A stretch of DNA of 64,000 nt from Sphingobacteriales bacterium. GTDB lineage: Bacteria > Bacteroidota > Bacteroidia > Chitinophagales > Chitinophagaceae. The notes under the pieces were generated by a model. The model did not search any database, was not told where the DNA came from, and saw nothing but the letters and a program-made list of their open reading frames with translations. This document shows, piece by piece, positions 1 through 64,000 of the stretch. The DNA lies in assembly GCA_016200915.1 (NCBI GenBank), contig JACQDV010000008.1, positions 1-64,000 of the forward strand, written 5' to 3'. Positions within the stretch are counted from its first letter, which is position 1. Every line of letters starts with the position of its first letter. The position numbers and the translations under genes were made by a program.

Positions 1-2
1 AA

Positions 3-122
3 ATTCTACAGATTTTGAGCATCTCCATTTTTGAAAAAATGCCCATAAATCAACTGTTTCAGCAAACTCAATTACAATATTTCAAAGAACAAAATCATAA
101 CCAATTGAATATGTTTGACTAA
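3..122 (+). pseudogene. C-terminal tail of a probable IS4-type transposase (cut by window edge)
   Basis: The frame is open from the window edge to a TAA at 120-122 and encodes about 39 residues ending in NQLNMFD. A C-terminus with FEK, NQLF and KEQN followed by NQL-x-x-F resembles the end of Bacteroidota IS4-family transposases. That assignment rests on memory of the family and on a short stretch. No terminal inverted repeat or target duplication is recognisable downstream of the stop, so I cannot say whether the element is intact to the left. It could also be the end of an unrelated protein. Confidence 0.4.
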
Positions 123-202
123 TAACGCAACGCTAATGAATTGTAGTAATATTTAAGAACTGTTAGTTATATTAATTCATGTGAAAATCAATCCAATAGC
201 CT

Positions 203-583
203 GTGCCTTTCGAATTTAACAAATTACTGGACGCTGAATTTTTAAATGCTTTATACCTCGATGATTTTTTATATGCTGAAGAGGTATTTGGTAATTTTTT
301 AAAGCAAAATGAAACAGAGATAAGAGTATTAGACACTCTGGTTTTGAAAGGGGATACCACCAAATTCAGATCCCAACTTCATAAAATTAAGCCTACTTTT
401 AGTCTCGTTGGATTAGGCATCCTTACAGCAGAATCAGAAAAGTTGATTGAACTTTGCGATAAAACCCCTGAATTAGAAATTATTGTACAACAATATAAAA
501 CCTGGCAGTTGCTGGTAAACGAGTGGATGCCGTATGTACAAAAAGAATATCAACGATTACAAAGCTATAATCAAGAACAATGA
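203..583 (+). CDS. Hpt-domain phosphotransfer protein
   Basis: This 126-aa protein is a single helical Hpt-like domain. The probable phospho-acceptor is His60 in LHKIKPTFSLVG, which matches the H-x-x-K/L-x-x-x-x-x-x-G pattern of phosphorelay Hpt modules. The frame opens right after a TAG, and the only early start is GTG at 203, so the start is constrained. Its stop overlaps the ATG of the LytTR regulator by 4 bp (ATGA), which implies translational coupling and a shared phosphorelay. No sensor kinase is encoded nearby, so the phosphate donor must lie elsewhere. The family reading is established knowledge; pairing with the downstream regulator is inference from the overlap. Confidence 0.8.
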   Translation: MPFEFNKLLDAEFLNALYLDDFLYAEEVFGNFLKQNETEIRVLDTLVLKGDTTKFRSQLHKIKPTFSLVGLGILTAESEKLIELCDKTPELEIIVQQYKTWQLLVNEWMPYVQKEYQRLQSYNQEQ

Positions 584-1269
584 AACTATCCTGTATTATT
601 GTTGAAGACGAGCCATTGGCCCGTGATTTTCTCAGAAAGTATTGTGAAAACTCAGGAATGCTGGAAGTGAAGGGTACTTTTCCCAATGCAGAAGAGGCAT
701 TGGAGTTTTTAAGAACGAATGAAATTGAACTTGTATTTCTTGATGTAGAAATGCCAGGAGCAAATGGATTTGAATTGTTAGATCAATTGCTTTATATGCC
801 TAAAGTAATACTCACAACGTCCAAAACTGAATATGCTTATACGGCCTTTCAATATAAAGTATCTGACTATATTAAAAAGCCTATTACTTATAACCGTTTC
901 TTAGAGGCTGTAAACAAGGTAAAATCTGAATTAAAGGAAACTACTGTGGAGGCTTCTAAAGAAGACGTTTTTATTAAAGCAGATGGTAAGTTTATAAGAT
1001 TGGGTTATGATGATATTCTTTTTATTGAAAGTATGGGTGATTATGTGAAATATATAACTTCTACTAAAACATATTTAACACACAGCACACTTAAGGCAGT
1101 AGAGGAAAAGATGAACAAGAATTCCTTTATGAAAGTTCATCGCTCCTATATTGTTAATCTTAAAAAAATAAAAGATATACAGGATTATTCTCTTGTAATA
1201 GATAGTAAAGTAATCCCCATCAGTAAATCACTTAAAGCAGAAGTAATGGAACGATTGAACATCATGTAG
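580..1269 (+). CDS. LytTR-family response regulator
   Basis: This 229-aa regulator has a receiver domain at residues 1-120 and a LytTR DNA-binding domain at about 128-229. The receiver shows the acidic pair Glu9/Asp10, phospho-acceptor Asp55 in FLDVEMPG, Thr79/Thr80 and the Lys-Pro pair at 100-101. The LytTR domain carries the usual FIES, GDYVKY and MKVHRSYIVN segments. LytTR proteins bind pairs of short direct repeats about 21-22 bp apart. Two such pairs lie immediately downstream, at 1327-1354 and 1726-1753, so its likely targets are the two putative ncRNA promoters there. Start codon ATG overlaps the Hpt stop codon. No terminator is obvious between this gene and the first half-site. Confidence 0.93.
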   Translation: MKLSCIIVEDEPLARDFLRKYCENSGMLEVKGTFPNAEEALEFLRTNEIELVFLDVEMPGANGFELLDQLLYMPKVILTTSKTEYAYTAFQYKVSDYIKKPITYNRFLEAVNKVKSELKETTVEASKEDVFIKADGKFIRLGYDDILFIESMGDYVKYITSTKTYLTHSTLKAVEEKMNKNSFMKVHRSYIVNLKKIKDIQDYSLVIDSKVIPISKSLKAEVMERLNIM

Positions 1270-1326
1270 GCTACCGGAGTATTGTTTTTTGTCTTTTTTA
1301 CCTTCAAAATCGGCCAGAAAAGGCAG

Positions 1327-1392
1327 TTCATCGAAATATCAGGCAAACTCATCGAAACAACCTGAAGTACCTAAGTCGGCGTATTATTTTTA
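1327..1392 (+). promoter_or_regulatory. Probable LytTR-activated promoter, copy 1
   Basis: Half-sites TTCATCGAAA (1327-1336) and CTCATCGAAA (1348-1357) repeat at exactly 21 bp, two helical turns, as expected for LytTR dimers. A Bacteroidota -7-like box TATTTTTA (1385-1392) starts 30 bp after the second TCG. No -33 TTG is visible, consistent with an activator-dependent promoter. Copy 2 has identical geometry. Binding itself is inferred. Confidence 0.65.
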
Positions 1393-1398
1393 CATCAT

Positions 1399-1663
1399 CA
1401 AAGAAACAATATCCACGAAAAACACCAACGCAAAATTTCAGTATAAAGAGAAGATCCAGTTATCGGAAAAAACCGCAAAACTATAATCCATCCTAAACGA
1501 AAGACTTAATTAATTCAATATATTTTGATCAACCAGTTAAAATTAACAGCAGCCTATTAGAGTTAACAACAACAGTAGAGATCCAACCCTAAGAAAATCA
1601 GGAAAACTTATTAGAACCACGATCTCAACTTACTTAAGCCCCTGAACGAGGGGCTGTTTTGTT
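1399..1663 (+). ncRNA. Putative LytTR-controlled non-coding RNA, copy 1 (about 265 nt)
   Basis: The unit runs from just after the -7 box to the terminator at 1637-1665. I see no ATG in it and no convincing coding frame. Its 3' part (about 1521-1665) aligns with copy 2: shared blocks include TTGATC, CAGCC, AATCAGGAAAA, ATCTCAACTTACT and the terminator. Copy 1 carries roughly 95 extra nucleotides near its 5' end. The RNA is rich in A and C with few hairpins before the terminator, which would suit base-pairing with mRNAs, but no target is identified. Start and end are estimated from promoter and terminator positions. Confidence 0.5.
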
Positions 1664-1665
1664 TG
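1637..1665 (+). terminator. Intrinsic terminator of ncRNA copy 1
   Basis: AGCCCCT (1637-1643), loop GAACG, and AGGGGCT (1649-1655) form a perfect 7-bp stem followed by a T-rich tail GTTTTGTTTG. Confidence 0.75.
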
Positions 1666-1725
1666 TGATATGATTAAAAAGGCTCATTTAATTCAAAGTT
1701 TTGGCTGATTAGTAAAGAGGATCGG

Positions 1726-1791
1726 TTCGTCGAGGAAAGGGGTTGTTTAATCGAAACGATCAGGAAAGACCATATCAGCGTATTATTTTTA
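1726..1791 (+). promoter_or_regulatory. Probable LytTR-activated promoter, copy 2
   Basis: Half-sites TTCGTCGAGG (1726-1735) and TTAATCGAAA (1747-1756) are again exactly 21 bp apart. The -7-like box TATTTTTA lies at 1784-1791, 30 bp after the second TCG, the same geometry as copy 1. The block GCGTATTATTTTTACAT is identical in both copies although the flanks have diverged, which argues for selection on the promoter. Confidence 0.65.
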
Positions 1792-1797
1792 CATTAT

Positions 1798-1964
1798 CAA
1801 ACAAAAACGATATTACTGACTAAAAATATTGATCGATCAGGTACTCAACAACAGCCAATCAATGACAAACAGGAGATTTTAAGACTAAAAAATCAGGAAA
1901 AATTTAGTACTAAAGCTAATCTCAACTTACTGGCAGTCCCGAAACCGGGGCTGTTTTGTTTTTG
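1798..1964 (+). ncRNA. Putative LytTR-controlled non-coding RNA, copy 2 (about 167 nt)
   Basis: This is a shorter sister of copy 1, from just after the -7 box to the terminator at 1934-1963. The only ATG (1861) opens a six-codon frame, so it is not evidently coding. The homologous 3' part (about 1827-1966) keeps the AATCAGGAAAA and ATCTCAACTTACT blocks of copy 1 while the intervening bases differ. Two co-regulated, diverged homologues suggest partly redundant regulatory RNAs. Boundaries are inferred. Confidence 0.5.
1934..1963 (+). terminator. Intrinsic terminator of ncRNA copy 2
   Basis: CAGTCCCG (1934-1941), loop AAAC and CGGGGCTG (1946-1953) form an 8-bp stem with one G-T pair, followed by TTTTGTTTTT. 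The sequence differs from the copy 1 terminator but the structure and tail are kept. Confidence 0.75.
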
Positions 1965-2152
1965 ATCATACAAAATATCTTTCCATAACTTCTGTATAAA
2001 GCAGCTTCGATTTATTTATTTATAGGAGTGGAAGTGCTTATGATAGTCCGGAATAAAAAATTTTAATGCACTACAGATGGGTTTTGCTTCTCTAAATAGA
2101 AAAGAGATAAAAGGAGTAATCGGAATTCTTAAGCCGCTACTTTAACACCACA

Positions 2153-2195
2153 GTTTTGCTAACAAAACTTAATTTGTTTTTCAGGAAAACAAATT
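2153..2195. promoter_or_regulatory. Two adjacent perfect inverted repeats upstream of the beta-oxidation gene
   Basis: GTTTTG-CTAA-CAAAAC (2153-2168) and AATTTGTTTT-TCAGG-AAAACAAATT (2171-2195, 10-bp arms) are both perfect. The rest of 1966-2150 holds nothing I recognise. They could be operators or a transcript-end hairpin; the stems are too AT-rich to be strong terminators. Confidence 0.4.
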
Positions 2196-2210
2196 ATCTT
2201 CGTTTTCAAA

Positions 2211-2230
2211 TTAGTTGCATAGCTAACTAA
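2211..2230. promoter_or_regulatory. Palindromic operator-like site (MarR/TetR style)
   Basis: TTAGTT (2211-2216), an 8-bp spacer and AACTAA (2225-2230) form a palindrome about 80 bp before the ATG at 2308. Its size and position suit a MarR- or TetR-type repressor site, common on fatty-acid degradation genes. No such regulator is encoded in the window, so the link is inference. Confidence 0.4.
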
Positions 2231-2232
2231 AT

Positions 2233-2295
2233 GCCCCTTCCCCTAAAGGGGTATATAAACAACCCGAATTTTTACTCCCCCTTAGGGGTTGGGGG
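2233..2295. repeat. GC-rich inverted repeat in the leader of the beta-oxidation gene
   Basis: GCCCCTTCCCC (2233-2243) can pair with the GGGG-TT-GGGGGC end at 2285-2295, with extra CCCCTAAAGGGG and CCCCCTTAGGGG hairpins inside. It stops 12 bp before the ATG at 2308. Short C/G-run palindromes like this are common dispersed repeats in Bacteroidota; here it could also affect translation. Confidence 0.45.
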
Positions 2296-2307
2296 CAAAC
2301 AATTATT

Positions 2308-4710
2308 ATGAGCAAACGTATCATCAAAAAAGTGGCTGTTCTCGGAAGTGGTGTAATGGGCAGCCGTATTGCTTGTCATTTTGCCGGTGTGGGATTACAG
2401 GTGTTGTTATTGGATATTGTTCCAAAGGAAGCGGTGGAAAGTAAGAAGCCTGCAGAAAGAAATAAGATTGTGAACGATGCTTTATCGGCTGCTATCAAAA
2501 GCAATCCCTCGCCGGTGTTTACTAAAGATGTGGTGAAGCGCATCACTACCGGCAACTTTGATGATAACATGAAAGATATTTCCGGTTATGATTGGGTGAT
2601 TGAAGTGGTGGTGGAAAGACTGGACATTAAGCAACAGGTTTTAGAAAAAGTTGATAAGCTTCGTAAGCCCGGTACGTTGATTACTTCCAATACTTCCGGT
2701 ATTCCCATTCATCTGATGGCCGAAGGAAGAAGTGATGATTTCAAAAAATATTTTTGTGGTACACACTTCTTTAATCCTCCCCGTTATTTGCGTTTGTTAG
2801 AAATTATTCCAACTCCATACACAGATGCTGCGGTGGTTGATTTCTTAATGCATTATGGTGATTTGTATTTAGGAAAAACTACGGTGTTGTGTAAAGACAC
2901 GCCAGCTTTTATTGCCAATAGAATTGGTGTGTATGGTATCATGGCTTTGTTTGGATTAGTAGATAAGATGGGATTGACGATTGATGAAGTGGATGCATTA
3001 ACGGGACCAATCATTGGTCGTCCAAAATCCGCTACGTTCAGAACAGCAGATGTAGTGGGTATTGATACATTGGTGAAAGTAGCGAAGGGAGTTTATGATA
3101 ATTGTCCCAATGATGAAGCAAGAAATACCTTTGTGATTCCTGGATGGTTAAATAAAATGGTTACTAATAACTGGCTGGGTGATAAAACAGGACAAGGGTT
3201 CTTCAAAAAAATAAAAAGTAATGACTTGCCTTCGGCTTCAGCCGGGGGAGGAAAAGAAATATTGACATTGAACCTGCAAACAATGGAATATGGCACCAGG
3301 CAAAAACCAAAGTTTGCAACCGTAGAAGCTGCCAAACCCATTGATGATTTAAGAACAAGATTGAAGATGTTGTGCGGTGGTGCTGATAAAGCTGGTGAAT
3401 TTTATCGTCATTTTCATTATGGTTTGTTCTCTTATATATCACATCGTATTCCTGAAATTAGTGATGAAATATATCGTGTAGATGATGCAATGATGGCTGG
3501 CTTTGGCTGGGAAATTGGCGCATTTGAAAGTTGGGATGTGCTGAATGTGGCAAAGACAACCGAAGCAATGAAAGCTGCCGGTTATTCAGTAGCAGCATGG
3601 GTGGAAGAAATGATTGCCAGTGGTGCCACCAGTTTTTATAAAGTAGAGAATGGAAAACGCCTGTGTTATGATGTAGCCAGCAAATCATACAAAACATTAC
3701 CGGGTGGTGAAGCCTTTATTGTGATGAAAAACTTTGAAGGAAAAACACTCTGGAAAAATGCCGCTTGCAGAACGTATGATTTAGGTGATGACGTAATTGG
3801 ATTAGAATGGTACACCAAGATGGGAAGCATTGGTGGTGAAGTGCTGGAAGGAATTAATAAATCTATTTCGCTGGCTGAAGAAAAATATAAAGGACTGGTG
3901 ATTGCAAATGAAGGTGCCAACTTTAGTGCCGGTGCCAATGTGGGAATGATATTTATGCTGGCGATTGAACAGGAATATGATGAGTTGGATTTGGCAATCA
4001 GAATGTTCCAGAATACGATGATGAGAGCAAGATATTCTTCTGTTCCTGTTGTAGTTGCTCCGCATGGATTAGCATTAGGTGGTGCCTGTGAGTTAAGCTT
4101 GCATAGTGATAAAGTGTGTGCGGCCGCAGAAACTTATACTGGTTTAGTGGAGTTGGGTGTTGGTTTAATTCCCGGTGGTGGCGGAACCAAAGAGTTTGTA
4201 TTAAGAGCCGCTGATGAAATGCATGAAGACGAGCCGGAAACCATCACATTGAAGAATCGTTTCTTAACTATTGCTACCGCTAAAGTGGCAACCTCTGCTC
4301 ACGAAGCATATGATTTAGGCATTTACAGGAAAGGGAGAGATGAAATAAGTATGAACATCGGCAGAAGAATTGCAGATGCCAAAAAATCAGTGATTGAATT
4401 ATATGAAGATGGGTATGTAACTCCGGTACAGCGTAAAGATGTGAAAGTATTAGGTCGTTCAGCGTTAGGCGCATTATATGCTGGCATCAACGGAATGTGG
4501 AGAGCAGGTTATGCAACCGACCATGATTCAACAGTGGCAAAAAAATTAGCTTATGTAATGTGTGGTGGCGATTTAAGTGAACCTACTTTGGTAAGCGAAC
4601 AATATTTGCTTGATTTGGAAAGAGAAGCATTTTTAAGTTTGACAGGTGAAAAGAAAACATTAGAAAGAATACAGAGTGTGCTGAAAGGTGGTAAGCCTGT
4701 GCGGAATTAG
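2308..4710 (+). CDS. 3-hydroxyacyl-CoA dehydrogenase / enoyl-CoA hydratase (FadN-like)
   Basis: This 800-aa bifunctional enzyme of fatty-acid beta-oxidation hydrates enoyl-CoA and oxidises 3-hydroxyacyl-CoA with NAD. The N-terminal NAD-binding motif GSGVMG is at residues 13-18 and the dehydrogenase catalytic His is probably H153 in GTHFFNPPRY. The crotonase-type domain in the last third carries GGACELSLHSD and VELGVGLIPGGGG. The domain order (dehydrogenase first, hydratase last) and length match Bacillus FadN rather than E. coli FadB. It stands alone, without a thiolase or acyl-CoA dehydrogenase beside it. A hairpin-rich leader precedes it and a strong terminator follows. I leave the symbol blank because orthology to fadN was not tested. 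Confidence 0.93.
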   Translation: MSKRIIKKVAVLGSGVMGSRIACHFAGVGLQVLLLDIVPKEAVESKKPAERNKIVNDALSAAIKSNPSPVFTKDVVKRITTGNFDDNMKDISGYDWVIEVVVERLDIKQQVLEKVDKLRKPGTLITSNTSGIPIHLMAEGRSDDFKKYFCGTHFFNPPRYLRLLEIIPTPYTDAAVVDFLMHYGDLYLGKTTVLCKDTPAFIANRIGVYGIMALFGLVDKMGLTIDEVDALTGPIIGRPKSATFRTADVVGIDTLVKVAKGVYDNCPNDEARNTFVIPGWLNKMVTNNWLGDKTGQGFFKKIKSNDLPSASAGGGKEILTLNLQTMEYGTRQKPKFATVEAAKPIDDLRTRLKMLCGGADKAGEFYRHFHYGLFSYISHRIPEISDEIYRVDDAMMAGFGWEIGAFESWDVLNVAKTTEAMKAAGYSVAAWVEEMIASGATSFYKVENGKRLCYDVASKSYKTLPGGEAFIVMKNFEGKTLWKNAACRTYDLGDDVIGLEWYTKMGSIGGEVLEGINKSISLAEEKYKGLVIANEGANFSAGANVGMIFMLAIEQEYDELDLAIRMFQNTMMRARYSSVPVVVAPHGLALGGACELSLHSDKVCAAAETYTGLVELGVGLIPGGGGTKEFVLRAADEMHEDEPETITLKNRFLTIATAKVATSAHEAYDLGIYRKGRDEISMNIGRRIADAKKSVIELYEDGYVTPVQRKDVKVLGRSALGALYAGINGMWRAGYATDHDSTVAKKLAYVMCGGDLSEPTLVSEQYLLDLEREAFLSLTGEKKTLERIQSVLKGGKPVRN

Positions 4711-4748
4711 TTTGAACCATGATTTTTTGGATTTAAAAGATTATATGG

Positions 4749-4780
4749 AAAGCGTTGAGATTTTTTCAACGCTTTTTTAT
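4749..4780 (+). terminator. Intrinsic terminator after the beta-oxidation gene
   Basis: AAGCGTTGA (4750-4758) and TCAACGCTT (4766-4774) form a perfect 9-bp stem followed by a run of T. Confidence 0.85.
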
Positions 4781-4846
4781 TTAACGAAAATTCAATTCTT
4801 TATTTCCTTTTAATCCATAATTTCCCATAAATCCAGGTTCAGACAA

Positions 4847-5500
4847 ATGGGCATCGCCGAATTCATATCAAATCAACTCTTCATCCGCTCCGCTTTTTTC
4901 TTTTATGGAGAGGCAGCAACAGAATCTTTATCTAAACAAATTGCAGAAGATATCGCCAGTCACTGGAACGAACCGGGTGCAACGGTAATTGTGAACAAAA
5001 GAGTGATGCCGGTGATATTTGATATCAAAGGACTCTACTCACCACAACTTTCGCCAGATGATATTTATTATAATTACAATCCACAAAACAATTATTTCCG
5101 CATCGAAGAGTTTTCCAATGTGCATATTTCATTTGTTGATGACATTCCTTGCAACACCGGTTATTTCAAGCTGGATAATTTATTAAACAATTCCACTACA
5201 GCAGCACATGAATATGGGCATACACTTGGTTTAAAACATCCCGAATTATTAGATATAAGAGGAGAGGGACAGCCCGGCATCATGTACCCAAGAGGAACTA
5301 TTTGCGACCCGCATTATCAATACGATGCCGCCGCACAACCATTAGCTCCCGGCGGAACAATGAATCCATACAAAAGAAAAGTTTTACAAAAAGATATTGA
5401 TGCATTGAAATTGCACCGGTTACAATTTGATAAAAATGGGATAGCAGTATTAGGCGATTTTTCCAGTCTTTGGCATGATAAACATTTACCTTCTGCATAA
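4847..5500 (+). CDS. Metzincin-like zinc metalloprotease domain protein
   Basis: This 217-aa protein carries the extended zinc motif HEYGHTLGLKH at residues 121-131 (three His ligands, catalytic Glu122). A probable Met-turn, GIMYPRG, follows near residue 146, which together point to a metzincin-type peptidase (matrixin or related). No signal peptide or membrane segment is evident, so it is either cytoplasmic, exported by an unrecognised route, or starts upstream of the ATG chosen here. Its 3' end overlaps the 3' remnant of the convergent epimerase by 15 bp. Substrate unknown. Peptidase class is supported by motif; physiological role is not. Confidence 0.8.
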   Translation: MGIAEFISNQLFIRSAFFFYGEAATESLSKQIAEDIASHWNEPGATVIVNKRVMPVIFDIKGLYSPQLSPDDIYYNYNPQNNYFRIEEFSNVHISFVDDIPCNTGYFKLDNLLNNSTTAAHEYGHTLGLKHPELLDIRGEGQPGIMYPRGTICDPHYQYDAAAQPLAPGGTMNPYKRKVLQKDIDALKLHRLQFDKNGIAVLGDFSSLWHDKHLPSA

Positions 5501-6479
5501 ATCATCCAGCGCCGCATCAATAGAAGGATATAAAAATGTGAACCCGGCATCCTGAATTTTTTTACAGCTTACGGTAGCGCTTTTCAGCACCTGAGTTCCG
5601 CACTGGGACACCCGGCTTAAACAGCAAACCAATATAAGAGTTTTTGTTGTTCCTCATTGGGCAGGTGTAACCTGGATTCTTTTGTTTTTGAGAAGGGTCG
5701 GGTAATGGTTATCCGGTAAATTGTATTGTTATTCTCTTGCCCAATTCCACGGTAAGTGTTTTGTTCTTGACCGGCTTTGGAGCAACTGCATTGTACACGC
5801 CTTCCATCTTTTCGTGTAACATCGCATATTCTATCATCCGGCATAAATCTGTAAGATGAATCCAGCTTATCATTTGTTTGCCACTGCCTAAAATAGCGGC
5901 AATTCCAAACTGTAATGGTTTTTTAAACTCCTTTAATGCACCGCCTTCATTACTCAATACAATACCAATTCTCAATTTGATTAACGGAATGTTTAATTCT
6001 TTTATTCCCTCCACACTTTCTTCCCACAGCTTACAGGTTTCACCTAAAAATTGTGTGTCGGTTTTATCGATTTCAACAAATGGCTTATCATTGGGGATGG
6101 TTGGGTCAGCTCCATAATATCCAATAGCTGAAGCATTAATAATTGCTTTAACTTTATTAGAAATCTCTTTTAAACTTTTTGTAATTAATTGTCCGCTACT
6201 GACACGGCTTAGCTGAATTTCTTTTTTTCTTGCCTTGGTCCAGCGTTTATCAGCCACACCGGCACCGGCCAGGTTGACTATGTAATCAGCCTCCGCCAAA
6301 GCAGCAGCATCCATGGTTTGTGTATCTGTATTCCATTGAGCATAACGAAGGTTGGGATGCTGACCGGGCTTTGCAGCCGACCTGGTTAGGATAGTGACGA
6401 AATAATTTTTCTGAAGTAAGTATTCCGTTAAAGCAGTTCCAACCAATCCGGTTCCCCCGGCAATTAATACAGTGGGCAT
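5486..6479 (-). pseudogene. Frameshifted TIGR01777-type NAD-dependent epimerase
   Basis: The intact N-terminal part (6479 down to about 5740, about 250 residues) has the Rossmann motif GGTGLVGTALT and the segments NLAGAGVADKRW, NASAIGYYG and ISWIHLTDL typical of TIGR01777 sugar-nucleotide epimerase-like proteins. The frame then hits a stop at 5709. The expected C-terminus reappears in another frame: GTQVLKSATVSCKKI through DAALDDLCRR, ending with TAA at 5486-5488. The roughly 130 bp between (about 5595-5725) encode neither frame's expected sequence. So the gene is broken by a substitution or insertion, or the assembly is wrong here. The stop at 5486 lies inside the 3' end of the protease gene on the other strand. 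Confidence 0.8.
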
Positions 6480-6572
6480 AATTTTGGTAAGTTAATCAAA
6501 GTGCAAATGTGTAAAAATTTAAATTTTAACATCTCATTGTTTAGTCGTTCCATTTATAAAAAATGGAGTTGG

Positions 6573-6580
6573 TAATTTTG
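6573..6580 (+). promoter_or_regulatory. Bacteroidota -7 box upstream of the secreted unknown protein
   Basis: TAATTTTG fits TAnnTTTG exactly and lies 36 bp before the ATG at 6616. This excludes the in-frame GTG at 6580 as start. Confidence 0.6.
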
Positions 6581-6615
6581 TGGTTCAGCTTACATTTACA
6601 ATAGAAACAAATTAT

Positions 6616-8145
6616 ATGAATAACGGTTTAAAACGATTGTTGCTTTCACTACCGGTACTTACGCTGATAACAGTTTTGTCCTACGGTCAAAAAGTTGCCT
6701 ATGCAGAACCGGACAGGGAAGATTTTCGCCAGATGCAGTTTGAGATACTGGGAAAGATGAAAGGCAATTTCCTGGTATATAAAAATTACCGCACCCGTCA
6801 TTATGTTACCGTGTACGATAATGAAATGAAAGAAGTGAGTAAGGAACAACTGGACTTTATGCCAGACAGAACAATCAATGAAGATTTTGTAAGCTATCCG
6901 GATTATAGTTTGCTGATTTATCAATATCAAAAGAGAGGAATCGTTTATTGCATGGGTGTTAAAATTGGCCCTGATGGAAAGAAAATGGCTGATCCGGCAC
7001 AGTTAGATACCACACAAATAGGAGTATTTGGCGATAATAAAATTTACAGTACTGTTGTAAGTGAAGACAAACAAAAAATATTAGTATTTAAAATAAAAGG
7101 GAAGAACAAAGAAAACCTTACCATCACTACTTCATTTTTTGATCCGCAATTTCAGTTATTAAACAGAAGCAGGTGGACTTATACTGTTGATGACCGAGAA
7201 GACCTGATTAATGATTTTGCTGTATCTAACAATGGCGATTTTGCTTTTACTCAAAGTCATAGAAGCCAGTCAAGAGATAATATTGCCAAGAGCTGGCTGG
7301 TGATTAAAAAAATGAATGATGATCCGCCAAAAGTAACTGAACTTCCCATGAAAGATATTTTTTTGGATGAGGTGAGATTAAAAGTGGATAATTATAACAA
7401 AAGATTTCTTGTTACATCTTTCTATACCAAAGGCAAACGTGGAAATATTGAAGGTTTGTACAGTGCTATTGCCGATTGGGATTTAGCTTCACCGGTTGCA
7501 GGCAACACCATTGAATTTAGTGATGATTTAAGAAAGCAGGCAAAAGGTGATGCGAATTACCGCATGGCCTTTAACGACTACTTCATCAAGCATATTATTA
7601 TTAAAGGTGATGGAGGATTCCTGTTAACCAGTGAAAGCAATTACACCACTACCCGTGGCTCAACCTGGAACCGCTGGGATTATATGTATGGCAGTCCATT
7701 TATTTCTCCTTATGATTATTATGCCTGGAGCCCATGGAACAACTGGGGCTGGGGATGGAACCGGTTTAGCGGTATGCAATCTGTACGCTATTATGCTGAT
7801 AACATTATGGTGATCTCCGTAGATAATAAAGGAAATATGCAGTGGACCAATGTGATTAATAAAAGCCAGTTTGATGATGATACGGATAATCTTCTTTCGT
7901 ATCAGATCATGAATCTTGGCGGGGAAATCAACTTCCTTTTTAACGAGTGGCAACGAAGAACGCCGATATTAATGGCGCAATCTGTAAGTCCTGATGGCAA
8001 AGTAAATCGTATGCCGCCATTAAAAAGTATGGACAGAGGATATGATCTGCTGATTCGTTTAGGTAAGCAGGTAAGTGCCAAACAACTGATCACTCCCTGT
8101 ATCTATCGTAACTATATCACTTTCGCCAAAATAGATTTTTCATAA
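6616..8145 (+). CDS. Secreted protein of unknown function, 509 aa
   Basis: I do not recognise this protein. It begins with an N-terminal signal peptide (about residues 1-24, basic start then LLLSLPVLTLITVLSYG), so it is exported to the periplasm or surface. The mature part is rich in beta-strand-like alternation with repeated K-I-x-G-D/N-G-K segments, which could be a beta-propeller, but I cannot prove repeats by eye. A striking aromatic stretch near residues 375-390 contains PWNNWGWGWNRF. The start at ATG 6616 was preferred because a -7 box covers the earlier GTG. It lies in the same direction as the membrane-protein gene 66 bp downstream. No T9SS sorting domain is seen. Confidence 0.75.
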   Translation: MNNGLKRLLLSLPVLTLITVLSYGQKVAYAEPDREDFRQMQFEILGKMKGNFLVYKNYRTRHYVTVYDNEMKEVSKEQLDFMPDRTINEDFVSYPDYSLLIYQYQKRGIVYCMGVKIGPDGKKMADPAQLDTTQIGVFGDNKIYSTVVSEDKQKILVFKIKGKNKENLTITTSFFDPQFQLLNRSRWTYTVDDREDLINDFAVSNNGDFAFTQSHRSQSRDNIAKSWLVIKKMNDDPPKVTELPMKDIFLDEVRLKVDNYNKRFLVTSFYTKGKRGNIEGLYSAIADWDLASPVAGNTIEFSDDLRKQAKGDANYRMAFNDYFIKHIIIKGDGGFLLTSESNYTTTRGSTWNRWDYMYGSPFISPYDYYAWSPWNNWGWGWNRFSGMQSVRYYADNIMVISVDNKGNMQWTNVINKSQFDDDTDNLLSYQIMNLGGEINFLFNEWQRRTPILMAQSVSPDGKVNRMPPLKSMDRGYDLLIRLGKQVSAKQLITPCIYRNYITFAKIDFS

Positions 8146-8211
8146 TCTTTTTTGCAAATTCTTTTGGCTGGATGCTTTTCTTTAATTTGGTTTGCACCAA
8201 ATTAATTTCGT

Positions 8212-9189
8212 TTGGTAAATATTTACCGGGATAATAACAGTGCTAATGCTTTTTTGCTGCTCATATATGGGCTGCTGTTAAAGTTGCCTTACCTGCTGCA
8301 CCCGCATATTCCGGTGATAGAACCATCAGATGGTTTTTTATTTGCTGAGCTGATTGATTTTTTGCAAAAACCGGCTGCTGCTTTCCACGTCATTTATCCA
8401 ATACTGGCCTTCTTATTATTGTTCTCTCAGTCACTTACCTTAAACAGGTTAATGAATGATCAAAAACTGATGTACACTTCGCATTACCTGGTAGCTATGG
8501 CATATTTGCTGGTTACATCATTAATACCGGAATGGAATTATTTATCATCGGCACTTATTATTAATACCGTAATGGTTTGGGCCTGGCCAAGAATGGTTTC
8601 TTTATATAACAACCCCAATGCAAAAACATTATTGTTTAATATTGGTTTGGGCTTTGGTATTTGCTCATTCTTTTATTTGCCCTCTTTGTTTTTATTAGTG
8701 CTGTTAATTGTAGCTATACTGGTGTTTCGTCCATTTAGTTTGGCTGAATGGGTGGTGGCTTTATTGGGAATATTAACTCCTTATTATTTTCTTTTTGCTT
8801 ATCTGTTTTTTACAGATCAGTTCAACTTTGCTTCTTTAATTCCAAAATTTGCCTGGAAATTTCCCAGGCTTCATCTTAATTATTTATTCTGGATAAGAAC
8901 GGTATTGATAACATTGCCACTTTTCATCGGTATGTATTTTATACAGGCAAATACCGGACGCATGCTGATACAGGTTAGAAAGAGTTGGGCATTAATGAGT
9001 TTTTATCTTCTTATCGCATTATTTATTCCCTTCTTTAGCACAACATCCTCTTATACATACTGGATAATGGTGGCAGTGCCGGTATCTGCTTTTCATGCAG
9101 CAGCTTACCTGTATCCAAAAAAATCTGCTTTCCCCAATTACCTGCATTGGTTAATGATTTTATTTATTGTTACCGCATTTTTCCTGTAA
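8212..9189 (+). CDS. DUF6427-like polytopic membrane protein
   Basis: This 325-aa protein is almost entirely hydrophobic, with roughly eight to ten membrane segments. The opening, a short polar N-terminus followed by [18 protein letters not shown], resembles DUF6427 proteins, a Bacteroidota family of unknown function. The only usable start is TTG at 8212, because TAA at 8203-8205 closes the frame and no ATG follows before the conserved N-terminus. It sits 66 bp after the secreted protein and 70 bp before purQ, which has its own -7 box. Family assignment is from memory; function unknown. Confidence 0.75.
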
Positions 9190-9215
9190 AAAACTGGGTG
9201 GGTATTTTCTTAAGG

Positions 9216-9242
9216 TTGTTTGGGGCTGTTTTTTTAATTTTG
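9216..9242 (+). promoter_or_regulatory. Bacteroidota-type promoter of purQ
   Basis: TTG at 9216-9218, 16 bp spacer, then TAATTTTG at 9235-9242, 18 bp before the purQ ATG. Confidence 0.6.
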
Positions 9243-9259
9243 TGGTTCAATTCCTCAAT

Positions 9260-9952
9260 ATGAAATTTGGTGTAGTAGTCTTCCCCGGTTCCAATTGCGA
9301 CAGAGATATGTATGATGCCTTAAAATACGACCTTAAACAAGAGGTGGTGATGCTCTGGCATAAGGATAAAGAACTTACTGGTTTTACAACAGATGATTGT
9401 ATTGTATTGCCCGGAGGATTTTCTTATGGTGATTATTTGCGTTGCGGCGCTATTGCCCGTTTTAGCCCATTAATGCAGGCGGTGATTGATTTTGCCAATA
9501 AAGGAGGTAAAGTGTTGGGAGTATGTAACGGTTTCCAGGTTTTATGTGAGGCAGGATTATTGCCAGGTGCACTATTGAGAAATGCCAATCAGCAGTTTGT
9601 TTGTAAAAATGTTTTTATAAAAGGCGAAGAAGGTGAACCGTTGATGATACCGGTTGCACATGGTGAGGGAAGATATTATGCAGATGCTGCTACTTTAAAA
9701 CAATTAGAAGCAAACAACCAGGTCATCTATCATTATTGTGATGAAGATGGGAATATTACAGATGCAGCTAATCCAAATGGTACAACAGATAATATAGCCG
9801 GTATCTGCAATGCCAACAGAAATGTTTTTGGTATGATGCCTCATCCAGAAAGAGCCTGCAGCGAAGCTTTAGGAAATGTGGATGGTAAAAAAGTTTTTAA
9901 GACTTTGTTAATTAAAAATCTTCAACTGGAACCTCAGGCAGAATTAGTTTAA
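9260..9952 (+). CDS. purQ: Phosphoribosylformylglycinamidine synthase, glutaminase subunit PurQ
   Basis: This 230-aa class I glutamine amidotransferase releases ammonia from glutamine for FGAM synthesis by PurL in purine biosynthesis. The nucleophile is Cys89 in GVCNGFQVL and the His/Glu pair sits in MPHPERA near the C-terminus. The N-terminus [16 protein letters not shown] is typical of PurQ. ATG 9260 was chosen because it matches the family N-terminus and follows a -7 box; an earlier in-frame start at 9167 would extend back through that promoter and into the preceding gene. No purL or purS is nearby, so the partner is encoded elsewhere. Confidence 0.95.
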
Positions 9953-10044
9953 CATTGTGGCAGCGGTAAATCCAAATGTCGTATCTCTTACCAAAGAATT
10001 ACTGATTTGGTTTTAAAATTGCAATAAATAAAGAAAGGATTTTC

Positions 10045-10500
10045 ATGAAACAAATGATAGTAACATTAGCAGCTGTATTGGTGAGTGTAGTGGTAATGGC
10101 TCAAAGTAAAACAAAAGTTAACTGGACATATACAGCTAAAAAAATTACTGATAAAAAATATGAACTACACTTGTCAGCTTCTATCCAGGGCGGCTGGCAT
10201 TTATATAGTCAAAATTTAGACAAAGATGCGATTGCATTGCCCACCACGGTAAAGTTTAATAAAAATCCATTGGTAGCACTGAGTGGAAAAGTTAAAGAAG
10301 ACGGTAAGCTGATAGCCGAGTTTGATAAAGCCACACAAAGCAATTCAAAATATTTTAAGGATAAAGTAGATTTTGTGCAGGAAGTTACATTAAAAGCAAA
10401 AGCCAAAACATCTGTTAGCGGCGAAGTGGAGTTTATGGTTTGTGATGATAAATCCTGTCTGCCACCATCTAAAATTCCTTTTACAATCGCTATTCAGTAA
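10045..10500 (+). CDS. Stand-alone DsbD alpha-type domain protein (periplasmic)
   Basis: This 151-aa exported protein has a signal peptide (about 1-19, cleavage after VVMAQ) followed by an immunoglobulin-like domain similar to the N-terminal domain of DsbD. It keeps a Cys pair, Cys133 and Cys138 in VCDDKSCLPP, matching the position of the redox pair of DsbD-alpha, which passes electrons to periplasmic partners. The next gene encodes a full DsbD whose own N-terminal domain lacks these cysteines. The likely role is therefore the mobile substrate-facing partner of that transporter. The family is known; the partnership is inference. An intrinsic terminator separates the two genes. Confidence 0.8.
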   Translation: MKQMIVTLAAVLVSVVVMAQSKTKVNWTYTAKKITDKKYELHLSASIQGGWHLYSQNLDKDAIALPTTVKFNKNPLVALSGKVKEDGKLIAEFDKATQSNSKYFKDKVDFVQEVTLKAKAKTSVSGEVEFMVCDDKSCLPPSKIPFTIAIQ

Positions 10501-10515
10501 GTAATAACTAACTTG

Positions 10516-10546
10516 AATCCCCTCAACTTGTTGGGGGGATTTTTTA
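10516..10546 (+). terminator. Intrinsic terminator between the two DsbD-type genes
   Basis: AATCCCCTCAA (10516-10526) pairs with TTGGGGGGATT (10531-10541), followed by a T run. The core CAACTTGTTGGGG recurs in the decayed tRNA-Ser copy near 37671. Confidence 0.75.
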
Positions 10547-10562
10547 ATATCTTCATTGTTTC

Positions 10563-12500
10563 ATGCGTTATCTCATTTCTCTTTTATTATTTTTTGCCGG
10601 TGTATCTGTTACTGCTCAAAACAGCGGACAGGTTAGTTGGGAATTTGCATCCAAAAAACTTGGAGATAAAATATATCAATTAACAGCAAAAGGAAAATTA
10701 AAAGAGGGCTGGCATTTATATGGAGCCAATAACAAGATCGAAGGATTAGAACCTTTGCATTTTGTTTTTACTGACAGTTCAATCATTAATGATGGAAGTG
10801 TAATTGTAAATGGAGCAGCTAAAAAAATTAAGGATGCATTACTGGATGCAGCGGCAGAAGTATTTGAAGGCAGTATAGAAATAAATCAAAAAATAAGATT
10901 TACCGGTGATGTGCCTGCCAGGCTCAAAGCAGTGTTGATGTATAATATTGCAAAGGGTGATGAGTTTATTCCGGTGGCAGATGAAAAAGTGGAGGTTGCG
11001 ATGGAAGGAGGTGTTGCATCTGATACACGAATTAAAATTCAAAGTATTGATATTACTCATCCAGTAAGTCCATGTGGTGATGATGATACAGCCGGTAAAA
11101 GTTTAATGAGTATTTTTTTGCTGGGACTGGTTGGTGGGTTGATTGCTTTACTTACACCTTGTGTATTTCCTTTAATTCCTTTAACTGTTTCATTCTTTAC
11201 TAAAAAAGCACAGCAAAGGAAAAGGGGAATTGCCAACGCACTTTTATATGGCTTCTTTATTTTCCTGATTTATGTATTGCTGAGTTTACCATTTCACCTG
11301 GTGCAGGGCGCAAATCCGGAAATACTGAATAATCTTTCTACTAATATTTGGTTGAATCTTTTTTTCTTTATCGTATTTATAGTTTTTGCTATTTCCTTCT
11401 TTGGTTATTTTGAAATCAATCTTCCTTCTTCACTTGCCAATAAAGTAGATGCAAGATCAGGCGTGGGCAATTGGGGCGGAATATTTTTTATGGCATTAAC
11501 GCTGGCTATCGTTTCTTTTTCCTGCACAGGTCCTATACTGGGTGCTTTACTGGCTGGAGCATCAGCAAATAACAGCAATGCAACATCTTTGAGTTTTGGT
11601 ATGGGAGGGTTTGGTTTAGGATTGGCCCTGCCTTTCGCTCTTTTTGCATTGTTTCCTCAATGGTTGCACTCATTGCCAAAGAGTGGTGGCTGGTTAACAA
11701 CAGTAAAAGTAGTATTGGGATTTTTAGAGCTGGCAATGGCAATAAAATTTTTATCTAATGCTGACTTAGTGGCGCAATGGGGTATAATCAAAAGAGAAAT
11801 ATTCATCGGTAGCTGGATCATTATTGGTATTGCTATTGTACTTTATCTGCTGGGTGTAATTCGTTTTTCACATGATTCGCCAATAAAAAAAATAAAAGGA
11901 ACCAGGCTGGTATTTATTATAGTGTTTGCCGTTGCTACTTTGTATCTGATACCGGGAATCACCAACACAAAATGGGCTAATCTCCGTTTGATCAGTGGCT
12001 TTCCGCCACCACTTTGTTATAGTCTATACAAGCATCCGGTTAATTGTGAAAGAGGAATTGAGCCTTTAAGAGATTATGATGAAGCATTACGAATTGCAAA
12101 AGCTGAAAACAAACCGTTATTAATTGATTTCACCGGCTGGGCTTGTGTTAACTGCCGCAGAATGGAAGAGAAGGTGTGGGTTGATCCGGATGTTGCTTCA
12201 AAAATGAAGAATGATTTTGTAGTAGTATCACTTTATGTAGATGAGCGACAAACATTACCTGCTGCCAAACAATTAGAATACAAAACCAAAACAGGCGCTG
12301 AAAAATCAATCATTACGGTTGGTGATAAATGGGCTACTTTTCAATCGGAAAATTTCAATGCTGTGTCACAGCCTCAATACGCCATCATCAGCACTGATGA
12401 AAAAGCATTGACCAAAACAAAAGGATACACTCCTGATCCTGCTGAATTTAATAAATGGTTGCAGTGTGGATTGGATGCATTTAAGAAAAGTAGAAAGTAA
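10563..12500 (+). CDS. dsbD: Thiol:disulfide interchange protein DsbD-like
   Basis: This 645-aa protein has the three-part DsbD architecture. A signal peptide (1-19) leads into an immunoglobulin-like N-terminal domain (about 20-165). A membrane domain follows, with the paired cysteines Cys200 in LLTPCVFPLIP and about Cys320 in SFSCTGPILGA. A C-terminal thioredoxin domain carries WACVNC (Cys528, Cys531). It would move electrons from cytoplasmic thioredoxin across the membrane to periplasmic thiols. The N-terminal domain is clearly related to the upstream 151-aa protein (VSWEFASKK versus VNWTYTAKK) but has no Cys before residue 171. So the usual substrate-facing redox pair is missing and probably supplied in trans. 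An extra Cys-containing loop lies at about 480-497. Confidence 0.92.
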   Translation: MRYLISLLLFFAGVSVTAQNSGQVSWEFASKKLGDKIYQLTAKGKLKEGWHLYGANNKIEGLEPLHFVFTDSSIINDGSVIVNGAAKKIKDALLDAAAEVFEGSIEINQKIRFTGDVPARLKAVLMYNIAKGDEFIPVADEKVEVAMEGGVASDTRIKIQSIDITHPVSPCGDDDTAGKSLMSIFLLGLVGGLIALLTPCVFPLIPLTVSFFTKKAQQRKRGIANALLYGFFIFLIYVLLSLPFHLVQGANPEILNNLSTNIWLNLFFFIVFIVFAISFFGYFEINLPSSLANKVDARSGVGNWGGIFFMALTLAIVSFSCTGPILGALLAGASANNSNATSLSFGMGGFGLGLALPFALFALFPQWLHSLPKSGGWLTTVKVVLGFLELAMAIKFLSNADLVAQWGIIKREIFIGSWIIIGIAIVLYLLGVIRFSHDSPIKKIKGTRLVFIIVFAVATLYLIPGITNTKWANLRLISGFPPPLCYSLYKHPVNCERGIEPLRDYDEALRIAKAENKPLLIDFTGWACVNCRRMEEKVWVDPDVASKMKNDFVVVSLYVDERQTLPAAKQLEYKTKTGAEKSIITVGDKWATFQSENFNAVSQPQYAIISTDEKALTKTKGYTPDPAEFNKWLQCGLDAFKKSRK

Positions 12501-12515
12501 AACAATTTAAAAAAG

Positions 12516-12545
12516 TTAAGGGAACATAATTTTATGTTCCCTTAA
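12516..12545. terminator. Bidirectional intrinsic terminator
   Basis: TTAAGGGAACATAA (12516-12529) and TTATGTTCCCTTAA (12532-12545) are perfect 14-bp arms between convergent genes, with T runs reading both ways. Confidence 0.85.
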
Positions 12546-12557
12546 AAATATAATCGA

Positions 12558-14957
12558 TTAATTTTTTATGAATAGCTTAGAAGCCCAGTTTGCCCCAATT
12601 AATACCGATATACCATAAGTATCAGCAGGTAAGTCTGAAATATCTATAGTGGCAGAACTGGTATTATCCGGATAAGTAAATTGTTTTACCGGGTTGCCCA
12701 TTTTATCAAATATCCTTATTGTTCCGAAAGTATAATTATTAGCTGTTTGTACATTTAATAATCCCGTCGTTGGATTAGGGGATATAGTGAACAAATTAGA
12801 GGATGCGTCTAATGGTGTTCCTCCGCCAGCACCACCGCTTGCTACAGATTTACAGTAGATATAACCATAATCAATACCACAGGAATTTGTTTCAGTGCCG
12901 TAAAACGTAGCAGTATAGCCATTACCAGAAAAAATAAACCCTAAAGTATTATTAGTTCCTGTAAAACCCCATTGCAGATTAGGGTCGTCTGTTGTAACAC
13001 TCCAGGTTTGAGACGAACCTGGTTTAGGGTTAGTTTGGATAACATACTGTGTTATTGAATTATAATTGGTGTATTGAATGGGTACACCTGTTACTCTTGG
13101 GTTTTGCCTTGGAAATTTTTGAGATATGTCTGGTAGTCCTGTTCCAATTTGTTTTGTAACCGATTGCCCGTTACATCCACTGCCACTGCCAACATTTGCA
13201 GTCAGGGTAACTCTTCCGTCAATAATTCGGGTTAATGTAACTGAATTTCCTGATGGACTCAAACTCACAATACCATTTGGATATGCACTCCATGAAACTG
13301 CAGAACCTGGTGCATTCACTGTATAAGTAGCAGAGGAGGTACCACAAATTGCGTTATTAGGACCAGTAATTGAAAAACTTAAAGTAGCTATTGCATTACA
13401 TATAGCAGTATTTGCATTAACCCGCCCATAACCGGCATCATTACTCCAAGTACCGTTTGGCTGACCCGAAACATTTGATTGGTAAACATACCCGCCTACT
13501 TTATCGCAGGTAGATTCTAAAATTTGCCTTGCTTGCTGCCCTGTTAAATTAGGGTTTACAGAAAGTATTAATGCTAAAACTGCTGCTGCATTCGGGCAGG
13601 CCGCAGATGTACCATTATATATAGAAGTATAGGCATTTGAATAATCATTCCCGTTTGGTAGTGTGGTAGTAGTTATTCTTACACCAGGGGCCATTAAATC
13701 TAAACCTGTACCAAAATTACCTCCCCACACCGGTTCACCATCGCAGCTTACCGGTGTCTTACGTGTATCGCAAGGGCTGCTGGCACCAACTGCTATAACA
13801 TTGGGATTTGTTGCAGGATAAAGAACGGCACTGTTATCATTGCCAGTTGAAAATAATACTAATGAGCCTTTACTACCCCTGCCATTTGTAATTGCGTTTG
13901 TAATTGCTGCATCAATTTGGGCTGATGAAGAACCGCCCCAGCTCCATGAATTTGATATAATATCGGCTCCATTATTTACAGCAAAATTGAGACAGTTAAC
14001 TGCTTGCGCATCTGTTGCAGTAAATGAAATATCCCCATGATTGTTTAAATATCCAATTCCTAGTCTTATTGGTATTATTTTAGCATTATAAGAGACGCCT
14101 ATACCACCAATATTATTTTGAACTTCAGCAATTATACCTGCGCAATTTGTACCATGAGAATTAAATGCATCATACTGTACTCCACCCCCACTATTATTTC
14201 CTGTGGCATCATATCCTGGTAAAAGGTTTCCTTGCAAATCGGGGTGATTTAAATCTACACCCAAATCAATTACTGCTACTTTAATTCCGCTTCCCGTATA
14301 ACCTTTCGCCCAAACATTTGCAACCTTCATATCAGCACCAGCAGTACCATTATATTGCCCGGTGTTAGTGATATTCCATTCGTTAGGAAACAATGGATCA
14401 CTATGTAATTTAAGTTGTCGGATAAACACAGGTTCTATTACTGATACTAATCCTTCATTATACAAACTATCACATAAAGAAAAAACTTTGTCTCCATTAT
14501 CATAAATTTCTGTATTAAGATATAAATAGTAACCTTTTGAAAAATTATGTTTTACCATCCTCCCAATTTTTGAGAAATTATTCACCACAGTGATTTTACT
14601 ATTAAGTTGAAAGTAAACCGTACTGGTTGGCGCCTGCAAAGTTCCATCTGGATAAGCATAAAATGTTGTAAAAAAATGTCTGTTATAGCTTTTTAATGCT
14701 TTTTCTTTTTTTTGAAATTCAGAAATACTTCTTGCAGTGAAGCCAAATGAGCTATCAAATTGCATTAATTGATTATCAAATAAAGAATCGAAGGAGGCGG
14801 GTTTAGTTGATGGTTTTTGCCCCTTATATTCACAAAAAAACAAAGTATCTATTTTCTTAAAATTATTAACATGCCCATTTGATTTGAAACTAATATTTTG
14901 TGCCAAGCTAAAATAAACTATGGCATTTAGAAGTGAAATAATAAGGATCTTTTTCAT
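12558..14957 (-). CDS. Secreted subtilisin-like (S8) protease with T9SS sorting domain
   Basis: This 799-aa protein has a signal peptide (1-20), a pro-region (about 21-190) and an S8 catalytic domain. The triad is Asp231 (VAVIDLGVDLNHPDL), His268 (NSHGTNCAG) and Ser451 (NGTSAACPNAAA), with oxyanion Asn373 in STGNDNS. The usual DTG around the Asp is DLG here. Immunoglobulin-like and PKD-like linkers follow. The last 80 residues (SPNPTTGLLNV to SKLFIKN) form a type A T9SS C-terminal signal, so the enzyme is exported to or beyond the cell surface. It starts 3 bp after the stop of a small lipoprotein-like gene, implying an operon with that gene and possibly its paralogue. Confidence 0.93.
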   Translation of the reverse strand: MKKILIISLLNAIVYFSLAQNISFKSNGHVNNFKKIDTLFFCEYKGQKPSTKPASFDSLFDNQLMQFDSSFGFTARSISEFQKKEKALKSYNRHFFTTFYAYPDGTLQAPTSTVYFQLNSKITVVNNFSKIGRMVKHNFSKGYYLYLNTEIYDNGDKVFSLCDSLYNEGLVSVIEPVFIRQLKLHSDPLFPNEWNITNTGQYNGTAGADMKVANVWAKGYTGSGIKVAVIDLGVDLNHPDLQGNLLPGYDATGNNSGGGVQYDAFNSHGTNCAGIIAEVQNNIGGIGVSYNAKIIPIRLGIGYLNNHGDISFTATDAQAVNCLNFAVNNGADIISNSWSWGGSSSAQIDAAITNAITNGRGSKGSLVLFSTGNDNSAVLYPATNPNVIAVGASSPCDTRKTPVSCDGEPVWGGNFGTGLDLMAPGVRITTTTLPNGNDYSNAYTSIYNGTSAACPNAAAVLALILSVNPNLTGQQARQILESTCDKVGGYVYQSNVSGQPNGTWSNDAGYGRVNANTAICNAIATLSFSITGPNNAICGTSSATYTVNAPGSAVSWSAYPNGIVSLSPSGNSVTLTRIIDGRVTLTANVGSGSGCNGQSVTKQIGTGLPDISQKFPRQNPRVTGVPIQYTNYNSITQYVIQTNPKPGSSQTWSVTTDDPNLQWGFTGTNNTLGFIFSGNGYTATFYGTETNSCGIDYGYIYCKSVASGGAGGGTPLDASSNLFTISPNPTTGLLNVQTANNYTFGTIRIFDKMGNPVKQFTYPDNTSSATIDISDLPADTYGISVLIGANWASKLFIKN

Positions 14958-14960
14958 GAT

Positions 14961-15422
14961 TTAGTTTTTTATAAGTGAATCAACTGTTATATACGAACGA
15001 ATTCCTTCGGGAAAAAATCCTCCGGTACATCCAAAACAAGGGCTTTCATTAAGACATAATTTTTTTAATTTACCAGAAAAAACAACTTTTATCCCCCTTA
15101 CAGGTATTCCGTTTTGTCTTGTAATCGTATCTGTAATTGCTTTTATGCCTGGTAAATTAGGATTACAAATCTTTAAAGTTAACGTATAAATCGAATTAGG
15201 AAATGTTACTCCGATAAACCAAGAATTTCTTTTAAAAGAAGTATCATAATATAAAATTGCATTATAGTCTGAGTAACCATTAAGATTATAATAATATGTT
15301 GTAAGCCAAACGGAATCTGTATTACACCCACAACCCATATCCATCTTCTCTTTATGGCAACGGGAACTAGTTACTGATAAAATTAATATGATAATTAATA
15401 CAGAATAAAGTGTTCTTTTCAT
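14961..15422 (-). CDS. Small Cys-rich exported protein, paralogue A
   Basis: I do not recognise this 153-aa protein. It has an N-terminal hydrophobic export segment ending in SSRC at residues 19-22. That could be a lipobox, though Arg before the Cys is atypical. Next come a Cys cluster MGCGCNTDSVW and a C-terminal FSGKLKKLC motif, both shared with the upstream paralogue (15540-15971). Its stop is 3 bp from the subtilase start, so it is probably co-transcribed with it. A role as inhibitor, chaperone or accessory of the protease is possible but only inferred from position. Confidence 0.75.
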   Translation of the reverse strand: MKRTLYSVLIIILILSVTSSRCHKEKMDMGCGCNTDSVWLTTYYYNLNGYSDYNAILYYDTSFKRNSWFIGVTFPNSIYTLTLKICNPNLPGIKAITDTITRQNGIPVRGIKVVFSGKLKKLCLNESPCFGCTGGFFPEGIRSYITVDSLIKN

Positions 15423-15539
15423 ATCAGTTCGGTTTAACAGTTAATATTCATTTGCGTTTGTAAGTTAATCTTGTTTTTTAAATTAACAATACCCTAAAGT
15501 GGTAGTTTTTGATTTGGAAAGATTTTTCGTTCTCATGAT

Positions 15540-15971
15540 TTAGTTTTTTTTAAGTGAATCAATTACTAAATGAGCAGTTATAGTCTCAGGGAGCTGTATT
15601 CCAAAGCTTTCGCCAGGGCATAATTTCTTTAATTTACCTGAAAATAAAATTGGCACACCCCGATATTTATCTGAGATGGTATCTATAATTGTCCGAACTG
15701 CGGGCAAATCTTTATTGCATACCTTTAATAGTGCTCCATTGCTTGTGCCTGGAATACCAACTGACACAAACCAATCATTTTGTTTTTGAAAAGTATCATA
15801 AAACAATCCTGCCTTATATGCATATCCTCCAAAATTATCGTAGGTAACATAATGCCATACGGAATCAGTTTTACAACCACAAGTAGAATCCATGCTCTGT
15901 TTATGACAACGAGAGCCAATTATTGATAAAACAATAGTGATAAAGAAAAAAAATCGAAGTGTTATTTTCAT
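15540..15971 (-). CDS. Small Cys-rich exported protein, paralogue B
   Basis: This 143-aa sister of the gene at 14961-15422 has an export segment ending in IGSRC, the cluster STCGCKTDSVW, K-V-C-N-K-D-L-P and FSGKLKKLCPGES. After its stop the minus strand reads CTAAATCATGA, the same junction that joins paralogue A to the subtilase. Here the ATG opens only a short frame. This shows that a tandem duplication included the boundary with the next gene. Function unknown; the conserved cysteines suggest disulfides in an exported protein. Confidence 0.75.
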   Translation of the reverse strand: MKITLRFFFFITIVLSIIGSRCHKQSMDSTCGCKTDSVWHYVTYDNFGGYAYKAGLFYDTFQKQNDWFVSVGIPGTSNGALLKVCNKDLPAVRTIIDTISDKYRGVPILFSGKLKKLCPGESFGIQLPETITAHLVIDSLKKN

Positions 15972-16235
15972 ACAAATTTTTTTATTGAAATTAATTTACA
16001 GCGATGGCTATTTAAACCATTTTTATTGCTTCGCTAATTATTCTTAGGTTGACATTGGTGGGCTATGGTTGTTTGTAATTGATAAGATTAAAAACATATT
16101 TACTAGCTTAAATGAATCTAAAGCTAATTACTATTTTAAAGCAATCCAATACCCGCTTTGTAGTATTTTGAGATAAATATATTTTCGTAAATGGCTGTAG
16201 TGTGGACTATATGCATTTAAATCAGGTACTCAAAC
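15972..16235. other. Intergenic stretch without recognisable genes
   Basis: About 260 AT-rich bases between paralogue B and the sigma-factor terminator. I see no coding frame, no clear -7 box and no repeat. It presumably holds the promoter of the paralogue-subtilase operon. Confidence 0.4.
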
Positions 16236-16259
16236 TAAAAATGCCCCATAATGGAGCAT
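16236..16259 (-). terminator. Intrinsic terminator of the ECF sigma gene
   Basis: On the minus strand ATGCTCC (16259-16253) pairs with GGGGCAT (16247-16241) with a G-T pair, followed by TTTTTAG. Confidence 0.7.
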
Positions 16260-16292
16260 CTTCAGTCTTATTTAAAAACAGGATTGTAAACT

Positions 16293-16874
16293 TTATAACG
16301 CTATTTGTTTTTCCACCATCATCTTACGCAGGTTAATTAAACCATAACGCATACGGCCTAAGGCTGTATTAATGCTGCAACTGGTTAGGTCAGCAATTTC
16401 TTTAAAACTTAAATCAGCATAATGACGCAGGATGATCACTTCCCTTTGTTCTTCAGGAAGCAGGTCAAGCATACGGCGTACACGATCGTAGCTTTGGCGC
16501 TTCATCATTTTTGTATCAGCACCTTCTTCGCTGAAGTTGATCACTTCAAATATATCGTGGTTATCGCTCGTCTTAATAGCAGGTGTTCTTTTCAGTTTTC
16601 TAAAATGGTCAACACATAAGTTATGCGCAATACGCATAGCCCAGGGTAAAAATTTTCCTTCTTCGGTATAACGGCCACCACGTACCGTATCAATTACCCG
16701 GATGAATACATCCTGGAAAATGTCTTCGGCAAGGTATTTGTCTTTCACCAGCAGAAAGATAGAAGTATATATCTTGTCTTTGTGGCGAAGAACTAAAGTT
16801 TCCAAAGCTTCAGAAGTTCCCTCCTGAAAAAGATGAATTAATTGTTGGTCGGAAAGTTTATTAAATGTGTGCAT
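16293..16874 (-). CDS. ECF-type RNA polymerase sigma factor
   Basis: This 193-aa protein has sigma region 2 (about 25-95; LAEDIFQDVFIRV and GKFLPWAMRIAHNLCVDHFRK) and region 4 (about 130-185; LPEEQREVIILRHYADLSFKEIADLTSCS with a helix-turn-helix). There is no region 3, so it is a group 4 (extracytoplasmic function) factor. No anti-sigma gene is adjacent on either side, which is unusual for ECF factors. Control must therefore come from elsewhere or from transcription level. The ATG at 16874 gives the usual family length. The regulon is unknown. Confidence 0.93.
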   Translation of the reverse strand: MHTFNKLSDQQLIHLFQEGTSEALETLVLRHKDKIYTSIFLLVKDKYLAEDIFQDVFIRVIDTVRGGRYTEEGKFLPWAMRIAHNLCVDHFRKLKRTPAIKTSDNHDIFEVINFSEEGADTKMMKRQSYDRVRRMLDLLPEEQREVIILRHYADLSFKEIADLTSCSINTALGRMRYGLINLRKMMVEKQIAL

Positions 16875-17112
16875 AGTGCTACATTTTAGCAGGGTTAGGC
16901 GATCAATAAAATTGTTGTGTTAATTAAATTAAATGCGTAGAAGTTGTGCGATAGGCAAAAATGTGTGTTTTGGTTTTTAGAAATATTGGATTCGGGATTA
17001 AAAATAGGTTTTTTTTATAATGCAACAAATTTTTTTAGCCTAAGTGGAAAATTAGGGTAGTTTCCTTGAACCCTTATCGTAAAATGCGAAGTCAACATTA
17101 GTAATTCCCGCT

Positions 17113-17120
17113 TAATTTTG
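17113..17120 (+). promoter_or_regulatory. Bacteroidota -7 box upstream of uvrA
   Basis: TAATTTTG matches TAnnTTTG and ends 10 bp before the uvrA ATG, predicting a very short leader. The remaining 16875-17112 interval holds nothing else I recognise. Confidence 0.5.
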
Positions 17121-17130
17121 CTCTCCTTTC

Positions 17131-19935
17131 ATGAGTACACTAAAAAAATCAAATGCCGTTTTATTGCCAGCAAGGCAATCTGACTCTCTATATATACAGG
17201 GAGCCAGGGTACATAATCTTAAGAATGTATCTGTAAGTATTCCCCGTAACAAACTTATCGTGGTAACGGGTGTTTCCGGTTCAGGAAAGTCTTCCTTAAC
17301 AATTGATACATTATATGCTGAGGGCCAGCGCCGCTATGCAGAAAGCCTGAGTGCCTATGCCCGCCAGTTCCTTAACCGCATGAACAAGCCGGATGTAGAT
17401 TTTATTAAAGGTCTGAGTCCCGCCATAGCCATTGAACAAAAAGTGATTACCCGTACTCCCCGTTCAACGGTGGGTAGTATGACCGAAATATATGATTACC
17501 TGCGGTTGCTCTTTGCCCGTATTGGTAAAACCATTTCACCGGTAAGTGGCAAAGAGGTAAAAAAAGATGATGTAAATGATGTGGTGGAAACCATCAGTAA
17601 GTTGAACGAAGGTGATAAAGTGCTGATACTTGTTCCGTTTAAGACTCATCAGAAAAGGGAAGTAAAAGAGGAGTTAAATATTTTATTGCAGAAAGGTTTT
17701 TCCCGGATTTACCATAATAAAGAAACATTGAGGATTGAAGATTTGCTGGAGAACGGAAAATTAGACATCAGCAAAAAGAAAACAGAAACTTATGTATTGG
17801 TTGACAGGTTGGTCGTAAAAGAGTTTGATGAAGATGACCGCCACCGTATTGCTGATTCAGTAGGCACAGCTTTTTATGAAGGAGAAGGAGAAGTATATAT
17901 TGAAGTGAATGGAGATAAGCTGATTCATTTCTCTAATAAGTTTGAAATGGATGGAATTGTGTTTGAAGAGCCAGTTCCTAATTTATTTTCGTTTAATAAC
18001 CCTTTTGGTGCTTGTCCTGTTTGTGAAGGTTTTTCTCAGGTATTAGGAATTGATGAAGACCTGGTAATACCTGACAGAAGATTAAGTGTGTATGAAGGCG
18101 CCGTTGCTCCATGGAAAGGGGAAAAGCTTAGTTGGTTGAAGGATCAGTTTGTAAAAGCTTCCCGCAAGTTTGATTTCCCTGTTCATAAACCTATTGCAGA
18201 ATTAACCAAAGCACAATACAAGATTTTATGGGAAGGTGCAACAGGTGCTTATGGCATTAACGATTTTTTTAAAGAGGTAGAACAAAATTTATATAAAGTA
18301 CAGTACAGAGTGTTGTTGTCAAGATACCGTGGAAGAACTACCTGCTATGAATGTAAAGGATACAGGTTGCGTAAAGAGGCATTGTATGTAAAAGTTGGAG
18401 GTAGTCATATCGGAGAGTTGTGTGAGATGCAGGTAAAAGATTTAAAGCAATGGTTTGATGGATTGAAATTAAGTGAATATGATAATAAGGTAGCAAAACG
18501 AATATTGATTGAGATTAATCATCGTATTCAAACATTGCTGGATGTTGGCTTAGGTTATTTAACATTGAATCGTCTTGCTAATAGTTTAAGTGGTGGAGAA
18601 AGTCAGCGTATTCAGCTAACACGTAGTTTAGGAAGTAACCTCACCAACTCATTATATATATTGGACGAACCTTCTATTGGTTTGCACTCAAGAGATACAG
18701 AAAGATTGATTGGTGTACTAAAACAACTCCGTGATTTAGGTAATACAGTAATTGTAGTAGAGCATGATGAAATGATGATGAGGGAAGCTGATCATATAAT
18801 TGATATGGGACCATTAGCGAGTCATTTGGGTGGTGAAGTAATTGCTGAAGGAAATTATGATGAGGTAATTGCAAACAAACTGAGTTTAACCGGTCGTTAT
18901 TTAAAAGGTGAATTAAAAATAGAACTGCCACCAAGAACAAGAAAGTGGACAAGGTCTATAAAAGTAGAAGGGGCACAGCAAAATAATTTAAAAAATATTA
19001 CTGTTGAGTTTCCATTAAATGTGTTGACTGTTGTGAGTGGTGTGAGTGGAAGTGGAAAAACAACGCTGGTAAAACAAATATTATATCCTGCTCTCAAAAA
19101 AATAAAAGGTGAGTATGTTGATAAAGTAGGAATGCACAAAACCATCAGCGGTGATATTGATTATGTGTCACAGATTGAGATGGTAGATCAAAATCCAATT
19201 GGTAAATCATCCCGCAGTAATCCCGTTACTTATATAAAAGCTTATGATGAGATACGAGATTTGTTTTCCAAACAGCCATTGAGTAAAATCAGGGGCTTTC
19301 AACCCAAGCATTTTTCTTTTAACGTAGATGGAGGAAGATGTGATGCCTGTAAAGGTGAGGGAGAACAAATTGTAGAAATGCAGTTCCTCGCAGATGTGCA
19401 TCTGACCTGTGAAGTATGTGGGGGAAAGAGATTTAAAGAAGAAGTGCTGGAAGTAACCTATAAAGAAAAAAGCATTCACGATGTACTGGAGATGAGTGTA
19501 GATGAAGCCATAGAATTCTTCAGGGACGAAAAAGATGTGGTTAATAAAATTAAACCATTAAGTGATGTTGGATTAGGTTATATAAAGCTGGGTCAATCCT
19601 CTGATACATTGTCAGGTGGTGAAGCACAAAGAGTGAAGCTGGCTTCTTTTCTTGGAAAAGGGAAAGCACAGGGACATATCCTTTTCATTTTTGATGAACC
19701 AACAACAGGCCTTCATTTTCACGATATAAAAAAATTACTGGCTTCCTTTAATGCACTCATTGAACAGGGGCATTCTATTTTAGTTATTGAACATAACACC
19801 GATGTAATTAAGTCTGCAGATTGGTTAATTGACCTTGGTCCTGAGGCTGGAGACGGGGGGGGTGAAATGGTATATACGGGCATACCTTCAGCCATTGCAA
19901 AAGTACCTAAAAGTTTTACAGGCAAATTTTTGTAG
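17131..19935 (+). CDS. uvrA: Excinuclease ABC subunit A
   Basis: This 934-aa DNA-damage sensor ATPase of nucleotide excision repair works with UvrB and UvrC. It has two ABC modules: Walker [11 protein letters not shown] near residue 50 and [10 protein letters not shown] near 640, signatures [11 protein letters not shown] and [11 protein letters not shown], and Walker [13 protein letters not shown] and [13 protein letters not shown] Cys pair CPVCEG and the zinc module [10 protein letters not shown] with CEVCGGKR are present. The region near residue 140 reads [12 protein letters not shown], where many UvrAs have a Cys pair; this variant is seen in Bacteroidota. The gene stands alone, without uvrB nearby. 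Confidence 0.96.
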
Positions 19936-19991
19936 TGACAATTAATCTCCGCAAACGATTGCAAAAAAAATATAATATTTTTTGAAAAATC

Positions 19992-20038
19992 TTTGTTATT
20001 AACAGTCTTATACTTAAATTTGTACGTAACAATACGTA
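19992..20038 (+). promoter_or_regulatory. Canonical Bacteroidota promoter with TACGTA repeats at the start site
   Basis: TTTG (19992-19995), 19-bp spacer and TAAATTTG (20015-20022) match the consensus closely. Two copies of the self-complementary hexamer TACGTA (20023-20028, 20033-20038) fall on the expected start site, so they could be an operator for the adhesin-like gene. Confidence 0.65.
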
Positions 20039-20096
20039 ATAAAATAAACTTATTGCTTTAAGCCTTGCAATAGTTGACTCCAATATCGATAAAAAA

Positions 20097-22655
20097 ATGA
20101 AAACGATTAACAGGCTTAGTACTGAATTATTGGTCAGTATAAACAAAACACCTATTATAATAACCGTATTATTGCTTATAATTCCACTCTTTCAATTATC
20201 TGCTCAAACAAATTATTATTACAGAGGTACGGGTAATATTGATGCTGTAGCCAATTGGACTACTAACTCAACCGGAGGTGCCGGATCATCGCCTTCCAGT
20301 TTTACAACAGCTAATCAACTATTTAATTTGGGAAATAGTTCTACCGGATCATTTTCACTTTCGCCTTCCGCATCATGGACTATATCAGGTTCCGGCTCTC
20401 AATTAATTATCCCTAATAGCACAACTTTAACGGCCACCTCCACTATCAACATACCTACGCTTACTATCCAAAATGGTGGTATTGTTCAATCAAATTCTGC
20501 CATTACAGTAAGCGCCGTATTTAATATCAATAACGGCGGCACTTATATTCACAACAACACCAGCAATATTTCAAATACAATTTTTAACGGCACTGAAGCA
20601 TTTGGTATAACCAGTACTTTTCGCATTTTATTATGGCAAAGCTCCGGTACAAGCGTTACTTCTAATTTAACTGCCGCTGCCAGTTCGGGTGGAAATAATT
20701 ATTATTACGGTAACCTGGAAATAAACTGGCCTGGTAATGTAAACTGGAACCAGGGTTGGGGCTCTGCTAATATTTATTTAGCTGCAGGTAATTTCAGTAT
20801 CAATGCTGCCTTCACCGGAACATTTCTTTTTACATCTTCCAATGCACAACCCTATGTATATGTAAATGGCAATTATATTATGAATGCTTCTGGAGGAACA
20901 ATGAATTTTTGTTCGAATAATTCTTCTGATTTTCCGAGATTGTATGTAAACGGAGATGTAACACATAGTGCCGGCACTATTACTACAACCGGAAATAATG
21001 CATATGGGGCTATTTATACTTTTGGCTCATTGTCTTCAACCTGGACTTTTTCAGGAGGTACCCGTAATTATTTAAGTTATGTTATAACATCCGGCAAAAG
21101 AGTAACACTTGGCTCAGCTTTTAAACTTAATGACCAGCCTACCACTTTAAATGATTTAACCATTAACGGGGTAATTCATACTGGTAATTACATTATCAGC
21201 TATACAGGAACCACTTCTTATGCAACGGTAGTTGTTGCTTCAACCGGGACCATTACAACAACAAATGTAAATGGCCTCACGGGTTCGGCCACTACCACTA
21301 TTAATCCGGCAAATACTGTAAATACTTACTTGCAATCCGGCTCCACTGTTGAATACAGGGCTAATGGTGGCACACAAACCATTACTACACCATCCAATGC
21401 AAATTACCTTTTCGATGCAACATCTTCCAACCTGCCTAACTATGAAAATTTAACCATCAGCAATACCGGCATTAAACAAATTACAGGCAATACAACAGTA
21501 AATGGTACACTTACTTTAAGTGGCGGTACTGCCGGTTCAACAAATTTGCTCAGTGTAAATAATAATACATTAACCATAGCAAGCTCAGGAAGTATTAATA
21601 GCGGGAATGCCTATAACTATATAATTACCAGAACAGGAGCAGGTCGTTTAAGAATAAATGCAGTAACATCAGCTAACTATAACACTACAAAATATTTTTA
21701 TACAGGTACAGCAAGTTGTTACCTGCCTGCTGCCGCAAACCCCACTGCAACTTCTGATTTTACAGTGGGTGTATTTACCGGTACCACTACCAATGGTACA
21801 AGTGGTGGCACTGCTTTTACGGCTACGCAAAAGAAAGGCATGGTAGATGCTGTATGGAATATCGATCGCAATAGTGACCGTATTGCTATTTCGGGAACTG
21901 CCAACATTACATTAAACTGGGACAACTGTTATTCATCACTGGAGGGAACTGATTTTGCAGCTGCTTCCAATAGTAATATTGGTATATGGAAATGGGTAAG
22001 CGGAACAAACTGGTCCACGGCTTCTTCTAATTTTTCAGCATCAAATACCAATGGTGGCGGTGGTAATAGTGCCAGCACCACAGCTAATAATACTTTTAAC
22101 GGACCATATATCGTAGCTGTTCTTACCGGCCCGCTTGCCAATAGCAATTTAAATGTGGGGGCAGCTTTAATTAACAATGATGTACTGGTTAACTGGTCGC
22201 TGCAAAACACCACAGATATAAAAGACTTTGATGTGGAAAGAAGCCACGATAAAATGAATTTTGTAAAAATCGGGAATGTAAAAGCTACTATTCAAAACAA
22301 CTACCGTTATGTTGACAAAGACCCTCCCGGTAACTTGATTTATTACCGCCTCATATTAAATACAATGACAGGGGGGCATAGTTACAGTCCAATAGTTTCT
22401 GTTACAAAGAAGATGTTGGATAAACTAAGACTGAATAATAATCCTGTTGCTGATAAATTGATTTTTTATCATCAGCCTTCTTTAAATGCACAATACCGGA
22501 TAATCAATGCGGATGGTAAAATTCTGATGAAGGGAAATATTGCAGCCAATGCCGTAATCAGCACTTTGAATATTCAATCGCTGAGTAATGGTATGTATCT
22601 GCTGCAGTTGATTTATGGCAATGAAGTAACCACTGAGCGATTTATTAAATATTAA
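20097..22655 (+). CDS. Large secreted adhesin-like protein with T9SS sorting domain
   Basis: This 852-aa protein has a long signal peptide (about 1-37, hydrophobic IIITVLLLIIPLFQL). A very Asn/Ser/Thr/Gly-rich body follows (about 40-670), with recurring T-L-T-I and G-x-I-x-x-N patterns that suggest a right-handed beta-helix. Then comes a fibronectin-like module (DFDVERSHDKMNF to YYRLILN). The final 80 residues (NNPVADKLIFY to TTERFIKY) are a T9SS type A sorting signal. The expected location is the outer surface. Adhesion or matrix function is inference from composition. It has its own strong promoter and a terminator behind it, so it is transcribed alone. Confidence 0.85.
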   Translation: MKTINRLSTELLVSINKTPIIITVLLLIIPLFQLSAQTNYYYRGTGNIDAVANWTTNSTGGAGSSPSSFTTANQLFNLGNSSTGSFSLSPSASWTISGSGSQLIIPNSTTLTATSTINIPTLTIQNGGIVQSNSAITVSAVFNINNGGTYIHNNTSNISNTIFNGTEAFGITSTFRILLWQSSGTSVTSNLTAAASSGGNNYYYGNLEINWPGNVNWNQGWGSANIYLAAGNFSINAAFTGTFLFTSSNAQPYVYVNGNYIMNASGGTMNFCSNNSSDFPRLYVNGDVTHSAGTITTTGNNAYGAIYTFGSLSSTWTFSGGTRNYLSYVITSGKRVTLGSAFKLNDQPTTLNDLTINGVIHTGNYIISYTGTTSYATVVVASTGTITTTNVNGLTGSATTTINPANTVNTYLQSGSTVEYRANGGTQTITTPSNANYLFDATSSNLPNYENLTISNTGIKQITGNTTVNGTLTLSGGTAGSTNLLSVNNNTLTIASSGSINSGNAYNYIITRTGAGRLRINAVTSANYNTTKYFYTGTASCYLPAAANPTATSDFTVGVFTGTTTNGTSGGTAFTATQKKGMVDAVWNIDRNSDRIAISGTANITLNWDNCYSSLEGTDFAAASNSNIGIWKWVSGTNWSTASSNFSASNTNGGGGNSASTTANNTFNGPYIVAVLTGPLANSNLNVGAALINNDVLVNWSLQNTTDIKDFDVERSHDKMNFVKIGNVKATIQNNYRYVDKDPPGNLIYYRLILNTMTGGHSYSPIVSVTKKMLDKLRLNNNPVADKLIFYHQPSLNAQYRIINADGKILMKGNIAANAVISTLNIQSLSNGMYLLQLIYGNEVTTERFIKY

Positions 22656-22656
22656 T

Positions 22657-22692
22657 AAAAAGTCCCGCCGGCAGCGGGACTTAATTTTTTTA
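22657..22692. terminator. Bidirectional intrinsic terminator
   Basis: AAGTCCCGC (22660-22668) and GCGGGACTT (22674-22682) flank a short loop, with T runs on the plus side and an A run on the left that serves the minus-strand DUF4293 gene. Confidence 0.8.
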
Positions 22693-23103
22693 TCGCAGTT
22701 TGTCCATACTTTTAACCAGTTTCTCATCTTTCATTATTCCCCGCAAGGCCATTATCAATAAAACAGGAATGGCAAAATAAAATACAGACCACAGGCTGAT
22801 TGTACCGGTTATAAAATCCTTTAGTTTCAGGAATAACAATGTAATAAAAATTGCTGCCGCAATCAATGTAAAACCCGCTATGCGTAGTTGCAGTTTCCGC
22901 TGTTTATATAAAAAGATGGTAATTAAAGAAGCAATGCCTGTGCCGGCTGCGAGTATAATGAATAAAAGATTGTATTGCGATGTTAGTTGCTTTGCAATAT
23001 TATTTGCATCAGTACCGGCGTAAAACTCAAACTTCAATGTAAGAAAACTGCAAACAGCCGCAGCCAGTAACCAGAGAGATTGTATTCGCTGAAGCATAAT
23101 CAA
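22690..23103 (-). CDS. DUF4293-like membrane protein
   Basis: This 137-aa protein has four predicted membrane helices (about 8-25, 42-62, 70-92, 98-120) and a basic C-terminal tail. The N-terminus MLQRIQSLWLLAAAV is characteristic of DUF4293, a small Bacteroidota membrane family of unknown function. Two ATGs compete: 23103 (MIMLQR) and 23097 (MLQR, the family start). It lies just downstream of glyA on the same strand with a 37-bp gap, so the two may be co-transcribed. Confidence 0.85.
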   Translation of the reverse strand: MIMLQRIQSLWLLAAAVCSFLTLKFEFYAGTDANNIAKQLTSQYNLLFIILAAGTGIASLITIFLYKQRKLQLRIAGFTLIAAAIFITLLFLKLKDFITGTISLWSVFYFAIPVLLIMALRGIMKDEKLVKSMDKLR

Positions 23104-23140
23104 ATTTTTAACTGTTAAATGGATATGTATGATTTAAACA

Positions 23141-24421
23141 TTAACCAAGCTCAGGATACAATGCAAACTGCTTCATAAACTCATTCACTTCACCCCTTAC
23201 TGTGGTTATTACAGCCTCATCATCCGCATTCATCAATACTTTATCAATACTGTTTACCACAAATTCCATATCCGCTTCTTTCATGCCACGGGTGGTGATG
23301 GCAGGTGTACCTACACGGATGCCCGAAGTAACAAACGCACTCTTATCATCAAAGGGCACCATGTTTTTATTGCTGGTGATATCAGCTTTTACCAAAGCCT
23401 GTTCAGCTTTTTTACCGCTGATGTTTTTATTGCGGAGATCAATCAGCATTAAATGATTATCTGTTCCCTCACTTATCAGGTGATAACCTTTATCAACAAA
23501 AACTTTTGCCATGGCCTGTGCATTGCTTACTACTTGTTTGGCATAAGCAGTAAATTCATCGCTCAGTATTTCACCAAAGGCAATAGCTTTTGCTGCAATC
23601 ACATGTTCTAATGGTCCGCCCTGCTGACCGGGGAATACCGCCATATCAATGAGATTACTCATCATGCGGATATTGCCCTTCACATCTTTCAATCCAAACG
23701 GGTTTTCAAAATCTTTTTTCATCATAATGATACCGCCTCTTGGTCCACGCAAAGTTTTGTGTGTGGTTGATGTAACAAAATGACAATGATCAAATGGAGA
23801 ATTCAATAGACCTTTTGCAATTAATCCTGCAGGATGTGCCATATCACACATTACAAAAGCACCAACCTCATCAGCTACTTTTCTTATTCTTGCATAATCC
23901 CAATCACGACTATAAGCAGATGCGCCGCAAATAATCAGCTTTGGTTTTTCTGATCTTGCCTTTGATTCCAATGTATCATAATCAACTCTTCCAGTTTCTT
24001 TCACCACACCATAAAAAAGTGTTTCATATAATTTGCCACTGAAGTTAACCGGCGAACCATGTGTTAAGTGACCACCCATGCTTAAATCCAATCCCAAAAT
24101 TTTATCACCGGGATTAATGATAGCACTCATCATGGCAGCATTGGCCTGTGCACCACTGTGAGGTTGAACATTAGCATACTCACAATTAAAGATTTGTTTT
24201 AAACGATCAATAGCTAATTGTTCTGTCTGATCTACAATTTCGCAACCGGCATAATAGCGGCGGCCCGGATAACCTTCTGCATATTTATTCGTCATTACTC
24301 CACCCATTGCTTCCATTACCTGTAAGCTGGTAAAATTTTCTGAAGCGATGAGTTCAATACCGTGACGCTGACGTTCTAATTCTTTTCTTATTAAATCAAA
24401 AACTAAAGTATCTCTTTGCAT
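23141..24421 (-). CDS. glyA: Serine hydroxymethyltransferase
   Basis: This 426-aa PLP enzyme interconverts serine and glycine with tetrahydrofolate as one-carbon carrier. The PLP lysine is in [13 protein letters not shown], preceded by [28 protein letters not shown] is the conserved N-terminal signature. I chose ATG 24421 (MQRDTLVF), which matches the family N-terminus. An in-frame ATG at 24442 would add seven residues. The C-terminus ends normally with QFALYPELG. The cytoplasmic enzyme links to purine synthesis (purQ lies in the same window but not in an operon). Confidence 0.96.
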
Positions 24422-24623
24422 GAAAATTGATTTGGGCCACAAAGATAACCCCGGCGTACTTAACCCTGAAGTTTTGTATTCACAGAATGGGAATAAGTTT
24501 AAGATTCAAACTATAAACTAACAACCATTTTTACTTTTTAATTTTGACTTTTGAATTAACCGCCTACCTGTCAAAAATTCCCTATTTTCACAGCTTGTTT
24601 TGCAGTTGATTTAACCACTAACG

Positions 24624-25616
24624 ATGAAAGCGATAATTCCCGTAGCAGGCGCAGGCACCAAACTGCGTCCGCATACATATACACAACCCAAGGCACTCAT
24701 TCCCTTAGCCGGTAAAACTATCCTCAGTATTATTGTTGACCAATTGATGGAAGCCGGTATTGATGAATTTGTTTTTGTGGTGGGCCACCTGGGCGATAAG
24801 ATACAGGACTATGTAAAAGAAAAATATCCCAGCCTCACCACTCATTTTGTACCACAAAATGAAAGAGAAGGTTCGGGCCAGGCAATATATTTAACCAAAG
24901 AGGTGGTGAAGAATGATGAGATATTGATTGTGCTGGGCGATACCATTTGCGAATACGATATAAAGGCTGTACTGGAAGCACCACATTCCATGCTGGGAGT
25001 AAAGAAAGTAGATGACCCAAGAAATTTTGGTGTGGCAGAAATTGAAGATGATGGTTCCATCACTAAAGTAGTGGAGAAGCCGCATATTCCCAAGAGTAAT
25101 ATGGCTTTGGTAGGACTGTATAAAATAAAAGAGAGCAGTCAGCTGTATGATTGCTTAGAACAAAACATTAAGCAGGGGGTGAAGAGTTATGATGAGTTTA
25201 ATTTAACCGATGCGCTGGAATGTATGATTGCGCAGGGAGTAAAAATTCATTCCTTTAAAGTACAGAACTGGTTTGATTGCGGACGAAAAGAAACATTGCT
25301 TGAATCTAACTCTACTCTTTTAAAAAAGTTTGGCACTACCATATCACCCGATCATAATTTTGAAAACACCATCATTGTTCCGCCGGTGAGTATTGCGGCG
25401 GGTTGTGATATACGCAATTCTATTATTGGTCCCAATGTTTCCATTGGTGAACAAACCAAGATACATTACTCCATTATTAAAGAATCCATCATTGGTTCAT
25501 ACACCAATTTGTTTGAAATTGTTTTAGATGACTCCCTCATTGGCAGCGATGCGGAGATAAAAGGGGAGAGCCGCAGCTTGAATATTGGCGATAATACGGA
25601 GATTGATTTAGGGTAA
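24624..25616 (+). CDS. Sugar-phosphate nucleotidyltransferase with left-handed beta-helix tail
   Basis: This 330-aa enzyme has an N-terminal nucleotidyltransferase domain (about 1-235) with the signature GAGTKLRPHT and the catalytic PKAL. The acidic metal-binding segment VLGDTICEYD lies near residue 110. The C-terminal part (about 250-320) has hexad repeats such as PPVSIAAGCDIRNSIIG and GPNVSIGEQTKI, the left-handed beta-helix of GlmU and glucose-1-phosphate thymidylyltransferase-like proteins. It would make an NDP-sugar from a sugar-1-phosphate and NTP, but the substrate cannot be read from sequence. It stands alone, without other cell-wall genes. Confidence 0.88.
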   Translation: MKAIIPVAGAGTKLRPHTYTQPKALIPLAGKTILSIIVDQLMEAGIDEFVFVVGHLGDKIQDYVKEKYPSLTTHFVPQNEREGSGQAIYLTKEVVKNDEILIVLGDTICEYDIKAVLEAPHSMLGVKKVDDPRNFGVAEIEDDGSITKVVEKPHIPKSNMALVGLYKIKESSQLYDCLEQNIKQGVKSYDEFNLTDALECMIAQGVKIHSFKVQNWFDCGRKETLLESNSTLLKKFGTTISPDHNFENTIIVPPVSIAAGCDIRNSIIGPNVSIGEQTKIHYSIIKESIIGSYTNLFEIVLDDSLIGSDAEIKGESRSLNIGDNTEIDLG

Positions 25617-25619
25617 GAA

Positions 25620-25655
25620 GAAGCTACAAGCTATTAGCTGCTGGCTGCAAGCTGA
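25620..25655. repeat. Low-complexity GCT/AGC repeat
   Basis: Imperfect iterations of AGCTACAAGCT, TAGCTGCTGG and CTGCAAGCTG between two convergent genes. They can form several alternative hairpins. This is a dispersed-repeat type sequence; no function assigned. Confidence 0.4.
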
Positions 25656-25660
25656 ATTCT

Positions 25661-26143
25661 TTACATAGAATGACCTAGGGTTTCTTTTATCAACTTTTTA
25701 ATAAGAGCTATCTGTCCCACGTGATAATGTGCATGTTCAATGGTGCCGGCGAGGTTGCGGAACCAGGTACCGTATTTGGGTTCAATAAAATCAGTCCATA
25801 TTTTTTCATCGGGCATTTGTTCTATTAAGGTGATGAAGGTATCTGCATCATCAAAAGTTTTTTGAACCAGTGCTTCCCAATCCGGCTGCGACTCAATGGG
25901 CGGACAATCATAACTGTATTTATCATGTGCATCTAACGGGCCGCCCTGTAATACGTTGCTTACGGCGATAACATAATAGTTGATATGATATACCAGCATG
26001 GCAATGGTATTGAAGGAATGTACTTTGGTAGTTGCTTCCTGCCAGTTGATGTTTGATAACAATTCTTTTAAATGAACACCGGTGTAGTTGCCGCCGTAGT
26101 AAGCATCTTTGAGTTGTTTGGAGATAAATAGTGAGTGTTTCAT
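25661..26143 (-). CDS. DinB-like four-helix protein
   Basis: This 160-aa protein resembles the DinB/YfiT superfamily, four-helix bundles that coordinate a metal through three histidines. Candidates are His53 (MLVYHINYY) and two of the histidines in IEHAHYHVGQIALIK near residues 137-143. This arrangement, one His in helix 2 and an H-x-x-x-H pair in the last long helix, fits the family. Some members are bacillithiol- or mycothiol-dependent transferases, but no specific reaction can be assigned. It is followed on its strand by no close partner. Confidence 0.75.
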   Translation of the reverse strand: MKHSLFISKQLKDAYYGGNYTGVHLKELLSNINWQEATTKVHSFNTIAMLVYHINYYVIAVSNVLQGGPLDAHDKYSYDCPPIESQPDWEALVQKTFDDADTFITLIEQMPDEKIWTDFIEPKYGTWFRNLAGTIEHAHYHVGQIALIKKLIKETLGHSM

Positions 26144-26181
26144 GATTTACCTTTTAAAAATCAATCCGAAAAACTATTCAA

Positions 26182-26709
26182 CTATTGCTTTTTTGATAAA
26201 GTGAATTTCCAGTCATTATCTTCAAAAAATTCAAAGAGATTCATATGCCTCACTTTATAATGCCTGCACACAGCCGGGATTTTATTCGGGCTATTTTCAC
26301 TTTCTGTACTAACAATAACATAATCTGATTTATCAGCAAAAAGACTTACTTCTTCCATCATTTCTATAACCATGGCAATTATCCATGGGTCGGCTTGGTC
26401 TTTTTTATTTCTTGCGTCAATCAAATGTGGGAAAAGAGATAAGATTTCAGGGACAATTTGTACTTGCCTTTTTGTTATAGACTTAAAACAATTTTTATAT
26501 TTGGAAATTAGTTTTGCTAAATTGTCTTTTGTATCTGATTCGGGCACTATTTCATCGAAAACAATATCATGTGAAAGAATTCTTTTTTCTCTAAACAAAT
26601 CTTCAAGTTGCTTCCATAAATCAGGTATTATTCTTACCGGATAGAATCGGTGCATGGTGACTGATGCACTTGTATCTAAACAGTAAAGATTTTCAGATTT
26701 AGGCTTCAT
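26182..26709 (-). CDS. DUF4411 PIN-like toxin
   Basis: This 175-aa protein begins with YCLDTSASV, where Asp12 is the first acidic residue of a PIN-like nuclease fold. Further acidic residues follow in FDEIVPES and ADPWIIAMVIE, and YVIVSTESE near the end completes the pattern. This matches DUF4411, a PIN-related toxin family usually encoded beside an XRE/ImmA-type protein. Its start overlaps the end of the upstream antitoxin-like gene by 11 bp, the classical organisation of a toxin-antitoxin operon. RNase activity is inferred from the family; not demonstrated. Confidence 0.82.
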   Translation of the reverse strand: MKPKSENLYCLDTSASVTMHRFYPVRIIPDLWKQLEDLFREKRILSHDIVFDEIVPESDTKDNLAKLISKYKNCFKSITKRQVQIVPEILSLFPHLIDARNKKDQADPWIIAMVIEMMEEVSLFADKSDYVIVSTESENSPNKIPAVCRHYKVRHMNLFEFFEDNDWKFTLSKKQ

Positions 26710-27808
26710 TTAAGACTTTGCTGATTTTTAAGTCAAGCATTGTTGATGCCTGAGTATATGAAATTCTATTTTGGTTTAATGCATCAAGCACCATATTATA
26801 AAATGTATCACCCCTGCTGGCACGGCTTAATACTTCCTGTTTTATCCTAAAGCCGCCTTTTCTGTTAACAGGTTTGTATGTTGCCTGTATTTTTTTAAGT
26901 AATATGAAAAATTTTTCATGAGGAATTTGTTTCTCTTCTTTCAGTCTTCTTAAATAAACTTCTCTGCTTATTCTTAATTTGTTCGCATAAGTTTGAATTT
27001 CTTCTAAATCTTCTGTTGGGATTAGGCTGGCATTAGGAATCAAAAATTTTCCCGCAAAAGAATTGCAGCTATATTCTTCTTGTTGTTTTTCATTTACGTT
27101 ATCAATCAAACATATACCACTATGATGCCTAACAAGGTGAGCTATTTCATGGAAAATTGTAAAAATCCTTCCGTGATAGCTATGTTTTGAATTGACTACA
27201 ATTGAATAGGGAAGACTTTCGGTAAAACAAAATCCCTGCACTTCATTCAGCGGCATGGAAAATTGAAATACTAAAATGCCTAATTGATTTTCGACCGCAC
27301 TGCGCCAGTGGCGATAGGCCTCGTTGTCAGATTTCCAGGATAGTTGTTCTTCAATGGATATATTTAATTTTTCCCGCAGCCATTTTGATAGTTCATTATT
27401 ATCTGTTTTTATTTTGTCTATTTCATTAAGCCAGTTATAGCGGATTTTCCAGTATGTTTCACCTTGTAATTCCAATGCGGTTTGACGGAAATAACTAACA
27501 TCTCTCATTACAATTAAAACATCTTTGCTTAATTTACTCTTAGTTGGTTCGAGATTTCTGTAGTCTTTTGGTTTTTTTATTTTTTCAGGTATATCAGGTA
27601 AGAAAAAAACAGCAAGTTGCCGTTTATACTGACTCGCAATCGTTTTTAATTTTCCAAGTGGTATATTCTTCCCTTTTTTCTCCCAGAGTTTATATACATC
27701 AACAGCAATATTTACTTTATCAGCAATTTCTGATAAATCAAAACCAGCTTCTTCTCTTGCCCATTTTAAAATCCCCGGGTTGATATTTACATCAATTCTT
27801 GACATCAC
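26699..27808 (-). CDS. XRE-ImmA/IrrE fusion, probable antitoxin and regulator
   Basis: This 369-aa protein has an N-terminal XRE-type helix-turn-helix (about 10-65: ILKWAREEAGFDLSEIADKV) and a zinc-peptidase domain with HEIAHLVRHH at 220-229 (COG2856, ImmA/IrrE type). The C-terminal 100 residues are helical. Such fusions are typically paired with DUF4411 toxins, as here. It would repress its own promoter and neutralise the toxin; cleavage activity is possible because the zinc motif is intact. Starts at 27808 (MMSR) or 27805 are both possible. No operator was recognised upstream, where the region is AT-rich. Confidence 0.85.
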   Translation of the reverse strand: MMSRIDVNINPGILKWAREEAGFDLSEIADKVNIAVDVYKLWEKKGKNIPLGKLKTIASQYKRQLAVFFLPDIPEKIKKPKDYRNLEPTKSKLSKDVLIVMRDVSYFRQTALELQGETYWKIRYNWLNEIDKIKTDNNELSKWLREKLNISIEEQLSWKSDNEAYRHWRSAVENQLGILVFQFSMPLNEVQGFCFTESLPYSIVVNSKHSYHGRIFTIFHEIAHLVRHHSGICLIDNVNEKQQEEYSCNSFAGKFLIPNASLIPTEDLEEIQTYANKLRISREVYLRRLKEEKQIPHEKFFILLKKIQATYKPVNRKGGFRIKQEVLSRASRGDTFYNMVLDALNQNRISYTQASTMLDLKISKVLNEA

Positions 27809-27929
27809 TACAAATTAAATGATTTTATTTGTTATTTAATTTTTCTTTCAAAATAGAAATCATTAAAAACAAAACCACAAAACTGAGCTTAGCAACAGGT
27901 GATGCCTTAAAATACTATTGCCGGTCACA

Positions 27930-27955
27930 TCCACCTTCGCTAAAGCTACGGCGGA
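27930..27955. repeat. REP-like palindrome
   Basis: TCCACC (27930-27935) and GGCGGA (27950-27955), with inner GCT and AGC, form a hairpin of the type often dispersed between genes. The rest of 27809-28060 is AT-rich and holds no gene I can support. Confidence 0.45.
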
Positions 27956-28060
27956 CAAGGAAGAAATATTCCATTCATCATTGCAACGTTTTACCAGTTG
28001 GCGTGTCATTAGGAAAAGCAGTTCTTTAAATTCAGGTATATTGCGGAATAATTGATTGTC

Positions 28061-29014
28061 ATGCAGCCTTTCCACAATCGTGTTACCCAATTATTTGGTA
28101 TTGATTATCCTATAATACAGGCAGGAATGATTTGGGCCAGTGGCTGGAGGCTCGCCAGTGCGGTAAGTAATGCTGGTGGTCTTGGTATCATCGGCAGTGG
28201 CAGTATGTACCCTGATGTTTTACGTGAACATATTCTTAAATGTAAAGCAGCCACCAATAAACCTTTTGCGGTAAACGTTCCCATGCTGTATCCTGATATT
28301 GATAAGCATATGCAGATCATTATGGAGGAAAAAGTTCCGATAATTTTTACCTCTGCCGGTAACCCTAAGACGTGGACAAACGTATTAAAGGAACAAGGTA
28401 TTAAAGTAGTGCATGTGGTGAGCAGCAGTAAGTTTGCCCGTAAAGCAGAAGAAGCCGGATGTGATGCGGTGGTGGCCGAGGGTTTTGAAGCCGGTGGTCA
28501 CAACGGGAGGGAAGAAACAACTTCGATGGTGCTGATTCCTGCGGTGGTGAATGCGGTAAAGATTCCGGTGATAGCTGCTGGTGGCATTTATGATGGAAGA
28601 AGTATGCTGGCAGCAATGGTATTAGGTGCAGAAGGAGTGCAGATGGGAACAAGATTCGTGGCGAGTGAAGAAGCATCCTCTCATGATAAGTTTAAAGAGG
28701 CAGTTATACATTCTAATGAAGGCGATACGATGCTGATGATAAAAAAACTTACACCGGTGCGACTTTTAAAGAATAAATTTTTTGAGGAAATACAAAATGC
28801 AGAACTTAGAGGGGCTGGTACGGATGAATTAAAAATCATATTGGGAAGAGCAAGAGCGAAGAAAGGAATGTTTGAAGGTGATTTAGATGAAGGAGAACTG
28901 GAGATTGGTCAGTGCAGCGCTTTATTAGATAATATTTTGCCTGCCGCAGCGATTGTACAACAAATATGGTCTGAATTTAATATGGCTTTGGAGAAACCAT
29001 TAACAAGAAACTAA
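28061..29014 (+). CDS. Nitronate monooxygenase / FabK-like FMN oxidoreductase
   Basis: This 317-aa TIM-barrel flavoprotein of the 2-nitropropane dioxygenase family opens with FGIDYPIIQAGM and carries the FMN-phosphate segments AAGGIYDG and GAEGVQMGTRF. GFEAGGHNGR holds the conserved His of the family. The group contains both nitronate monooxygenases and the enoyl-ACP reductase FabK; the sequence by itself does not decide. The ATG at 28061 fits the family N-terminus (MQPFHNRVTQLF); an in-frame TTG at 28052 would add three residues. The small exported gene 12 bp downstream may be co-transcribed. Confidence 0.88.
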   Translation: MQPFHNRVTQLFGIDYPIIQAGMIWASGWRLASAVSNAGGLGIIGSGSMYPDVLREHILKCKAATNKPFAVNVPMLYPDIDKHMQIIMEEKVPIIFTSAGNPKTWTNVLKEQGIKVVHVVSSSKFARKAEEAGCDAVVAEGFEAGGHNGREETTSMVLIPAVVNAVKIPVIAAGGIYDGRSMLAAMVLGAEGVQMGTRFVASEEASSHDKFKEAVIHSNEGDTMLMIKKLTPVRLLKNKFFEEIQNAELRGAGTDELKIILGRARAKKGMFEGDLDEGELEIGQCSALLDNILPAAAIVQQIWSEFNMALEKPLTRN

Positions 29015-29025
29015 ACTATTGAATC

Positions 29026-29469
29026 ATGAGCCGACACAAACTGATTGCAGCTTTAGTAGTTACGCTGGGCTTTGCTTTTAAAGCTGATGCTACTGACAAT
29101 TCAAAAAAAATGAGCAGCGGAGAAAGCTGCGTAAATGGAGTAGTGATTGACAGCAAAACTAAAAAACCACTTTCTGGTGTAGTAGTATCTGCAATGGCTG
29201 CCAAAATGCAAAGTGAAAAAGAAGTAAACTCCAATACACAAGGCGGATTTAAAATAGAATCTGTTCCGGTAACGGATCTGTATATCACTTTTGAAAAGAA
29301 AGGATATAAAACAGTAAAGAAAGAAGCTGCTAAGCTAAAAGAAGGTGAACTGATGAAATTAGTAATTGAATTAGTGCCGTTAGTGGATGATGGTGATGAT
29401 GATGAAGGAATGGGAAGCCCGTTGCATCCTATTATAGGAAGCGGTTTTGGTGGCGGCGGAGATAAATAA
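29026..29469 (+). CDS. Exported carboxypeptidase-regulatory-like (CarboxypepD_reg) domain protein
   Basis: This 147-aa protein has a short signal peptide (about 1-22) and one beta-sandwich domain with GVVIDSKTKKPLSGVVVSA and FEKKGYKTVKKE, the pattern of CarboxypepD_reg/peptidase-associated modules found at the N-termini of Bacteroidota TonB-dependent receptors. Here it is free-standing and ends in an acidic DDGDDDEG stretch and a Gly-rich tail. It lies 12 bp behind the FMN oxidoreductase and is followed by a strong terminator. Role unknown. Confidence 0.75.
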   Translation: MSRHKLIAALVVTLGFAFKADATDNSKKMSSGESCVNGVVIDSKTKKPLSGVVVSAMAAKMQSEKEVNSNTQGGFKIESVPVTDLYITFEKKGYKTVKKEAAKLKEGELMKLVIELVPLVDDGDDDEGMGSPLHPIIGSGFGGGGDK

Positions 29470-29490
29470 GGATGATTTTAAAGTTTATAA

Positions 29491-29526
29491 AAAAACCTCA
29501 GCGATTTATTTCGTTGAGGTTTTTTG
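29491..29526 (+). terminator. Intrinsic terminator
   Basis: AAAAACCTCAGCGA (29491-29504) pairs with TCGTTGAGGTTTTT (29511-29524), one G-T pair, then a T run. Confidence 0.85.
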
Positions 29527-29547
29527 TTTTATAAGATAATATGATTG

Positions 29548-29636
29548 TGTTCCTTGTGATTTCTTTGTGCACTTTGTGGTTAAGCTTTTTTATTAACCAC
29601 AAAGAACACTAAGTATTACACAAAAGGCACAAAGAG
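29548..29636. repeat. Dispersed inverted repeat of the ACCACAAAG type
   Basis: CTTTGTGGTTAA (29572-29583) and TTAACCACAAAG (29593-29604) form a perfect 12-bp stem, flanked by degenerate copies of CTTTGTGC and GCACAAAG. It fills the gap between convergent genes. No coding frame. Confidence 0.6.
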
Positions 29637-29637
29637 G

Positions 29638-30942
29638 TTATGATTTTTTAAAAGCCCATTTCAGCATTTCTTTCCAGTTTACTTTTTTTCCATAAAGTAA
29701 AATACCGGTACGGTAAATTTTTCCGGCCATCCAGGTGGTGAATAAGAAACCAGCTACCAGCAATATCATCGACAATCCTAATTGCCACCAGGGAACACCA
29801 AATGGTATCCTTCCCATCATAATGATGGGTGAAGTGAATGGAATCATACTTCCCCAAAACATTAATTTGCTGTTAGGATCATTAATTCCGGAAGATAAAA
29901 TGATGAATGCAAAAATGATTGGCATCATAATCGGGAACATCAGTTGCTGTGATTCCTGTGCATCTTCCACCACACTGCCTACTGCTGCAAATAAGGACGA
30001 GTAGAATAAATAACCGCAAAGAAAATAAAAGAAAAAACAGCCCAGAATCAATCCCCAGTTAGCTGTACCCAATATGCCTTTGAATTCCAGAAACTTTAAA
30101 GCAGCAGTATTGTTTTGCATTCCACCAGGAACCTGGCTGTTTACCTGGTTAGCCTGTTCTAATAATTCATGCGGAATAAATGCACCGGCTATGCTTGACA
30201 ATGTAAATATTAATATAATCCAAAGCAGGAATTGTGTTAAACCCACACCGGCAATACCCACAATCTTTCCAATCATTAATTGAAAAGGTTTTACACTTGA
30301 AATGATCACTTCTGCAATACGATTGGTTTTTTCTTCCATTACGCCACGCATAACCATTGCACCAAAAACGATCATAGTGATGTAAATTAAAATACCTGAG
30401 CCAAATGCTATTCCATACGCTAAACCTGCATTTGCTTCTTTTGCTTTACCGTTTTCATCCAGCACACGGTTGTTTAATTCAACTGCATCCTTTGTTTGTT
30501 TACTGATGGAGTCCAGCGTTTCTTTATGAATACCTTTTTGCTGCAATAAATTATTTTCAATGGCTTTGTTGAGTTTATCGGTGATTCTTGCTTCCGTTTC
30601 TAATCCTAATTGTTTTTGAGAATAGATAGCATAGTTGTTTGAAGTTCCATTAGGAATATAAAGCACGGCATCAAAACCTTTGCCAGCATAATTTAAACTA
30701 TCAACCCCGGGAGTAAAGTCAAAACTGATGCTGGATGAATCGCTTTTAATACTGTTTTTAAAATAACCGGGATCATTGGCTACTGCTACTTTGGCTTTTG
30801 TTTTGGTTGATACGGCGATGAATACGGAACCAAAAATGAACAGTATCATTACTATTGGTAACAGGAAGGTAGATAGCAAAAAGCTTTTATTTCGAACTCT
30901 TGTGATGTATTCTCTTTTTATGATGAGCCAGATCTTGTTCAT
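29638..30942 (-). CDS. ABC-2 type transporter permease (NatB-like)
   Basis: This 434-aa membrane protein has one N-terminal transmembrane helix (about 22-45), a large extracytoplasmic domain (about 46-170), and five or six helices in the C-terminal half. This layout is typical of ABC-2 permeases of the NatB/YhaP type. It is encoded 11 bp downstream of its ATPase. The pair probably forms an exporter; NatAB relatives export sodium or drugs, but the substrate here cannot be assigned. Confidence 0.88.
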   Translation of the reverse strand: MNKIWLIIKREYITRVRNKSFLLSTFLLPIVMILFIFGSVFIAVSTKTKAKVAVANDPGYFKNSIKSDSSSISFDFTPGVDSLNYAGKGFDAVLYIPNGTSNNYAIYSQKQLGLETEARITDKLNKAIENNLLQQKGIHKETLDSISKQTKDAVELNNRVLDENGKAKEANAGLAYGIAFGSGILIYITMIVFGAMVMRGVMEEKTNRIAEVIISSVKPFQLMIGKIVGIAGVGLTQFLLWIILIFTLSSIAGAFIPHELLEQANQVNSQVPGGMQNNTAALKFLEFKGILGTANWGLILGCFFFYFLCGYLFYSSLFAAVGSVVEDAQESQQLMFPIMMPIIFAFIILSSGINDPNSKLMFWGSMIPFTSPIIMMGRIPFGVPWWQLGLSMILLVAGFLFTTWMAGKIYRTGILLYGKKVNWKEMLKWAFKKS

Positions 30943-30953
30943 AGAAATAAGTT

Positions 30954-31889
30954 TTATTCGGTAATTTTTTCAAATTGACGGGAGAGAGGAGTACCTTCTA
31001 CCAGTTTAATAAAAATGTCGTTAAGTGAAGGCAGCATTTCGTTAAAGGAAGTAATGTTGTTGTTCTGCTGAATAAAATGTTGCAGTACTTCATTAGCAGT
31101 ATGACCTTCGTTGATCTTTACAACTAATGTATGATCTGCTTTTCCAATCGCTTTAAAAGCATTGCTGGAAATCACTTCAGGCATTTGCTGTAATCCGATG
31201 CTGAATAAATTTTCTTTGAACTGCTGTTTAACGCCATTTACTGTTCCGTCTAAAATCTTTTTGCCTTTATTCATTAAAATAATATGATCACATATTTCCT
31301 CTACCTGCTCCATACGGTGTGTACTAAAGATGATGCTGCAGCCTTTCTTGGCCAGTTTATAAATTTCATCTTTAATTAAATTACTGTTCACCGGATCCAA
31401 TCCGCTGAAAGGTTCATCCAGAATAATAAGTTTTGGTTCGTGCAGAACAGTTGTTACAAATTGTAATTTTTGTCCCATCCCTTTACTTAAGTCCTGTACT
31501 TTTTTATTCCACCAGCTTTGCATTTCAAATTTTACAAACCAATCTTTTACCTGTGCCATCGCATCTTTTTGTGATAGACCTTTCAATTGTGCCAGGTACA
31601 TAGCCTGTTCGCCGATCTTCATCTTTTTATACAGCCCACGTTCTTCGGGCATATAGCCGATGTGTACTACGTCGTTGATGGGATCAAACTTTTTACCATT
31701 GAATAATATTTCACCTTCATCAGGAAAGAAGATACCGGTAATCATCCTGATGAGTGTGGTTTTGCCGGCGCCATTGGGACCAAGCAAACCAAAGATGCTG
31801 CCCTGTTCAAGGCTAAAGCTTACCTCATCCACTGCTTTTTGCGTGGCGTAATACTTTTTTAGATTCTTTACTTCGAGAATGTGTGACAT
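30954..31889 (-). CDS. ABC transporter ATP-binding protein (NatA-like)
   Basis: This 311-aa ATPase has Walker A GPNGAGKTTL near residue 38, the signature LSKGMGQKLQF, Walker B LIILDEPFSGLDP and switch His in STHRMEQ. A C-terminal extension of about 80 residues (DUF4162-like) is common in ABC-2 exporters of Bacteroidota. It precedes the permease gene with an 11-bp gap, so both are one operon. It energises export of an unknown substrate at the inner membrane. Confidence 0.92.
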   Translation of the reverse strand: MSHILEVKNLKKYYATQKAVDEVSFSLEQGSIFGLLGPNGAGKTTLIRMITGIFFPDEGEILFNGKKFDPINDVVHIGYMPEERGLYKKMKIGEQAMYLAQLKGLSQKDAMAQVKDWFVKFEMQSWWNKKVQDLSKGMGQKLQFVTTVLHEPKLIILDEPFSGLDPVNSNLIKDEIYKLAKKGCSIIFSTHRMEQVEEICDHIILMNKGKKILDGTVNGVKQQFKENLFSIGLQQMPEVISSNAFKAIGKADHTLVVKINEGHTANEVLQHFIQQNNNITSFNEMLPSLNDIFIKLVEGTPLSRQFEKITE

Positions 31890-32042
31890 AAATAGGTGCT
31901 CATTTTTTTATTCGTATGAGCTGAATTTTGGTTAATAGTTTTGAGTTCACCAATGTTGGAAAAGAAGTGACCTCAACATTTAGTTGCCGCAAATTTAGTT
32001 TTGTTACAACAGTAAGAAAAAAATTATCATGAATGGGTCAAA

Positions 32043-33635
32043 TCAGGGACGAATAAGGAGAGAAGTGATTTGAGTTGCCACCCTTTCCCCATCCATGGCC
32101 GCACTTACAATACCGCCAGCATAACCGGCGCCTTCACCGCAAGGATATAGGTTTTGTATTTGCGGATGCTGAAACGTTTCTTTATCTCTTGGAATACGAA
32201 CAGGAGAAGAAGTACGGCTTTCGGTAGCCACTACCACTGCTTCATTGGTATAATAACCTTTCATTTTTTTGCCAAACTCTTTAAATGCTTCTTTCAATCC
32301 ATTATATACAAAAGGTGGTAGCACTTCATTTAAAGGTGAGGAATGAATGCCCGGCAAATATGAACAATCAGGAAGTGAAGCAGAAGTATTCTTTTCAGTA
32401 AAATCAATCATTCGTTGAGCAGGAGCTACAAACTTTCCACCACCATATTGAAAAGCTTTTTGCTCCACCATTTGCTGGAAGTGCATCATCAATAAAGGAT
32501 TGCCCTTATCAATATTCAAATTTTCAAATCTTGAAATCTTCAAATGCTTCAAAGCATCTTCAATTTCAACACTCACTACCATACCACTATTAGCAAAAGC
32601 ATTGTTTCGTTTGGAGGGGCTCCATCCATTCACGACAAGTTCTCCTGGATTAGTGGCAGCCGGTGCAATAATTCCACCAGGGCACATACAGAATGAAAAA
32701 ACTCCTTTGCCATCAATTTGCTGAACCAAGCTATAGGAAGCTGGTGGAAGATTAGCATCTCTTATACTGCAATGATATTGTGCAGAGTCAATTAATGATT
32801 GCGGATGTTCAATACGAACACCTAAAGCAAATGGTTTTGCTTCAATTAATATTTTCTTTTCATGTAATAAAGAAAAAATATCTCTTGCTGAGTGGCCAGT
32901 AGCTAATATCACCGCATTGGCTTCAAACGAATTACCATCCGCTGTTTTTACTCCTGTAATTCTATTATTATTAATGATAAAATCGACTACTTTCTTTTCA
33001 AATAAAAAATCACCGCCGCAATCTTCAATTTGCTTTCGCATAGCAGTGATGATGTGCGGCAATTTGTTAGTGCCTATATGCGGATGGGCTTCGTATAAAA
33101 TTTTTTCTTCTGCTCCAAAATGAACAAACAGATTTAAGATGCGGTCAATATCACCTCTTTTGTTGCTGCGTGTATAAAGTTTACCATCGCTGTAAGTACC
33201 AGCACCGCCTTCACCAAAACAATAATTACTTTCAGGATTTACAATTCCTTCTTTATTTAATATTGCTAAGTCTCTTCTTCTGCTGCGTACATCTTTTCCT
33301 CTTTCAAGAATGATTGGCTTAATGCCAGCTTCAATTAATTTCAAAGCAGCAAATAAACCGGCTGGTCCTGCGCCAATAATGATTACTTTCTTATTAGCTT
33401 TCTTAACATCTTTAAAATAAAAAAGAAGAATTTCTCTTGGAACAAAAGGTTCGTTGATGAATGCTTTTACGGTGAGATTGATCCAAATAGTTTTACCTCT
33501 TGCATCAATCGAACTTTTTAAGATATGAAAGCCATTAACATTACTGTTGGCAACAGTTTGTGCAATGTATTGTTTGATGATACTTTCATCAGCCGCTTCG
33601 TTGGGTAAAAGCTTAAGTGTAAGTTGTTGCTGCAT
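32043..33635 (-). CDS. COG2509-type FAD-dependent oxidoreductase
   Basis: This 530-aa flavoprotein has an N-terminal domain of about 80 residues, then the FAD-binding motif GAGPAGLFAALKLIE. ERGKDVRSRRRDLA, FGEGGAGTYSDGKLYTRS and the C-terminal PCGEGAGYAGGIVSAAMDG complete the pattern of the conserved uncharacterised dehydrogenase family COG2509. The substrate is unknown. It is a single gene with a short upstream AT-rich repeat region (33660-33745) that contains mirrored GGTTTAAAGTT/AACTTTAAACC segments. No partner gene is apparent. Confidence 0.85.
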   Translation of the reverse strand: MQQQLTLKLLPNEAADESIIKQYIAQTVANSNVNGFHILKSSIDARGKTIWINLTVKAFINEPFVPREILLFYFKDVKKANKKVIIIGAGPAGLFAALKLIEAGIKPIILERGKDVRSRRRDLAILNKEGIVNPESNYCFGEGGAGTYSDGKLYTRSNKRGDIDRILNLFVHFGAEEKILYEAHPHIGTNKLPHIITAMRKQIEDCGGDFLFEKKVVDFIINNNRITGVKTADGNSFEANAVILATGHSARDIFSLLHEKKILIEAKPFALGVRIEHPQSLIDSAQYHCSIRDANLPPASYSLVQQIDGKGVFSFCMCPGGIIAPAATNPGELVVNGWSPSKRNNAFANSGMVVSVEIEDALKHLKISRFENLNIDKGNPLLMMHFQQMVEQKAFQYGGGKFVAPAQRMIDFTEKNTSASLPDCSYLPGIHSSPLNEVLPPFVYNGLKEAFKEFGKKMKGYYTNEAVVVATESRTSSPVRIPRDKETFQHPQIQNLYPCGEGAGYAGGIVSAAMDGERVATQITSLLIRP

Positions 33636-33748
33636 AAACGGAGGTTAGGTGGTTATCCTAAAAACTCTGTAGTTTAAAGTTATGAGTTTAAGGTTTAAAG
33701 TTGAATATTTGAAACGTTTCTCCGAACCTTAAACTTTAAACCTTCAAC

Positions 33749-34132
33749 TTAAAATGGTAAATCATCTACAAAATCCGGCGCCTTATCTATTGGTCCGCTG
33801 GAAAATGATTCATTAGCAGGAGCTGACTGCGATACATTGTTATTGAGCAGTTCCACTCTCCATGCATCTAAATTGGTAATGTAGTTTACATTGCCATTCT
33901 TTTCCCAACGGGTTCCTTTAATATTGAAAGAAACTTTTAGTTCATCACCTATATTAAACCGGTCAATAATGCTGGTGCGGTCCTGCACACTCTGAAACTT
34001 TACATAGTTGGTGATCATTCTGCCACCAATATCTTCAGTTTTTTCTATTACAAATTCTCTTGTACGGAAGGTTTCAGTACGCTGTACAGTATCGTATTTC
34101 GCTGCTAATTTTCCGGTTATCTCAAAACTCAT
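33749..34132 (-). CDS. DUF3127-like OB-fold protein
   Basis: This 127-aa protein starts with MSFEITGKLAAKYDTVQRTETFRTREFVIE, the typical N-terminus of DUF3127, a Bacteroidota family with an OB-fold resembling single-stranded DNA-binding protein. It ends in DFVDDLPF, an acidic-hydrophobic tip like that of SSB proteins, which in SSB docks repair and replication partners. A role in nucleic-acid metabolism is therefore plausible but unproven. It is divergent from the 5'-nucleotidase pair. Confidence 0.82.
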   Translation of the reverse strand: MSFEITGKLAAKYDTVQRTETFRTREFVIEKTEDIGGRMITNYVKFQSVQDRTSIIDRFNIGDELKVSFNIKGTRWEKNGNVNYITNLDAWRVELLNNNVSQSAPANESFSSGPIDKAPDFVDDLPF

Positions 34133-34234
34133 GAAGCTGTTTTTAATCCGGCAAATGTAGGAAAATCAACCCCGAAAAAAATATGTTTTTTAGATCAAAA
34201 AAGAATTACTTTCAGCGTTTAAATCCACAGGTAA

Positions 34235-34987
34235 ATGTTGCTGCTAATCCGTCGATATTTTTTATTTTTTATTACTGCATTGGTACTGACTGGTTGCAAA
34301 CCTGCCTGGCAGCTTACCAATAAAAATGTTACACAATACAGGGTAAATGCTGATAGTCCAAAAGATACAGCCTTTACAATTTTTTTAAAGCCTTATTATG
34401 ATCAGATGGCTTCTGCAATGAACCAGGTGATTGCAATAAGTGATGTGGAATTGATAAAGAAACAACCATCCTGCAACATGGGCAATTTCTTTGCTGACAT
34501 TGTAAAGGTTACCGCTGAAAAAGAATATAACATGCCGGTTGATATTGCCATCTTTAACCATGGTGGTATGCGTTTAACTTCTATGGCAGCAGGTGATGTT
34601 ACATTGGGGAAAATTTATGAGCTTTCACCCTTTGATAATTATATAGTGATATTAAAACTGAATGGTAAAGTATTGCAGGATTTTTTAACCTTATCTGCTA
34701 TTAAAGGTGGATGGCCTATAGCCGGCGGCTCATATATAATCAAAGATAAAAAAGCTACGGAAGTCACTATTGGCGGACAATCTATTGATGAAAACAAAAT
34801 CTATAATGTAGCCACAATTGATTATATCGCTAATGGTGGTGATGATGCAAATATGCTGAGAACGATTCCGCAAGTGAATAAAAACATCATTATGCGGGAT
34901 GCCATTGTCAATTATCTTAAAAAGTTAACTGCCGGCGGAAAACATATTGTTGACATTCCTGAAAAAAGAGTTCAGTATGCTGAATAG
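34235..34987 (+). CDS. 5'-nucleotidase C-terminal domain lipoprotein
   Basis: This 250-aa protein has a lipoprotein signal with lipobox LTGC (Cys21). The rest is only the substrate-binding C-terminal domain of 5'-nucleotidases: SCNMGNFFADIVK, IFNHGGMR, LSPFDNYIV and YIANGGDDANM. The catalytic metallophosphatase domain is absent and is encoded by the next gene, which overlaps by 11 bp. In UshA-type enzymes the two domains are one chain with the catalytic domain first; here they are split and reversed. Expected site: periplasmic face of a membrane, nucleotide salvage. The functional pairing is inference. Confidence 0.9.
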   Translation: MLLLIRRYFLFFITALVLTGCKPAWQLTNKNVTQYRVNADSPKDTAFTIFLKPYYDQMASAMNQVIAISDVELIKKQPSCNMGNFFADIVKVTAEKEYNMPVDIAIFNHGGMRLTSMAAGDVTLGKIYELSPFDNYIVILKLNGKVLQDFLTLSAIKGGWPIAGGSYIIKDKKATEVTIGGQSIDENKIYNVATIDYIANGGDDANMLRTIPQVNKNIIMRDAIVNYLKKLTAGGKHIVDIPEKRVQYAE

Positions 34988-35915
34988 AAGAAAATTTTTA
35001 CAGCAGTCTGCTTTCGGTGCAGGCAGTATGCTGGCCGCTACCATGCTGCCTCAAACTTTGTTAGCAGCAGATAGTAATAAAGCGAAATTAACTATTCTTC
35101 ACACCAATGATGTGCATAGCAGGCTCGATCCGTTTCCTATGGATGGAAGCAGGAATGCCGGATTGGGTGGTGTGGCTGCAAGGGCCGAACTGATTAAAAA
35201 GATCCGCTCTGAAGAAGAACATGTTTTGTTGTTAGATGCGGGAGATATTTTCCAGGGCACACCTTATTTCAACTTATACAAAGGTGAACCGGAAATAAAA
35301 GCTATGACTATGATGGGTTATGATGCAGCCACAATGGGTAATCACGACTTTGATGCAGGGCTTGAAAATTTTGCAAATCAATTACAACATGCTCAGTTTC
35401 CAATTCTCATGAGTAATTATGATTTTACTCATACGGCAATGGAGTCAAAATATGTTCCTTACAAAATATTTAAAAAGGGCCCATTGAAAATTGGTGTTAC
35501 CGGTGTGGGTATTGAAATGAAAGGATTGGTTCCCGACAATCTGTTTGGAGAAACAAAATATCTTGACCCGATTAAAAAAGCAAGTGCAACAGCTGAGTAT
35601 TTAAAAAAGAATGAAAAGTGTGATTTAGTAATATGCTTATCACACCTGGGGTATAAATATTCAGACAATAAAGTAAGCGACCAGGTGTTAGCCAAAGAAA
35701 GCGAATTTGTTGATATTATCATTGGGGGGCATACTCACACGTTTATGGATAAACCTGAAACAATTACCAATAAAAAAGGTGCTGATGTTTTAATAAACCA
35801 GGTGGGTTGGGCCGGTATTGTTTTAGGAAGAATTGATATAGAATTTAGTAAAGGAAAAAAGAAAAATTTATCAGAATCCAATACTGTGGTTAATGGGAAA
35901 AAAACAAGTGAATAA
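34977..35915 (+). CDS. 5'-nucleotidase-type metallophosphatase domain, Tat-exported
   Basis: This 312-aa protein starts with a twin-arginine signal (NRRKFLQQ, residues 3-10). The dinuclear metal motifs of the UshA/5'-nucleotidase family are intact: HTNDVHSRLDPF, LLDAGDIFQG, MGNHDFDAG and GGHTHTF. It ends where the C-terminal domain would normally begin. ATG 34977 was preferred because it gives the Tat signal; it overlaps the upstream gene by 11 bp in another frame. With that gene it probably forms a two-chain nucleotidase; Tat export suggests folding and metal loading in the cytoplasm. Confidence 0.92.
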   Translation: MLNRRKFLQQSAFGAGSMLAATMLPQTLLAADSNKAKLTILHTNDVHSRLDPFPMDGSRNAGLGGVAARAELIKKIRSEEEHVLLLDAGDIFQGTPYFNLYKGEPEIKAMTMMGYDAATMGNHDFDAGLENFANQLQHAQFPILMSNYDFTHTAMESKYVPYKIFKKGPLKIGVTGVGIEMKGLVPDNLFGETKYLDPIKKASATAEYLKKNEKCDLVICLSHLGYKYSDNKVSDQVLAKESEFVDIIIGGHTHTFMDKPETITNKKGADVLINQVGWAGIVLGRIDIEFSKGKKKNLSESNTVVNGKKTSE

Positions 35916-36063
35916 AAAATTTTTTTTTCAACAAAATATCTTGATATTCGCTGTCCTGCCAAAAATTTTTTGCATTAAACCTTGCAATAAATAATTGGAA
36001 GAAAACCACCAAAAAATATTTCAAAAAAATTATTGGTCACTCAATATAAACTGCTTAAGGCAA

Positions 36064-37497
36064 ATGACGAAAACGGCTGACAAAGTTTGGGATAATTGTT
36101 TAGCTATTATAAAGGATATTGTAGAATGGCAACATTTTAAAACATGGTTTGAACCAATCCGCCCGGTTGAGATTAAAGGAAAGGTTTTAACTATTCAGGT
36201 TCCCAGCCAATTCTTTTTTGAATATTTGGAAGAACATTATGTAAATTTATTAGCGAAGACATTAAAAAGAGAATTAGGAAAAGAAGCCCGGCTGGAATAC
36301 AGGATAATGGTGGATAGCGGTAATAATAAAAACAAACCCATCACTACTGACATTCCTGGGCACGGGTATAAAATTTTCACCAACAACGAAATGGATTTTC
36401 CACTCGTCATAAATAATCCGGTTAAGAACCCGTTTGTAATACCGGGGTTGAAGAAGGTGCAAATTGACCCGCAGTTAAATGCTATATATACTTTTGAATC
36501 ATTTATTGAAGGTGATTGTAACCGGGTAGCCCGTCGTGCAGGCAAAACTGTTGCCGATAAGCCTGGAGCTACTTCATTCAATCCTTTAGTTATATACGGT
36601 GGAGTTGGTTTGGGCAAAACTCACCTGGCACAAGCAGTAGGTAACGAGGTTAAAAGAAATAATCCTAACAAAGTAGTGTTGTATGTAAGTTCAGAAAAAT
36701 TCATCAACCAGTTCCAGGATCACAGCCGAAACAATGCTATCAACGATTTTATTCATTTCTATCAATTAATAGATGTATTGATTATTGATGATGTGCAATT
36801 CTTCAGCCGGGCTGAAAAAAGTCAGGATGCATTGTTTGCCATCTTCAATCATTTACATCAAAGTGGTAAACAATTAATTCTTACCTCTGATAAATCACCA
36901 AAAGATTTGGAAGGTGTTCAGGAACGTTTATTAAGCCGTTTCCGCTGGGGCTTGAGTGCCGATCTTCAAATGCCGGACTATGATACCAAAATAGATATAC
37001 TGGAAAAGAAGATGAAGAATGATGGATTGGAAATGCCCAAAGAAGTAGTGAAATATATAGCCTATAATATCAATAGTAATGTGAGGGAACTGGAGGGAGC
37101 TTTGATCTCCCTTTTGGCACAATCTTCGCTAAATAAGCGGGAAATAGATTTGGATTTGGCAAAGAAAGTGCTCCGCAATTTTGTGAAAACCAGTTCGAAG
37201 GAAATCACCATCGATACTATCCAAAAAATGGTATGCGATTTCTTTGATGTTCCTTACGAAAAACTGTTACAAAAGACCCGCAAAAGGGAAATTGTACAGG
37301 CAAGGCAGATTACGATGTACCTGGCAAAAGCTTTCACTAAAAATTCATTAAAAACTATAGGCGAACATTTTGGTGGCCGTGATCATACTACGGTTATTCA
37401 CTCCTGTCAAACTGTAAAAGATTTGATGGATACAGACAGCAGTTTTAAAGAAAGTGTAATGGAACTGCAGCAGAAAGTACAGTTAGCAGCAATGTAA
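36064..37497 (+). CDS. dnaA: Chromosomal replication initiator DnaA
   Basis: This 477-aa AAA+ initiator has N-terminal domain I (WDNCLAIIKDIVEWQHFKTWFEP) and Walker A GGVGLGKTHLAQ. Walker B is VLIIDDVQFF, and LLSRFRWGL carries the arginine finger region. The C-terminal DNA-binding domain has the signature ARQITMYLAKAF and GGRDHTTVIHSC. ATG 36064 fits the family; an in-frame TTG at 35995 would add 23 atypical residues. Neighbours are not the usual dnaN or recF. I see no cluster of DnaA boxes in 35916-36063 or 37498-37760, so the origin is not evidently here. Confidence 0.96.
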   Translation: MTKTADKVWDNCLAIIKDIVEWQHFKTWFEPIRPVEIKGKVLTIQVPSQFFFEYLEEHYVNLLAKTLKRELGKEARLEYRIMVDSGNNKNKPITTDIPGHGYKIFTNNEMDFPLVINNPVKNPFVIPGLKKVQIDPQLNAIYTFESFIEGDCNRVARRAGKTVADKPGATSFNPLVIYGGVGLGKTHLAQAVGNEVKRNNPNKVVLYVSSEKFINQFQDHSRNNAINDFIHFYQLIDVLIIDDVQFFSRAEKSQDALFAIFNHLHQSGKQLILTSDKSPKDLEGVQERLLSRFRWGLSADLQMPDYDTKIDILEKKMKNDGLEMPKEVVKYIAYNINSNVRELEGALISLLAQSSLNKREIDLDLAKKVLRNFVKTSSKEITIDTIQKMVCDFFDVPYEKLLQKTRKREIVQARQITMYLAKAFTKNSLKTIGEHFGGRDHTTVIHSCQTVKDLMDTDSSFKESVMELQQKVQLAAM

Positions 37498-37519
37498 TGC
37501 GATTGCTTACTACAATATA

Positions 37520-37563
37520 AAAACCCATAGTCCATATATTTGGATTTTGGGTTTTGTTTTTTT
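37520..37563 (+). terminator. Intrinsic terminator of dnaA
   Basis: AAAACCCA (37520-37527) pairs with TGGGTTTT (37548-37555), inner TCC/GGA, then a T run. Confidence 0.7.
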
Positions 37564-37615
37564 GGCACTTTAGTGATGGAAGACTATTTTTGCTGCCCTT
37601 AATTCAGCTTAAGCC

Positions 37616-37709
37616 GGTGAGGTGGATAGCTTGTCCCGATGATAATCGGGAAGTGGCTGAAATCAATCCCCAACTTGTTGGGGACTAAACTGAGAATGGG
37701 CTTAAACCC
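37616..37709 (+). pseudogene. Decayed tRNA-Ser copy with hairpin insertions
   Basis: Three blocks match the intact tRNA-Ser 150 bp downstream: GGTGAGGTGGAT (37616-37627), GTGGCTGAAATCAA (37653-37666) and GGGCTTAAACCC (37698-37709). Between them, the D-arm region carries a hairpin TCCCGAT-GATA-ATCGGGA (37634-37651). The anticodon arm is replaced by a hairpin TCCCCAAC-TT-GTTGGGGA (37667-37684). The T arm and 3' acceptor strand are missing. It cannot be a functional serine tRNA. Confidence 0.7.
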
Positions 37710-37763
37710 ATTAGTAAAAAAAAGTAAGTTCTTTTATCAAAATAATTCAGTGCATTCAACAAT

Positions 37764-37853
37764 GGTGAGGTGGATGAGTGGCTGAAATCAACGGTTTGCT
37801 AAACCGTCGTACGGGCTTAAACCCGTACCGAGGGTTCGAATCCCTCCCTCACC
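37764..37853 (+). tRNA. tRNA-Ser (anticodon GCT)
   Basis: Acceptor stem GGTGAGG (37764-37770) with CCTCACC (37846-37852), anticodon stem CGGTT/AACCG around a loop containing GCT, long variable arm TACGGG..CCCGTA typical of serine, T arm GAGGG-TTCGAAT-CCCTC. Discriminator G at 37853; CCA is not encoded. Confidence 0.95.
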
Positions 37854-37860
37854 GCTTCTT

Positions 37861-37891
37861 AAAAGTCATCAATTTTATTGATGGCTTTTTT
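37861..37891 (+). terminator. Intrinsic terminator of tRNA-Ser
   Basis: AAAAGTCATCAA (37861-37872) pairs with TTGATGGCTTTT (37878-37889) with one G-T pair, followed by a T run. Confidence 0.75.
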
Positions 37892-37969
37892 GTTTCTGTT
37901 TAAAATACCATCTGTTGGGTACATAATCATTCTGTTAATTGGTTTATCTTTCGATAAATTCTTTTTTTG

Positions 37970-39985
37970 ATGAAAAGAGTATTGATTCTTTTCTTATTTA
38001 TTATAAGTGTCCCTGCATTTTCGCAAACAAATAGTTTGCCTAAAAAGCTGGCTTTAATTGTAGCTGTTGGTCAATACCCTGAAGGTAGTGGCTGGCCTGC
38101 TATTGCTTCTATAAACGATATTAAGTATGTAAAAGGAGCTTTGATCAATAAAGGGTTTAAAGAAAAAGATATTGATACATTAAAAAACAGCAAGGCAACC
38201 AAAGCGGCTATTTTAAAAGCCATGGATAACCTTGCTAAAAAATCTGCCGCAAATGATATTGTGGTGATCCATTTTTCCTGTCATGGTCAGCAGATACAAG
38301 ATCAGGCAACAGAAGCAGAAGGAAAAGATGAAGCAGATGGTTATGATGAAGCGGTTATTCCGGTAGATGCGGAGGCAATGTATAATCCAAGCGGGTATGA
38401 TGGAAGTAAACATTTAAGAGATGATGATCTGGCTATCAAGTTTAAGGCAATTCGTAATAAAATAAAACCCAATGGTACATTGCTGGTGTTAATTGATGCC
38501 TGTCATTCCGGAACAGCATCCCGTGCCGTTGATGCATCCGTTTCAAGAGGCACTCCAATACCTTTCACATTTGGAAAGTACCAGCCAAACACCCAATTAC
38601 AAATGAATTCCGGCGCTGGTGATGAAGAATCTTTTATTGGCGATGGTACAGATACATTGTCCAATATGGTTGTGATAAGCGCATCGGCTGCACACCAGCA
38701 AAATTTTCAGTTGTGGGATGATAAAGGCGCAGATGTGGGTTCTCTTTCATTTGCATTTGCAAAAGCCATGGCAGATGTAAAGCCCGGTGATGATTATGAG
38801 TTGTTGTTTGAAAAAATAAAAGCAAGGATACAGGCAGGTATTCCCACCCAAATACCAATGATTGAAGGCAATCTTACACAACAAATTTTTGAAGGCAAAT
38901 TCAATAAACCTTCTGATGATATAGTATTAACCATAGCTAAAACAGATAAGCAGGCCAAAGAAGATTCAGTATTTGTGATCAATAAAGGAGCATTGGACAA
39001 TATTTCAAAAGGAAGCACCTGTAAAATATTTGTTGCCGGTTCAAAAGAACCAATAGCAGAAGGCACCATTGTAACGGTAGGCTCATTTCAAAGTGCCGGT
39101 GTAACAAAAAAATTATTAAAGAAAGAAGTGGCATATCGTGCCGTCATGGATCAAATAAGTTTTGGTGATTTTTCCACTTCAGTTGCAGTAAATGAAAAGG
39201 GAACAAATAGCCATCAGCTGAAATCACAAGTGGCTTCTTTGTTTCAACCCTATCAATTTATTTCGCTTAAGAACAATGCCGACCTGATGCTGAATATCAA
39301 TGAGCAAAATGCAAAAGTTCGAATGGAATTATTTGACCGTGGCGACAGCACCCGTTGGGTAAAAGAGCTTTCTGCCAGTGATACACTTTCTGCTGCCGAT
39401 AAAGAAGAGCTTATTGCCAGCATTAAAAACTCAACAAGAGTAAAATACCTGCGTTCTTTACCTGATGGTGGAGACCTTAGTAAAAACTTAATTGCACAAT
39501 TAATCCCTCAACATATAAGCAGTACAGTTAATCCAAATGGAGAAATGGAGTTTAAACCAGGTGATACATTTACAATGAATGTTACTAATGATAGTAAAGA
39601 AAACTTATTTTTTTCGATTGTAGATATAATGCCCAATAATGAAATGCAGGTACTGATCCCTACTCCTAAAAGAGAACCCGGCGACTACGAATTGGGACCC
39701 AAAGAAACAAGATCATTCACCATAGGAGTGGATGCCAATACTCCTTCGGGAAGAGAGGTTTATAAAGTTTTTATTACACGGGAAGCGATAGATTTACGAA
39801 AACTCTTTGATCGGAAAAATAAGGCTGCGCATAGAGCCATCAGTATGTCACTGGAAGATATGATTAACGATACCTTTAAAGACAGTGGTGATGCAGCTGC
39901 CACCCGTTCCGTAGTTAGCAATGTAAAATTGGATGAAGCAGGTATCCTTACCGTAGGGTTTATTGTAAAAAAGCAAAATCCTTAA
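37970..39985 (+). CDS. Secreted caspase-like (peptidase C14) protein with DUF4384-like C-terminus
   Basis: This 671-aa protein has a signal peptide (1-19). Its caspase-type domain (about 25-290) carries catalytic dyad His105 in IHFSCHGQQ and Cys178 in LIDACHSGTA. Before the dyad are the typical LALIVAVGQY and N-D-I-K-Y-V segments. The C-terminal part contains FKPGDTFTMNVTN and VLIPTPKREPGDY, which resemble DUF4384, a module often attached to bacterial caspase homologues. ATG 37970 was preferred to the TTG at 37967. Export outside the cytoplasm is unusual for a cell-suicide role; surface processing is an alternative. The next gene encodes another exported protease. Confidence 0.88.
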   Translation: MKRVLILFLFIISVPAFSQTNSLPKKLALIVAVGQYPEGSGWPAIASINDIKYVKGALINKGFKEKDIDTLKNSKATKAAILKAMDNLAKKSAANDIVVIHFSCHGQQIQDQATEAEGKDEADGYDEAVIPVDAEAMYNPSGYDGSKHLRDDDLAIKFKAIRNKIKPNGTLLVLIDACHSGTASRAVDASVSRGTPIPFTFGKYQPNTQLQMNSGAGDEESFIGDGTDTLSNMVVISASAAHQQNFQLWDDKGADVGSLSFAFAKAMADVKPGDDYELLFEKIKARIQAGIPTQIPMIEGNLTQQIFEGKFNKPSDDIVLTIAKTDKQAKEDSVFVINKGALDNISKGSTCKIFVAGSKEPIAEGTIVTVGSFQSAGVTKKLLKKEVAYRAVMDQISFGDFSTSVAVNEKGTNSHQLKSQVASLFQPYQFISLKNNADLMLNINEQNAKVRMELFDRGDSTRWVKELSASDTLSAADKEELIASIKNSTRVKYLRSLPDGGDLSKNLIAQLIPQHISSTVNPNGEMEFKPGDTFTMNVTNDSKENLFFSIVDIMPNNEMQVLIPTPKREPGDYELGPKETRSFTIGVDANTPSGREVYKVFITREAIDLRKLFDRKNKAAHRAISMSLEDMINDTFKDSGDAAATRSVVSNVKLDEAGILTVGFIVKKQNP

Positions 39986-40065
39986 AATACCCTCCGGTAG
40001 GTATAGGAAAGTTGATGCGTTGGATTAACTTAGTATTCATTTATATAAGCATAAAATCAATTACA

Positions 40066-41277
40066 ATGAAACGTACACTCTTGACCCTGCTAAGTTTAAC
40101 ACTGATTTTTGCAGCAGCTAATGCACAAAAAATCAAAGGACTTTGCGCAACCAAACTTGGAAAATACTTTGATGACCGCCACAAAAAAGTTGACACCACA
40201 GCTGGTCGTGGCATGATTGATAATTATTACTTGTGGAAAGTAGGCGATATACTCACTGTTAAGTTCTTGCCTGGCGGAAGTAAGCAAATAAGAAACGAAG
40301 TAATGAGTTATGCAAAGGAGTGGGAAAAATATGCCAACATAAAAATAAAATTTGTACCGGATAATACGCCTAAAACAAATGTACGGATTAAGTTAACCGA
40401 TACTGATGGTGCATGGTCATTACTTGGTACACAATGTAACTACGAAGATCAAACTATGCAGACGATGAATCTGGATACAGTTGGATTCCGTACTGCGGAT
40501 GATTTTGCATACTGGAGAGCAACAGTCATTCATGAATTTGGCCATACACTTGGCTTTATGCATGAGCAAAGCTATCCTGGTGGTATTAAATGGGATACAG
40601 CAGCTGTTTATGGATATTATCTTAAGTACACTAATTGGGACAGACCCATGATAGATGCACAGGTATTAAAGGTATCCGATGAATTTTATTCTAATGGAAC
40701 TGCTTACGATTCAAGATCAATTATGCAGTATTGGGTGGCTAAAGAGTTTACGTTGGATCATGTAGCGATTCCTGAAAACTATAATTTATCAATGGGAGAT
40801 ATTGCATTAGCTGCAGCCATGTACCCCAAAACCGGAAAAAGATTTAATGAAGTTCCTACTGTAAGCGTTTCCAGTTTGGCTAACGTTAAGGTAGAACCAA
40901 ATAAAGCAAGAGGCGGGTTGATAGTTACTCCATCTTTTACTTTAAAATCAAACTCAAAATTGGGAATGTTGTATTTAGTAGCCAGGGTAGTAAAAGATGA
41001 TGACTATTATGTGGAAGCCACTACCGATGACTACAGCTGGGGCGGATGGGTAGCCGCTTATAAAGATGTATTGGTTTTGCCCAATTCAAATATTACTTAT
41101 AACAAAGCAGGTGCTAAAAAGAACCTGGAGTTGTTTATCCCTTACAGCCAGATACCATTAGAGAACAATGCTAATGTGCGGATAGAATTCTTTATCAAAC
41201 TGGCAGATGGACTGAATAAGAAGTACAAAGAAATAGGATTTAAAACATATACGCAGTTGGTAGCTATCAATAAATAA
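40066..41277 (+). CDS. Secreted astacin-like (M12A) zinc metalloprotease
   Basis: This 403-aa protein has a signal peptide (1-20) and the full astacin motif HEFGHTLGFMHEQ at 156-168 (three His ligands, catalytic Glu157, and the Glu after the third His). A probable Met-turn, SIMQYW, lies near residue 223. The C-terminal 130 residues form an additional beta-rich domain without a T9SS sorting signal. ATG 40066 gives the signal peptide; an earlier in-frame start at 40012 would precede it with unrelated residues. It sits 80 bp after the caspase-like gene, same strand, possibly one transcript. Confidence 0.9.
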   Translation: MKRTLLTLLSLTLIFAAANAQKIKGLCATKLGKYFDDRHKKVDTTAGRGMIDNYYLWKVGDILTVKFLPGGSKQIRNEVMSYAKEWEKYANIKIKFVPDNTPKTNVRIKLTDTDGAWSLLGTQCNYEDQTMQTMNLDTVGFRTADDFAYWRATVIHEFGHTLGFMHEQSYPGGIKWDTAAVYGYYLKYTNWDRPMIDAQVLKVSDEFYSNGTAYDSRSIMQYWVAKEFTLDHVAIPENYNLSMGDIALAAAMYPKTGKRFNEVPTVSVSSLANVKVEPNKARGGLIVTPSFTLKSNSKLGMLYLVARVVKDDDYYVEATTDDYSWGGWVAAYKDVLVLPNSNITYNKAGAKKNLELFIPYSQIPLENNANVRIEFFIKLADGLNKKYKEIGFKTYTQLVAINK

Positions 41278-42939
41278 GCTGATATTTTTTTGAAACAGGA
41301 TTCGGATTTTCAACTCATAGCCCCTATCTTTGCCGTCCCTTAAAACGGACGGGAGGTAGTTCAGCCCGGTAGAATACCTGGTTTGGGACCAGGGGGTCGC
41401 AGGTTCGAATCCTGTCCTCCCGACTTCACAGGACAAGCTGGAATTATTTCCACTTGTCCTGTTTTTATTTTCGCTCAAACCCTTATCCATACTGTATATT
41501 AGCTGAATGGCTTCGTTCATTCTGGGAGTTCGAAGTAAGAATCCGTCAAAAGTCAATTTTTCGGGGTACATCGAACTTATTACCTTTCTCTGCTCTTCAC
41601 TTGTTCCATTTTCATAAATTTTATCCAACATTAGAAGGTTTTCTAAGCCTTTATTTAGTAATGGTTCTATATTCTCAACATTGTTGGAAATGGAGCTTAT
41701 TTTGGCTTCTAAACGGCTTATCTTCTCTTCGTAGTCTGACTTCATTTCCCGGTAATCTGAAGGCTCTATTTGGTCGGATAACACCAATTCCCTGGCTTTG
41801 GAAAGTCGCCCTTCAAATTCTTTGATTTGTGATAAGGCTTGTTTTTTTTCCTGGGTAACTATTTTTGTCTTTTCATTATAAGTATTCAGGATAAAAATGC
41901 GGAATAATTCTGCAACTTCTTGCCGGGGTATAAATTTTTTTAGCTCCTGCCCTAAGATGTTGTTTACCATATCTGCCCTAAACCTATGGGTACAACCACC
42001 AAAACAATGATAATAAGTGTAATATTTGGTTTTGCCTTTTGAAGCACTACCCGTTAATAATTTGCCGCATTTGGGGCAAGTCAGAAAACCTCTCAAAGGC
42101 AAAGATTCATTAGCTACCACCTTCAACCGGTATTTTCTTCCCCTGCCGTCCAATACATCCTGAACTTCATAATACAGCTCCTCTGTAATAATTGGCTCAT
42201 GAAGCCCCCTCACAAACCTGCTTTCTTCATCCTTGTGTTTGGGTAAAAATATTTTTCCGCAGTACAAAGGGTTTCGAATGCAGGTCCAGAAAACTGCCTT
42301 GGAAATTTTTAAGCCTTTTAATTTTGCTTCTTTATAAACCTGTTCAGTATTGTAAATACCTTTTGAAATTTCCCTGAAAGCCCATTTTAAAATATCAGCT
42401 TCAACATCAAAAGGAGAAATATATTTCCTTCCGCTGTCATCTGTTTTATTGATATAGCCATAAGGAGCCAATCCCATATAACGACCTTCCTTCCTTGCCC
42501 TTCTCATACCAAAAAATACATTTAAGGCACGGCGGTCGTTCTCCACTTCTGGTGCTGCCAGATAAAAAGCCAACATCATCTTGTTTTCCGGGATTGATAA
42601 ATCGAGTGGCTGTTCAATTGCTTGCGGTTCTACGCCCAATTTTCGCAGCATATTAATCATCTGGTAGGCGTCACCAGCATTCCTACTAAACCTATCCCAT
42701 TTAGTAAATAAAATTATGTCAGGCGTTTGCTTTGCTTTTTTTAAATCGAGCAATAATTCCTTCCACCGGGGCCGATTGAATGTTTTTGCTGAATGATCTT
42801 CAAAGATTGCTTTTCGAATATCAATATTGTTGATGCTGCAGAATTTTCTTAGCATCTCATCCTGATTTCTTTGAGAATAACCTTTATCGGCCTGTTCATC
42901 GGTGCTAACCCTGATATATAAATCTGCGACTTGTTTCAT
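41158..42939 (-). CDS. Large serine recombinase (element integrase)
   Basis: The protein has an N-terminal resolvase domain with nucleophile Ser12 in YIRVSTDEQADKGYSQ, a recombinase domain (about 170-270), a zinc ribbon FLTCPKCGK with CFGGC (about 287-320), and a coiled coil (about 365-430). It would integrate and excise the element. The natural end is unclear: the last 90 or so codons run through the hairpin, antisense through tRNA-Pro (GRTGFEPATPWSQTRYSTG is the known mistranslation of that tRNA), and into the host protease gene. In the excised circle the C-terminus would differ. The ATG overlaps the stop of a 51-aa gene by 4 bp. Confidence 0.9.
   Translation of the reverse strand: MKQVADLYIRVSTDEQADKGYSQRNQDEMLRKFCSINNIDIRKAIFEDHSAKTFNRPRWKELLLDLKKAKQTPDIILFTKWDRFSRNAGDAYQMINMLRKLGVEPQAIEQPLDLSIPENKMMLAFYLAAPEVENDRRALNVFFGMRRARKEGRYMGLAPYGYINKTDDSGRKYISPFDVEADILKWAFREISKGIYNTEQVYKEAKLKGLKISKAVFWTCIRNPLYCGKIFLPKHKDEESRFVRGLHEPIITEELYYEVQDVLDGRGRKYRLKVVANESLPLRGFLTCPKCGKLLTGSASKGKTKYYTYYHCFGGCTHRFRADMVNNILGQELKKFIPRQEVAELFRIFILNTYNEKTKIVTQEKKQALSQIKEFEGRLSKARELVLSDQIEPSDYREMKSDYEEKISRLEAKISSISNNVENIEPLLNKGLENLLMLDKIYENGTSEEQRKVISSMYPEKLTFDGFLLRTPRMNEAIQLIYSMDKGLSENKNRTSGNNSSLSCEVGRTGFEPATPWSQTRYSTGLNYLPSVLRDGKDRGYELKIRILFQKNISLFIDSYQLRICFKSYFFVLLIQSICQFDKEFYPHISIVL
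41350..41423 (+). tRNA. tRNA-Pro (anticodon TGG), integration site of the conjugative element
   Basis: Acceptor CGGGAGG (41350-41356) with CCTCCCG (41416-41422), anticodon arm CCTGG-TTTGGGA-CCAGG, T arm CAGG-TTCGAAT-CCTG, discriminator A. The serine recombinase gene reads antisense across it, and element genes begin directly behind its 3' end. Confidence 0.95.
41428..41462 (+). terminator. Strong hairpin terminator behind tRNA-Pro
   Basis: ACAGGACAAG (41428-41437) and CTTGTCCTGT (41453-41462) are perfect 10-bp arms with inner TGGAA/TTCCA pairing, followed by TTTTTATTTT on the plus strand. It terminates the tRNA and at the same time lies inside the antisense recombinase frame. Confidence 0.75.
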
Positions 42940-43091
42940 CTGCGTAGGTATTGATTAACTATAATAACGGCCAAAAGCTGTAAGAATTCCATCATTGCTT
43001 TCGCCTCTTCCAAAGTTACCACTTTACCGTTTTTATTCAGTATTTCGATTGCTTTTTCGGGAGTTATTTTTCCACTTTCACACATTTCCAT
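42936..43091 (-). CDS. Small 51-aa protein coupled to the recombinase
   Basis: This short frame encodes a 51-aa, mostly helical protein with the segments KITPEKAIEILNKNG and VTLEEAKAMMEFLQLLA. On the minus strand it is preceded by AAAGGAGGT (43105-43097), an unusually strong Shine-Dalgarno for this phylum, at the right distance from ATG 43091. Its stop overlaps the recombinase ATG (ATGA), so the two are translationally coupled. The position and size suit a recombination-directionality factor or a recombinase regulator, but no such homology is recognised by eye. Confidence 0.75.
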   Translation of the reverse strand: MEMCESGKITPEKAIEILNKNGKVVTLEEAKAMMEFLQLLAVIIVNQYLRR

Positions 43092-43130
43092 TTCACACCT
43101 CCTTTTCTTTACATTCTAATAAATAATTTA

Positions 43131-43151
43131 AAAAAGCCCTTACCGGGCTTT
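43131..43151 (-). terminator. Intrinsic terminator on the minus strand
   Basis: AAAGCCC (43133-43139) and GGGCTTT (43145-43151) form a 7-bp stem; reading leftward a T run follows. It overlaps the stop codon of the winged-helix gene. Confidence 0.7.
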
Positions 43152-43467
43152 ACTTTTTATCATGGGGTTCAATTTTTGTTAAACAAATCAGGCTTCTTTT
43201 ATTGTGATTAAATGATGGGTCGTAATTGATATACCCAAATTCATGCAGTTCCCGAATGGTTTTATGATAAGTGCTGCTGGCAGAAATCTTACACAGCCCC
43301 ATTACTTCCTTGCTGAATAACTCCAATGGATTCTCTGCATCCTTATTTATCCAAAATTGAAATAAGGATACATAGAGGCTAACATGCCTGCTATTAACCC
43401 GTGGGTCATCTTCAATGGCGTTAAAAAAATCCACCAGCAACACTTTATCATCCATCACAAACTTCAT
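43150..43467 (-). CDS. Winged-helix DNA-binding protein
   Basis: This 105-aa protein has a predicted winged helix-turn-helix (about 15-90). The recognition helix region is probably SASSTYHKTIRELHEFGYINYD, a pattern found in MarR/replication-initiator-like wHTH proteins and common in Bacteroidota conjugative elements. It ends at an intrinsic terminator and starts 6 bp after the next upstream gene, so it is the last gene of that operon. It may regulate the element, which is inference. Confidence 0.65.
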   Translation of the reverse strand: MKFVMDDKVLLVDFFNAIEDDPRVNSRHVSLYVSLFQFWINKDAENPLELFSKEVMGLCKISASSTYHKTIRELHEFGYINYDPSFNHNKRSLICLTKIEPHDKK

Positions 43468-43473
43468 TACATT

Positions 43474-45168
43474 TTAAGAAACTGAAACGCCTCTTTTTTT
43501 CTTTGATTTCTGCCCGTTCTTAGGTGCCGCATCACTTTCATCATCACCAGCCTTTACTTCTTTCTTTGAATCCTGCTTTACAGACTGGCCTTGCGATTCC
43601 TTTTCTTTTTGTGCCTGGCTGTTTACTACCCGTTGCATATTGCCATCATACACCGTAATGTTTTTATACTGAGGATTAGCTTCAATAAAATGCCTTTGTT
43701 CCTTTCCTTCCTGTACAAACGTTACAGCCTGCCGGTTACCTTTTTCAAGTGATTGAATTAAAGCGGCTTTATCCGTGTCCGAAGCCAGTTCCTTTATTGG
43801 CAGTTTAGCCAGCGCCTGCTCAATATTATACCCGTAATTCTGATGAAACTGTTTCATCTTAAAATTACCATTGGTATCCGTTTCTTTAAAGTCCATTTGC
43901 ACCCAGGCATTGTACTTTTGCCCTTCCTTTGTGGTGAGGTCTTTATTTACTGCCCTTCCGCTCATCAGGTTGTATCCTTCCTTTAAAGTGACGTTGCTTT
44001 CTTTGTTGATGTAGAAAGTTTGCTGTATTGTGTCTGCCTCCTTCTCAGGTTTTAAAGCAGCATCATACTTGTTGAAAAAATACATTTCGGATTCATTGGA
44101 TTTTTTAAAATGAAGGGTAGCTGACACTTCATCTTTTCCAAACTTCTGCGAGTGGTTCAGTTGAAACTCCGGCGTTTGTTTTTCCATTTTTTCCTTCAGG
44201 TCATTTTGAAGACCCTCACCAAAGCCAGTATATTTTAACTGGTCTTTCAGGTAGTCATAATTTTTTTCGTTCATGATTGATACATTTTTATTTGAATAAT
44301 TGATTAACTTGTTTTCCTCAAATCTTCCATAAGGTATTTGTAACAAAAAGTCTTGGACGGATGTAATATTGATAACTTGGTAGTCATCGTATTCGCTGAT
44401 ATTGTTTGCTGAAAACTCTTCTGCTTCATCTCTATTTTTAAAAAATTGAACATCTCCTCTATCAAGAAAATAGGGTACAGTATTATAAGCCACCCACTCC
44501 CTGCCAAAAGAAATTTCAAATTGTGCCTGTTCAAAAAGTGAATCAGATATTACATGTTCTTCAGACATTTCTTTTACTTTAGGTACATTAAATTTTTCGT
44601 ACACCCTTTTATATGCCTCATCTGCCGATAGTATTTTTCCCTTATTCCATTCTATAGTTATTTCAGCCACATAATTTTCTTTAAGGCTGGCCAGGTTAGG
44701 GATGTATTGTTTGTACTTATCTTCCGGCCAGAATTTAAACATCAGCAGCCTGGCTATTTCTTTTGCGGCTCCTCCGGTATCAAAAAGCTGATGAATATCC
44801 CTGTTCGTTGATTCTAATATTTCAGTTTCTTCTTTACTTACCGGTTTATCCTTTGAATAATAATCATTATAGAATTTATCGGCTTTTACGAGGCGCTTTT
44901 CAAGTTTAACCGTATCAATACCTTTTATAACAGCCTTTGGAATTTTGATTGATTGAAGTGCGACTTCATACTTTTTTAATTTTGTTGAATCATCTGAATT
45001 ATCAAACTCCAGCAAATACATTAATGAGTCGCCGTTTATTACTTTGTTCTGAGGAATAATAAAATTAAAACTGCCTGCCTTGCTGTACATCTTTGCTTCC
45101 TTAATAATGTTTTTGAAGCCAAGTTGCCTTAACTGTTCATCTAGCGGTATGTTTTCATTAATAGACAT
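43474..45168 (-). CDS. DUF3945-like element protein, 564 aa
   Basis: The protein has no signal peptide and is largely hydrophilic. The C-terminal half contains a repeated-type module (MSGRAVNKDLTTKEGQKYNAWVQMDF followed by KQFHQNYGYNIEQALAKLPI and RQAVTFVQEG) that resembles DUF3945/DUF4099 domains of Bacteroidota conjugative elements. The extreme C-terminus is lysine-rich. The N-terminal half (about 1-300) is not recognised. It lies between traN and the winged-helix gene, 7 bp from traN, in the operon. Its role in transfer is unknown. Confidence 0.65.
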   Translation of the reverse strand: MSINENIPLDEQLRQLGFKNIIKEAKMYSKAGSFNFIIPQNKVINGDSLMYLLEFDNSDDSTKLKKYEVALQSIKIPKAVIKGIDTVKLEKRLVKADKFYNDYYSKDKPVSKEETEILESTNRDIHQLFDTGGAAKEIARLLMFKFWPEDKYKQYIPNLASLKENYVAEITIEWNKGKILSADEAYKRVYEKFNVPKVKEMSEEHVISDSLFEQAQFEISFGREWVAYNTVPYFLDRGDVQFFKNRDEAEEFSANNISEYDDYQVINITSVQDFLLQIPYGRFEENKLINYSNKNVSIMNEKNYDYLKDQLKYTGFGEGLQNDLKEKMEKQTPEFQLNHSQKFGKDEVSATLHFKKSNESEMYFFNKYDAALKPEKEADTIQQTFYINKESNVTLKEGYNLMSGRAVNKDLTTKEGQKYNAWVQMDFKETDTNGNFKMKQFHQNYGYNIEQALAKLPIKELASDTDKAALIQSLEKGNRQAVTFVQEGKEQRHFIEANPQYKNITVYDGNMQRVVNSQAQKEKESQGQSVKQDSKKEVKAGDDESDAAPKNGQKSKKKRGVSVS

Positions 45169-45175
45169 CTCTTAT

Positions 45176-45940
45176 TTATTTGAGGTCTGGCAGCGGTATA
45201 GCTCTTAGAATATCTTTATTGTTCAGCTTCATACTTAAATGCCTGCCGCCATTTTTTTCCATTATTTGTATGCCCATAAATTTCTTATCAGGAATGGTGA
45301 ATTTTTCTAACGCAACTACTGCAACTGTATGGCTGAATGCTTTTGCCTGTTTAGTATTTCCTGAAATTTGCAAGGGTTTCAATTCATTTTCCTGCACAGC
45401 AGTCCGTTTGCTTTTCTTTTTATCGCGGATGAAAAAACGCAATACTTCAATATCATAATCAATGGGACTATTATTAATAATCCTAAGTTGATAATAGACC
45501 ACATCATCTTTGATGTAAGAGCCGATAACCGCCGCATCAATATTCCAGCTATTATCCCTTACACCCCAAAGTGTCCTGCGGTTGTCAAGTATGCCATTGG
45601 CATAAGTAGCCATCGTAGCTTTCTTGTTGGTCGGCAAGTAATATATCCACGTAGTAAGAATTGGCTGATAACAAACCTGAAATGTATATACGCCTCCGTC
45701 GGAAGTAAACACACTCAAATTTGTTTCTGGAAATTCTTTGAGCCCTGCTTTCACCAATAAAATGTTATCTGCTTCTTGTACCGGCTGCACCAAAATGTCC
45801 TTAGTGCCACGGTCAACATGCAGAATGGAGAAAGGGAAAACCAAGCTGGTGGTTTTGTCCGTTGAAATACATAAAGAAGTTTGTGCCATTGCCGAAACGA
45901 ATAACCAGCAACTGCAAATCAAACACACTAATCGTTTCAT
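45176..45940 (-). CDS. traN: Conjugative transposon protein TraN
   Basis: This 254-aa exported protein has a signal peptide (1-19) and the pattern of DUF4138 (TraN): beta-rich, with TTSLVFPFSILHVDRGTKDILV near the start and YQLRIINNSPIDYDIEVLRFFIRDKKK in the middle. TraN is the VirB9-like outer component of the Bacteroidota type IV secretion system and is expected in the periplasm or outer membrane. It follows traM by 25 bp, as in CTnDOT-like elements. Confidence 0.9.
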   Translation of the reverse strand: MKRLVCLICSCWLFVSAMAQTSLCISTDKTTSLVFPFSILHVDRGTKDILVQPVQEADNILLVKAGLKEFPETNLSVFTSDGGVYTFQVCYQPILTTWIYYLPTNKKATMATYANGILDNRRTLWGVRDNSWNIDAAVIGSYIKDDVVYYQLRIINNSPIDYDIEVLRFFIRDKKKSKRTAVQENELKPLQISGNTKQAKAFSHTVAVVALEKFTIPDKKFMGIQIMEKNGGRHLSMKLNNKDILRAIPLPDLK

Positions 45941-45965
45941 AAAATTTGTTTTAAATGTTTAATAA

Positions 45966-47234
45966 TTATTGTTGAATACTTTTATCTCTTAGCAACACTT
46001 TATAACCTGCCTTCACTAATACTTTTACCTGTTTAACTTTTTTGCTAAGCAAAGATTTGGCAGCATTAATACCAGTAGCAGCAGCTTGTGCCTTGAATGA
46101 CGGGTCCATTGAAGTAAGTTCCATTAACTGTAAACTGTTATCGGCAGATTGTTTGGCGACATCTCTTGAAATAGCACCAGGAATGTATATGCCCGGAAGA
46201 CCATCCATATCAAAAACTTCCAGCTTTACCGGAAACAATGAGTTGTTATTTATAACGGAGTTGATGTTTATTTCCAGGCGTTCATCGTTTAATTGGGCCG
46301 TGCCAAAAACAAAATTGCCTCTTGGCACTAATGATCCGTTTAGATAAATATCATTGAGCAGGCGCATTTTTACTACAGCACCATTTACTAAAGTTTGTGT
46401 TTGATGAACTACGGCCTCAACAGTATTTTGTTCTTCAGTATCTGAATCCTTTTCTATACCATAGAATTTATTTTCAGTTAGCTTTTTACTTTTACTGGTA
46501 TCGAGTAAGCTGACATTATTTTTTACCGGTTGTTTACTAATTATAAAAACCTGTTCCTTATTCTTCAATGATTTTTCTTTTAGCTTATCTTTTACCCTAT
46601 CTGGATGTTGTATATCTAATATTTTTTCCAGCGTACCATTTAGCTGCTCCATTTCGGGGTCTGATTGTGGATTGTCATTCATCTGCATCATCATTTCCTG
46701 TAGCTTGTCAACTTCATTGGAGAACTGTTCATTTCCTTCGGGTATTTGCATAGAAGTGTTTGAACTAATAGTTGCAGTTTCTGGCTGGTTTATCTGCTTA
46801 TTTATTTCATTTATCCTTTGATAAATCCGTTGCTCATTGGCATCTGTACTTTGTTTGTAGGGTGAATAATTTAAGCCATTGTATGCAGGCATGGTGCTTA
46901 ATAACTTTCCTGTATCAGGTATTATTAAATTCTGCATGGCTGAAAGCGAATCTTTGTAATAAGGGTCGTTGCGTAAATGTTCTTCCCTTTTTAAAGAGTC
47001 TGCATCTGCTTCATTATAAAAAGCAAGCTTGTCTGCATTTTTATCATCTTGCAAATTGGCATCAGGCAACTGCAGGTTTAAGCCTTGTTTATTTTGAGCA
47101 AGATTAGTACCTGCATTTCCCTGCCCACCACCTAATGCCCAAAATGCCATTGTAACAAATGGAATAACCAGTAAAGGAAGTACCAGCTTCATTTTTCTTT
47201 GCCGCAAATATTTCGGCGAATGGCTTTGTTTCAT
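45966..47234 (-). CDS. traM: Conjugative transposon protein TraM
   Basis: This 422-aa protein has one N-terminal membrane helix (about 17-37, LVLPLLVIPFVTMAFWAL), a long disordered Gln/Asn-rich linker, and a conserved C-terminal domain (about 270-420: VNGAVVKMRLLNDIYLNGSLVPRG). This is the layout of TraM, the VirB10-like channel protein of the secretion apparatus. ATG 47234 was preferred because it begins one base after the stop of the preceding gene; an in-frame start at 47270 would overlap it. Confidence 0.9.
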   Translation of the reverse strand: MKQSHSPKYLRQRKMKLVLPLLVIPFVTMAFWALGGGQGNAGTNLAQNKQGLNLQLPDANLQDDKNADKLAFYNEADADSLKREEHLRNDPYYKDSLSAMQNLIIPDTGKLLSTMPAYNGLNYSPYKQSTDANEQRIYQRINEINKQINQPETATISSNTSMQIPEGNEQFSNEVDKLQEMMMQMNDNPQSDPEMEQLNGTLEKILDIQHPDRVKDKLKEKSLKNKEQVFIISKQPVKNNVSLLDTSKSKKLTENKFYGIEKDSDTEEQNTVEAVVHQTQTLVNGAVVKMRLLNDIYLNGSLVPRGNFVFGTAQLNDERLEININSVINNNSLFPVKLEVFDMDGLPGIYIPGAISRDVAKQSADNSLQLMELTSMDPSFKAQAAATGINAAKSLLSKKVKQVKVLVKAGYKVLLRDKSIQQ

Positions 47235-47235
47235 G

Positions 47236-47664
47236 TTATTTACTTTTTTGTGAATAATAAGATTGCTCAATTAGTGTAAGGCTGTCAAACAGGCCAGGCC
47301 TTTCTTTGATTAAATTGGGATATTGCTGTTTGTATTTTTGTACTTGTCTAAACTCTTCCTCAGTTATCAAATAAGGGCTTACATTATTTGGAATTGGTTT
47401 AGGAATGCTGATTGCTTTTGGAACAACTACTTTTGAGTTAGTTGACTGTTGAAATGAGTTAACGATGGCAGTAATACTTAAACCTCCGAATATGAGGCAA
47501 ACACCCATTAGAAAAAACCATTGCTGTTTTTGTTTCCATTTTTTAGTTAAACCGTCCAGGTTATTTGCAAACCAACGTTGAGATTGCAAAATTCCATTGG
47601 CGATACCATTGGCTGCTTTATCTGGCAGATTAGTTTGGCTGATATTTTTCTTAAAGAGTCTCAT
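47236..47664 (-). CDS. Membrane protein at the traL position
   Basis: This 142-aa protein has a single hydrophobic helix (about 50-68: WFFLMGVCLIFGGLSITAIV) with a basic N-terminal side and a short periplasmic tail. By position between traK and traM it corresponds to TraL of CTnDOT-type elements, but the sequence is poorly conserved and I do not claim the name. It overlaps traK by 4 bp. Confidence 0.75.
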   Translation of the reverse strand: MRLFKKNISQTNLPDKAANGIANGILQSQRWFANNLDGLTKKWKQKQQWFFLMGVCLIFGGLSITAIVNSFQQSTNSKVVVPKAISIPKPIPNNVSPYLITEEEFRQVQKYKQQYPNLIKERPGLFDSLTLIEQSYYSQKSK

Positions 47665-48278
47665 CTGTTTTCAGTTTTGATGTCTTTATTTTCAATCGTT
47701 TCCCAGCGTTCAATTAAAAAGCCGTGAGGATTATGTTCTGAACGGGAAACATTTCTGAGGTAGCCTTTTGTAATCAGGCTTCTTGTTACAATGCTGTTTG
47801 GTCTTATTATTTTCTCTGTTCCATAATAGTTAAAGAAATAAGGTTCTGATCTAATGTTTACTGTAATGCTGTCAGTAGAAACCTGCTGGCTGATATTGCC
47901 AGCAATGATGTTGGAGTAGTAGCCTGTTTCTTTAAAATTATCATACTGTGTTTTTGCAGAACCATCAGCCATGTACAATGCTTTCAGGATATTTTTTTCA
48001 ATAACTTTTTCATCGGGGTCGAGTGTGAAGAAGTAGGTATGAAAGAGACTGATATGGCTCTTAGCTTCCACAAGCACATTGTCTTTTCTTTTTGAAGCAT
48101 AGGCTTCCATTGCCTGGTCGCCGGCGAGAATGTAGATTTTATCCTGAACTCTTGCTGATAATTGATAGCTTTTGTACATGACAAATCCACACAATAGAAA
48201 ACAACCTGCTATCAATAGCAATGAAAATGTTTTGATGTGGCGAAAGGCAGAGTCAATATTTTTTGTTTGCTTGAACAT
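47661..48278 (-). CDS. traK: Conjugative transposon protein TraK
   Basis: This 205-aa protein has one N-terminal membrane helix (about 20-38) and a soluble periplasmic domain, the layout of VirB8-like TraK. The segment AKSHISLFHTYFFTLDPDEKVIEKNI and the C-terminal YLRNVSRSEHNPHGFLIERWE are typical for TraK proteins. It is a core structural protein of the conjugation channel. It begins inside the end of a possible tiny frame that follows traJ. Confidence 0.9.
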   Translation of the reverse strand: MFKQTKNIDSAFRHIKTFSLLLIAGCFLLCGFVMYKSYQLSARVQDKIYILAGDQAMEAYASKRKDNVLVEAKSHISLFHTYFFTLDPDEKVIEKNILKALYMADGSAKTQYDNFKETGYYSNIIAGNISQQVSTDSITVNIRSEPYFFNYYGTEKIIRPNSIVTRSLITKGYLRNVSRSEHNPHGFLIERWETIENKDIKTENR

Positions 48279-48391
48279 TTATTTCTTCGCTTTTATCTAG
48301 TGCATAATTAATGATGCCATATTGTATGCGGATGAAAGGATTGCGACGCAACAATGCCGATATGGAAATTCCTCGCAGGTATAAAAATGTT
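48253..48391 (-). CDS. Possible small frame between traJ and traK
   Basis: A frame of about 45 codons, rich in basic and hydrophobic residues (LRGISISALLRRNPFIRIQ), bridges the 113-bp gap between traJ and traK and overlaps the start of traK by 26 bp. It has no ATG of its own after the traJ stop; a start would have to lie inside traJ. It may be real, a degenerate gene or chance. Confidence 0.25.
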
Positions 48392-49612
48392 TTATGTTTT
48401 GCCTGATAGTTTATCCTGCATATAATTGTTTGATTTATTGCTGCCGTCATTAAAATAGCCACCACTCACACTATTAGAAGCCATGCTGCCGGATGTATTT
48501 GACCTTGCATTACCGAATGAATCAGCAACCATACCAGCACCAGATGAAGCACTATTAATAACTGTACGGGAGCTGCTGGAAGTAAGACTGGTAACCTTGT
48601 AGAGCAGTGTATTTCCGCCACCAGCATGAACAATGTAATTGGCCACACTTGGCACCGTGAAGTAGCCCACAATGCCAATAATCATGAAGATTAAATAAGC
48701 TGTATCCGTGGGAGAAAAAAATGTGTCGCCATAATCTTGTACCTGTGCAATATCCACTTTCAGCATGTTCTCTTGTATTTTGCCAATGATGCTTCCGAAG
48801 ATATTTGCAACAGGTAACCAAAGAAAGATGTTGATGTAACGGGCAATCCATACGGTTAATGTGTGTTGAAACCCATCGAAGACTGCAATGCCAAAAACGA
48901 GTGGCCCTAAAATGGCGAGTACAATTAAGTAAAATGTTCGGATAGTATTGATGCAAAGTGAGGCAGCTTCAAATAACACTCTTAATACTTCACTCATCCA
49001 TTGCTTGATAGAATTACGAAAATTATAGGAGGCTTTTGCAAAGGCAAACTTTATGTCATTACCTACGCTTGCAAAAAAGCCTTCATCATTTGGGTCATCA
49101 TCGGGGTGAGTGTATTTATACCATTTATCCCTGTCGCCGCTACCGGTTTCGCCAACATACATTTTCCAAACATCTGTTTTTTTAATAGCTTCTTCTTTCT
49201 TTTGCAGCAGTATTGCGATGGCTTTGTTAGAATCTTCCACCATTGCTGAGGTGCCTGTAACTGTTGGGCTCATCACACCATTGATCATTGCAATTACAGA
49301 AGGGAAAATGATAACTGCAAAGCCCAGCACAAAAGGCCGGAACAATGGGTAAAAATCTATCGGTTCTGCATTGGCAATATGCCGCCATACCCGACTGGCA
49401 ATATACCAGGTTGCTGCAAAGCCTGCAATACCCCGGCCAACACCAATCAATTTACTGCAGAGGGGCAGCATGTCTGTGTATAATTGCTCCAGCACCTGGT
49501 GCAGGCTTTTAATATCATTGGCAAAGCCACCATTTTGGGCAAACAAATAATTGGGCATCACCACTGCCATTGCCATTGCAGCAATTAATCTTACACACTT
49601 TTTCATACTCAC
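48392..49612 (-). CDS. traJ: Conjugative transposon protein TraJ
   Basis: This 406-aa protein has a signal-like N-terminus and about six membrane helices, including long hydrophobic segments at about 60-120 and 210-270. This is the polytopic VirB6-like TraJ of Bacteroidota conjugation systems. The conserved features FYPLFRPFVLGFAVIIFPSV and LWLPVANIFGSIIGKIQENML support this. The C-terminal 70 residues are a Ser/Asn-rich tail (SSSRTVINSASSGAG). Starts 49612 (MSMKK) and 49606 are both possible. Confidence 0.88.
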   Translation of the reverse strand: MSMKKCVRLIAAMAMAVVMPNYLFAQNGGFANDIKSLHQVLEQLYTDMLPLCSKLIGVGRGIAGFAATWYIASRVWRHIANAEPIDFYPLFRPFVLGFAVIIFPSVIAMINGVMSPTVTGTSAMVEDSNKAIAILLQKKEEAIKKTDVWKMYVGETGSGDRDKWYKYTHPDDDPNDEGFFASVGNDIKFAFAKASYNFRNSIKQWMSEVLRVLFEAASLCINTIRTFYLIVLAILGPLVFGIAVFDGFQHTLTVWIARYINIFLWLPVANIFGSIIGKIQENMLKVDIAQVQDYGDTFFSPTDTAYLIFMIIGIVGYFTVPSVANYIVHAGGGNTLLYKVTSLTSSSSRTVINSASSGAGMVADSFGNARSNTSGSMASNSVSGGYFNDGSNKSNNYMQDKLSGKT

Positions 49613-49630
49613 TGTTTAATTGCATTAACA

Positions 49631-50257
49631 CTACAAACCATTCAATTTTTTGGAAACTTCCGTATCCACCATTTCCCTGCCACGCTGTATGGCAAGCACA
49701 TTATTTTCCTTATTAAAAGTTCTCAGGAAAATCAATTTATCACCTGCGTCATGAAAAATTCTGTCAATAGCATTCAGTCTTTCATCATCACTCATTCTTA
49801 GCTTGCCTGCTGTTACTATCATTGACAATTCTTCTAAGTTTTGGAGGCTTTTATTAAATAGATTGGAGTACACATTTTTCATGTAGGTCATTTCATTTGC
49901 ATTGAAAAGATTAGATGCCTCAAATCGCCTGAACGCTGATTTATATTCTTTTACTAACTGGCTTTGCATGGAAATAATTTCTCCAATTCTTTTATACTTT
50001 CTTACTGCCGGGCTTACCTGCATCAGGCCGTCCAAAAATGTTTGGTGCAAATTGAAATTGCCCTTTGAAATATCTTTAATGGTATTGTAACCACCACTTA
50101 CAATCTGATAGCCGGTCTTCATATTGCTGAGTATCTTTTTTAGCTGCGCCAGTTTTTGAATATTCAGCAGTAATTGCTGCACTTCGGCAGATTGTGCCGT
50201 GGCGTTGCCCGGTGCAGTAAGAATAATAACACCCAATATTATTAATAGCCTTTTCAT
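49631..50257 (-). CDS. TraI-like exported helical protein, copy 1
   Basis: This 208-aa protein has a signal peptide (1-21) and a helical body with K-x-G-Y-x-I-V-S-G-G-Y-N-T-I and KYKRIGEIISMQSQLVKEYK. It ends in DTEVSKKLNGL. It is homologous to the two following upstream genes, and the family sits at the traI position in CTnDOT-like operons. Its start codon overlaps the stop of copy 2 by 4 bp. The protein probably works in the periplasm as part of the channel. Confidence 0.75.
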   Translation of the reverse strand: MKRLLIILGVIILTAPGNATAQSAEVQQLLLNIQKLAQLKKILSNMKTGYQIVSGGYNTIKDISKGNFNLHQTFLDGLMQVSPAVRKYKRIGEIISMQSQLVKEYKSAFRRFEASNLFNANEMTYMKNVYSNLFNKSLQNLEELSMIVTAGKLRMSDDERLNAIDRIFHDAGDKLIFLRTFNKENNVLAIQRGREMVDTEVSKKLNGL

Positions 50258-50895
50258 TGTAAACCATTTAATTTTTTAGAAATAATTATATCGTTCGCTT
50301 CATTACTTCGCTGAATGGATAAGCCTGTGGCACTATTGCAAAAAGAACGGGTAAATTGTTGTTTATCCTGCATGTCGGCGTACAGTTTATCTATTGCCCT
50401 GATGCGTTCATCATCTTTAATTTGAAAGTTACCATTTGTGATGAGGCTGAATAATTCATCCAGATTTTTGGCACAGTCTGATAACAGTGAGTTTAAGACA
50501 GTTTGAAAATAATTAATTTCAGTTTGTGGAAAATGCCGGTTGCGTTTGAAGTTTTTTATGGCAGATGCAGCTTGTTTGGTAATGCTTATTTGCAGGGCAA
50601 TAATTTCTGCCACCCTTGTATAGCGCTTTACTTTTGGATTGACAGTAATTAAAGAATTGAAATAATTGGTATGCTGTGTTAGATCCCCGTTCTTAAAACC
50701 TTTGATGGTATTAAGCCCATTTTTGGCAATGGAATACCCTTTGGAAAGATAGCCTGTGTAGACTTTTAACGCTGCTATTTGTTGCAGCAGGTATTTTCTT
50801 TGGGTGGAGTTTTGGCTAAACCATTCGCCCCAAGTTTGTGCAGATAGATTGCCTGCACATAATATCATCATGGATATTATTAATATCTTTTTCAT
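50254..50895 (-). CDS. TraI-like exported helical protein, copy 2
   Basis: This 213-aa paralogue has the same plan as copy 1: signal peptide (1-19), KGYSIAKNGLNTIKGFKNGDLTQH, then RYTRVAEIIALQISITKQA and C-terminal DIIISKKLNGLQ. It is the closest relative of copy 1. Its upstream gap repeats CACATTTTCATTTTCACAA also found before copy 3, evidence of tandem duplication of gene plus leader. Confidence 0.75.
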   Translation of the reverse strand: MKKILIISMMILCAGNLSAQTWGEWFSQNSTQRKYLLQQIAALKVYTGYLSKGYSIAKNGLNTIKGFKNGDLTQHTNYFNSLITVNPKVKRYTRVAEIIALQISITKQAASAIKNFKRNRHFPQTEINYFQTVLNSLLSDCAKNLDELFSLITNGNFQIKDDERIRAIDKLYADMQDKQQFTRSFCNSATGLSIQRSNEANDIIISKKLNGLQ

Positions 50896-50925
50896 AACCG
50901 CACATTTTCATTTTCACAACAAATA

Positions 50926-51603
50926 TTACTCTAATCCGTAGAGTTTCTTCACCACTTCAATATCATTCCTTTCCTTAGATCTTTGAAGGCTGATTATAAT
51001 ATTCTGATGGTTAAACTGCCGCAGGTCTGTAATATTTTGTTCAATATTATTTCCTGCTGCATGAATAATATCTAATCGCCTTGCATCCGACATTTGAGTG
51101 ATAAAGGCATTAATCACTAATTGTACCTGGTCAATATTTTTCAGGCTTTCATCAAGTATGCCTGTATAAACCTCCTGCATGTAATTTATTTCTTTCGCCG
51201 TAAAATTCTTGTCCTGTTTTGCAAGATTGAAGGCTTTGGAATACTCCTGTACCAACTGGATTTGTTTTTTTATTATTTCCCTTACTGCCTGGTAGGATCC
51301 AATGACATTTTTTACCTTCCACAATTCATCAAAGTATTTTGCATAAAGTTCTTTTTGCTTCTTACTCCAGTCGCTAATTTCTGTGAGCTTTAGCTTCGAC
51401 ATTTTATTCTCCAATGTCTTTTGTGCATTCTGTAGCCAGATGGTTTTGTTTTGCAGCCGTTGAATTTTTAAATCGGCTGCCCTGATTACTTTTTTTACCG
51501 CTGCTTTAATGATATCAATAATGGGAATTTGTGCCTTTGCCTGCTGTACAGGCGCAATACTTACGGACAGGATAATACCTGCCAGAATTAATAATTTTTT
51601 CAT
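50926..51603 (-). CDS. TraI-like exported helical protein, copy 3
   Basis: The most diverged of the three paralogues (225 aa) has a signal peptide (1-24, cut after QQAKA) and lacks the G-Y-x-I motif in the first third. It keeps SYQAVREIIKKQIQLVQEYSKAF, the I-N-Y-M-Q-x-V-Y block and the C-terminus NDIEVVKKLYGLE. It includes a long K/Q-rich helix at 45-80 (KIQRLQNKTIWLQNAQKTLE) that could be a coiled coil. It is the first of the traI block in transcription order. Confidence 0.75.
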   Translation of the reverse strand: MKKLLILAGIILSVSIAPVQQAKAQIPIIDIIKAAVKKVIRAADLKIQRLQNKTIWLQNAQKTLENKMSKLKLTEISDWSKKQKELYAKYFDELWKVKNVIGSYQAVREIIKKQIQLVQEYSKAFNLAKQDKNFTAKEINYMQEVYTGILDESLKNIDQVQLVINAFITQMSDARRLDIIHAAGNNIEQNITDLRQFNHQNIIISLQRSKERNDIEVVKKLYGLE

Positions 51604-51648
51604 ACCTCACATTTTCATTTTCACAATTAAATTACCAGTAGCACACTT

Positions 51649-52023
51649 TTATTTTAAGTCACTCAGCTTTTTGTAAGACCTGTCGCCCAATTGCAAAGTG
51701 AGCCTGTTGCCATCCCATACAAGGGTTTTTCCTTCTCTTTGTTCTGTTAGCGTTTTTGTTTCAGCATTGTAGTTTAGCACCCAGGTGCTGTTGAGGACTT
51801 CTTTGGGAAATTCTTTGCCATCCATTTTTTTAATTAGTCCTGTATGCCGGGTTATTTGGTAAACACCATTGCCATCATTTGCTTTTTTAAGAATAAGGGT
51901 ATCATTATTTCTGCCAAACTCATGCTCGAAAGCAGCGGTGTAAATGCCTTCAAGAGAGCTGTCGTTATTGGATGCAGTACAGGCGGCGGCCAAGAGCAGA
52001 AAACAAAAAATAGTGTACTTCAT
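51649..52023 (-). CDS. Small lipoprotein in the tra operon
   Basis: This 124-aa protein has a lipoprotein signal with lipobox LAAAC (Cys15) and a beta-rich body (SLEGIYTAAFEHEFGRNNDTLILKK, with paired strands to the end). I do not recognise the family. It lies between traG and the traI block. Small lipoproteins within conjugation operons often act in entry exclusion or in the outer-membrane complex, but this is only positional inference. Confidence 0.75.
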   Translation of the reverse strand: MKYTIFCFLLLAAACTASNNDSSLEGIYTAAFEHEFGRNNDTLILKKANDGNGVYQITRHTGLIKKMDGKEFPKEVLNSTWVLNYNAETKTLTEQREGKTLVWDGNRLTLQLGDRSYKKLSDLK

Positions 52024-52034
52024 AGTTATTATTT

Positions 52035-54455
52035 TTAAGTTGTTAATGATGCAATTCCTTTTTCAATGCTTCCGAATTTTAACGCAGCTGCCTGAACTTT
52101 CACTTTCTCTTTTTCCTCTGTTGTATAAGCCAGGTATTCCTCCGGTGATACTTCAGTTCTATACACTTTACTTAACACACCACCCAATGAAATAAATACC
52201 TCTTTATACTTTTTTGTTGGATCATTGGCTTTATTGATACTTAACACCAATGCCTTTTCTTTTTCTGTTAACCCTAATAATTCTTGTATCTGGTCAAACT
52301 TATTTTGATACTTGCTTTGGTCTAATAATATTTTGCAATCGCTGTTATTAATAATGGCTTGCTTTACCACCGGAGATGAAATAATATCCTCCACTTCCTG
52401 GGTAACTACAATCGCTTCACCAAAAAACTTACGTACTGTTTTAAACAGATATTTGATATATTCTGCCATACCTTCTTTTGCTATTGCTTTCCAGGCTTCT
52501 TCAATCAATATCATTTTTCTTATTCCTTTCAACTTTCTCATTTTACTGATGAACACTTCCATGATAATAATTGTTACCACCGGAAAAAGTATTGGATGGT
52601 CTTTAATATTATCCAGTTCAAATACTATGAACCGTTGCTGCAATAAATCCAGATTCTCTTTTGCATTTAACAGGTAATCAAACTCGCCACCTTTGTAATA
52701 TGGCCTCAGTACATATAAAAAATTAGATACATCGAAATCTTTATCCTTTACATTATCGCCTTTTAGTATGGTTACAAACTCATCTTTTAAAAATTCATAA
52801 AAAGTATCAAAGCAAGGGAATACATCCGCATCATTACTTACTATATCAAAATACAGTTGTAAGGCATTAGAAAGGGCAACATATTCGCTGCGGTTAAAGC
52901 TTTCATTATCTTTTTTCCAAAGAGCCAGCAAAAGGGTTTTTATGCTTTCCTTTTTTTCTGTGTCTAAATTGTCACCTTCACCAATATAAAATGGGTTGAA
53001 CTTGATTGGCTTAGTTTCCGAATAAGTGAAATAGTAGCCATTCACCATATCGCACAATCCTTTGTAGGAATGGCCCACATCCACCAGTACAATATGTGTG
53101 CCTTTTTCATAGTAGCTCCTCACCATGTGATTGGTAAAAAAAGATTTTCCGCTGCCGGATGGACCGAGGATAAACTTGTTCCGATTGGTACAGATGCCCT
53201 TATCCATCGGCTCATCTGAAATGTCCACATTAACCGGCTTGCCGCTTAACCTGTCGCCAAGCCTGATTCCAATTGGGCTTACAGAAGAACGGTAGTTGGT
53301 TTCTAAATTAAAGAAACAACAGGCCTGCGGAGAGAAAGTATCAAAAGTGTCATTCATGGGAAAATCAGCAGAATTGCCGGGGATACCTGCCCAAAATATT
53401 TGTGCCGAACCTTCGGTTTCAATCTTTGGTGTGGCATCCATTTGGGTAAGGGCAGAGGAGCAAAGGTTTCTAAGGTTCTTTAGTTCATCCTTATTATCTG
53501 TCCAGGCCAATAAATTGAAATGTGCCTTGACTGGCAGCCGTTGTTCGCTAATGGCTTCGTTTAAGAAAGCATCTGTTGATTCTTTTGAAATAAAATTTTC
53601 TCTGCTGTATGCTGACAAAGATTGCAACCGCAATCTTTTACTTTCCAATTTTTGAATGGTCTTTTGCACATCTTCAATAAATACATACTGGTTGTAAATA
53701 TGATTGCAGGAAAGCAATTGCCCAATGGGTGATGCAAAGCCTACACTGAATTTTGTTTTGTCTGTTGAGTATTTATCATAGTTAATTCTTGAACCGCATA
53801 ATGCCGGAACAAACTCAGCATCTGCCATTGTATAAAGCTGGCAATGGTTTTCGCCAATCTTCCATTCCGGTTTAAACTCAATATCCCGGATGGCAACATT
53901 ATCGTTTCCCAGATTTAGATATTGTAATATTAGATCCACCAAAACATCATCGCCTAATTCTTTCAATGTTATAAAACCACTATCAGACAATATCTTTTGA
54001 AACTGTCCTACATGGTTCATAAAATCATGGTAGTACTTGGGATTTATTGATTCTTCCGGTACAATAGTTTTCTTTAGCAAGCTGGAGAATAGGGAGGATG
54101 ATACTTTTCTGTTGGCAGGTTTCTTTGTAAGCAGAATATAACACTGGTGGTCTAAGTATGGCCGTTCATTAAAGAACCGTTCACTACTACGGCTCAAAAA
54201 ACTATTATCCTCTTTCCCAAATTCAGGTTTGTATTTTGCTTCTGTAAACCAATCTTGCTTGTGCAGGATTGCATTTACCGGTAACACTTTAATAGCTTTT
54301 ATCCAGGCATGATGAAAGGCTTCATATTCATCATTACTCATGGTGAATAATTCCGGTAATTCTACCTTAAAAGCAACCGTTACGTCACCCATTTTTGAGA
54401 GTATAGCATTATGCTCTACGCCATACACCGGAAGTATATCAAACAGATTTCTCAT
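52035..54455 (-). CDS. traG: Conjugation ATPase TraG (VirB4-like)
   Basis: This 806-aa ATPase energises the type IV secretion system. Walker A is GPSGSGKSFFTNH near residue 435, with VLVDVGHSYKG shortly after and Walker B-type KMILIEEAWKAIAKEGM near 655. The N-terminal part contains the CagE/VirB4-like domain (VDLILQYLNLGND). It is a cytoplasmic, membrane-associated motor. Its ATG lies inside the 3' end of traF (17-bp overlap), so translation is coupled. No part appears missing. Confidence 0.93.
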   Translation of the reverse strand: MRNLFDILPVYGVEHNAILSKMGDVTVAFKVELPELFTMSNDEYEAFHHAWIKAIKVLPVNAILHKQDWFTEAKYKPEFGKEDNSFLSRSSERFFNERPYLDHQCYILLTKKPANRKVSSSLFSSLLKKTIVPEESINPKYYHDFMNHVGQFQKILSDSGFITLKELGDDVLVDLILQYLNLGNDNVAIRDIEFKPEWKIGENHCQLYTMADAEFVPALCGSRINYDKYSTDKTKFSVGFASPIGQLLSCNHIYNQYVFIEDVQKTIQKLESKRLRLQSLSAYSRENFISKESTDAFLNEAISEQRLPVKAHFNLLAWTDNKDELKNLRNLCSSALTQMDATPKIETEGSAQIFWAGIPGNSADFPMNDTFDTFSPQACCFFNLETNYRSSVSPIGIRLGDRLSGKPVNVDISDEPMDKGICTNRNKFILGPSGSGKSFFTNHMVRSYYEKGTHIVLVDVGHSYKGLCDMVNGYYFTYSETKPIKFNPFYIGEGDNLDTEKKESIKTLLLALWKKDNESFNRSEYVALSNALQLYFDIVSNDADVFPCFDTFYEFLKDEFVTILKGDNVKDKDFDVSNFLYVLRPYYKGGEFDYLLNAKENLDLLQQRFIVFELDNIKDHPILFPVVTIIIMEVFISKMRKLKGIRKMILIEEAWKAIAKEGMAEYIKYLFKTVRKFFGEAIVVTQEVEDIISSPVVKQAIINNSDCKILLDQSKYQNKFDQIQELLGLTEKEKALVLSINKANDPTKKYKEVFISLGGVLSKVYRTEVSPEEYLAYTTEEKEKVKVQAAALKFGSIEKGIASLTT

Positions 54456-54780
54456 GGAGTAATAATCTTTTCAAACGAATGATGGAATAACTTTTTACAA
54501 CTTTCGGCACAGCCTTTTTTGCCACTTTTTTCATCAAACCGTACTCACCATAAGTGCGGCTGAGTTTATATACATACATGAATAATGCTGTTGCCAGAGA
54601 AATAATTACTGCAAGGCAGATCAACACATTTATGCCGATAATGTAAATGACAGCGAAGAAAATTAATAAAATTACAAGTCCACCGCCCAGGTACCAGATG
54701 TACTGAGCCTTTAAGCCCTTAAACTCTATTGGCTTGTTGATGCCTTTGTTGATTTGATATACACTGTTACTCATATTCAC
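54439..54780 (-). CDS. traF: Conjugative transposon protein TraF (DUF4133)
   Basis: This 113-aa protein has two membrane helices (about 30-50 and 53-75) separated by a tight turn. The N-terminal segment VYQINKGINKPIEFKGLKAQYIWYLGGG is highly characteristic of the DUF4133/TraF family, a VirB3-like inner-membrane component. Starts at 54780 (MNMSN) and 54774 are both possible. A -7-like TATATTTG on the minus strand (54814-54807) lies just upstream. Confidence 0.9.
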   Translation of the reverse strand: MNMSNSVYQINKGINKPIEFKGLKAQYIWYLGGGLVILLIFFAVIYIIGINVLICLAVIISLATALFMYVYKLSRTYGEYGLMKKVAKKAVPKVVKSYSIIRLKRLLLHEKSV

Positions 54781-54806
54781 GCTGCACTTTTCGGTATAAA
54801 CTGTAT

Positions 54807-54814
54807 CAAATATA
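54807..54814 (-). promoter_or_regulatory. Possible promoter of the traF operon
   Basis: On the minus strand TATATTTG matches TAnnTTTG, 26 to 33 bp before the traF start. No good -33 TTG is present. A repeated motif at 54839-54887 lies further upstream. Confidence 0.4.
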
Positions 54815-54838
54815 TTTCCAAGAGTGAGAGATGAAGGG

Positions 54839-54887
54839 GTAAGCGGGGTAGGACTACCCCAGATAACTACATTGAAAATTAAGTGAG
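54839..54887. repeat. Element repeat A1 with palindrome GGGGTAG-GA-CTACCCC
   Basis: Base for base similar to 61872-61920, with mismatches mainly at every third position. The block is found upstream of traF; its partner lies upstream of the gene at 61319-61774. A perfect inverted repeat GGGGTAG/CTACCCC (54845-54860) is present here only. It may be an operator or a remnant of an old coding segment. Confidence 0.5.
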
Positions 54888-54904
54888 TAAATGACGTAAA
54901 TACC

Positions 54905-57900
54905 TCAAATTCTTATACCCTTTACTTTCCTCCCACCGATATCTTTTTTATGTAACAAAGACTTCTCTATCTTAACCACAGGTGTATCTTTAGCCTCCAT
55001 ACTCTTTTCTTCAGTATTATCATGCTGCTTCATCTGGTTCTCCTGAATCTTAATAGAAATTTCCCTTTCCAGTTTTGAAACATCTTTTTTCAACTGAGCT
55101 AATTCATTTTCTTTTTCAAATGGCTTTACAACCAACTGCTGCAGCATTGGAATATTTTGCTCAAACTCTTTTAAATTCTTCTGATACTTTTCTTTGAGGG
55201 AATCCACCCGGTCAATGGCATTTAGAAAATACCGGGCTGCAAGTTTTGGGTTGTCAATATTGATATGGCCCTGGTTCCAGGAATACTTTATGCCGGATTT
55301 TTTGCCCTCAGCATAAAAAATATTTTGATATCGGTATTCAAACATGGCTTTATCCTCATACCTTTCTTTTTGCCTTCGGATAAATAACTCAAAACCATAG
55401 AGGTTACCGATTTTCATTACTCCATCTTCTCCAAGGTTGGGCTTCCAGTTAGCAGATAAACGAATAAGATAAATGCCGATTGCTTCAGCATCGGCAGAAT
55501 TAAAACTATCTAGTTGTATCGGATTCAATTTTGTTCCATCTTTATCATACTGCAATTGACTTTTGTAGCTTCTTTCATCAAGCATCAACTTATCTAAAGT
55601 TTGTACTGTTTTATCTTTATCGTTTTGCAAATTCTCTAACTGAAACCTTGACCGGATGACTTCTTTGTGGTGGGCATTTCTCAGGCTTTCCAAAACAGAA
55701 ATCTTCTTTTCCATTTTTGATTTCTCTAAAAGTGTTGTGTCGCCGGAAAGAATAGCAATGTATTCAGAAAAATTCATTCCACTTTTTTCATCAATTGAGC
55801 CTTCATCCAATGTTCTTACATTTAATTCGCAATTCTTCATCTGGCTAATAAAGGTTTGCTTATTTTTCAATAGGTTGAATTTGTAATTATCCAAAGATTG
55901 CTCAACTGCGTAGATATAATTTTTAACTTTATTGCCATACTCCTGTTTAGCCAACACATTTCCCTGTCTTGCACCACGGCCATTTCTTTGCTCCAGTTCT
56001 GATGGTTTCCAGGGAATATCCAAATGGTGCATACCAATAACATTCCGTTGCACATTTAAACCGGTGCCGGCCTTTTCGGTGCTACCGAGCAAGATCCTTA
56101 TTTCACCATTATTCATTTTACGGAATAGTTCAGGCTTTTGCCTGTCTGTCCAGTCGTGTATAAAAGTGATATGGTTTGCAGGAATAGAAAAGTCAGTGAT
56201 TAATTTTTCTTTAAGTGCATCATAAATATTAAACGCACCCGGCTTTGGTGTACCAATATCGCTAAATACAATTTGCGTTCCTCTTTGCCCATTACTTTGC
56301 TGATATAATTCTGAAATATTTCTGGCGCAAACATTTACTTTATGATTGGGGTGGTCTTCATATTGATGCGGATTAATCAACCGCATATCTGCCGCCATTT
56401 TTTTAGCATAGTTAGTTGCAATCAACATACGGCCTTTGTCTTCCTCTTTTGTTAGTGGAGGCCTGCCGATTAATTCCCCATCCCCGGTTTTAGCAAATGC
56501 CATTAGCTTTTTAATGAATTCCTGTTGGTCTGGTGTGGGTGGAATGTTTACTAACTGCTCGTCTAACTCAGGTTTGTCTAAGTTGATATGTTTCGCAGTT
56601 TTGTAGTCAGTGATTTCATTATAAAATAAGGCCAGTTCCGGCACTTTAATAAAATGGCGGAAACGTTCTTTGGCAATAATTTCATTTGTTACAGAAAATT
56701 CAAAGTCTGTTGTCTTTCTTGCGAACACCGCCGCCCAGGCATCAAAGTTTTCAATCTGTTGCCTTTTCATTTCATTTGGGCGCAGGTATTTAAATAACAA
56801 ATACATTTCTGTAAGACTGTTTGAGATAGGTGTACCGGATAAAAATGTAACGCACAAATCGCTGTTGAATTTTTCTTGTAAAGTCCTTACAGCAAAAAGC
56901 ATATTAAGCGCCTTTTGGCTGCCTTCCATATTCCCCAGGCCGGCAACCCTGTCATGCCTTGTAGTAAAAGTGAGATTCTTGTATTTATGCGATTCATCAA
57001 CAAACAAATGGTCAATGCCTAAATCTTTAAAGTTGATACCAGCATCTTTCTTTGCTTCAATATCTTTTTGAATGCCTTGTAGTTTTATACCGAGGTTTGT
57101 TTTACGTATTTCCAATCCCTTCAACATACGCCGGGATATTTCTCCACCCATATCTTTTATGGTGTAAAGGTCTTTCTCCACATTATCCAATTCTGTCTGG
57201 AATATCTCTCTTTGTATTTCCGGGCTTTGAGGGATTTTACCAAACTGGTCATGCGTTAAAATAATGCAATCCCAATCGTTATTTTTAATTTCATGTGATA
57301 GCCTGATTCTTTTTGCTGGAGTAAAATCATTTTCACCGGGAGACAAGATTTTTGCATTGGGATAAGCTTTCCGGTAAGTATCTTTTATCTGGTTCACATT
57401 GGCTTTTAAAGCCAGTATCATGGGTTTGTTAACAATGCCCAGCCGTTTCATTTCATGAGCAGCAACTATCATAGTTAGGGTTTTACCAAGACCTACTTCA
57501 TGATCAATCAAAGCACCACGGTTTTGTATAATGCGCCAGGCCGCATTCTTTTGTGAGCTGTACAAATCTTCAATACCCAAACGCTTTCTGTCTAATCCGG
57601 GAAACTGCAAATGGCTGCCATCGTATTCCCGAAGCACATAGCAATTAAATGTATTGTTGTACAGTTCTTCTAATTCTTTCTTATCATTATCAGGCAACTC
57701 TTTCAACCATTCATTAAAACTGTTGCGTATAGATTCAATCTTTTGGTGGGCCAACTGTATGGCATCATTATCCGGCACCCGGATGGTTTTATCACCAACA
57801 CTAATTTCATACGTATAAAAGGGAGTGGTGTTTTCTAAAGCATTTTCCAGCAGCGTATTCCCATACGAAGTTTTGCCAGCCTTTGTAGTAACAGCATATT

Positions 57901-60406
57901 CCTGATTAATTTTAGCATTGCTACTGCTTGCCTTTACTTTAAAAGTATCTAAGGATTGGAAATAGTTTACCTCAGTAGGTAGCTCAAATAAATGCGAAGC
58001 AAAGCGGTCGTAATAATCTTTCGGTATCCATCTTTCGCCTAAATTAAAATCTAATAATTCAAACGGAATCTTTTCTGGTTGTATTTTCTCTAATGCTGAT
58101 AAACTTCTTTGTAATTGTACATTCTCCCCAAACTCATTTGCTGCTGCTTTTGCAATACTTAGTTTACGCACCACATTACCACTTAATAAGTGGTCGGCAG
58201 TTTCCCAACTGTTGTTCGATGGGTTTATATAGATATAATTACCTAAAGCATTTATGGTATCTGCTTCCGTGCTGTCAGTGGCTGCGGCAATAAATTCAAT
58301 ATCAACAAATCCTTTGTCATTCAGGCTCTTTGCCAATGCTTCCACAGGATTATCAGTATGAAAGGCTTCCTGTTTTTGAATGAGGGTTTGGGTAAGTATA
58401 TCTGCTTTAAAATATTGGTCACCTTCTTTTCTTTCGAGTGATGCTAATACAATAAAGCCAAAGGCTTCATCTTTTAATATACGCTGTTTGTTGATGGATG
58501 AATTTAAAATGCCGTAGCCTTTGACAAGGGCATCATAAGATTCGTTCAATTGTTTTCTTAATTCTGGGTACTCAATATTTTCATTTGCTTCTTTATCAGC
58601 CAGCAATAAATAGTCATCTCTTACAGCAGTGTATTGCTCATAAAAGCCAACATCTTTTCTTTCGTAAAGGCTTGGCAAAAAAGCAGGCTTATCATCATCT
58701 CCAGCTAAGTGGGAAACAAAACCAACCCTATTGTTATGTACAATCAACGTTCCTTCTTTATAATACGGTTTAATTTCTTTTAACTCGTCTAATGCACCAT
58801 CTTTATTGCTGAATGCAACATGAAACACACTTTCACCTTCATTATAAAAATGGTGATTGTATTCCTGTAATTTATTTGAGAGACCATTCAGTTCAAGATG
58901 AATAGCAGAAGCATTCATCCAGTTTGCAGGAAATTTTATTTCTTCCGTATTGGAATAGAGTTTATAAACGTATTGTTTGAAAGCGGTTGATTTTGCGGCC
59001 ACCAAAACAAATGCCTCATGTTCTGGCTTTTCGGATGTTTTTATGATGTTGGTTATCCTAGCTGTTTTTCTGTCAATTACGGTAGCATCTAATCTGTTGA
59101 TATAGGCTGATGCCCTGTTAATATTAGCGGCAGGTGCAGTATCAAATAGTCCCAATTGTACTGAGTTGTTATCAGGATTATTTTCCGGCATCAGCAGATA
59201 AGTAAGCTGTTTGCCTTTATCAATATTTACCCGAACTGGCTTTACAGCAAATGCTTCTTTGTTAAATCGTTCATCAACTCCTTTACTGATTGTATCTCCT
59301 AATTGCGGACTAATTAAACTGATGTCGCCTGACTGCCAGATTGTTTCATGTGCTTTACCATATTTGTCTTTGCCCGGCTTAATTTGATTGCCTAAAATAA
59401 TTTCCGGGTGAAGGGAAACGTATTGGTTGATTGAGTATTTACCAAACTCATTTTCCTGCTCATCCGTACTAACTAATAATTCTTCATTTTGTGAAAGAGA
59501 TTGTTTGTTTTCGTTCTTTTGAACAATGAGTAAATGGCTCGGTGCTTCTGTATTGCCAGTATCCTTCATCAAATTATCCGGCATTACATTCAGGCTTATA
59601 AAATCAGCATGATTAAATAAATATTCTCTTGCAGATTGATTAGAAGGACTGTTTAGAAAAGTATCTGTAGTAATATAAGCCATCAAACCGCCATCTTTTA
59701 TTTTGTCTAATCCTTTTGCAAAAAAGTAATTATGAATTTTGCCTGTTAATGACTCATCTTTAAAGACTTCATCATATACACGAAAGTTTCCAAAAGGAAT
59801 ATTGCTTACAATCAAATCATGTTTACCATTCTCATCATTGGAGGTATTTTCAAAGGCCTTCACCTGCACCAAAACAGGAACGGGTATCGAACTACCCAAA
59901 GCAGTCAATACCCGTCCCGATAATAAATCCTTCTCTACGGCAGTAATATTTTCTATTGAAGGAAATGCTGATGCAGCCTCAGTAACAAACACACCAGCAC
60001 CGCTGCTTGGTTCGTAGATATTTTTTGGTTCAATCCCTTGTTCTTTTAGAACCGAAAATAGGGTTTGGGGAATTATTTCGGGAGTGTAAAAAGCAGTAAG
60101 GATACTGTTCTTAATGGAATCAATCGCCTGTTTATATTCTACATCGTTAAAATGTTGTTGCAATAATCGATGCAGTTCTATAATTTGCGTATAGAGTTTT
60201 AAATCTTCTTTTGAAGCATTTAATTTTCTCCATTCTTCTTTTGGTTTGTTAGGATACAGTACCGCCTTTAATCCACCAAAACCTGCATAACGTTTCAATG
60301 CATTTACCTGTTCTGGAAGAAGCAATTGCCCCGGCTGCCATTCTAAAGCAGTGCGGATAGCTTCAATATTGTCTTTTAGTTTCTGCTGACTGTTGTAACT
60401 CATCAC
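54905..60406 (-). CDS. Methylase-helicase fusion (SNF2-type), DarB-like
   Basis: This 1833-aa protein starts with a N6-adenine methylase-like domain (motif I SSGAGVF near residue 135, motif IV-type SNIPFG near 200). A long linker leads to a superfamily 2 helicase: Walker [11 protein letters not shown] near 970, VDESHKY near 1137, [28 protein letters not shown] and [10 protein letters not shown] near 1480. The C-terminus is coiled coil. The same combination occurs in Bacteroidota conjugative elements and in phage P1 DarB, an antirestriction protein. By analogy it may shield incoming element DNA from restriction. The methylase motif IV is NIPF, not the usual NPPY/F, so catalysis is uncertain. 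It overlaps the upstream DUF1896-like gene by 44 bp. Confidence 0.85.
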
Positions 60407-60854
60407 TCATATTTTCACTCGTCACATTGTCTAAGTATTCTTTTATTACACCAGTAATGGCATAACGTAAAAACCTGTTATCCTCATTGGCTTCTGAAAA
60501 ATTCAAGTCATCAAATACTGGCTGGCAATATTTTATCATATTGCTTACTTCGTAAAGCAATAAACCTGATTCAATAAGATCCTTGTATTTTAGTTCAAAC
60601 TCAGCTTCAAGAATACTGCGTATGTAGGTGTACCGGGATGGTTTCAAATCTTGCGTAAGAAAATTCATGCACAGTTCTTCAATGATGTATGCAGGCTTGC
60701 CTTCTGTGCTTAGTTGCTTATACAGAAAATCCACACTGCTTACCTTATCACTCAGGTAAGTTGTTACACTGCCTGTTTCTTCTAAATTCAACAATATATC
60801 AGGGTTGTTTGCCCTGATATATTGATATAGATTATTGATTAATGTTCCTTGCAT
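60363..60854 (-). CDS. DUF1896-like protein
   Basis: This 163-aa helical protein carries [33 protein letters not shown] and [13 protein letters not shown], the pattern of DUF1896, a family found next to the large helicase gene in Bacteroidota conjugative elements. ATG 60854 (MQGTL) was preferred over an earlier in-frame ATG at 60932 because that extension overlaps traE and is not family-like. Function unknown. The overlap with the helicase gene suggests coupled translation. Confidence 0.78.
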
Positions 60855-60877
60855 TGCAGTAAGTTTTAAGATTAGCA

Positions 60878-61219
60878 TTATACACCGAAGAATGAACGGA
60901 TAACGGTGGCAACTATAACCAGGAATACACAACTGCCAAACCAGGCTGCCGCAACCTTACCAGTATCAGGATCGCCGCTGTTCCATTTCTGATATACTTT
61001 TACAGCACCAATTAAACCGACTATAGCGCCAACAGCATACATCAGGTTTGTTCCGGCGGCAAAGTAGCTTCTCACTTTGGTATTGGCTTCGTTAATACCT
61101 GCATTGCCATCCTGTGCCATTGCGTACATGCAGGTAAGCATAAGACAAATAGTTGCTGATACAGCAAACAGGATTTTTTTTGTTTGGATAATTGCTCTCA
61201 CACTTTTCATAACACGCAT
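60878..61219 (-). CDS. traE: Conjugative transposon protein TraE (DUF4134)
   Basis: This 113-aa protein has a signal-like helix (about 15-35), a mature N-terminus with DGNAGINEANTKVRSYF, and two membrane helices (about 58-78, 92-110). This is the pattern of TraE/DUF4134, the probable VirB2-like pilin. It starts either at 61219 (MRVMKS) or 61210. A hairpin at 61248-61307 separates it from the gene upstream. Confidence 0.88.
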   Translation of the reverse strand: MRVMKSVRAIIQTKKILFAVSATICLMLTCMYAMAQDGNAGINEANTKVRSYFAAGTNLMYAVGAIVGLIGAVKVYQKWNSGDPDTGKVAAAWFGSCVFLVIVATVIRSFFGV

Positions 61220-61247
61220 TTATTTTTAGATGATGAAGATTTAAAAG

Positions 61248-61307
61248 AATGCTCCATTGTTTCATTCAAACGCACTTGTTTCTCCTGCACGGAAACAATG
61301 AAGCATT
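61248..61307. promoter_or_regulatory. Long stem-loop between the first tra-region gene and traE
   Basis: AATGCTCCATTGTTTC (61248-61263) and GAAACAATGAAGCATT (61292-61307) pair over 16 bp with a single mismatch and a 28-nt loop. T-rich tracts flank it in both directions (TTTT on the minus strand, TTTTTT on the plus). It could attenuate or terminate transcription before traE. Confidence 0.55.
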
Positions 61308-61318
61308 GGTTTTTTAAG

Positions 61319-61774
61319 TCATTTCCATAACTGACTAATCTCGCTTGCCCGTAGTAGCCGAGGGTATTTTACATTTACTGATGATGCAACGAAATAGGTT
61401 AATTCATTTCTGTATTCAGCATTTTGTGCAGCAGGATATTTTTCGATTAGCTGCTGCAGTGCATCTATTAGTTCATGTTTTGAAATACCGTTTTCGGCTT
61501 GATTAAGGTATGCCTGTACTTCATCAGTAAATGGCTGCACCATTGGAGACACATCATTTTTCTGCGTAGGTTTAGGGAGATAGTCTTCATGGTTTTCTTC
61601 TGGTTTTGAGTTTGTTATTGGTGGAATAACGATGGTATCGTTATCTACTTTTATAATTCCAATAAGGCTTAATATTTCCCACCTGAAATATTTAAAACCT
61701 ACAAACGCATAATACAAAACTAACAACAAGGCAACAGCAAACAGGTATTGCCCCCAGGTAATTGAATTAAACAT
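61319..61774 (-). CDS. Unrecognised membrane-anchored protein at the head of the tra operon
   Basis: This 151-aa protein has one N-terminal membrane helix (about 8-28: GQYLFAVALLLVLYYAFVGF) followed by a hydrophilic Pro-containing linker and a helical C-terminal domain (about 90-150: FTDEVQAYLNQAEN to YPRLLRASEISQLWK). It lies directly upstream of traE, where a conserved but unnamed protein is common in Bacteroidota elements. Function unknown. The repeated motif at 61872-61920 lies about 100 bp before its ATG. Confidence 0.72.
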   Translation of the reverse strand: MFNSITWGQYLFAVALLLVLYYAFVGFKYFRWEILSLIGIIKVDNDTIVIPPITNSKPEENHEDYLPKPTQKNDVSPMVQPFTDEVQAYLNQAENGISKHELIDALQQLIEKYPAAQNAEYRNELTYFVASSVNVKYPRLLRASEISQLWK

Positions 61775-61871
61775 AACGCTTTTATTTTCTTGTTCACAAA
61801 TCAGGTTTTTTTCTCAAAAAGCAATGGATAAATATGTTGCAAAAACTTTTCCAGACTATGCCAGATATAGA

Positions 61872-61920
61872 GTAAACGAGGTAGGACAACCCCGGCAAAC
61901 TGAATTGAGAATAAACGTGG
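61872..61920. repeat. Element repeat A2
   Basis: Second copy of the block at 54839-54887. It shares GTAA, GGTAGGAC, ACCCC, AACT and ATTGA blocks in the same order and spacing. The palindrome is broken here (GAGG..ACCCC). Located upstream of the first tra-region gene. Confidence 0.5.
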
Positions 61921-62004
61921 TATTTATAAAAAATAGTAAAGTGCGATCTGTAAGTGCAGTTGAAATTAGCCTTCAGCAATACGGATATTTAGTGATTATC
62001 AACT

Positions 62005-62012
62005 TATATTTG
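62005..62012 (+). promoter_or_regulatory. -7 box upstream of the GmrSD-like gene
   Basis: TATATTTG matches TAnnTTTG, 85 bp before the ATG at 62097. No clear -33 TTG is visible. Confidence 0.45.
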
Positions 62013-62096
62013 TAGAAGTTGATACGCCAATCGAAAAGCTGGCTGTCATTCTAAATGTGCAACCTACTAACCTATAAAACAAAACAGCAGCCCAAG

Positions 62097-63809
62097 ATGA
62101 GTTATATACCAAAGACAATTAGCGAAGTAACATCCGAGTATTTAAACAGGACAACTTTTTTACCAGCCATACAACGTGAATTTGTTTGGGGAACATACGG
62201 AATTGAAAAACTTTTTGATTCAATTATGGGAGACTTTCCTATTAGCACTTTCTTGTTTTGGAAAATCAAAGAAGAAAATAAAAAAGAATGGACAGCTTAC
62301 GAATTCCTTAGAGAGTTCGACCAAGAAACTCCGCACAATAATGAGGCATCCGTAACAGGCATCAACCAAGACATCTATTTTGTTCTTGACGGGCAGCAAA
62401 GACTTACATCCTTATTCATTGGACTAAAAGGTTCTTATCGTTACTTTTATTATCGTTGGACAAAGACTAAACTTTACCTGAACATTTTAAAAGCCCCAAT
62501 TAAAAGCGACAATCCAGAAGAATTTACATATCAATTTCAGTTTAGAGAAAATGATATTCCTAACCTTAAAGACCCGAATCCTCAATATTGGTATTTGGTT
62601 GGCGACATTCTAAACTTTGACGATGCAGAAGATTCAAAAAAAGAAATTAAAGAAAGGCTAAAAGATTTTACAGACGACCAAAAAGATATTGCAAATTCAC
62701 ATATTGGACGACTACATTCAAGAATTCACACATCAAGACTTCTTAATTATTACGAGGAAAAATCCCAGGACTACGACAAAGTCGTTGAAGCATTCATTAG
62801 AGCGAACACTGGCGGAGTAAAACTTGAATACAGCGACATTCTACTTTCTACTGCAACAGCAAAATGGGTTAACTTAAATGCAAGAGAAGAAATTCATTCA
62901 TTCACAGACAATATTAATGCAACAGGAAGCGGCTACTCATTCGGAAAAGATTTTGTACTAAAAGGCTGTTTGTATTTGACAGACGATTTGCCTATTCAAT
63001 ACAAAGTGAAAAACTTTACAAGAACCAACCTTGAAAAAATTGAGAATAATTGGGATAACATTACTGATAATATTGAAATGACCGTTCAGTTAATGCACAA
63101 GTTTGGCTTCAATGACAAAAGTTTGGTTGCAAAAATTGCATTACTGCCTATATCATTTTACTTAGGCAAACTAAAGCCAAAAAACTTTATTGATTCAACA
63201 GACAAGAATGATGTACGAAATCAAAATATTATACAGAAGTGGCTAATCGTTACGTTACTAAAAAATGCATTTGGAGGTTCGTCCGATACTATTTTGAAAA
63301 ACCTTCAAGAAACAATTAACGCACAAACTGATTTTTCGGTGTTCCCATACGAAGCATTGAACAAGCGATTAAGCATTGAGGCAACATTTAACGATACGGA
63401 AATTGAAAATCTACTTGCGACAAATTATAGCACTAAGTACAGCTATCTAATCTTATCGCTTTTGTATCCAGATAGGGATTGGAAAGGCAAAAAATTTCAT
63501 GAAGACCATATTTTTCCAAAGTCCGAGTTTACAGCAGCTAAATTGAAAGCTCGTGGTTATGACACAGACAGAATCAAAGAATATCAAAAGCATTTTAATT
63601 CAATTGGCAACCTTCAACTTTTGACAGATTCCGAGAACCTTGAAAAAAGTGCAGAGGATTTTGAAACGTGGTTTGCAACTCGTGACACAAACTTTAAGGA
63701 CAGAAATACAATACCAACAATTAGCACTTACAACTTTGACAACTTCCTTGAATTTATAACAGAGAGAAAAAAGCTATTAGTTAAAAGATTAAAAACGTTT
63801 ACGATTTGA
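62097..63809 (+). CDS. GmrSD-like DUF262-HNH defence protein
   Basis: This 570-aa protein starts with a DUF262 domain (FLPAIQREFVW near 22-32, then the nucleotide-binding DGQQRLTSL at 98-106). It ends with an HNH-like nuclease module (EDHIFPKSEF near residue 467 and the conserved Asn in FNSIGNLQLL). This is the single-chain GmrSD/DUF1524-type architecture, nucleotide-dependent type IV restriction enzymes that attack modified phage DNA. ATG 62097 follows a -7 box. It is transcribed away from the tra operon and is probably element cargo. The exact target is not inferable. Confidence 0.85.
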   Translation: MSYIPKTISEVTSEYLNRTTFLPAIQREFVWGTYGIEKLFDSIMGDFPISTFLFWKIKEENKKEWTAYEFLREFDQETPHNNEASVTGINQDIYFVLDGQQRLTSLFIGLKGSYRYFYYRWTKTKLYLNILKAPIKSDNPEEFTYQFQFRENDIPNLKDPNPQYWYLVGDILNFDDAEDSKKEIKERLKDFTDDQKDIANSHIGRLHSRIHTSRLLNYYEEKSQDYDKVVEAFIRANTGGVKLEYSDILLSTATAKWVNLNAREEIHSFTDNINATGSGYSFGKDFVLKGCLYLTDDLPIQYKVKNFTRTNLEKIENNWDNITDNIEMTVQLMHKFGFNDKSLVAKIALLPISFYLGKLKPKNFIDSTDKNDVRNQNIIQKWLIVTLLKNAFGGSSDTILKNLQETINAQTDFSVFPYEALNKRLSIEATFNDTEIENLLATNYSTKYSYLILSLLYPDRDWKGKKFHEDHIFPKSEFTAAKLKARGYDTDRIKEYQKHFNSIGNLQLLTDSENLEKSAEDFETWFATRDTNFKDRNTIPTISTYNFDNFLEFITERKKLLVKRLKTFTI

Positions 63810-63865
63810 CGAGAAGAAGAATTCACCTTAAACACAGGCGAGGGTAATTAGGCAATCTATAATTA

Positions 63866-64000
63866 TTATAATTTCCCCAATATGTTAATCCACTTAAAGA
63901 GCATGTCTTTTACGGCATTAATAGTAGCCTTATCTGGAGCATGATATTTAGTTTCCAGGCTACCTATTGAAATGTCGTCTTTTTGTAGTGTAGAAAATGT
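63866..64000 (-). CDS. C-terminal end of an unknown protein (cut by window edge)
   Basis: The minus-strand frame is open from the window edge to a TAA at 63868-63866, giving 44 residues ending in MLFKWINILGKL. It is convergent with the GmrSD-like gene. Too short to assign; it may belong to the element or to the host beyond. Confidence 0.5.
   Translation of the reverse strand, partial: TFSTLQKDDISIGSLETKYHAPDKATINAVKDMLFKWINILGKL

Follow-up and report, generated by a model that had tools for sequence, protein, structure and literature searches.

Paired LytTR-type sites behind a Chitinophagaceae response regulator gene as probable promoters of small noncoding RNA genes

What do two LytTR-type sites lying directly behind a LytTR regulator gene control? 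The question arose in a 64,000-nucleotide stretch of DNA (positions 1 to 64,000 of contig JACQDV010000008.1, assembly GCA_016200915.1), here called the window. Two genes on the forward strand precede the sites. The first (203 to 583) encodes a 126-amino-acid (aa) Hpt-like phosphotransfer protein with the motif HKIKPTFSLVG, whose weak match to Pfam Hpt (E=0.0032, 18.1 bits) falls under the curated cutoff. The second (580 to 1269) encodes a 229-aa response regulator with receiver and LytTR domains (Pfam Response_reg, E=1.4e-21; LytTR, E=3.3e-22). Half-site pair 1 is located at 1328 to 1360 and pair 2 at 1727 to 1759, both on the forward strand. A sequence-only reading of this DNA had claimed a 21-bp spacing of TCG triplets in both pairs, a -7 box 30 bp after the second TCG, and divergence of the bases between these kept elements. 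The triplets were indeed found at 1331/1352 and 1730/1751. The boxes (TATTTTTA; 1385 to 1392 and 1784 to 1791, forward strand) follow with 30 bp between in both copies, which corresponds to a start-to-start distance of 33 bp between the second TCG and the box, and the intervening bases differ, with GCGTATTATTTTTACAT identical in both. The promoter copies are two 56-nt stretches that lie 399 bp apart and are 75% identical. Their box agrees at 5 of 6 specified positions with the Bacteroidetes -7 consensus, which is given as TAnnTTTG in an excerpt of the source (PMC7366714). The pattern TCG-N18-YCG-N30-TANTTTTA had two matches in the 4.5-Mb, 96-contig assembly, which are the two window sites, with no third; read backwards as a control, it had one match in the same assembly.

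Downstream of the boxes lie two putative small RNA genes on the forward strand. The predicted start of gene 1 places it at 1398 to 1660, where it ends in an intrinsic terminator (1637 to 1660; stem at 1637 to 1655, then a T-rich tail), and its longest frame is 11 aa. Gene 2, likewise with a predicted start, occupies 1797 to 1962 with a terminator at 1932 to 1962 (stem at 1932 to 1955, then a T-rich tail) and a longest frame of 17 aa. RNA 1 contains five ATCC motifs on the forward strand (1411, 1454, 1486, 1490, and 1581; 1.0 expected), and RNA 2, which is homologous to the 3′ half of RNA 1, contains none. The sequence argues strongly that each putative promoter leads into a noncoding stretch ending in a terminator and not into a protein gene, and it is very probable that the paired sites act as switches for two small noncoding RNA genes. 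That the stretches encode small proteins or peptides is hardly credible: a 65-aa frame does occupy 1289 to 1486, but it begins upstream of the promoter. Across the wider set of units described below, the longest open reading frame (ORF) averages 25.8 aa versus 33.8 aa in shuffles, and 1 of 75 units exceeds its own 95th percentile; we rejected peptide coding because ORFs are shorter than in shuffles.

In a near relative (locus L032, genome G002), whose LytTR protein is 94% identical to that of the window, two tandem copies occur with spacings of 21 and 33 bp, one second half-site reading CCG; RNA gene 1 has a counterpart there. The bodies of the four units from the window and L032 can be aligned, and none of the four departs from the 21- and 33-bp spacings. 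The gene behind the window units encodes a hydroxyacyl-CoA dehydrogenase. Because neither this gene nor its flank has a match in L032, where about 3 kb behind LytTR is covered, the RNAs appear to travel with the Hpt-LytTR genes and not with the following gene. A role of the units as leaders or attenuators for genes downstream is very improbable, as is the view that they are functionless repeats. Multicopy and tandem occurrence in some genomes would suit such a reading, but different genes follow the units in the window and L032, terminators end 75 of 93 units, and promoter spacing is kept while bodies diverge.

Folded singly, RNA 1 and RNA 2 are both predicted to form a stem around AATCAGGAAAA, close to the 3′ end, a region that both L032 units fold otherwise, and an RNAalifold consensus of the four units supported nothing beyond the terminator hairpin. 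A DNA similarity search with unit 1 against 99 genomes gave convincing matches in the window's genome (G000) and G002 alone, the others being 25 to 38 bp long. A covariance model built from the four units (R1) gave no convincing match outside the genus (next best, E=0.042). At the Rfam gathering score, the window matches were two tRNAs only, and 16 related loci gave 0 matches.

We collected orthologs from 394 family genomes, two order-level genomes, and 17 named assemblies, which yielded 90 loci including the window, 89 of them distinct, since L032 duplicates L164 and only L164 was kept. The locus set also excludes ten weak matches among the named assemblies and one of the two matches in G025 (42% identity). 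Matches to the LytTR protein at E≤1e-58 were present in 71 of the 394 family genomes. The motif HxxKxxxxxxG is present in the ORF preceding LytTR at 83 of 87 other loci, a count that leaves out the window and L039, both with too little upstream DNA, and one duplicate, and a tblastn match to the Hpt-like protein was found at 79 of 89 loci with enough upstream DNA. At the sequence level, this is a conserved Chitinophagaceae system composed of an Hpt-like protein, a LytTR response regulator, and, usually, one to four predicted RNA units behind them.

The sequence-only reading had been staked on conservation of the 21-bp pairs in relatives, and the geometry proved to be kept in many family members. 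Among the 89 loci, the spacing of TCG upstream of TCGA peaks at 21 bp with 84 occurrences, each other spacing from 12 to 44 bp having 2 to 26. Boxes resembling the -7 element peak 33 bp downstream of TCGA (47 occurrences; other spacings, ≤7), with a matching peak of 41 at 54 bp, i.e., 21+33. The 21-bp peak matches the arrangement looked for in a LytTR target, in which a promoter is preceded by two direct repeats at a spacing of about 21 bp. An exact regular expression found pair plus box at 41 of 90 loci (one a duplicate), in 47 units up to 2.9 kb downstream, and had 0 matches in 216,830 bases of antisense over the first 2.5 kb. A cross-validated matrix (five folds, each trained on other loci, with related genomes shared between test and training folds) detected 80 sites at 62 of the 89 distinct loci, each of them on the LytTR strand and downstream of the gene. 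None lay upstream of or within the gene (215,012 bases) or on the reverse strand, and 943,180 bases of control sequence, reversed or complemented, gave none. By the matrix, 14 loci have two or more units. The conserved pairs, placed downstream of the LytTR gene in one orientation, support their reading as LytTR-type sites.

The consensus is CCCAAAAATCGAAGGTTT-n7-TTnGTCGAATAA, then CATCTTTGTATTG, in which TCG, A, and TTT were imposed by the regular expression for the training sites; the spacings in the spectrum were not imposed. The half-site consensus AAATCGAAGG/GTCGAATAA was set beside the published ACCnCTTAn by eye only. The box of the relatives is mostly CATCTTTG, with C as first base in 79% and with A and TTT fixed by the search pattern; the distance to the box, which the pattern left free, peaks at 33 bp. 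No site exceeded the matrix threshold at 27 of 89 loci. Nineteen loci with weak or no sites were read individually: in L119, a repeat RNA follows a box placed at 34 bp (counted by hand), and several others apparently have another gene directly behind LytTR (judged by reading, not gene calling). Three loci (L155, L158, and L093, from genomes G148, G310, and G418, respectively) have no site, yet their genomes carry units elsewhere.

A whole-genome pattern search of the 394 genomes returned 78 sites in 53 genomes, compared with about 44 for the backwards pattern. Matrix scores separate these into 49 sites at ≥17 and 29 sites at ≤14.9, and the latter are no more than chance expectation. Of the 49 strong sites, 47 are in genomes with the LytTR ortholog and the other two are in G143. 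Under a strict sequence rule, the figure is 24 of 25 genomes (Fisher P=7.5e-19, a value that ignores shared ancestry and includes linked sites). By position, 24 strong sites lie beside LytTR, 14 elsewhere in six genomes (G148, six; G370, three; G418, two; G310, G277, and G280, one each), 9 represent a single conserved site elsewhere in genus g104, and 2 are in G143. The 14 unlinked sites were not part of the matrix training. All 14 were read, and each stands before an AATCC..GAAA repeat stretch without an evident protein start; a second tandem copy in G310 brings such units to 15, and 12 of them have a terminator by rule. Both sites in G418 fall on other short contigs and so may still be linked to LytTR. 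The promoter signature has found predicted RNA genes far from the regulator and so can aid small RNA (sRNA) annotation in unannotated genomes. As separate observations, nine sites in genus g104 genomes, away from LytTR, carry a short conserved RNA (ATAATTAAATAGTGTTTTTCATAGG..) behind a similar promoter, and two of the nine were read (L207 near 1492, plus strand; L208 near 1515, minus strand), and L213 (G351:C97; 1501 to 1562, minus strand) is an exact-pattern match about 87 bp before a 194-aa ORF, possibly a protein-coding target or a chance occurrence.

These distributions bear on whether some other regulator, e.g., a LytTR paralog, reads the sites, the adjoining gene being coincidental. Paralogs do exist, with three LytTR matches at E≤1e-40 in G000, and G143 has sites with a LytTR protein only 39% identical and no match at E≤1e-58. 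The sites nevertheless cluster directly downstream of the LytTR ortholog, and strong sites elsewhere are nearly confined to ortholog-carrying genomes, which makes this explanation improbable. We consider it highly likely that the sites are promoters of noncoding RNA genes under the LytTR regulator encoded upstream. In G143, the gene after LytTR encodes a hybrid kinase of 728 aa with an Hpt-like C-terminal part (judged by reading). A tandem array of four short RNAs starts about 3.7 kb behind LytTR; their sequence is unrelated, and they share the promoter geometry. From this parallel case, the link from regulator to RNA seems to extend beyond a single RNA family. Within L209 (G143:C7:286500-290500), the array occupies 1060 to 2350 and consists of four tandem hairpin-tailed RNAs of about 60 nt, resembling a Qrr array.

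Most units tested belong to a family of AUCC-repeat RNAs (RNA-A); RNA 2 of the window, without any ATCC, departs from this pattern. Of 93 units, 75 had a terminator by a simple rule and no N, and setting aside near-identical ones left 72 distinct units. ATCC occurs 493 times in these 72 units versus 174.7 expected from dinucleotide shuffles; it is at least twofold enriched in 52 of them and below twofold in 20, with 0 to 29 copies per unit. AACC and GAAA are likewise enriched, and GAAA follows ATCC most often at 7 nt. GGA was not enriched in the 72 units (142 versus 165.9 expected). On average, the units fold less stably than their shuffles (mean z score, +0.69), although a few fold better. 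The enriched core comprises four bases with varied flanks, the common flanks all being enriched alike, and a protein partner therefore fits better than one antisense target. Pairing of GATCC with a GGATC in the 16S rRNA tail was considered and set aside; AATCC and ATCCTG are enriched about as strongly as GATCCA. Units at L144, L156, and L161 belong neither to RNA-A nor to the second family described below. Distal units of genus g118 and some relatives (L121, L122, L134, L137, and L139) have long conserved blocks in common (AATCTCCTCGAAGGAAAACC), and GTTTGACGACCCACAGTAAAG is conserved before the terminator in distal units of g118 and some relatives; these blocks suggest a further functional domain.

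The main rival to a protein-titrating role is that these are base-pairing sRNAs, Qrr- or FopS-like, that use AUCC..GAAA as repeated seeds against many mRNAs, with no decoy activity. The weakly folded bodies are in keeping with it, the four hairpin-tailed RNAs of G143 with the same promoter geometry resemble a base-pairing array, and excerpts of a study of Bacteroides report that GibS binds and represses an mRNA and that FopS RNAs share the GibS seed region (PMC11697453). A constant core of only four bases, with common flanks enriched alike, and a copy number ranging from 0 to 29 per unit speak against repeated seeds, and we regard base pairing as unlikely, if still a serious contender. Decoy action on an RNA-binding protein of the RRM family stands at close to even odds, at best.

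The choice of partner was guided by elimination. In 15 genomes (10 with the LytTR ortholog and 5 without it), CsrA and Hfq were found in 0 of 15 each, by a search that detected CsrA in 3 and Hfq in 5 of 14 well-known control genomes, and both were rejected as partners. RRM proteins were found in all 15 genomes, with three in G000; since the 5 ortholog-free genomes have them too, there is no phylogenetic signal, and RRM is a partner candidate by elimination, not by correlation. To our knowledge, mRNA control in Bacteroidota without Hfq or CsrA is largely open. The short AUCC motif is usable as bait for the RNA-binding protein.

At many loci, the unit nearest LytTR is a structured RNA (RNA-B) distinct from RNA-A. 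Its layout is TTGYGACGGTTAT, then TGAAATCC...GGATTTCA around a TGAGTA/TACTCA hairpin, then the terminator. In 16 RNA-B sequences, 89.3% of cells pair, with helix 1 nearly invariant and the structure drawn from the same 16 sequences. Double changes occur in 13 of 27 pairs, 7 of them in the terminator, leaving 6 of 16 outside it. The covariation score was higher than in any of the 500 shuffles or any slid version; 31 of 500 shuffles reached the count of further pair types. One member has a folding z score of -3.99. At E≤1.1e-7, a covariance model of RNA-B (R2) had matches in 26 of 89 sources, including the 16 of the training set, and it found no RNA-B in the window. Under stricter filters, RNA-B was present in 14 of 244 genomes, all LytTR positive and 11 of them training genomes. 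A site scoring ≥17 lies upstream of 16 of the 26 copies; the remaining copies mostly have CCG as the first half-site and nCT as the second, with the -7 box in place.

We propose the following mechanism. A hybrid kinase probably sends phosphate via the co-encoded Hpt-like protein to the LytTR regulator, a dimer of which would bind both half-sites on one DNA face, two helical turns apart, at roughly -45 and -66. Bound LytTR would recruit RNA polymerase, the sites acting as activator sites with constant spacing to a -7 box of the Bacteroidota type. Each promoter would drive a separate noncoding RNA with its own terminator. RNA-A (mostly weakly folded) and RNA-B would most likely bind and titrate a protein that recognizes single-stranded RNA, probably an RRM family member; the fate of that protein's mRNA targets would change as a result. 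We assign this explanation a probability of about 0.62.

Several known systems are comparable. In the Gac/Rsm systems of Gammaproteobacteria (GacA-RsmY/Z; UvrY-CsrB), a phosphorelay regulator drives several repeat-motif small RNAs via a conserved upstream site, and CsrB-type RNAs carry multiple GGA motifs in hairpin loops. The present system resembles them in its several small RNAs with a repeated short motif and its conserved upstream site, and its regulator may likewise be fed by a phosphorelay. It differs in having a LytTR regulator and an AUCC repeat, with GGA not enriched and CsrA not found in any of the 15 genomes, and RNA-A, instead of forming a string of hairpins, is weakly folded. Tentatively, and a little short of even odds, the system may be a Chitinophagaceae counterpart of the Gac/Rsm global switch assembled from unrelated parts: an Hpt-fed LytTR regulator, AUCC decoys titrating an RRM protein, and a structured partner RNA, in genomes where CsrA and Hfq were not found and with the strong targets read so far noncoding.

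A precedent for a LytTR protein driving an RNA is the agr system of Staphylococcus aureus, in which AgrA, a LytTR regulator, binds direct repeats upstream of P3, leading to the adjacent regulatory RNAIII (excerpts of PMC4227749). The combination of LytTR, direct repeats, and an adjacent RNA is alike; here, an Hpt-like gene replaces the peptide-signal genes and there are several repeat-type RNAs, the sequences having been compared via Rfam only. Bacteroides RbpB-FopS, as described in the excerpts of PMC11697453, also pairs a multicopy Bacteroidota sRNA family with an RRM protein, one that prefers single-stranded regions, a likeness at the level of description; in those excerpts, FopS promoters are sigma-ABfr or PM2, and LytTR control is unmentioned. 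Excerpts of an account of LytTR regulatory systems describe two repeats, mostly of 9 bp with 12 bp between, just upstream of -35 and note their low sequence conservation (PMC6193735). Two direct repeats just upstream of a promoter are found here as well, with a TCGAA-like half-site instead of ACCnCTTAn, mainly noncoding targets among those read, and an Hpt-like partner instead of a membrane inhibitor. Titles and abstracts among the matches listed in the open-licence literature describe no LytTR-controlled RNAs in Chitinophagaceae. The system is compact, conserved, and testable, with one regulator, a diagnostic promoter, and two RNA families without an Rfam match.

Further features were noted in the window's genus. 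A third RNA-A relative lies at a contig end in the window's genome (L236, G000:C92; 163 to 326, minus strand), with weakened half-sites (TCT/ACG) and the box at 34 bp by hand count. G002 also has a third unit elsewhere in the genome, with tandem CACTTATCCAATCCAAAG repeats. In the window, inverted C/G-rich blocks (CCCCTTCCCCTAAAGGGG and CCCCCTTAGGGGTTGGGGGC) occur at 2228 to 2300, directly upstream of the hydroxyacyl-CoA dehydrogenase gene.
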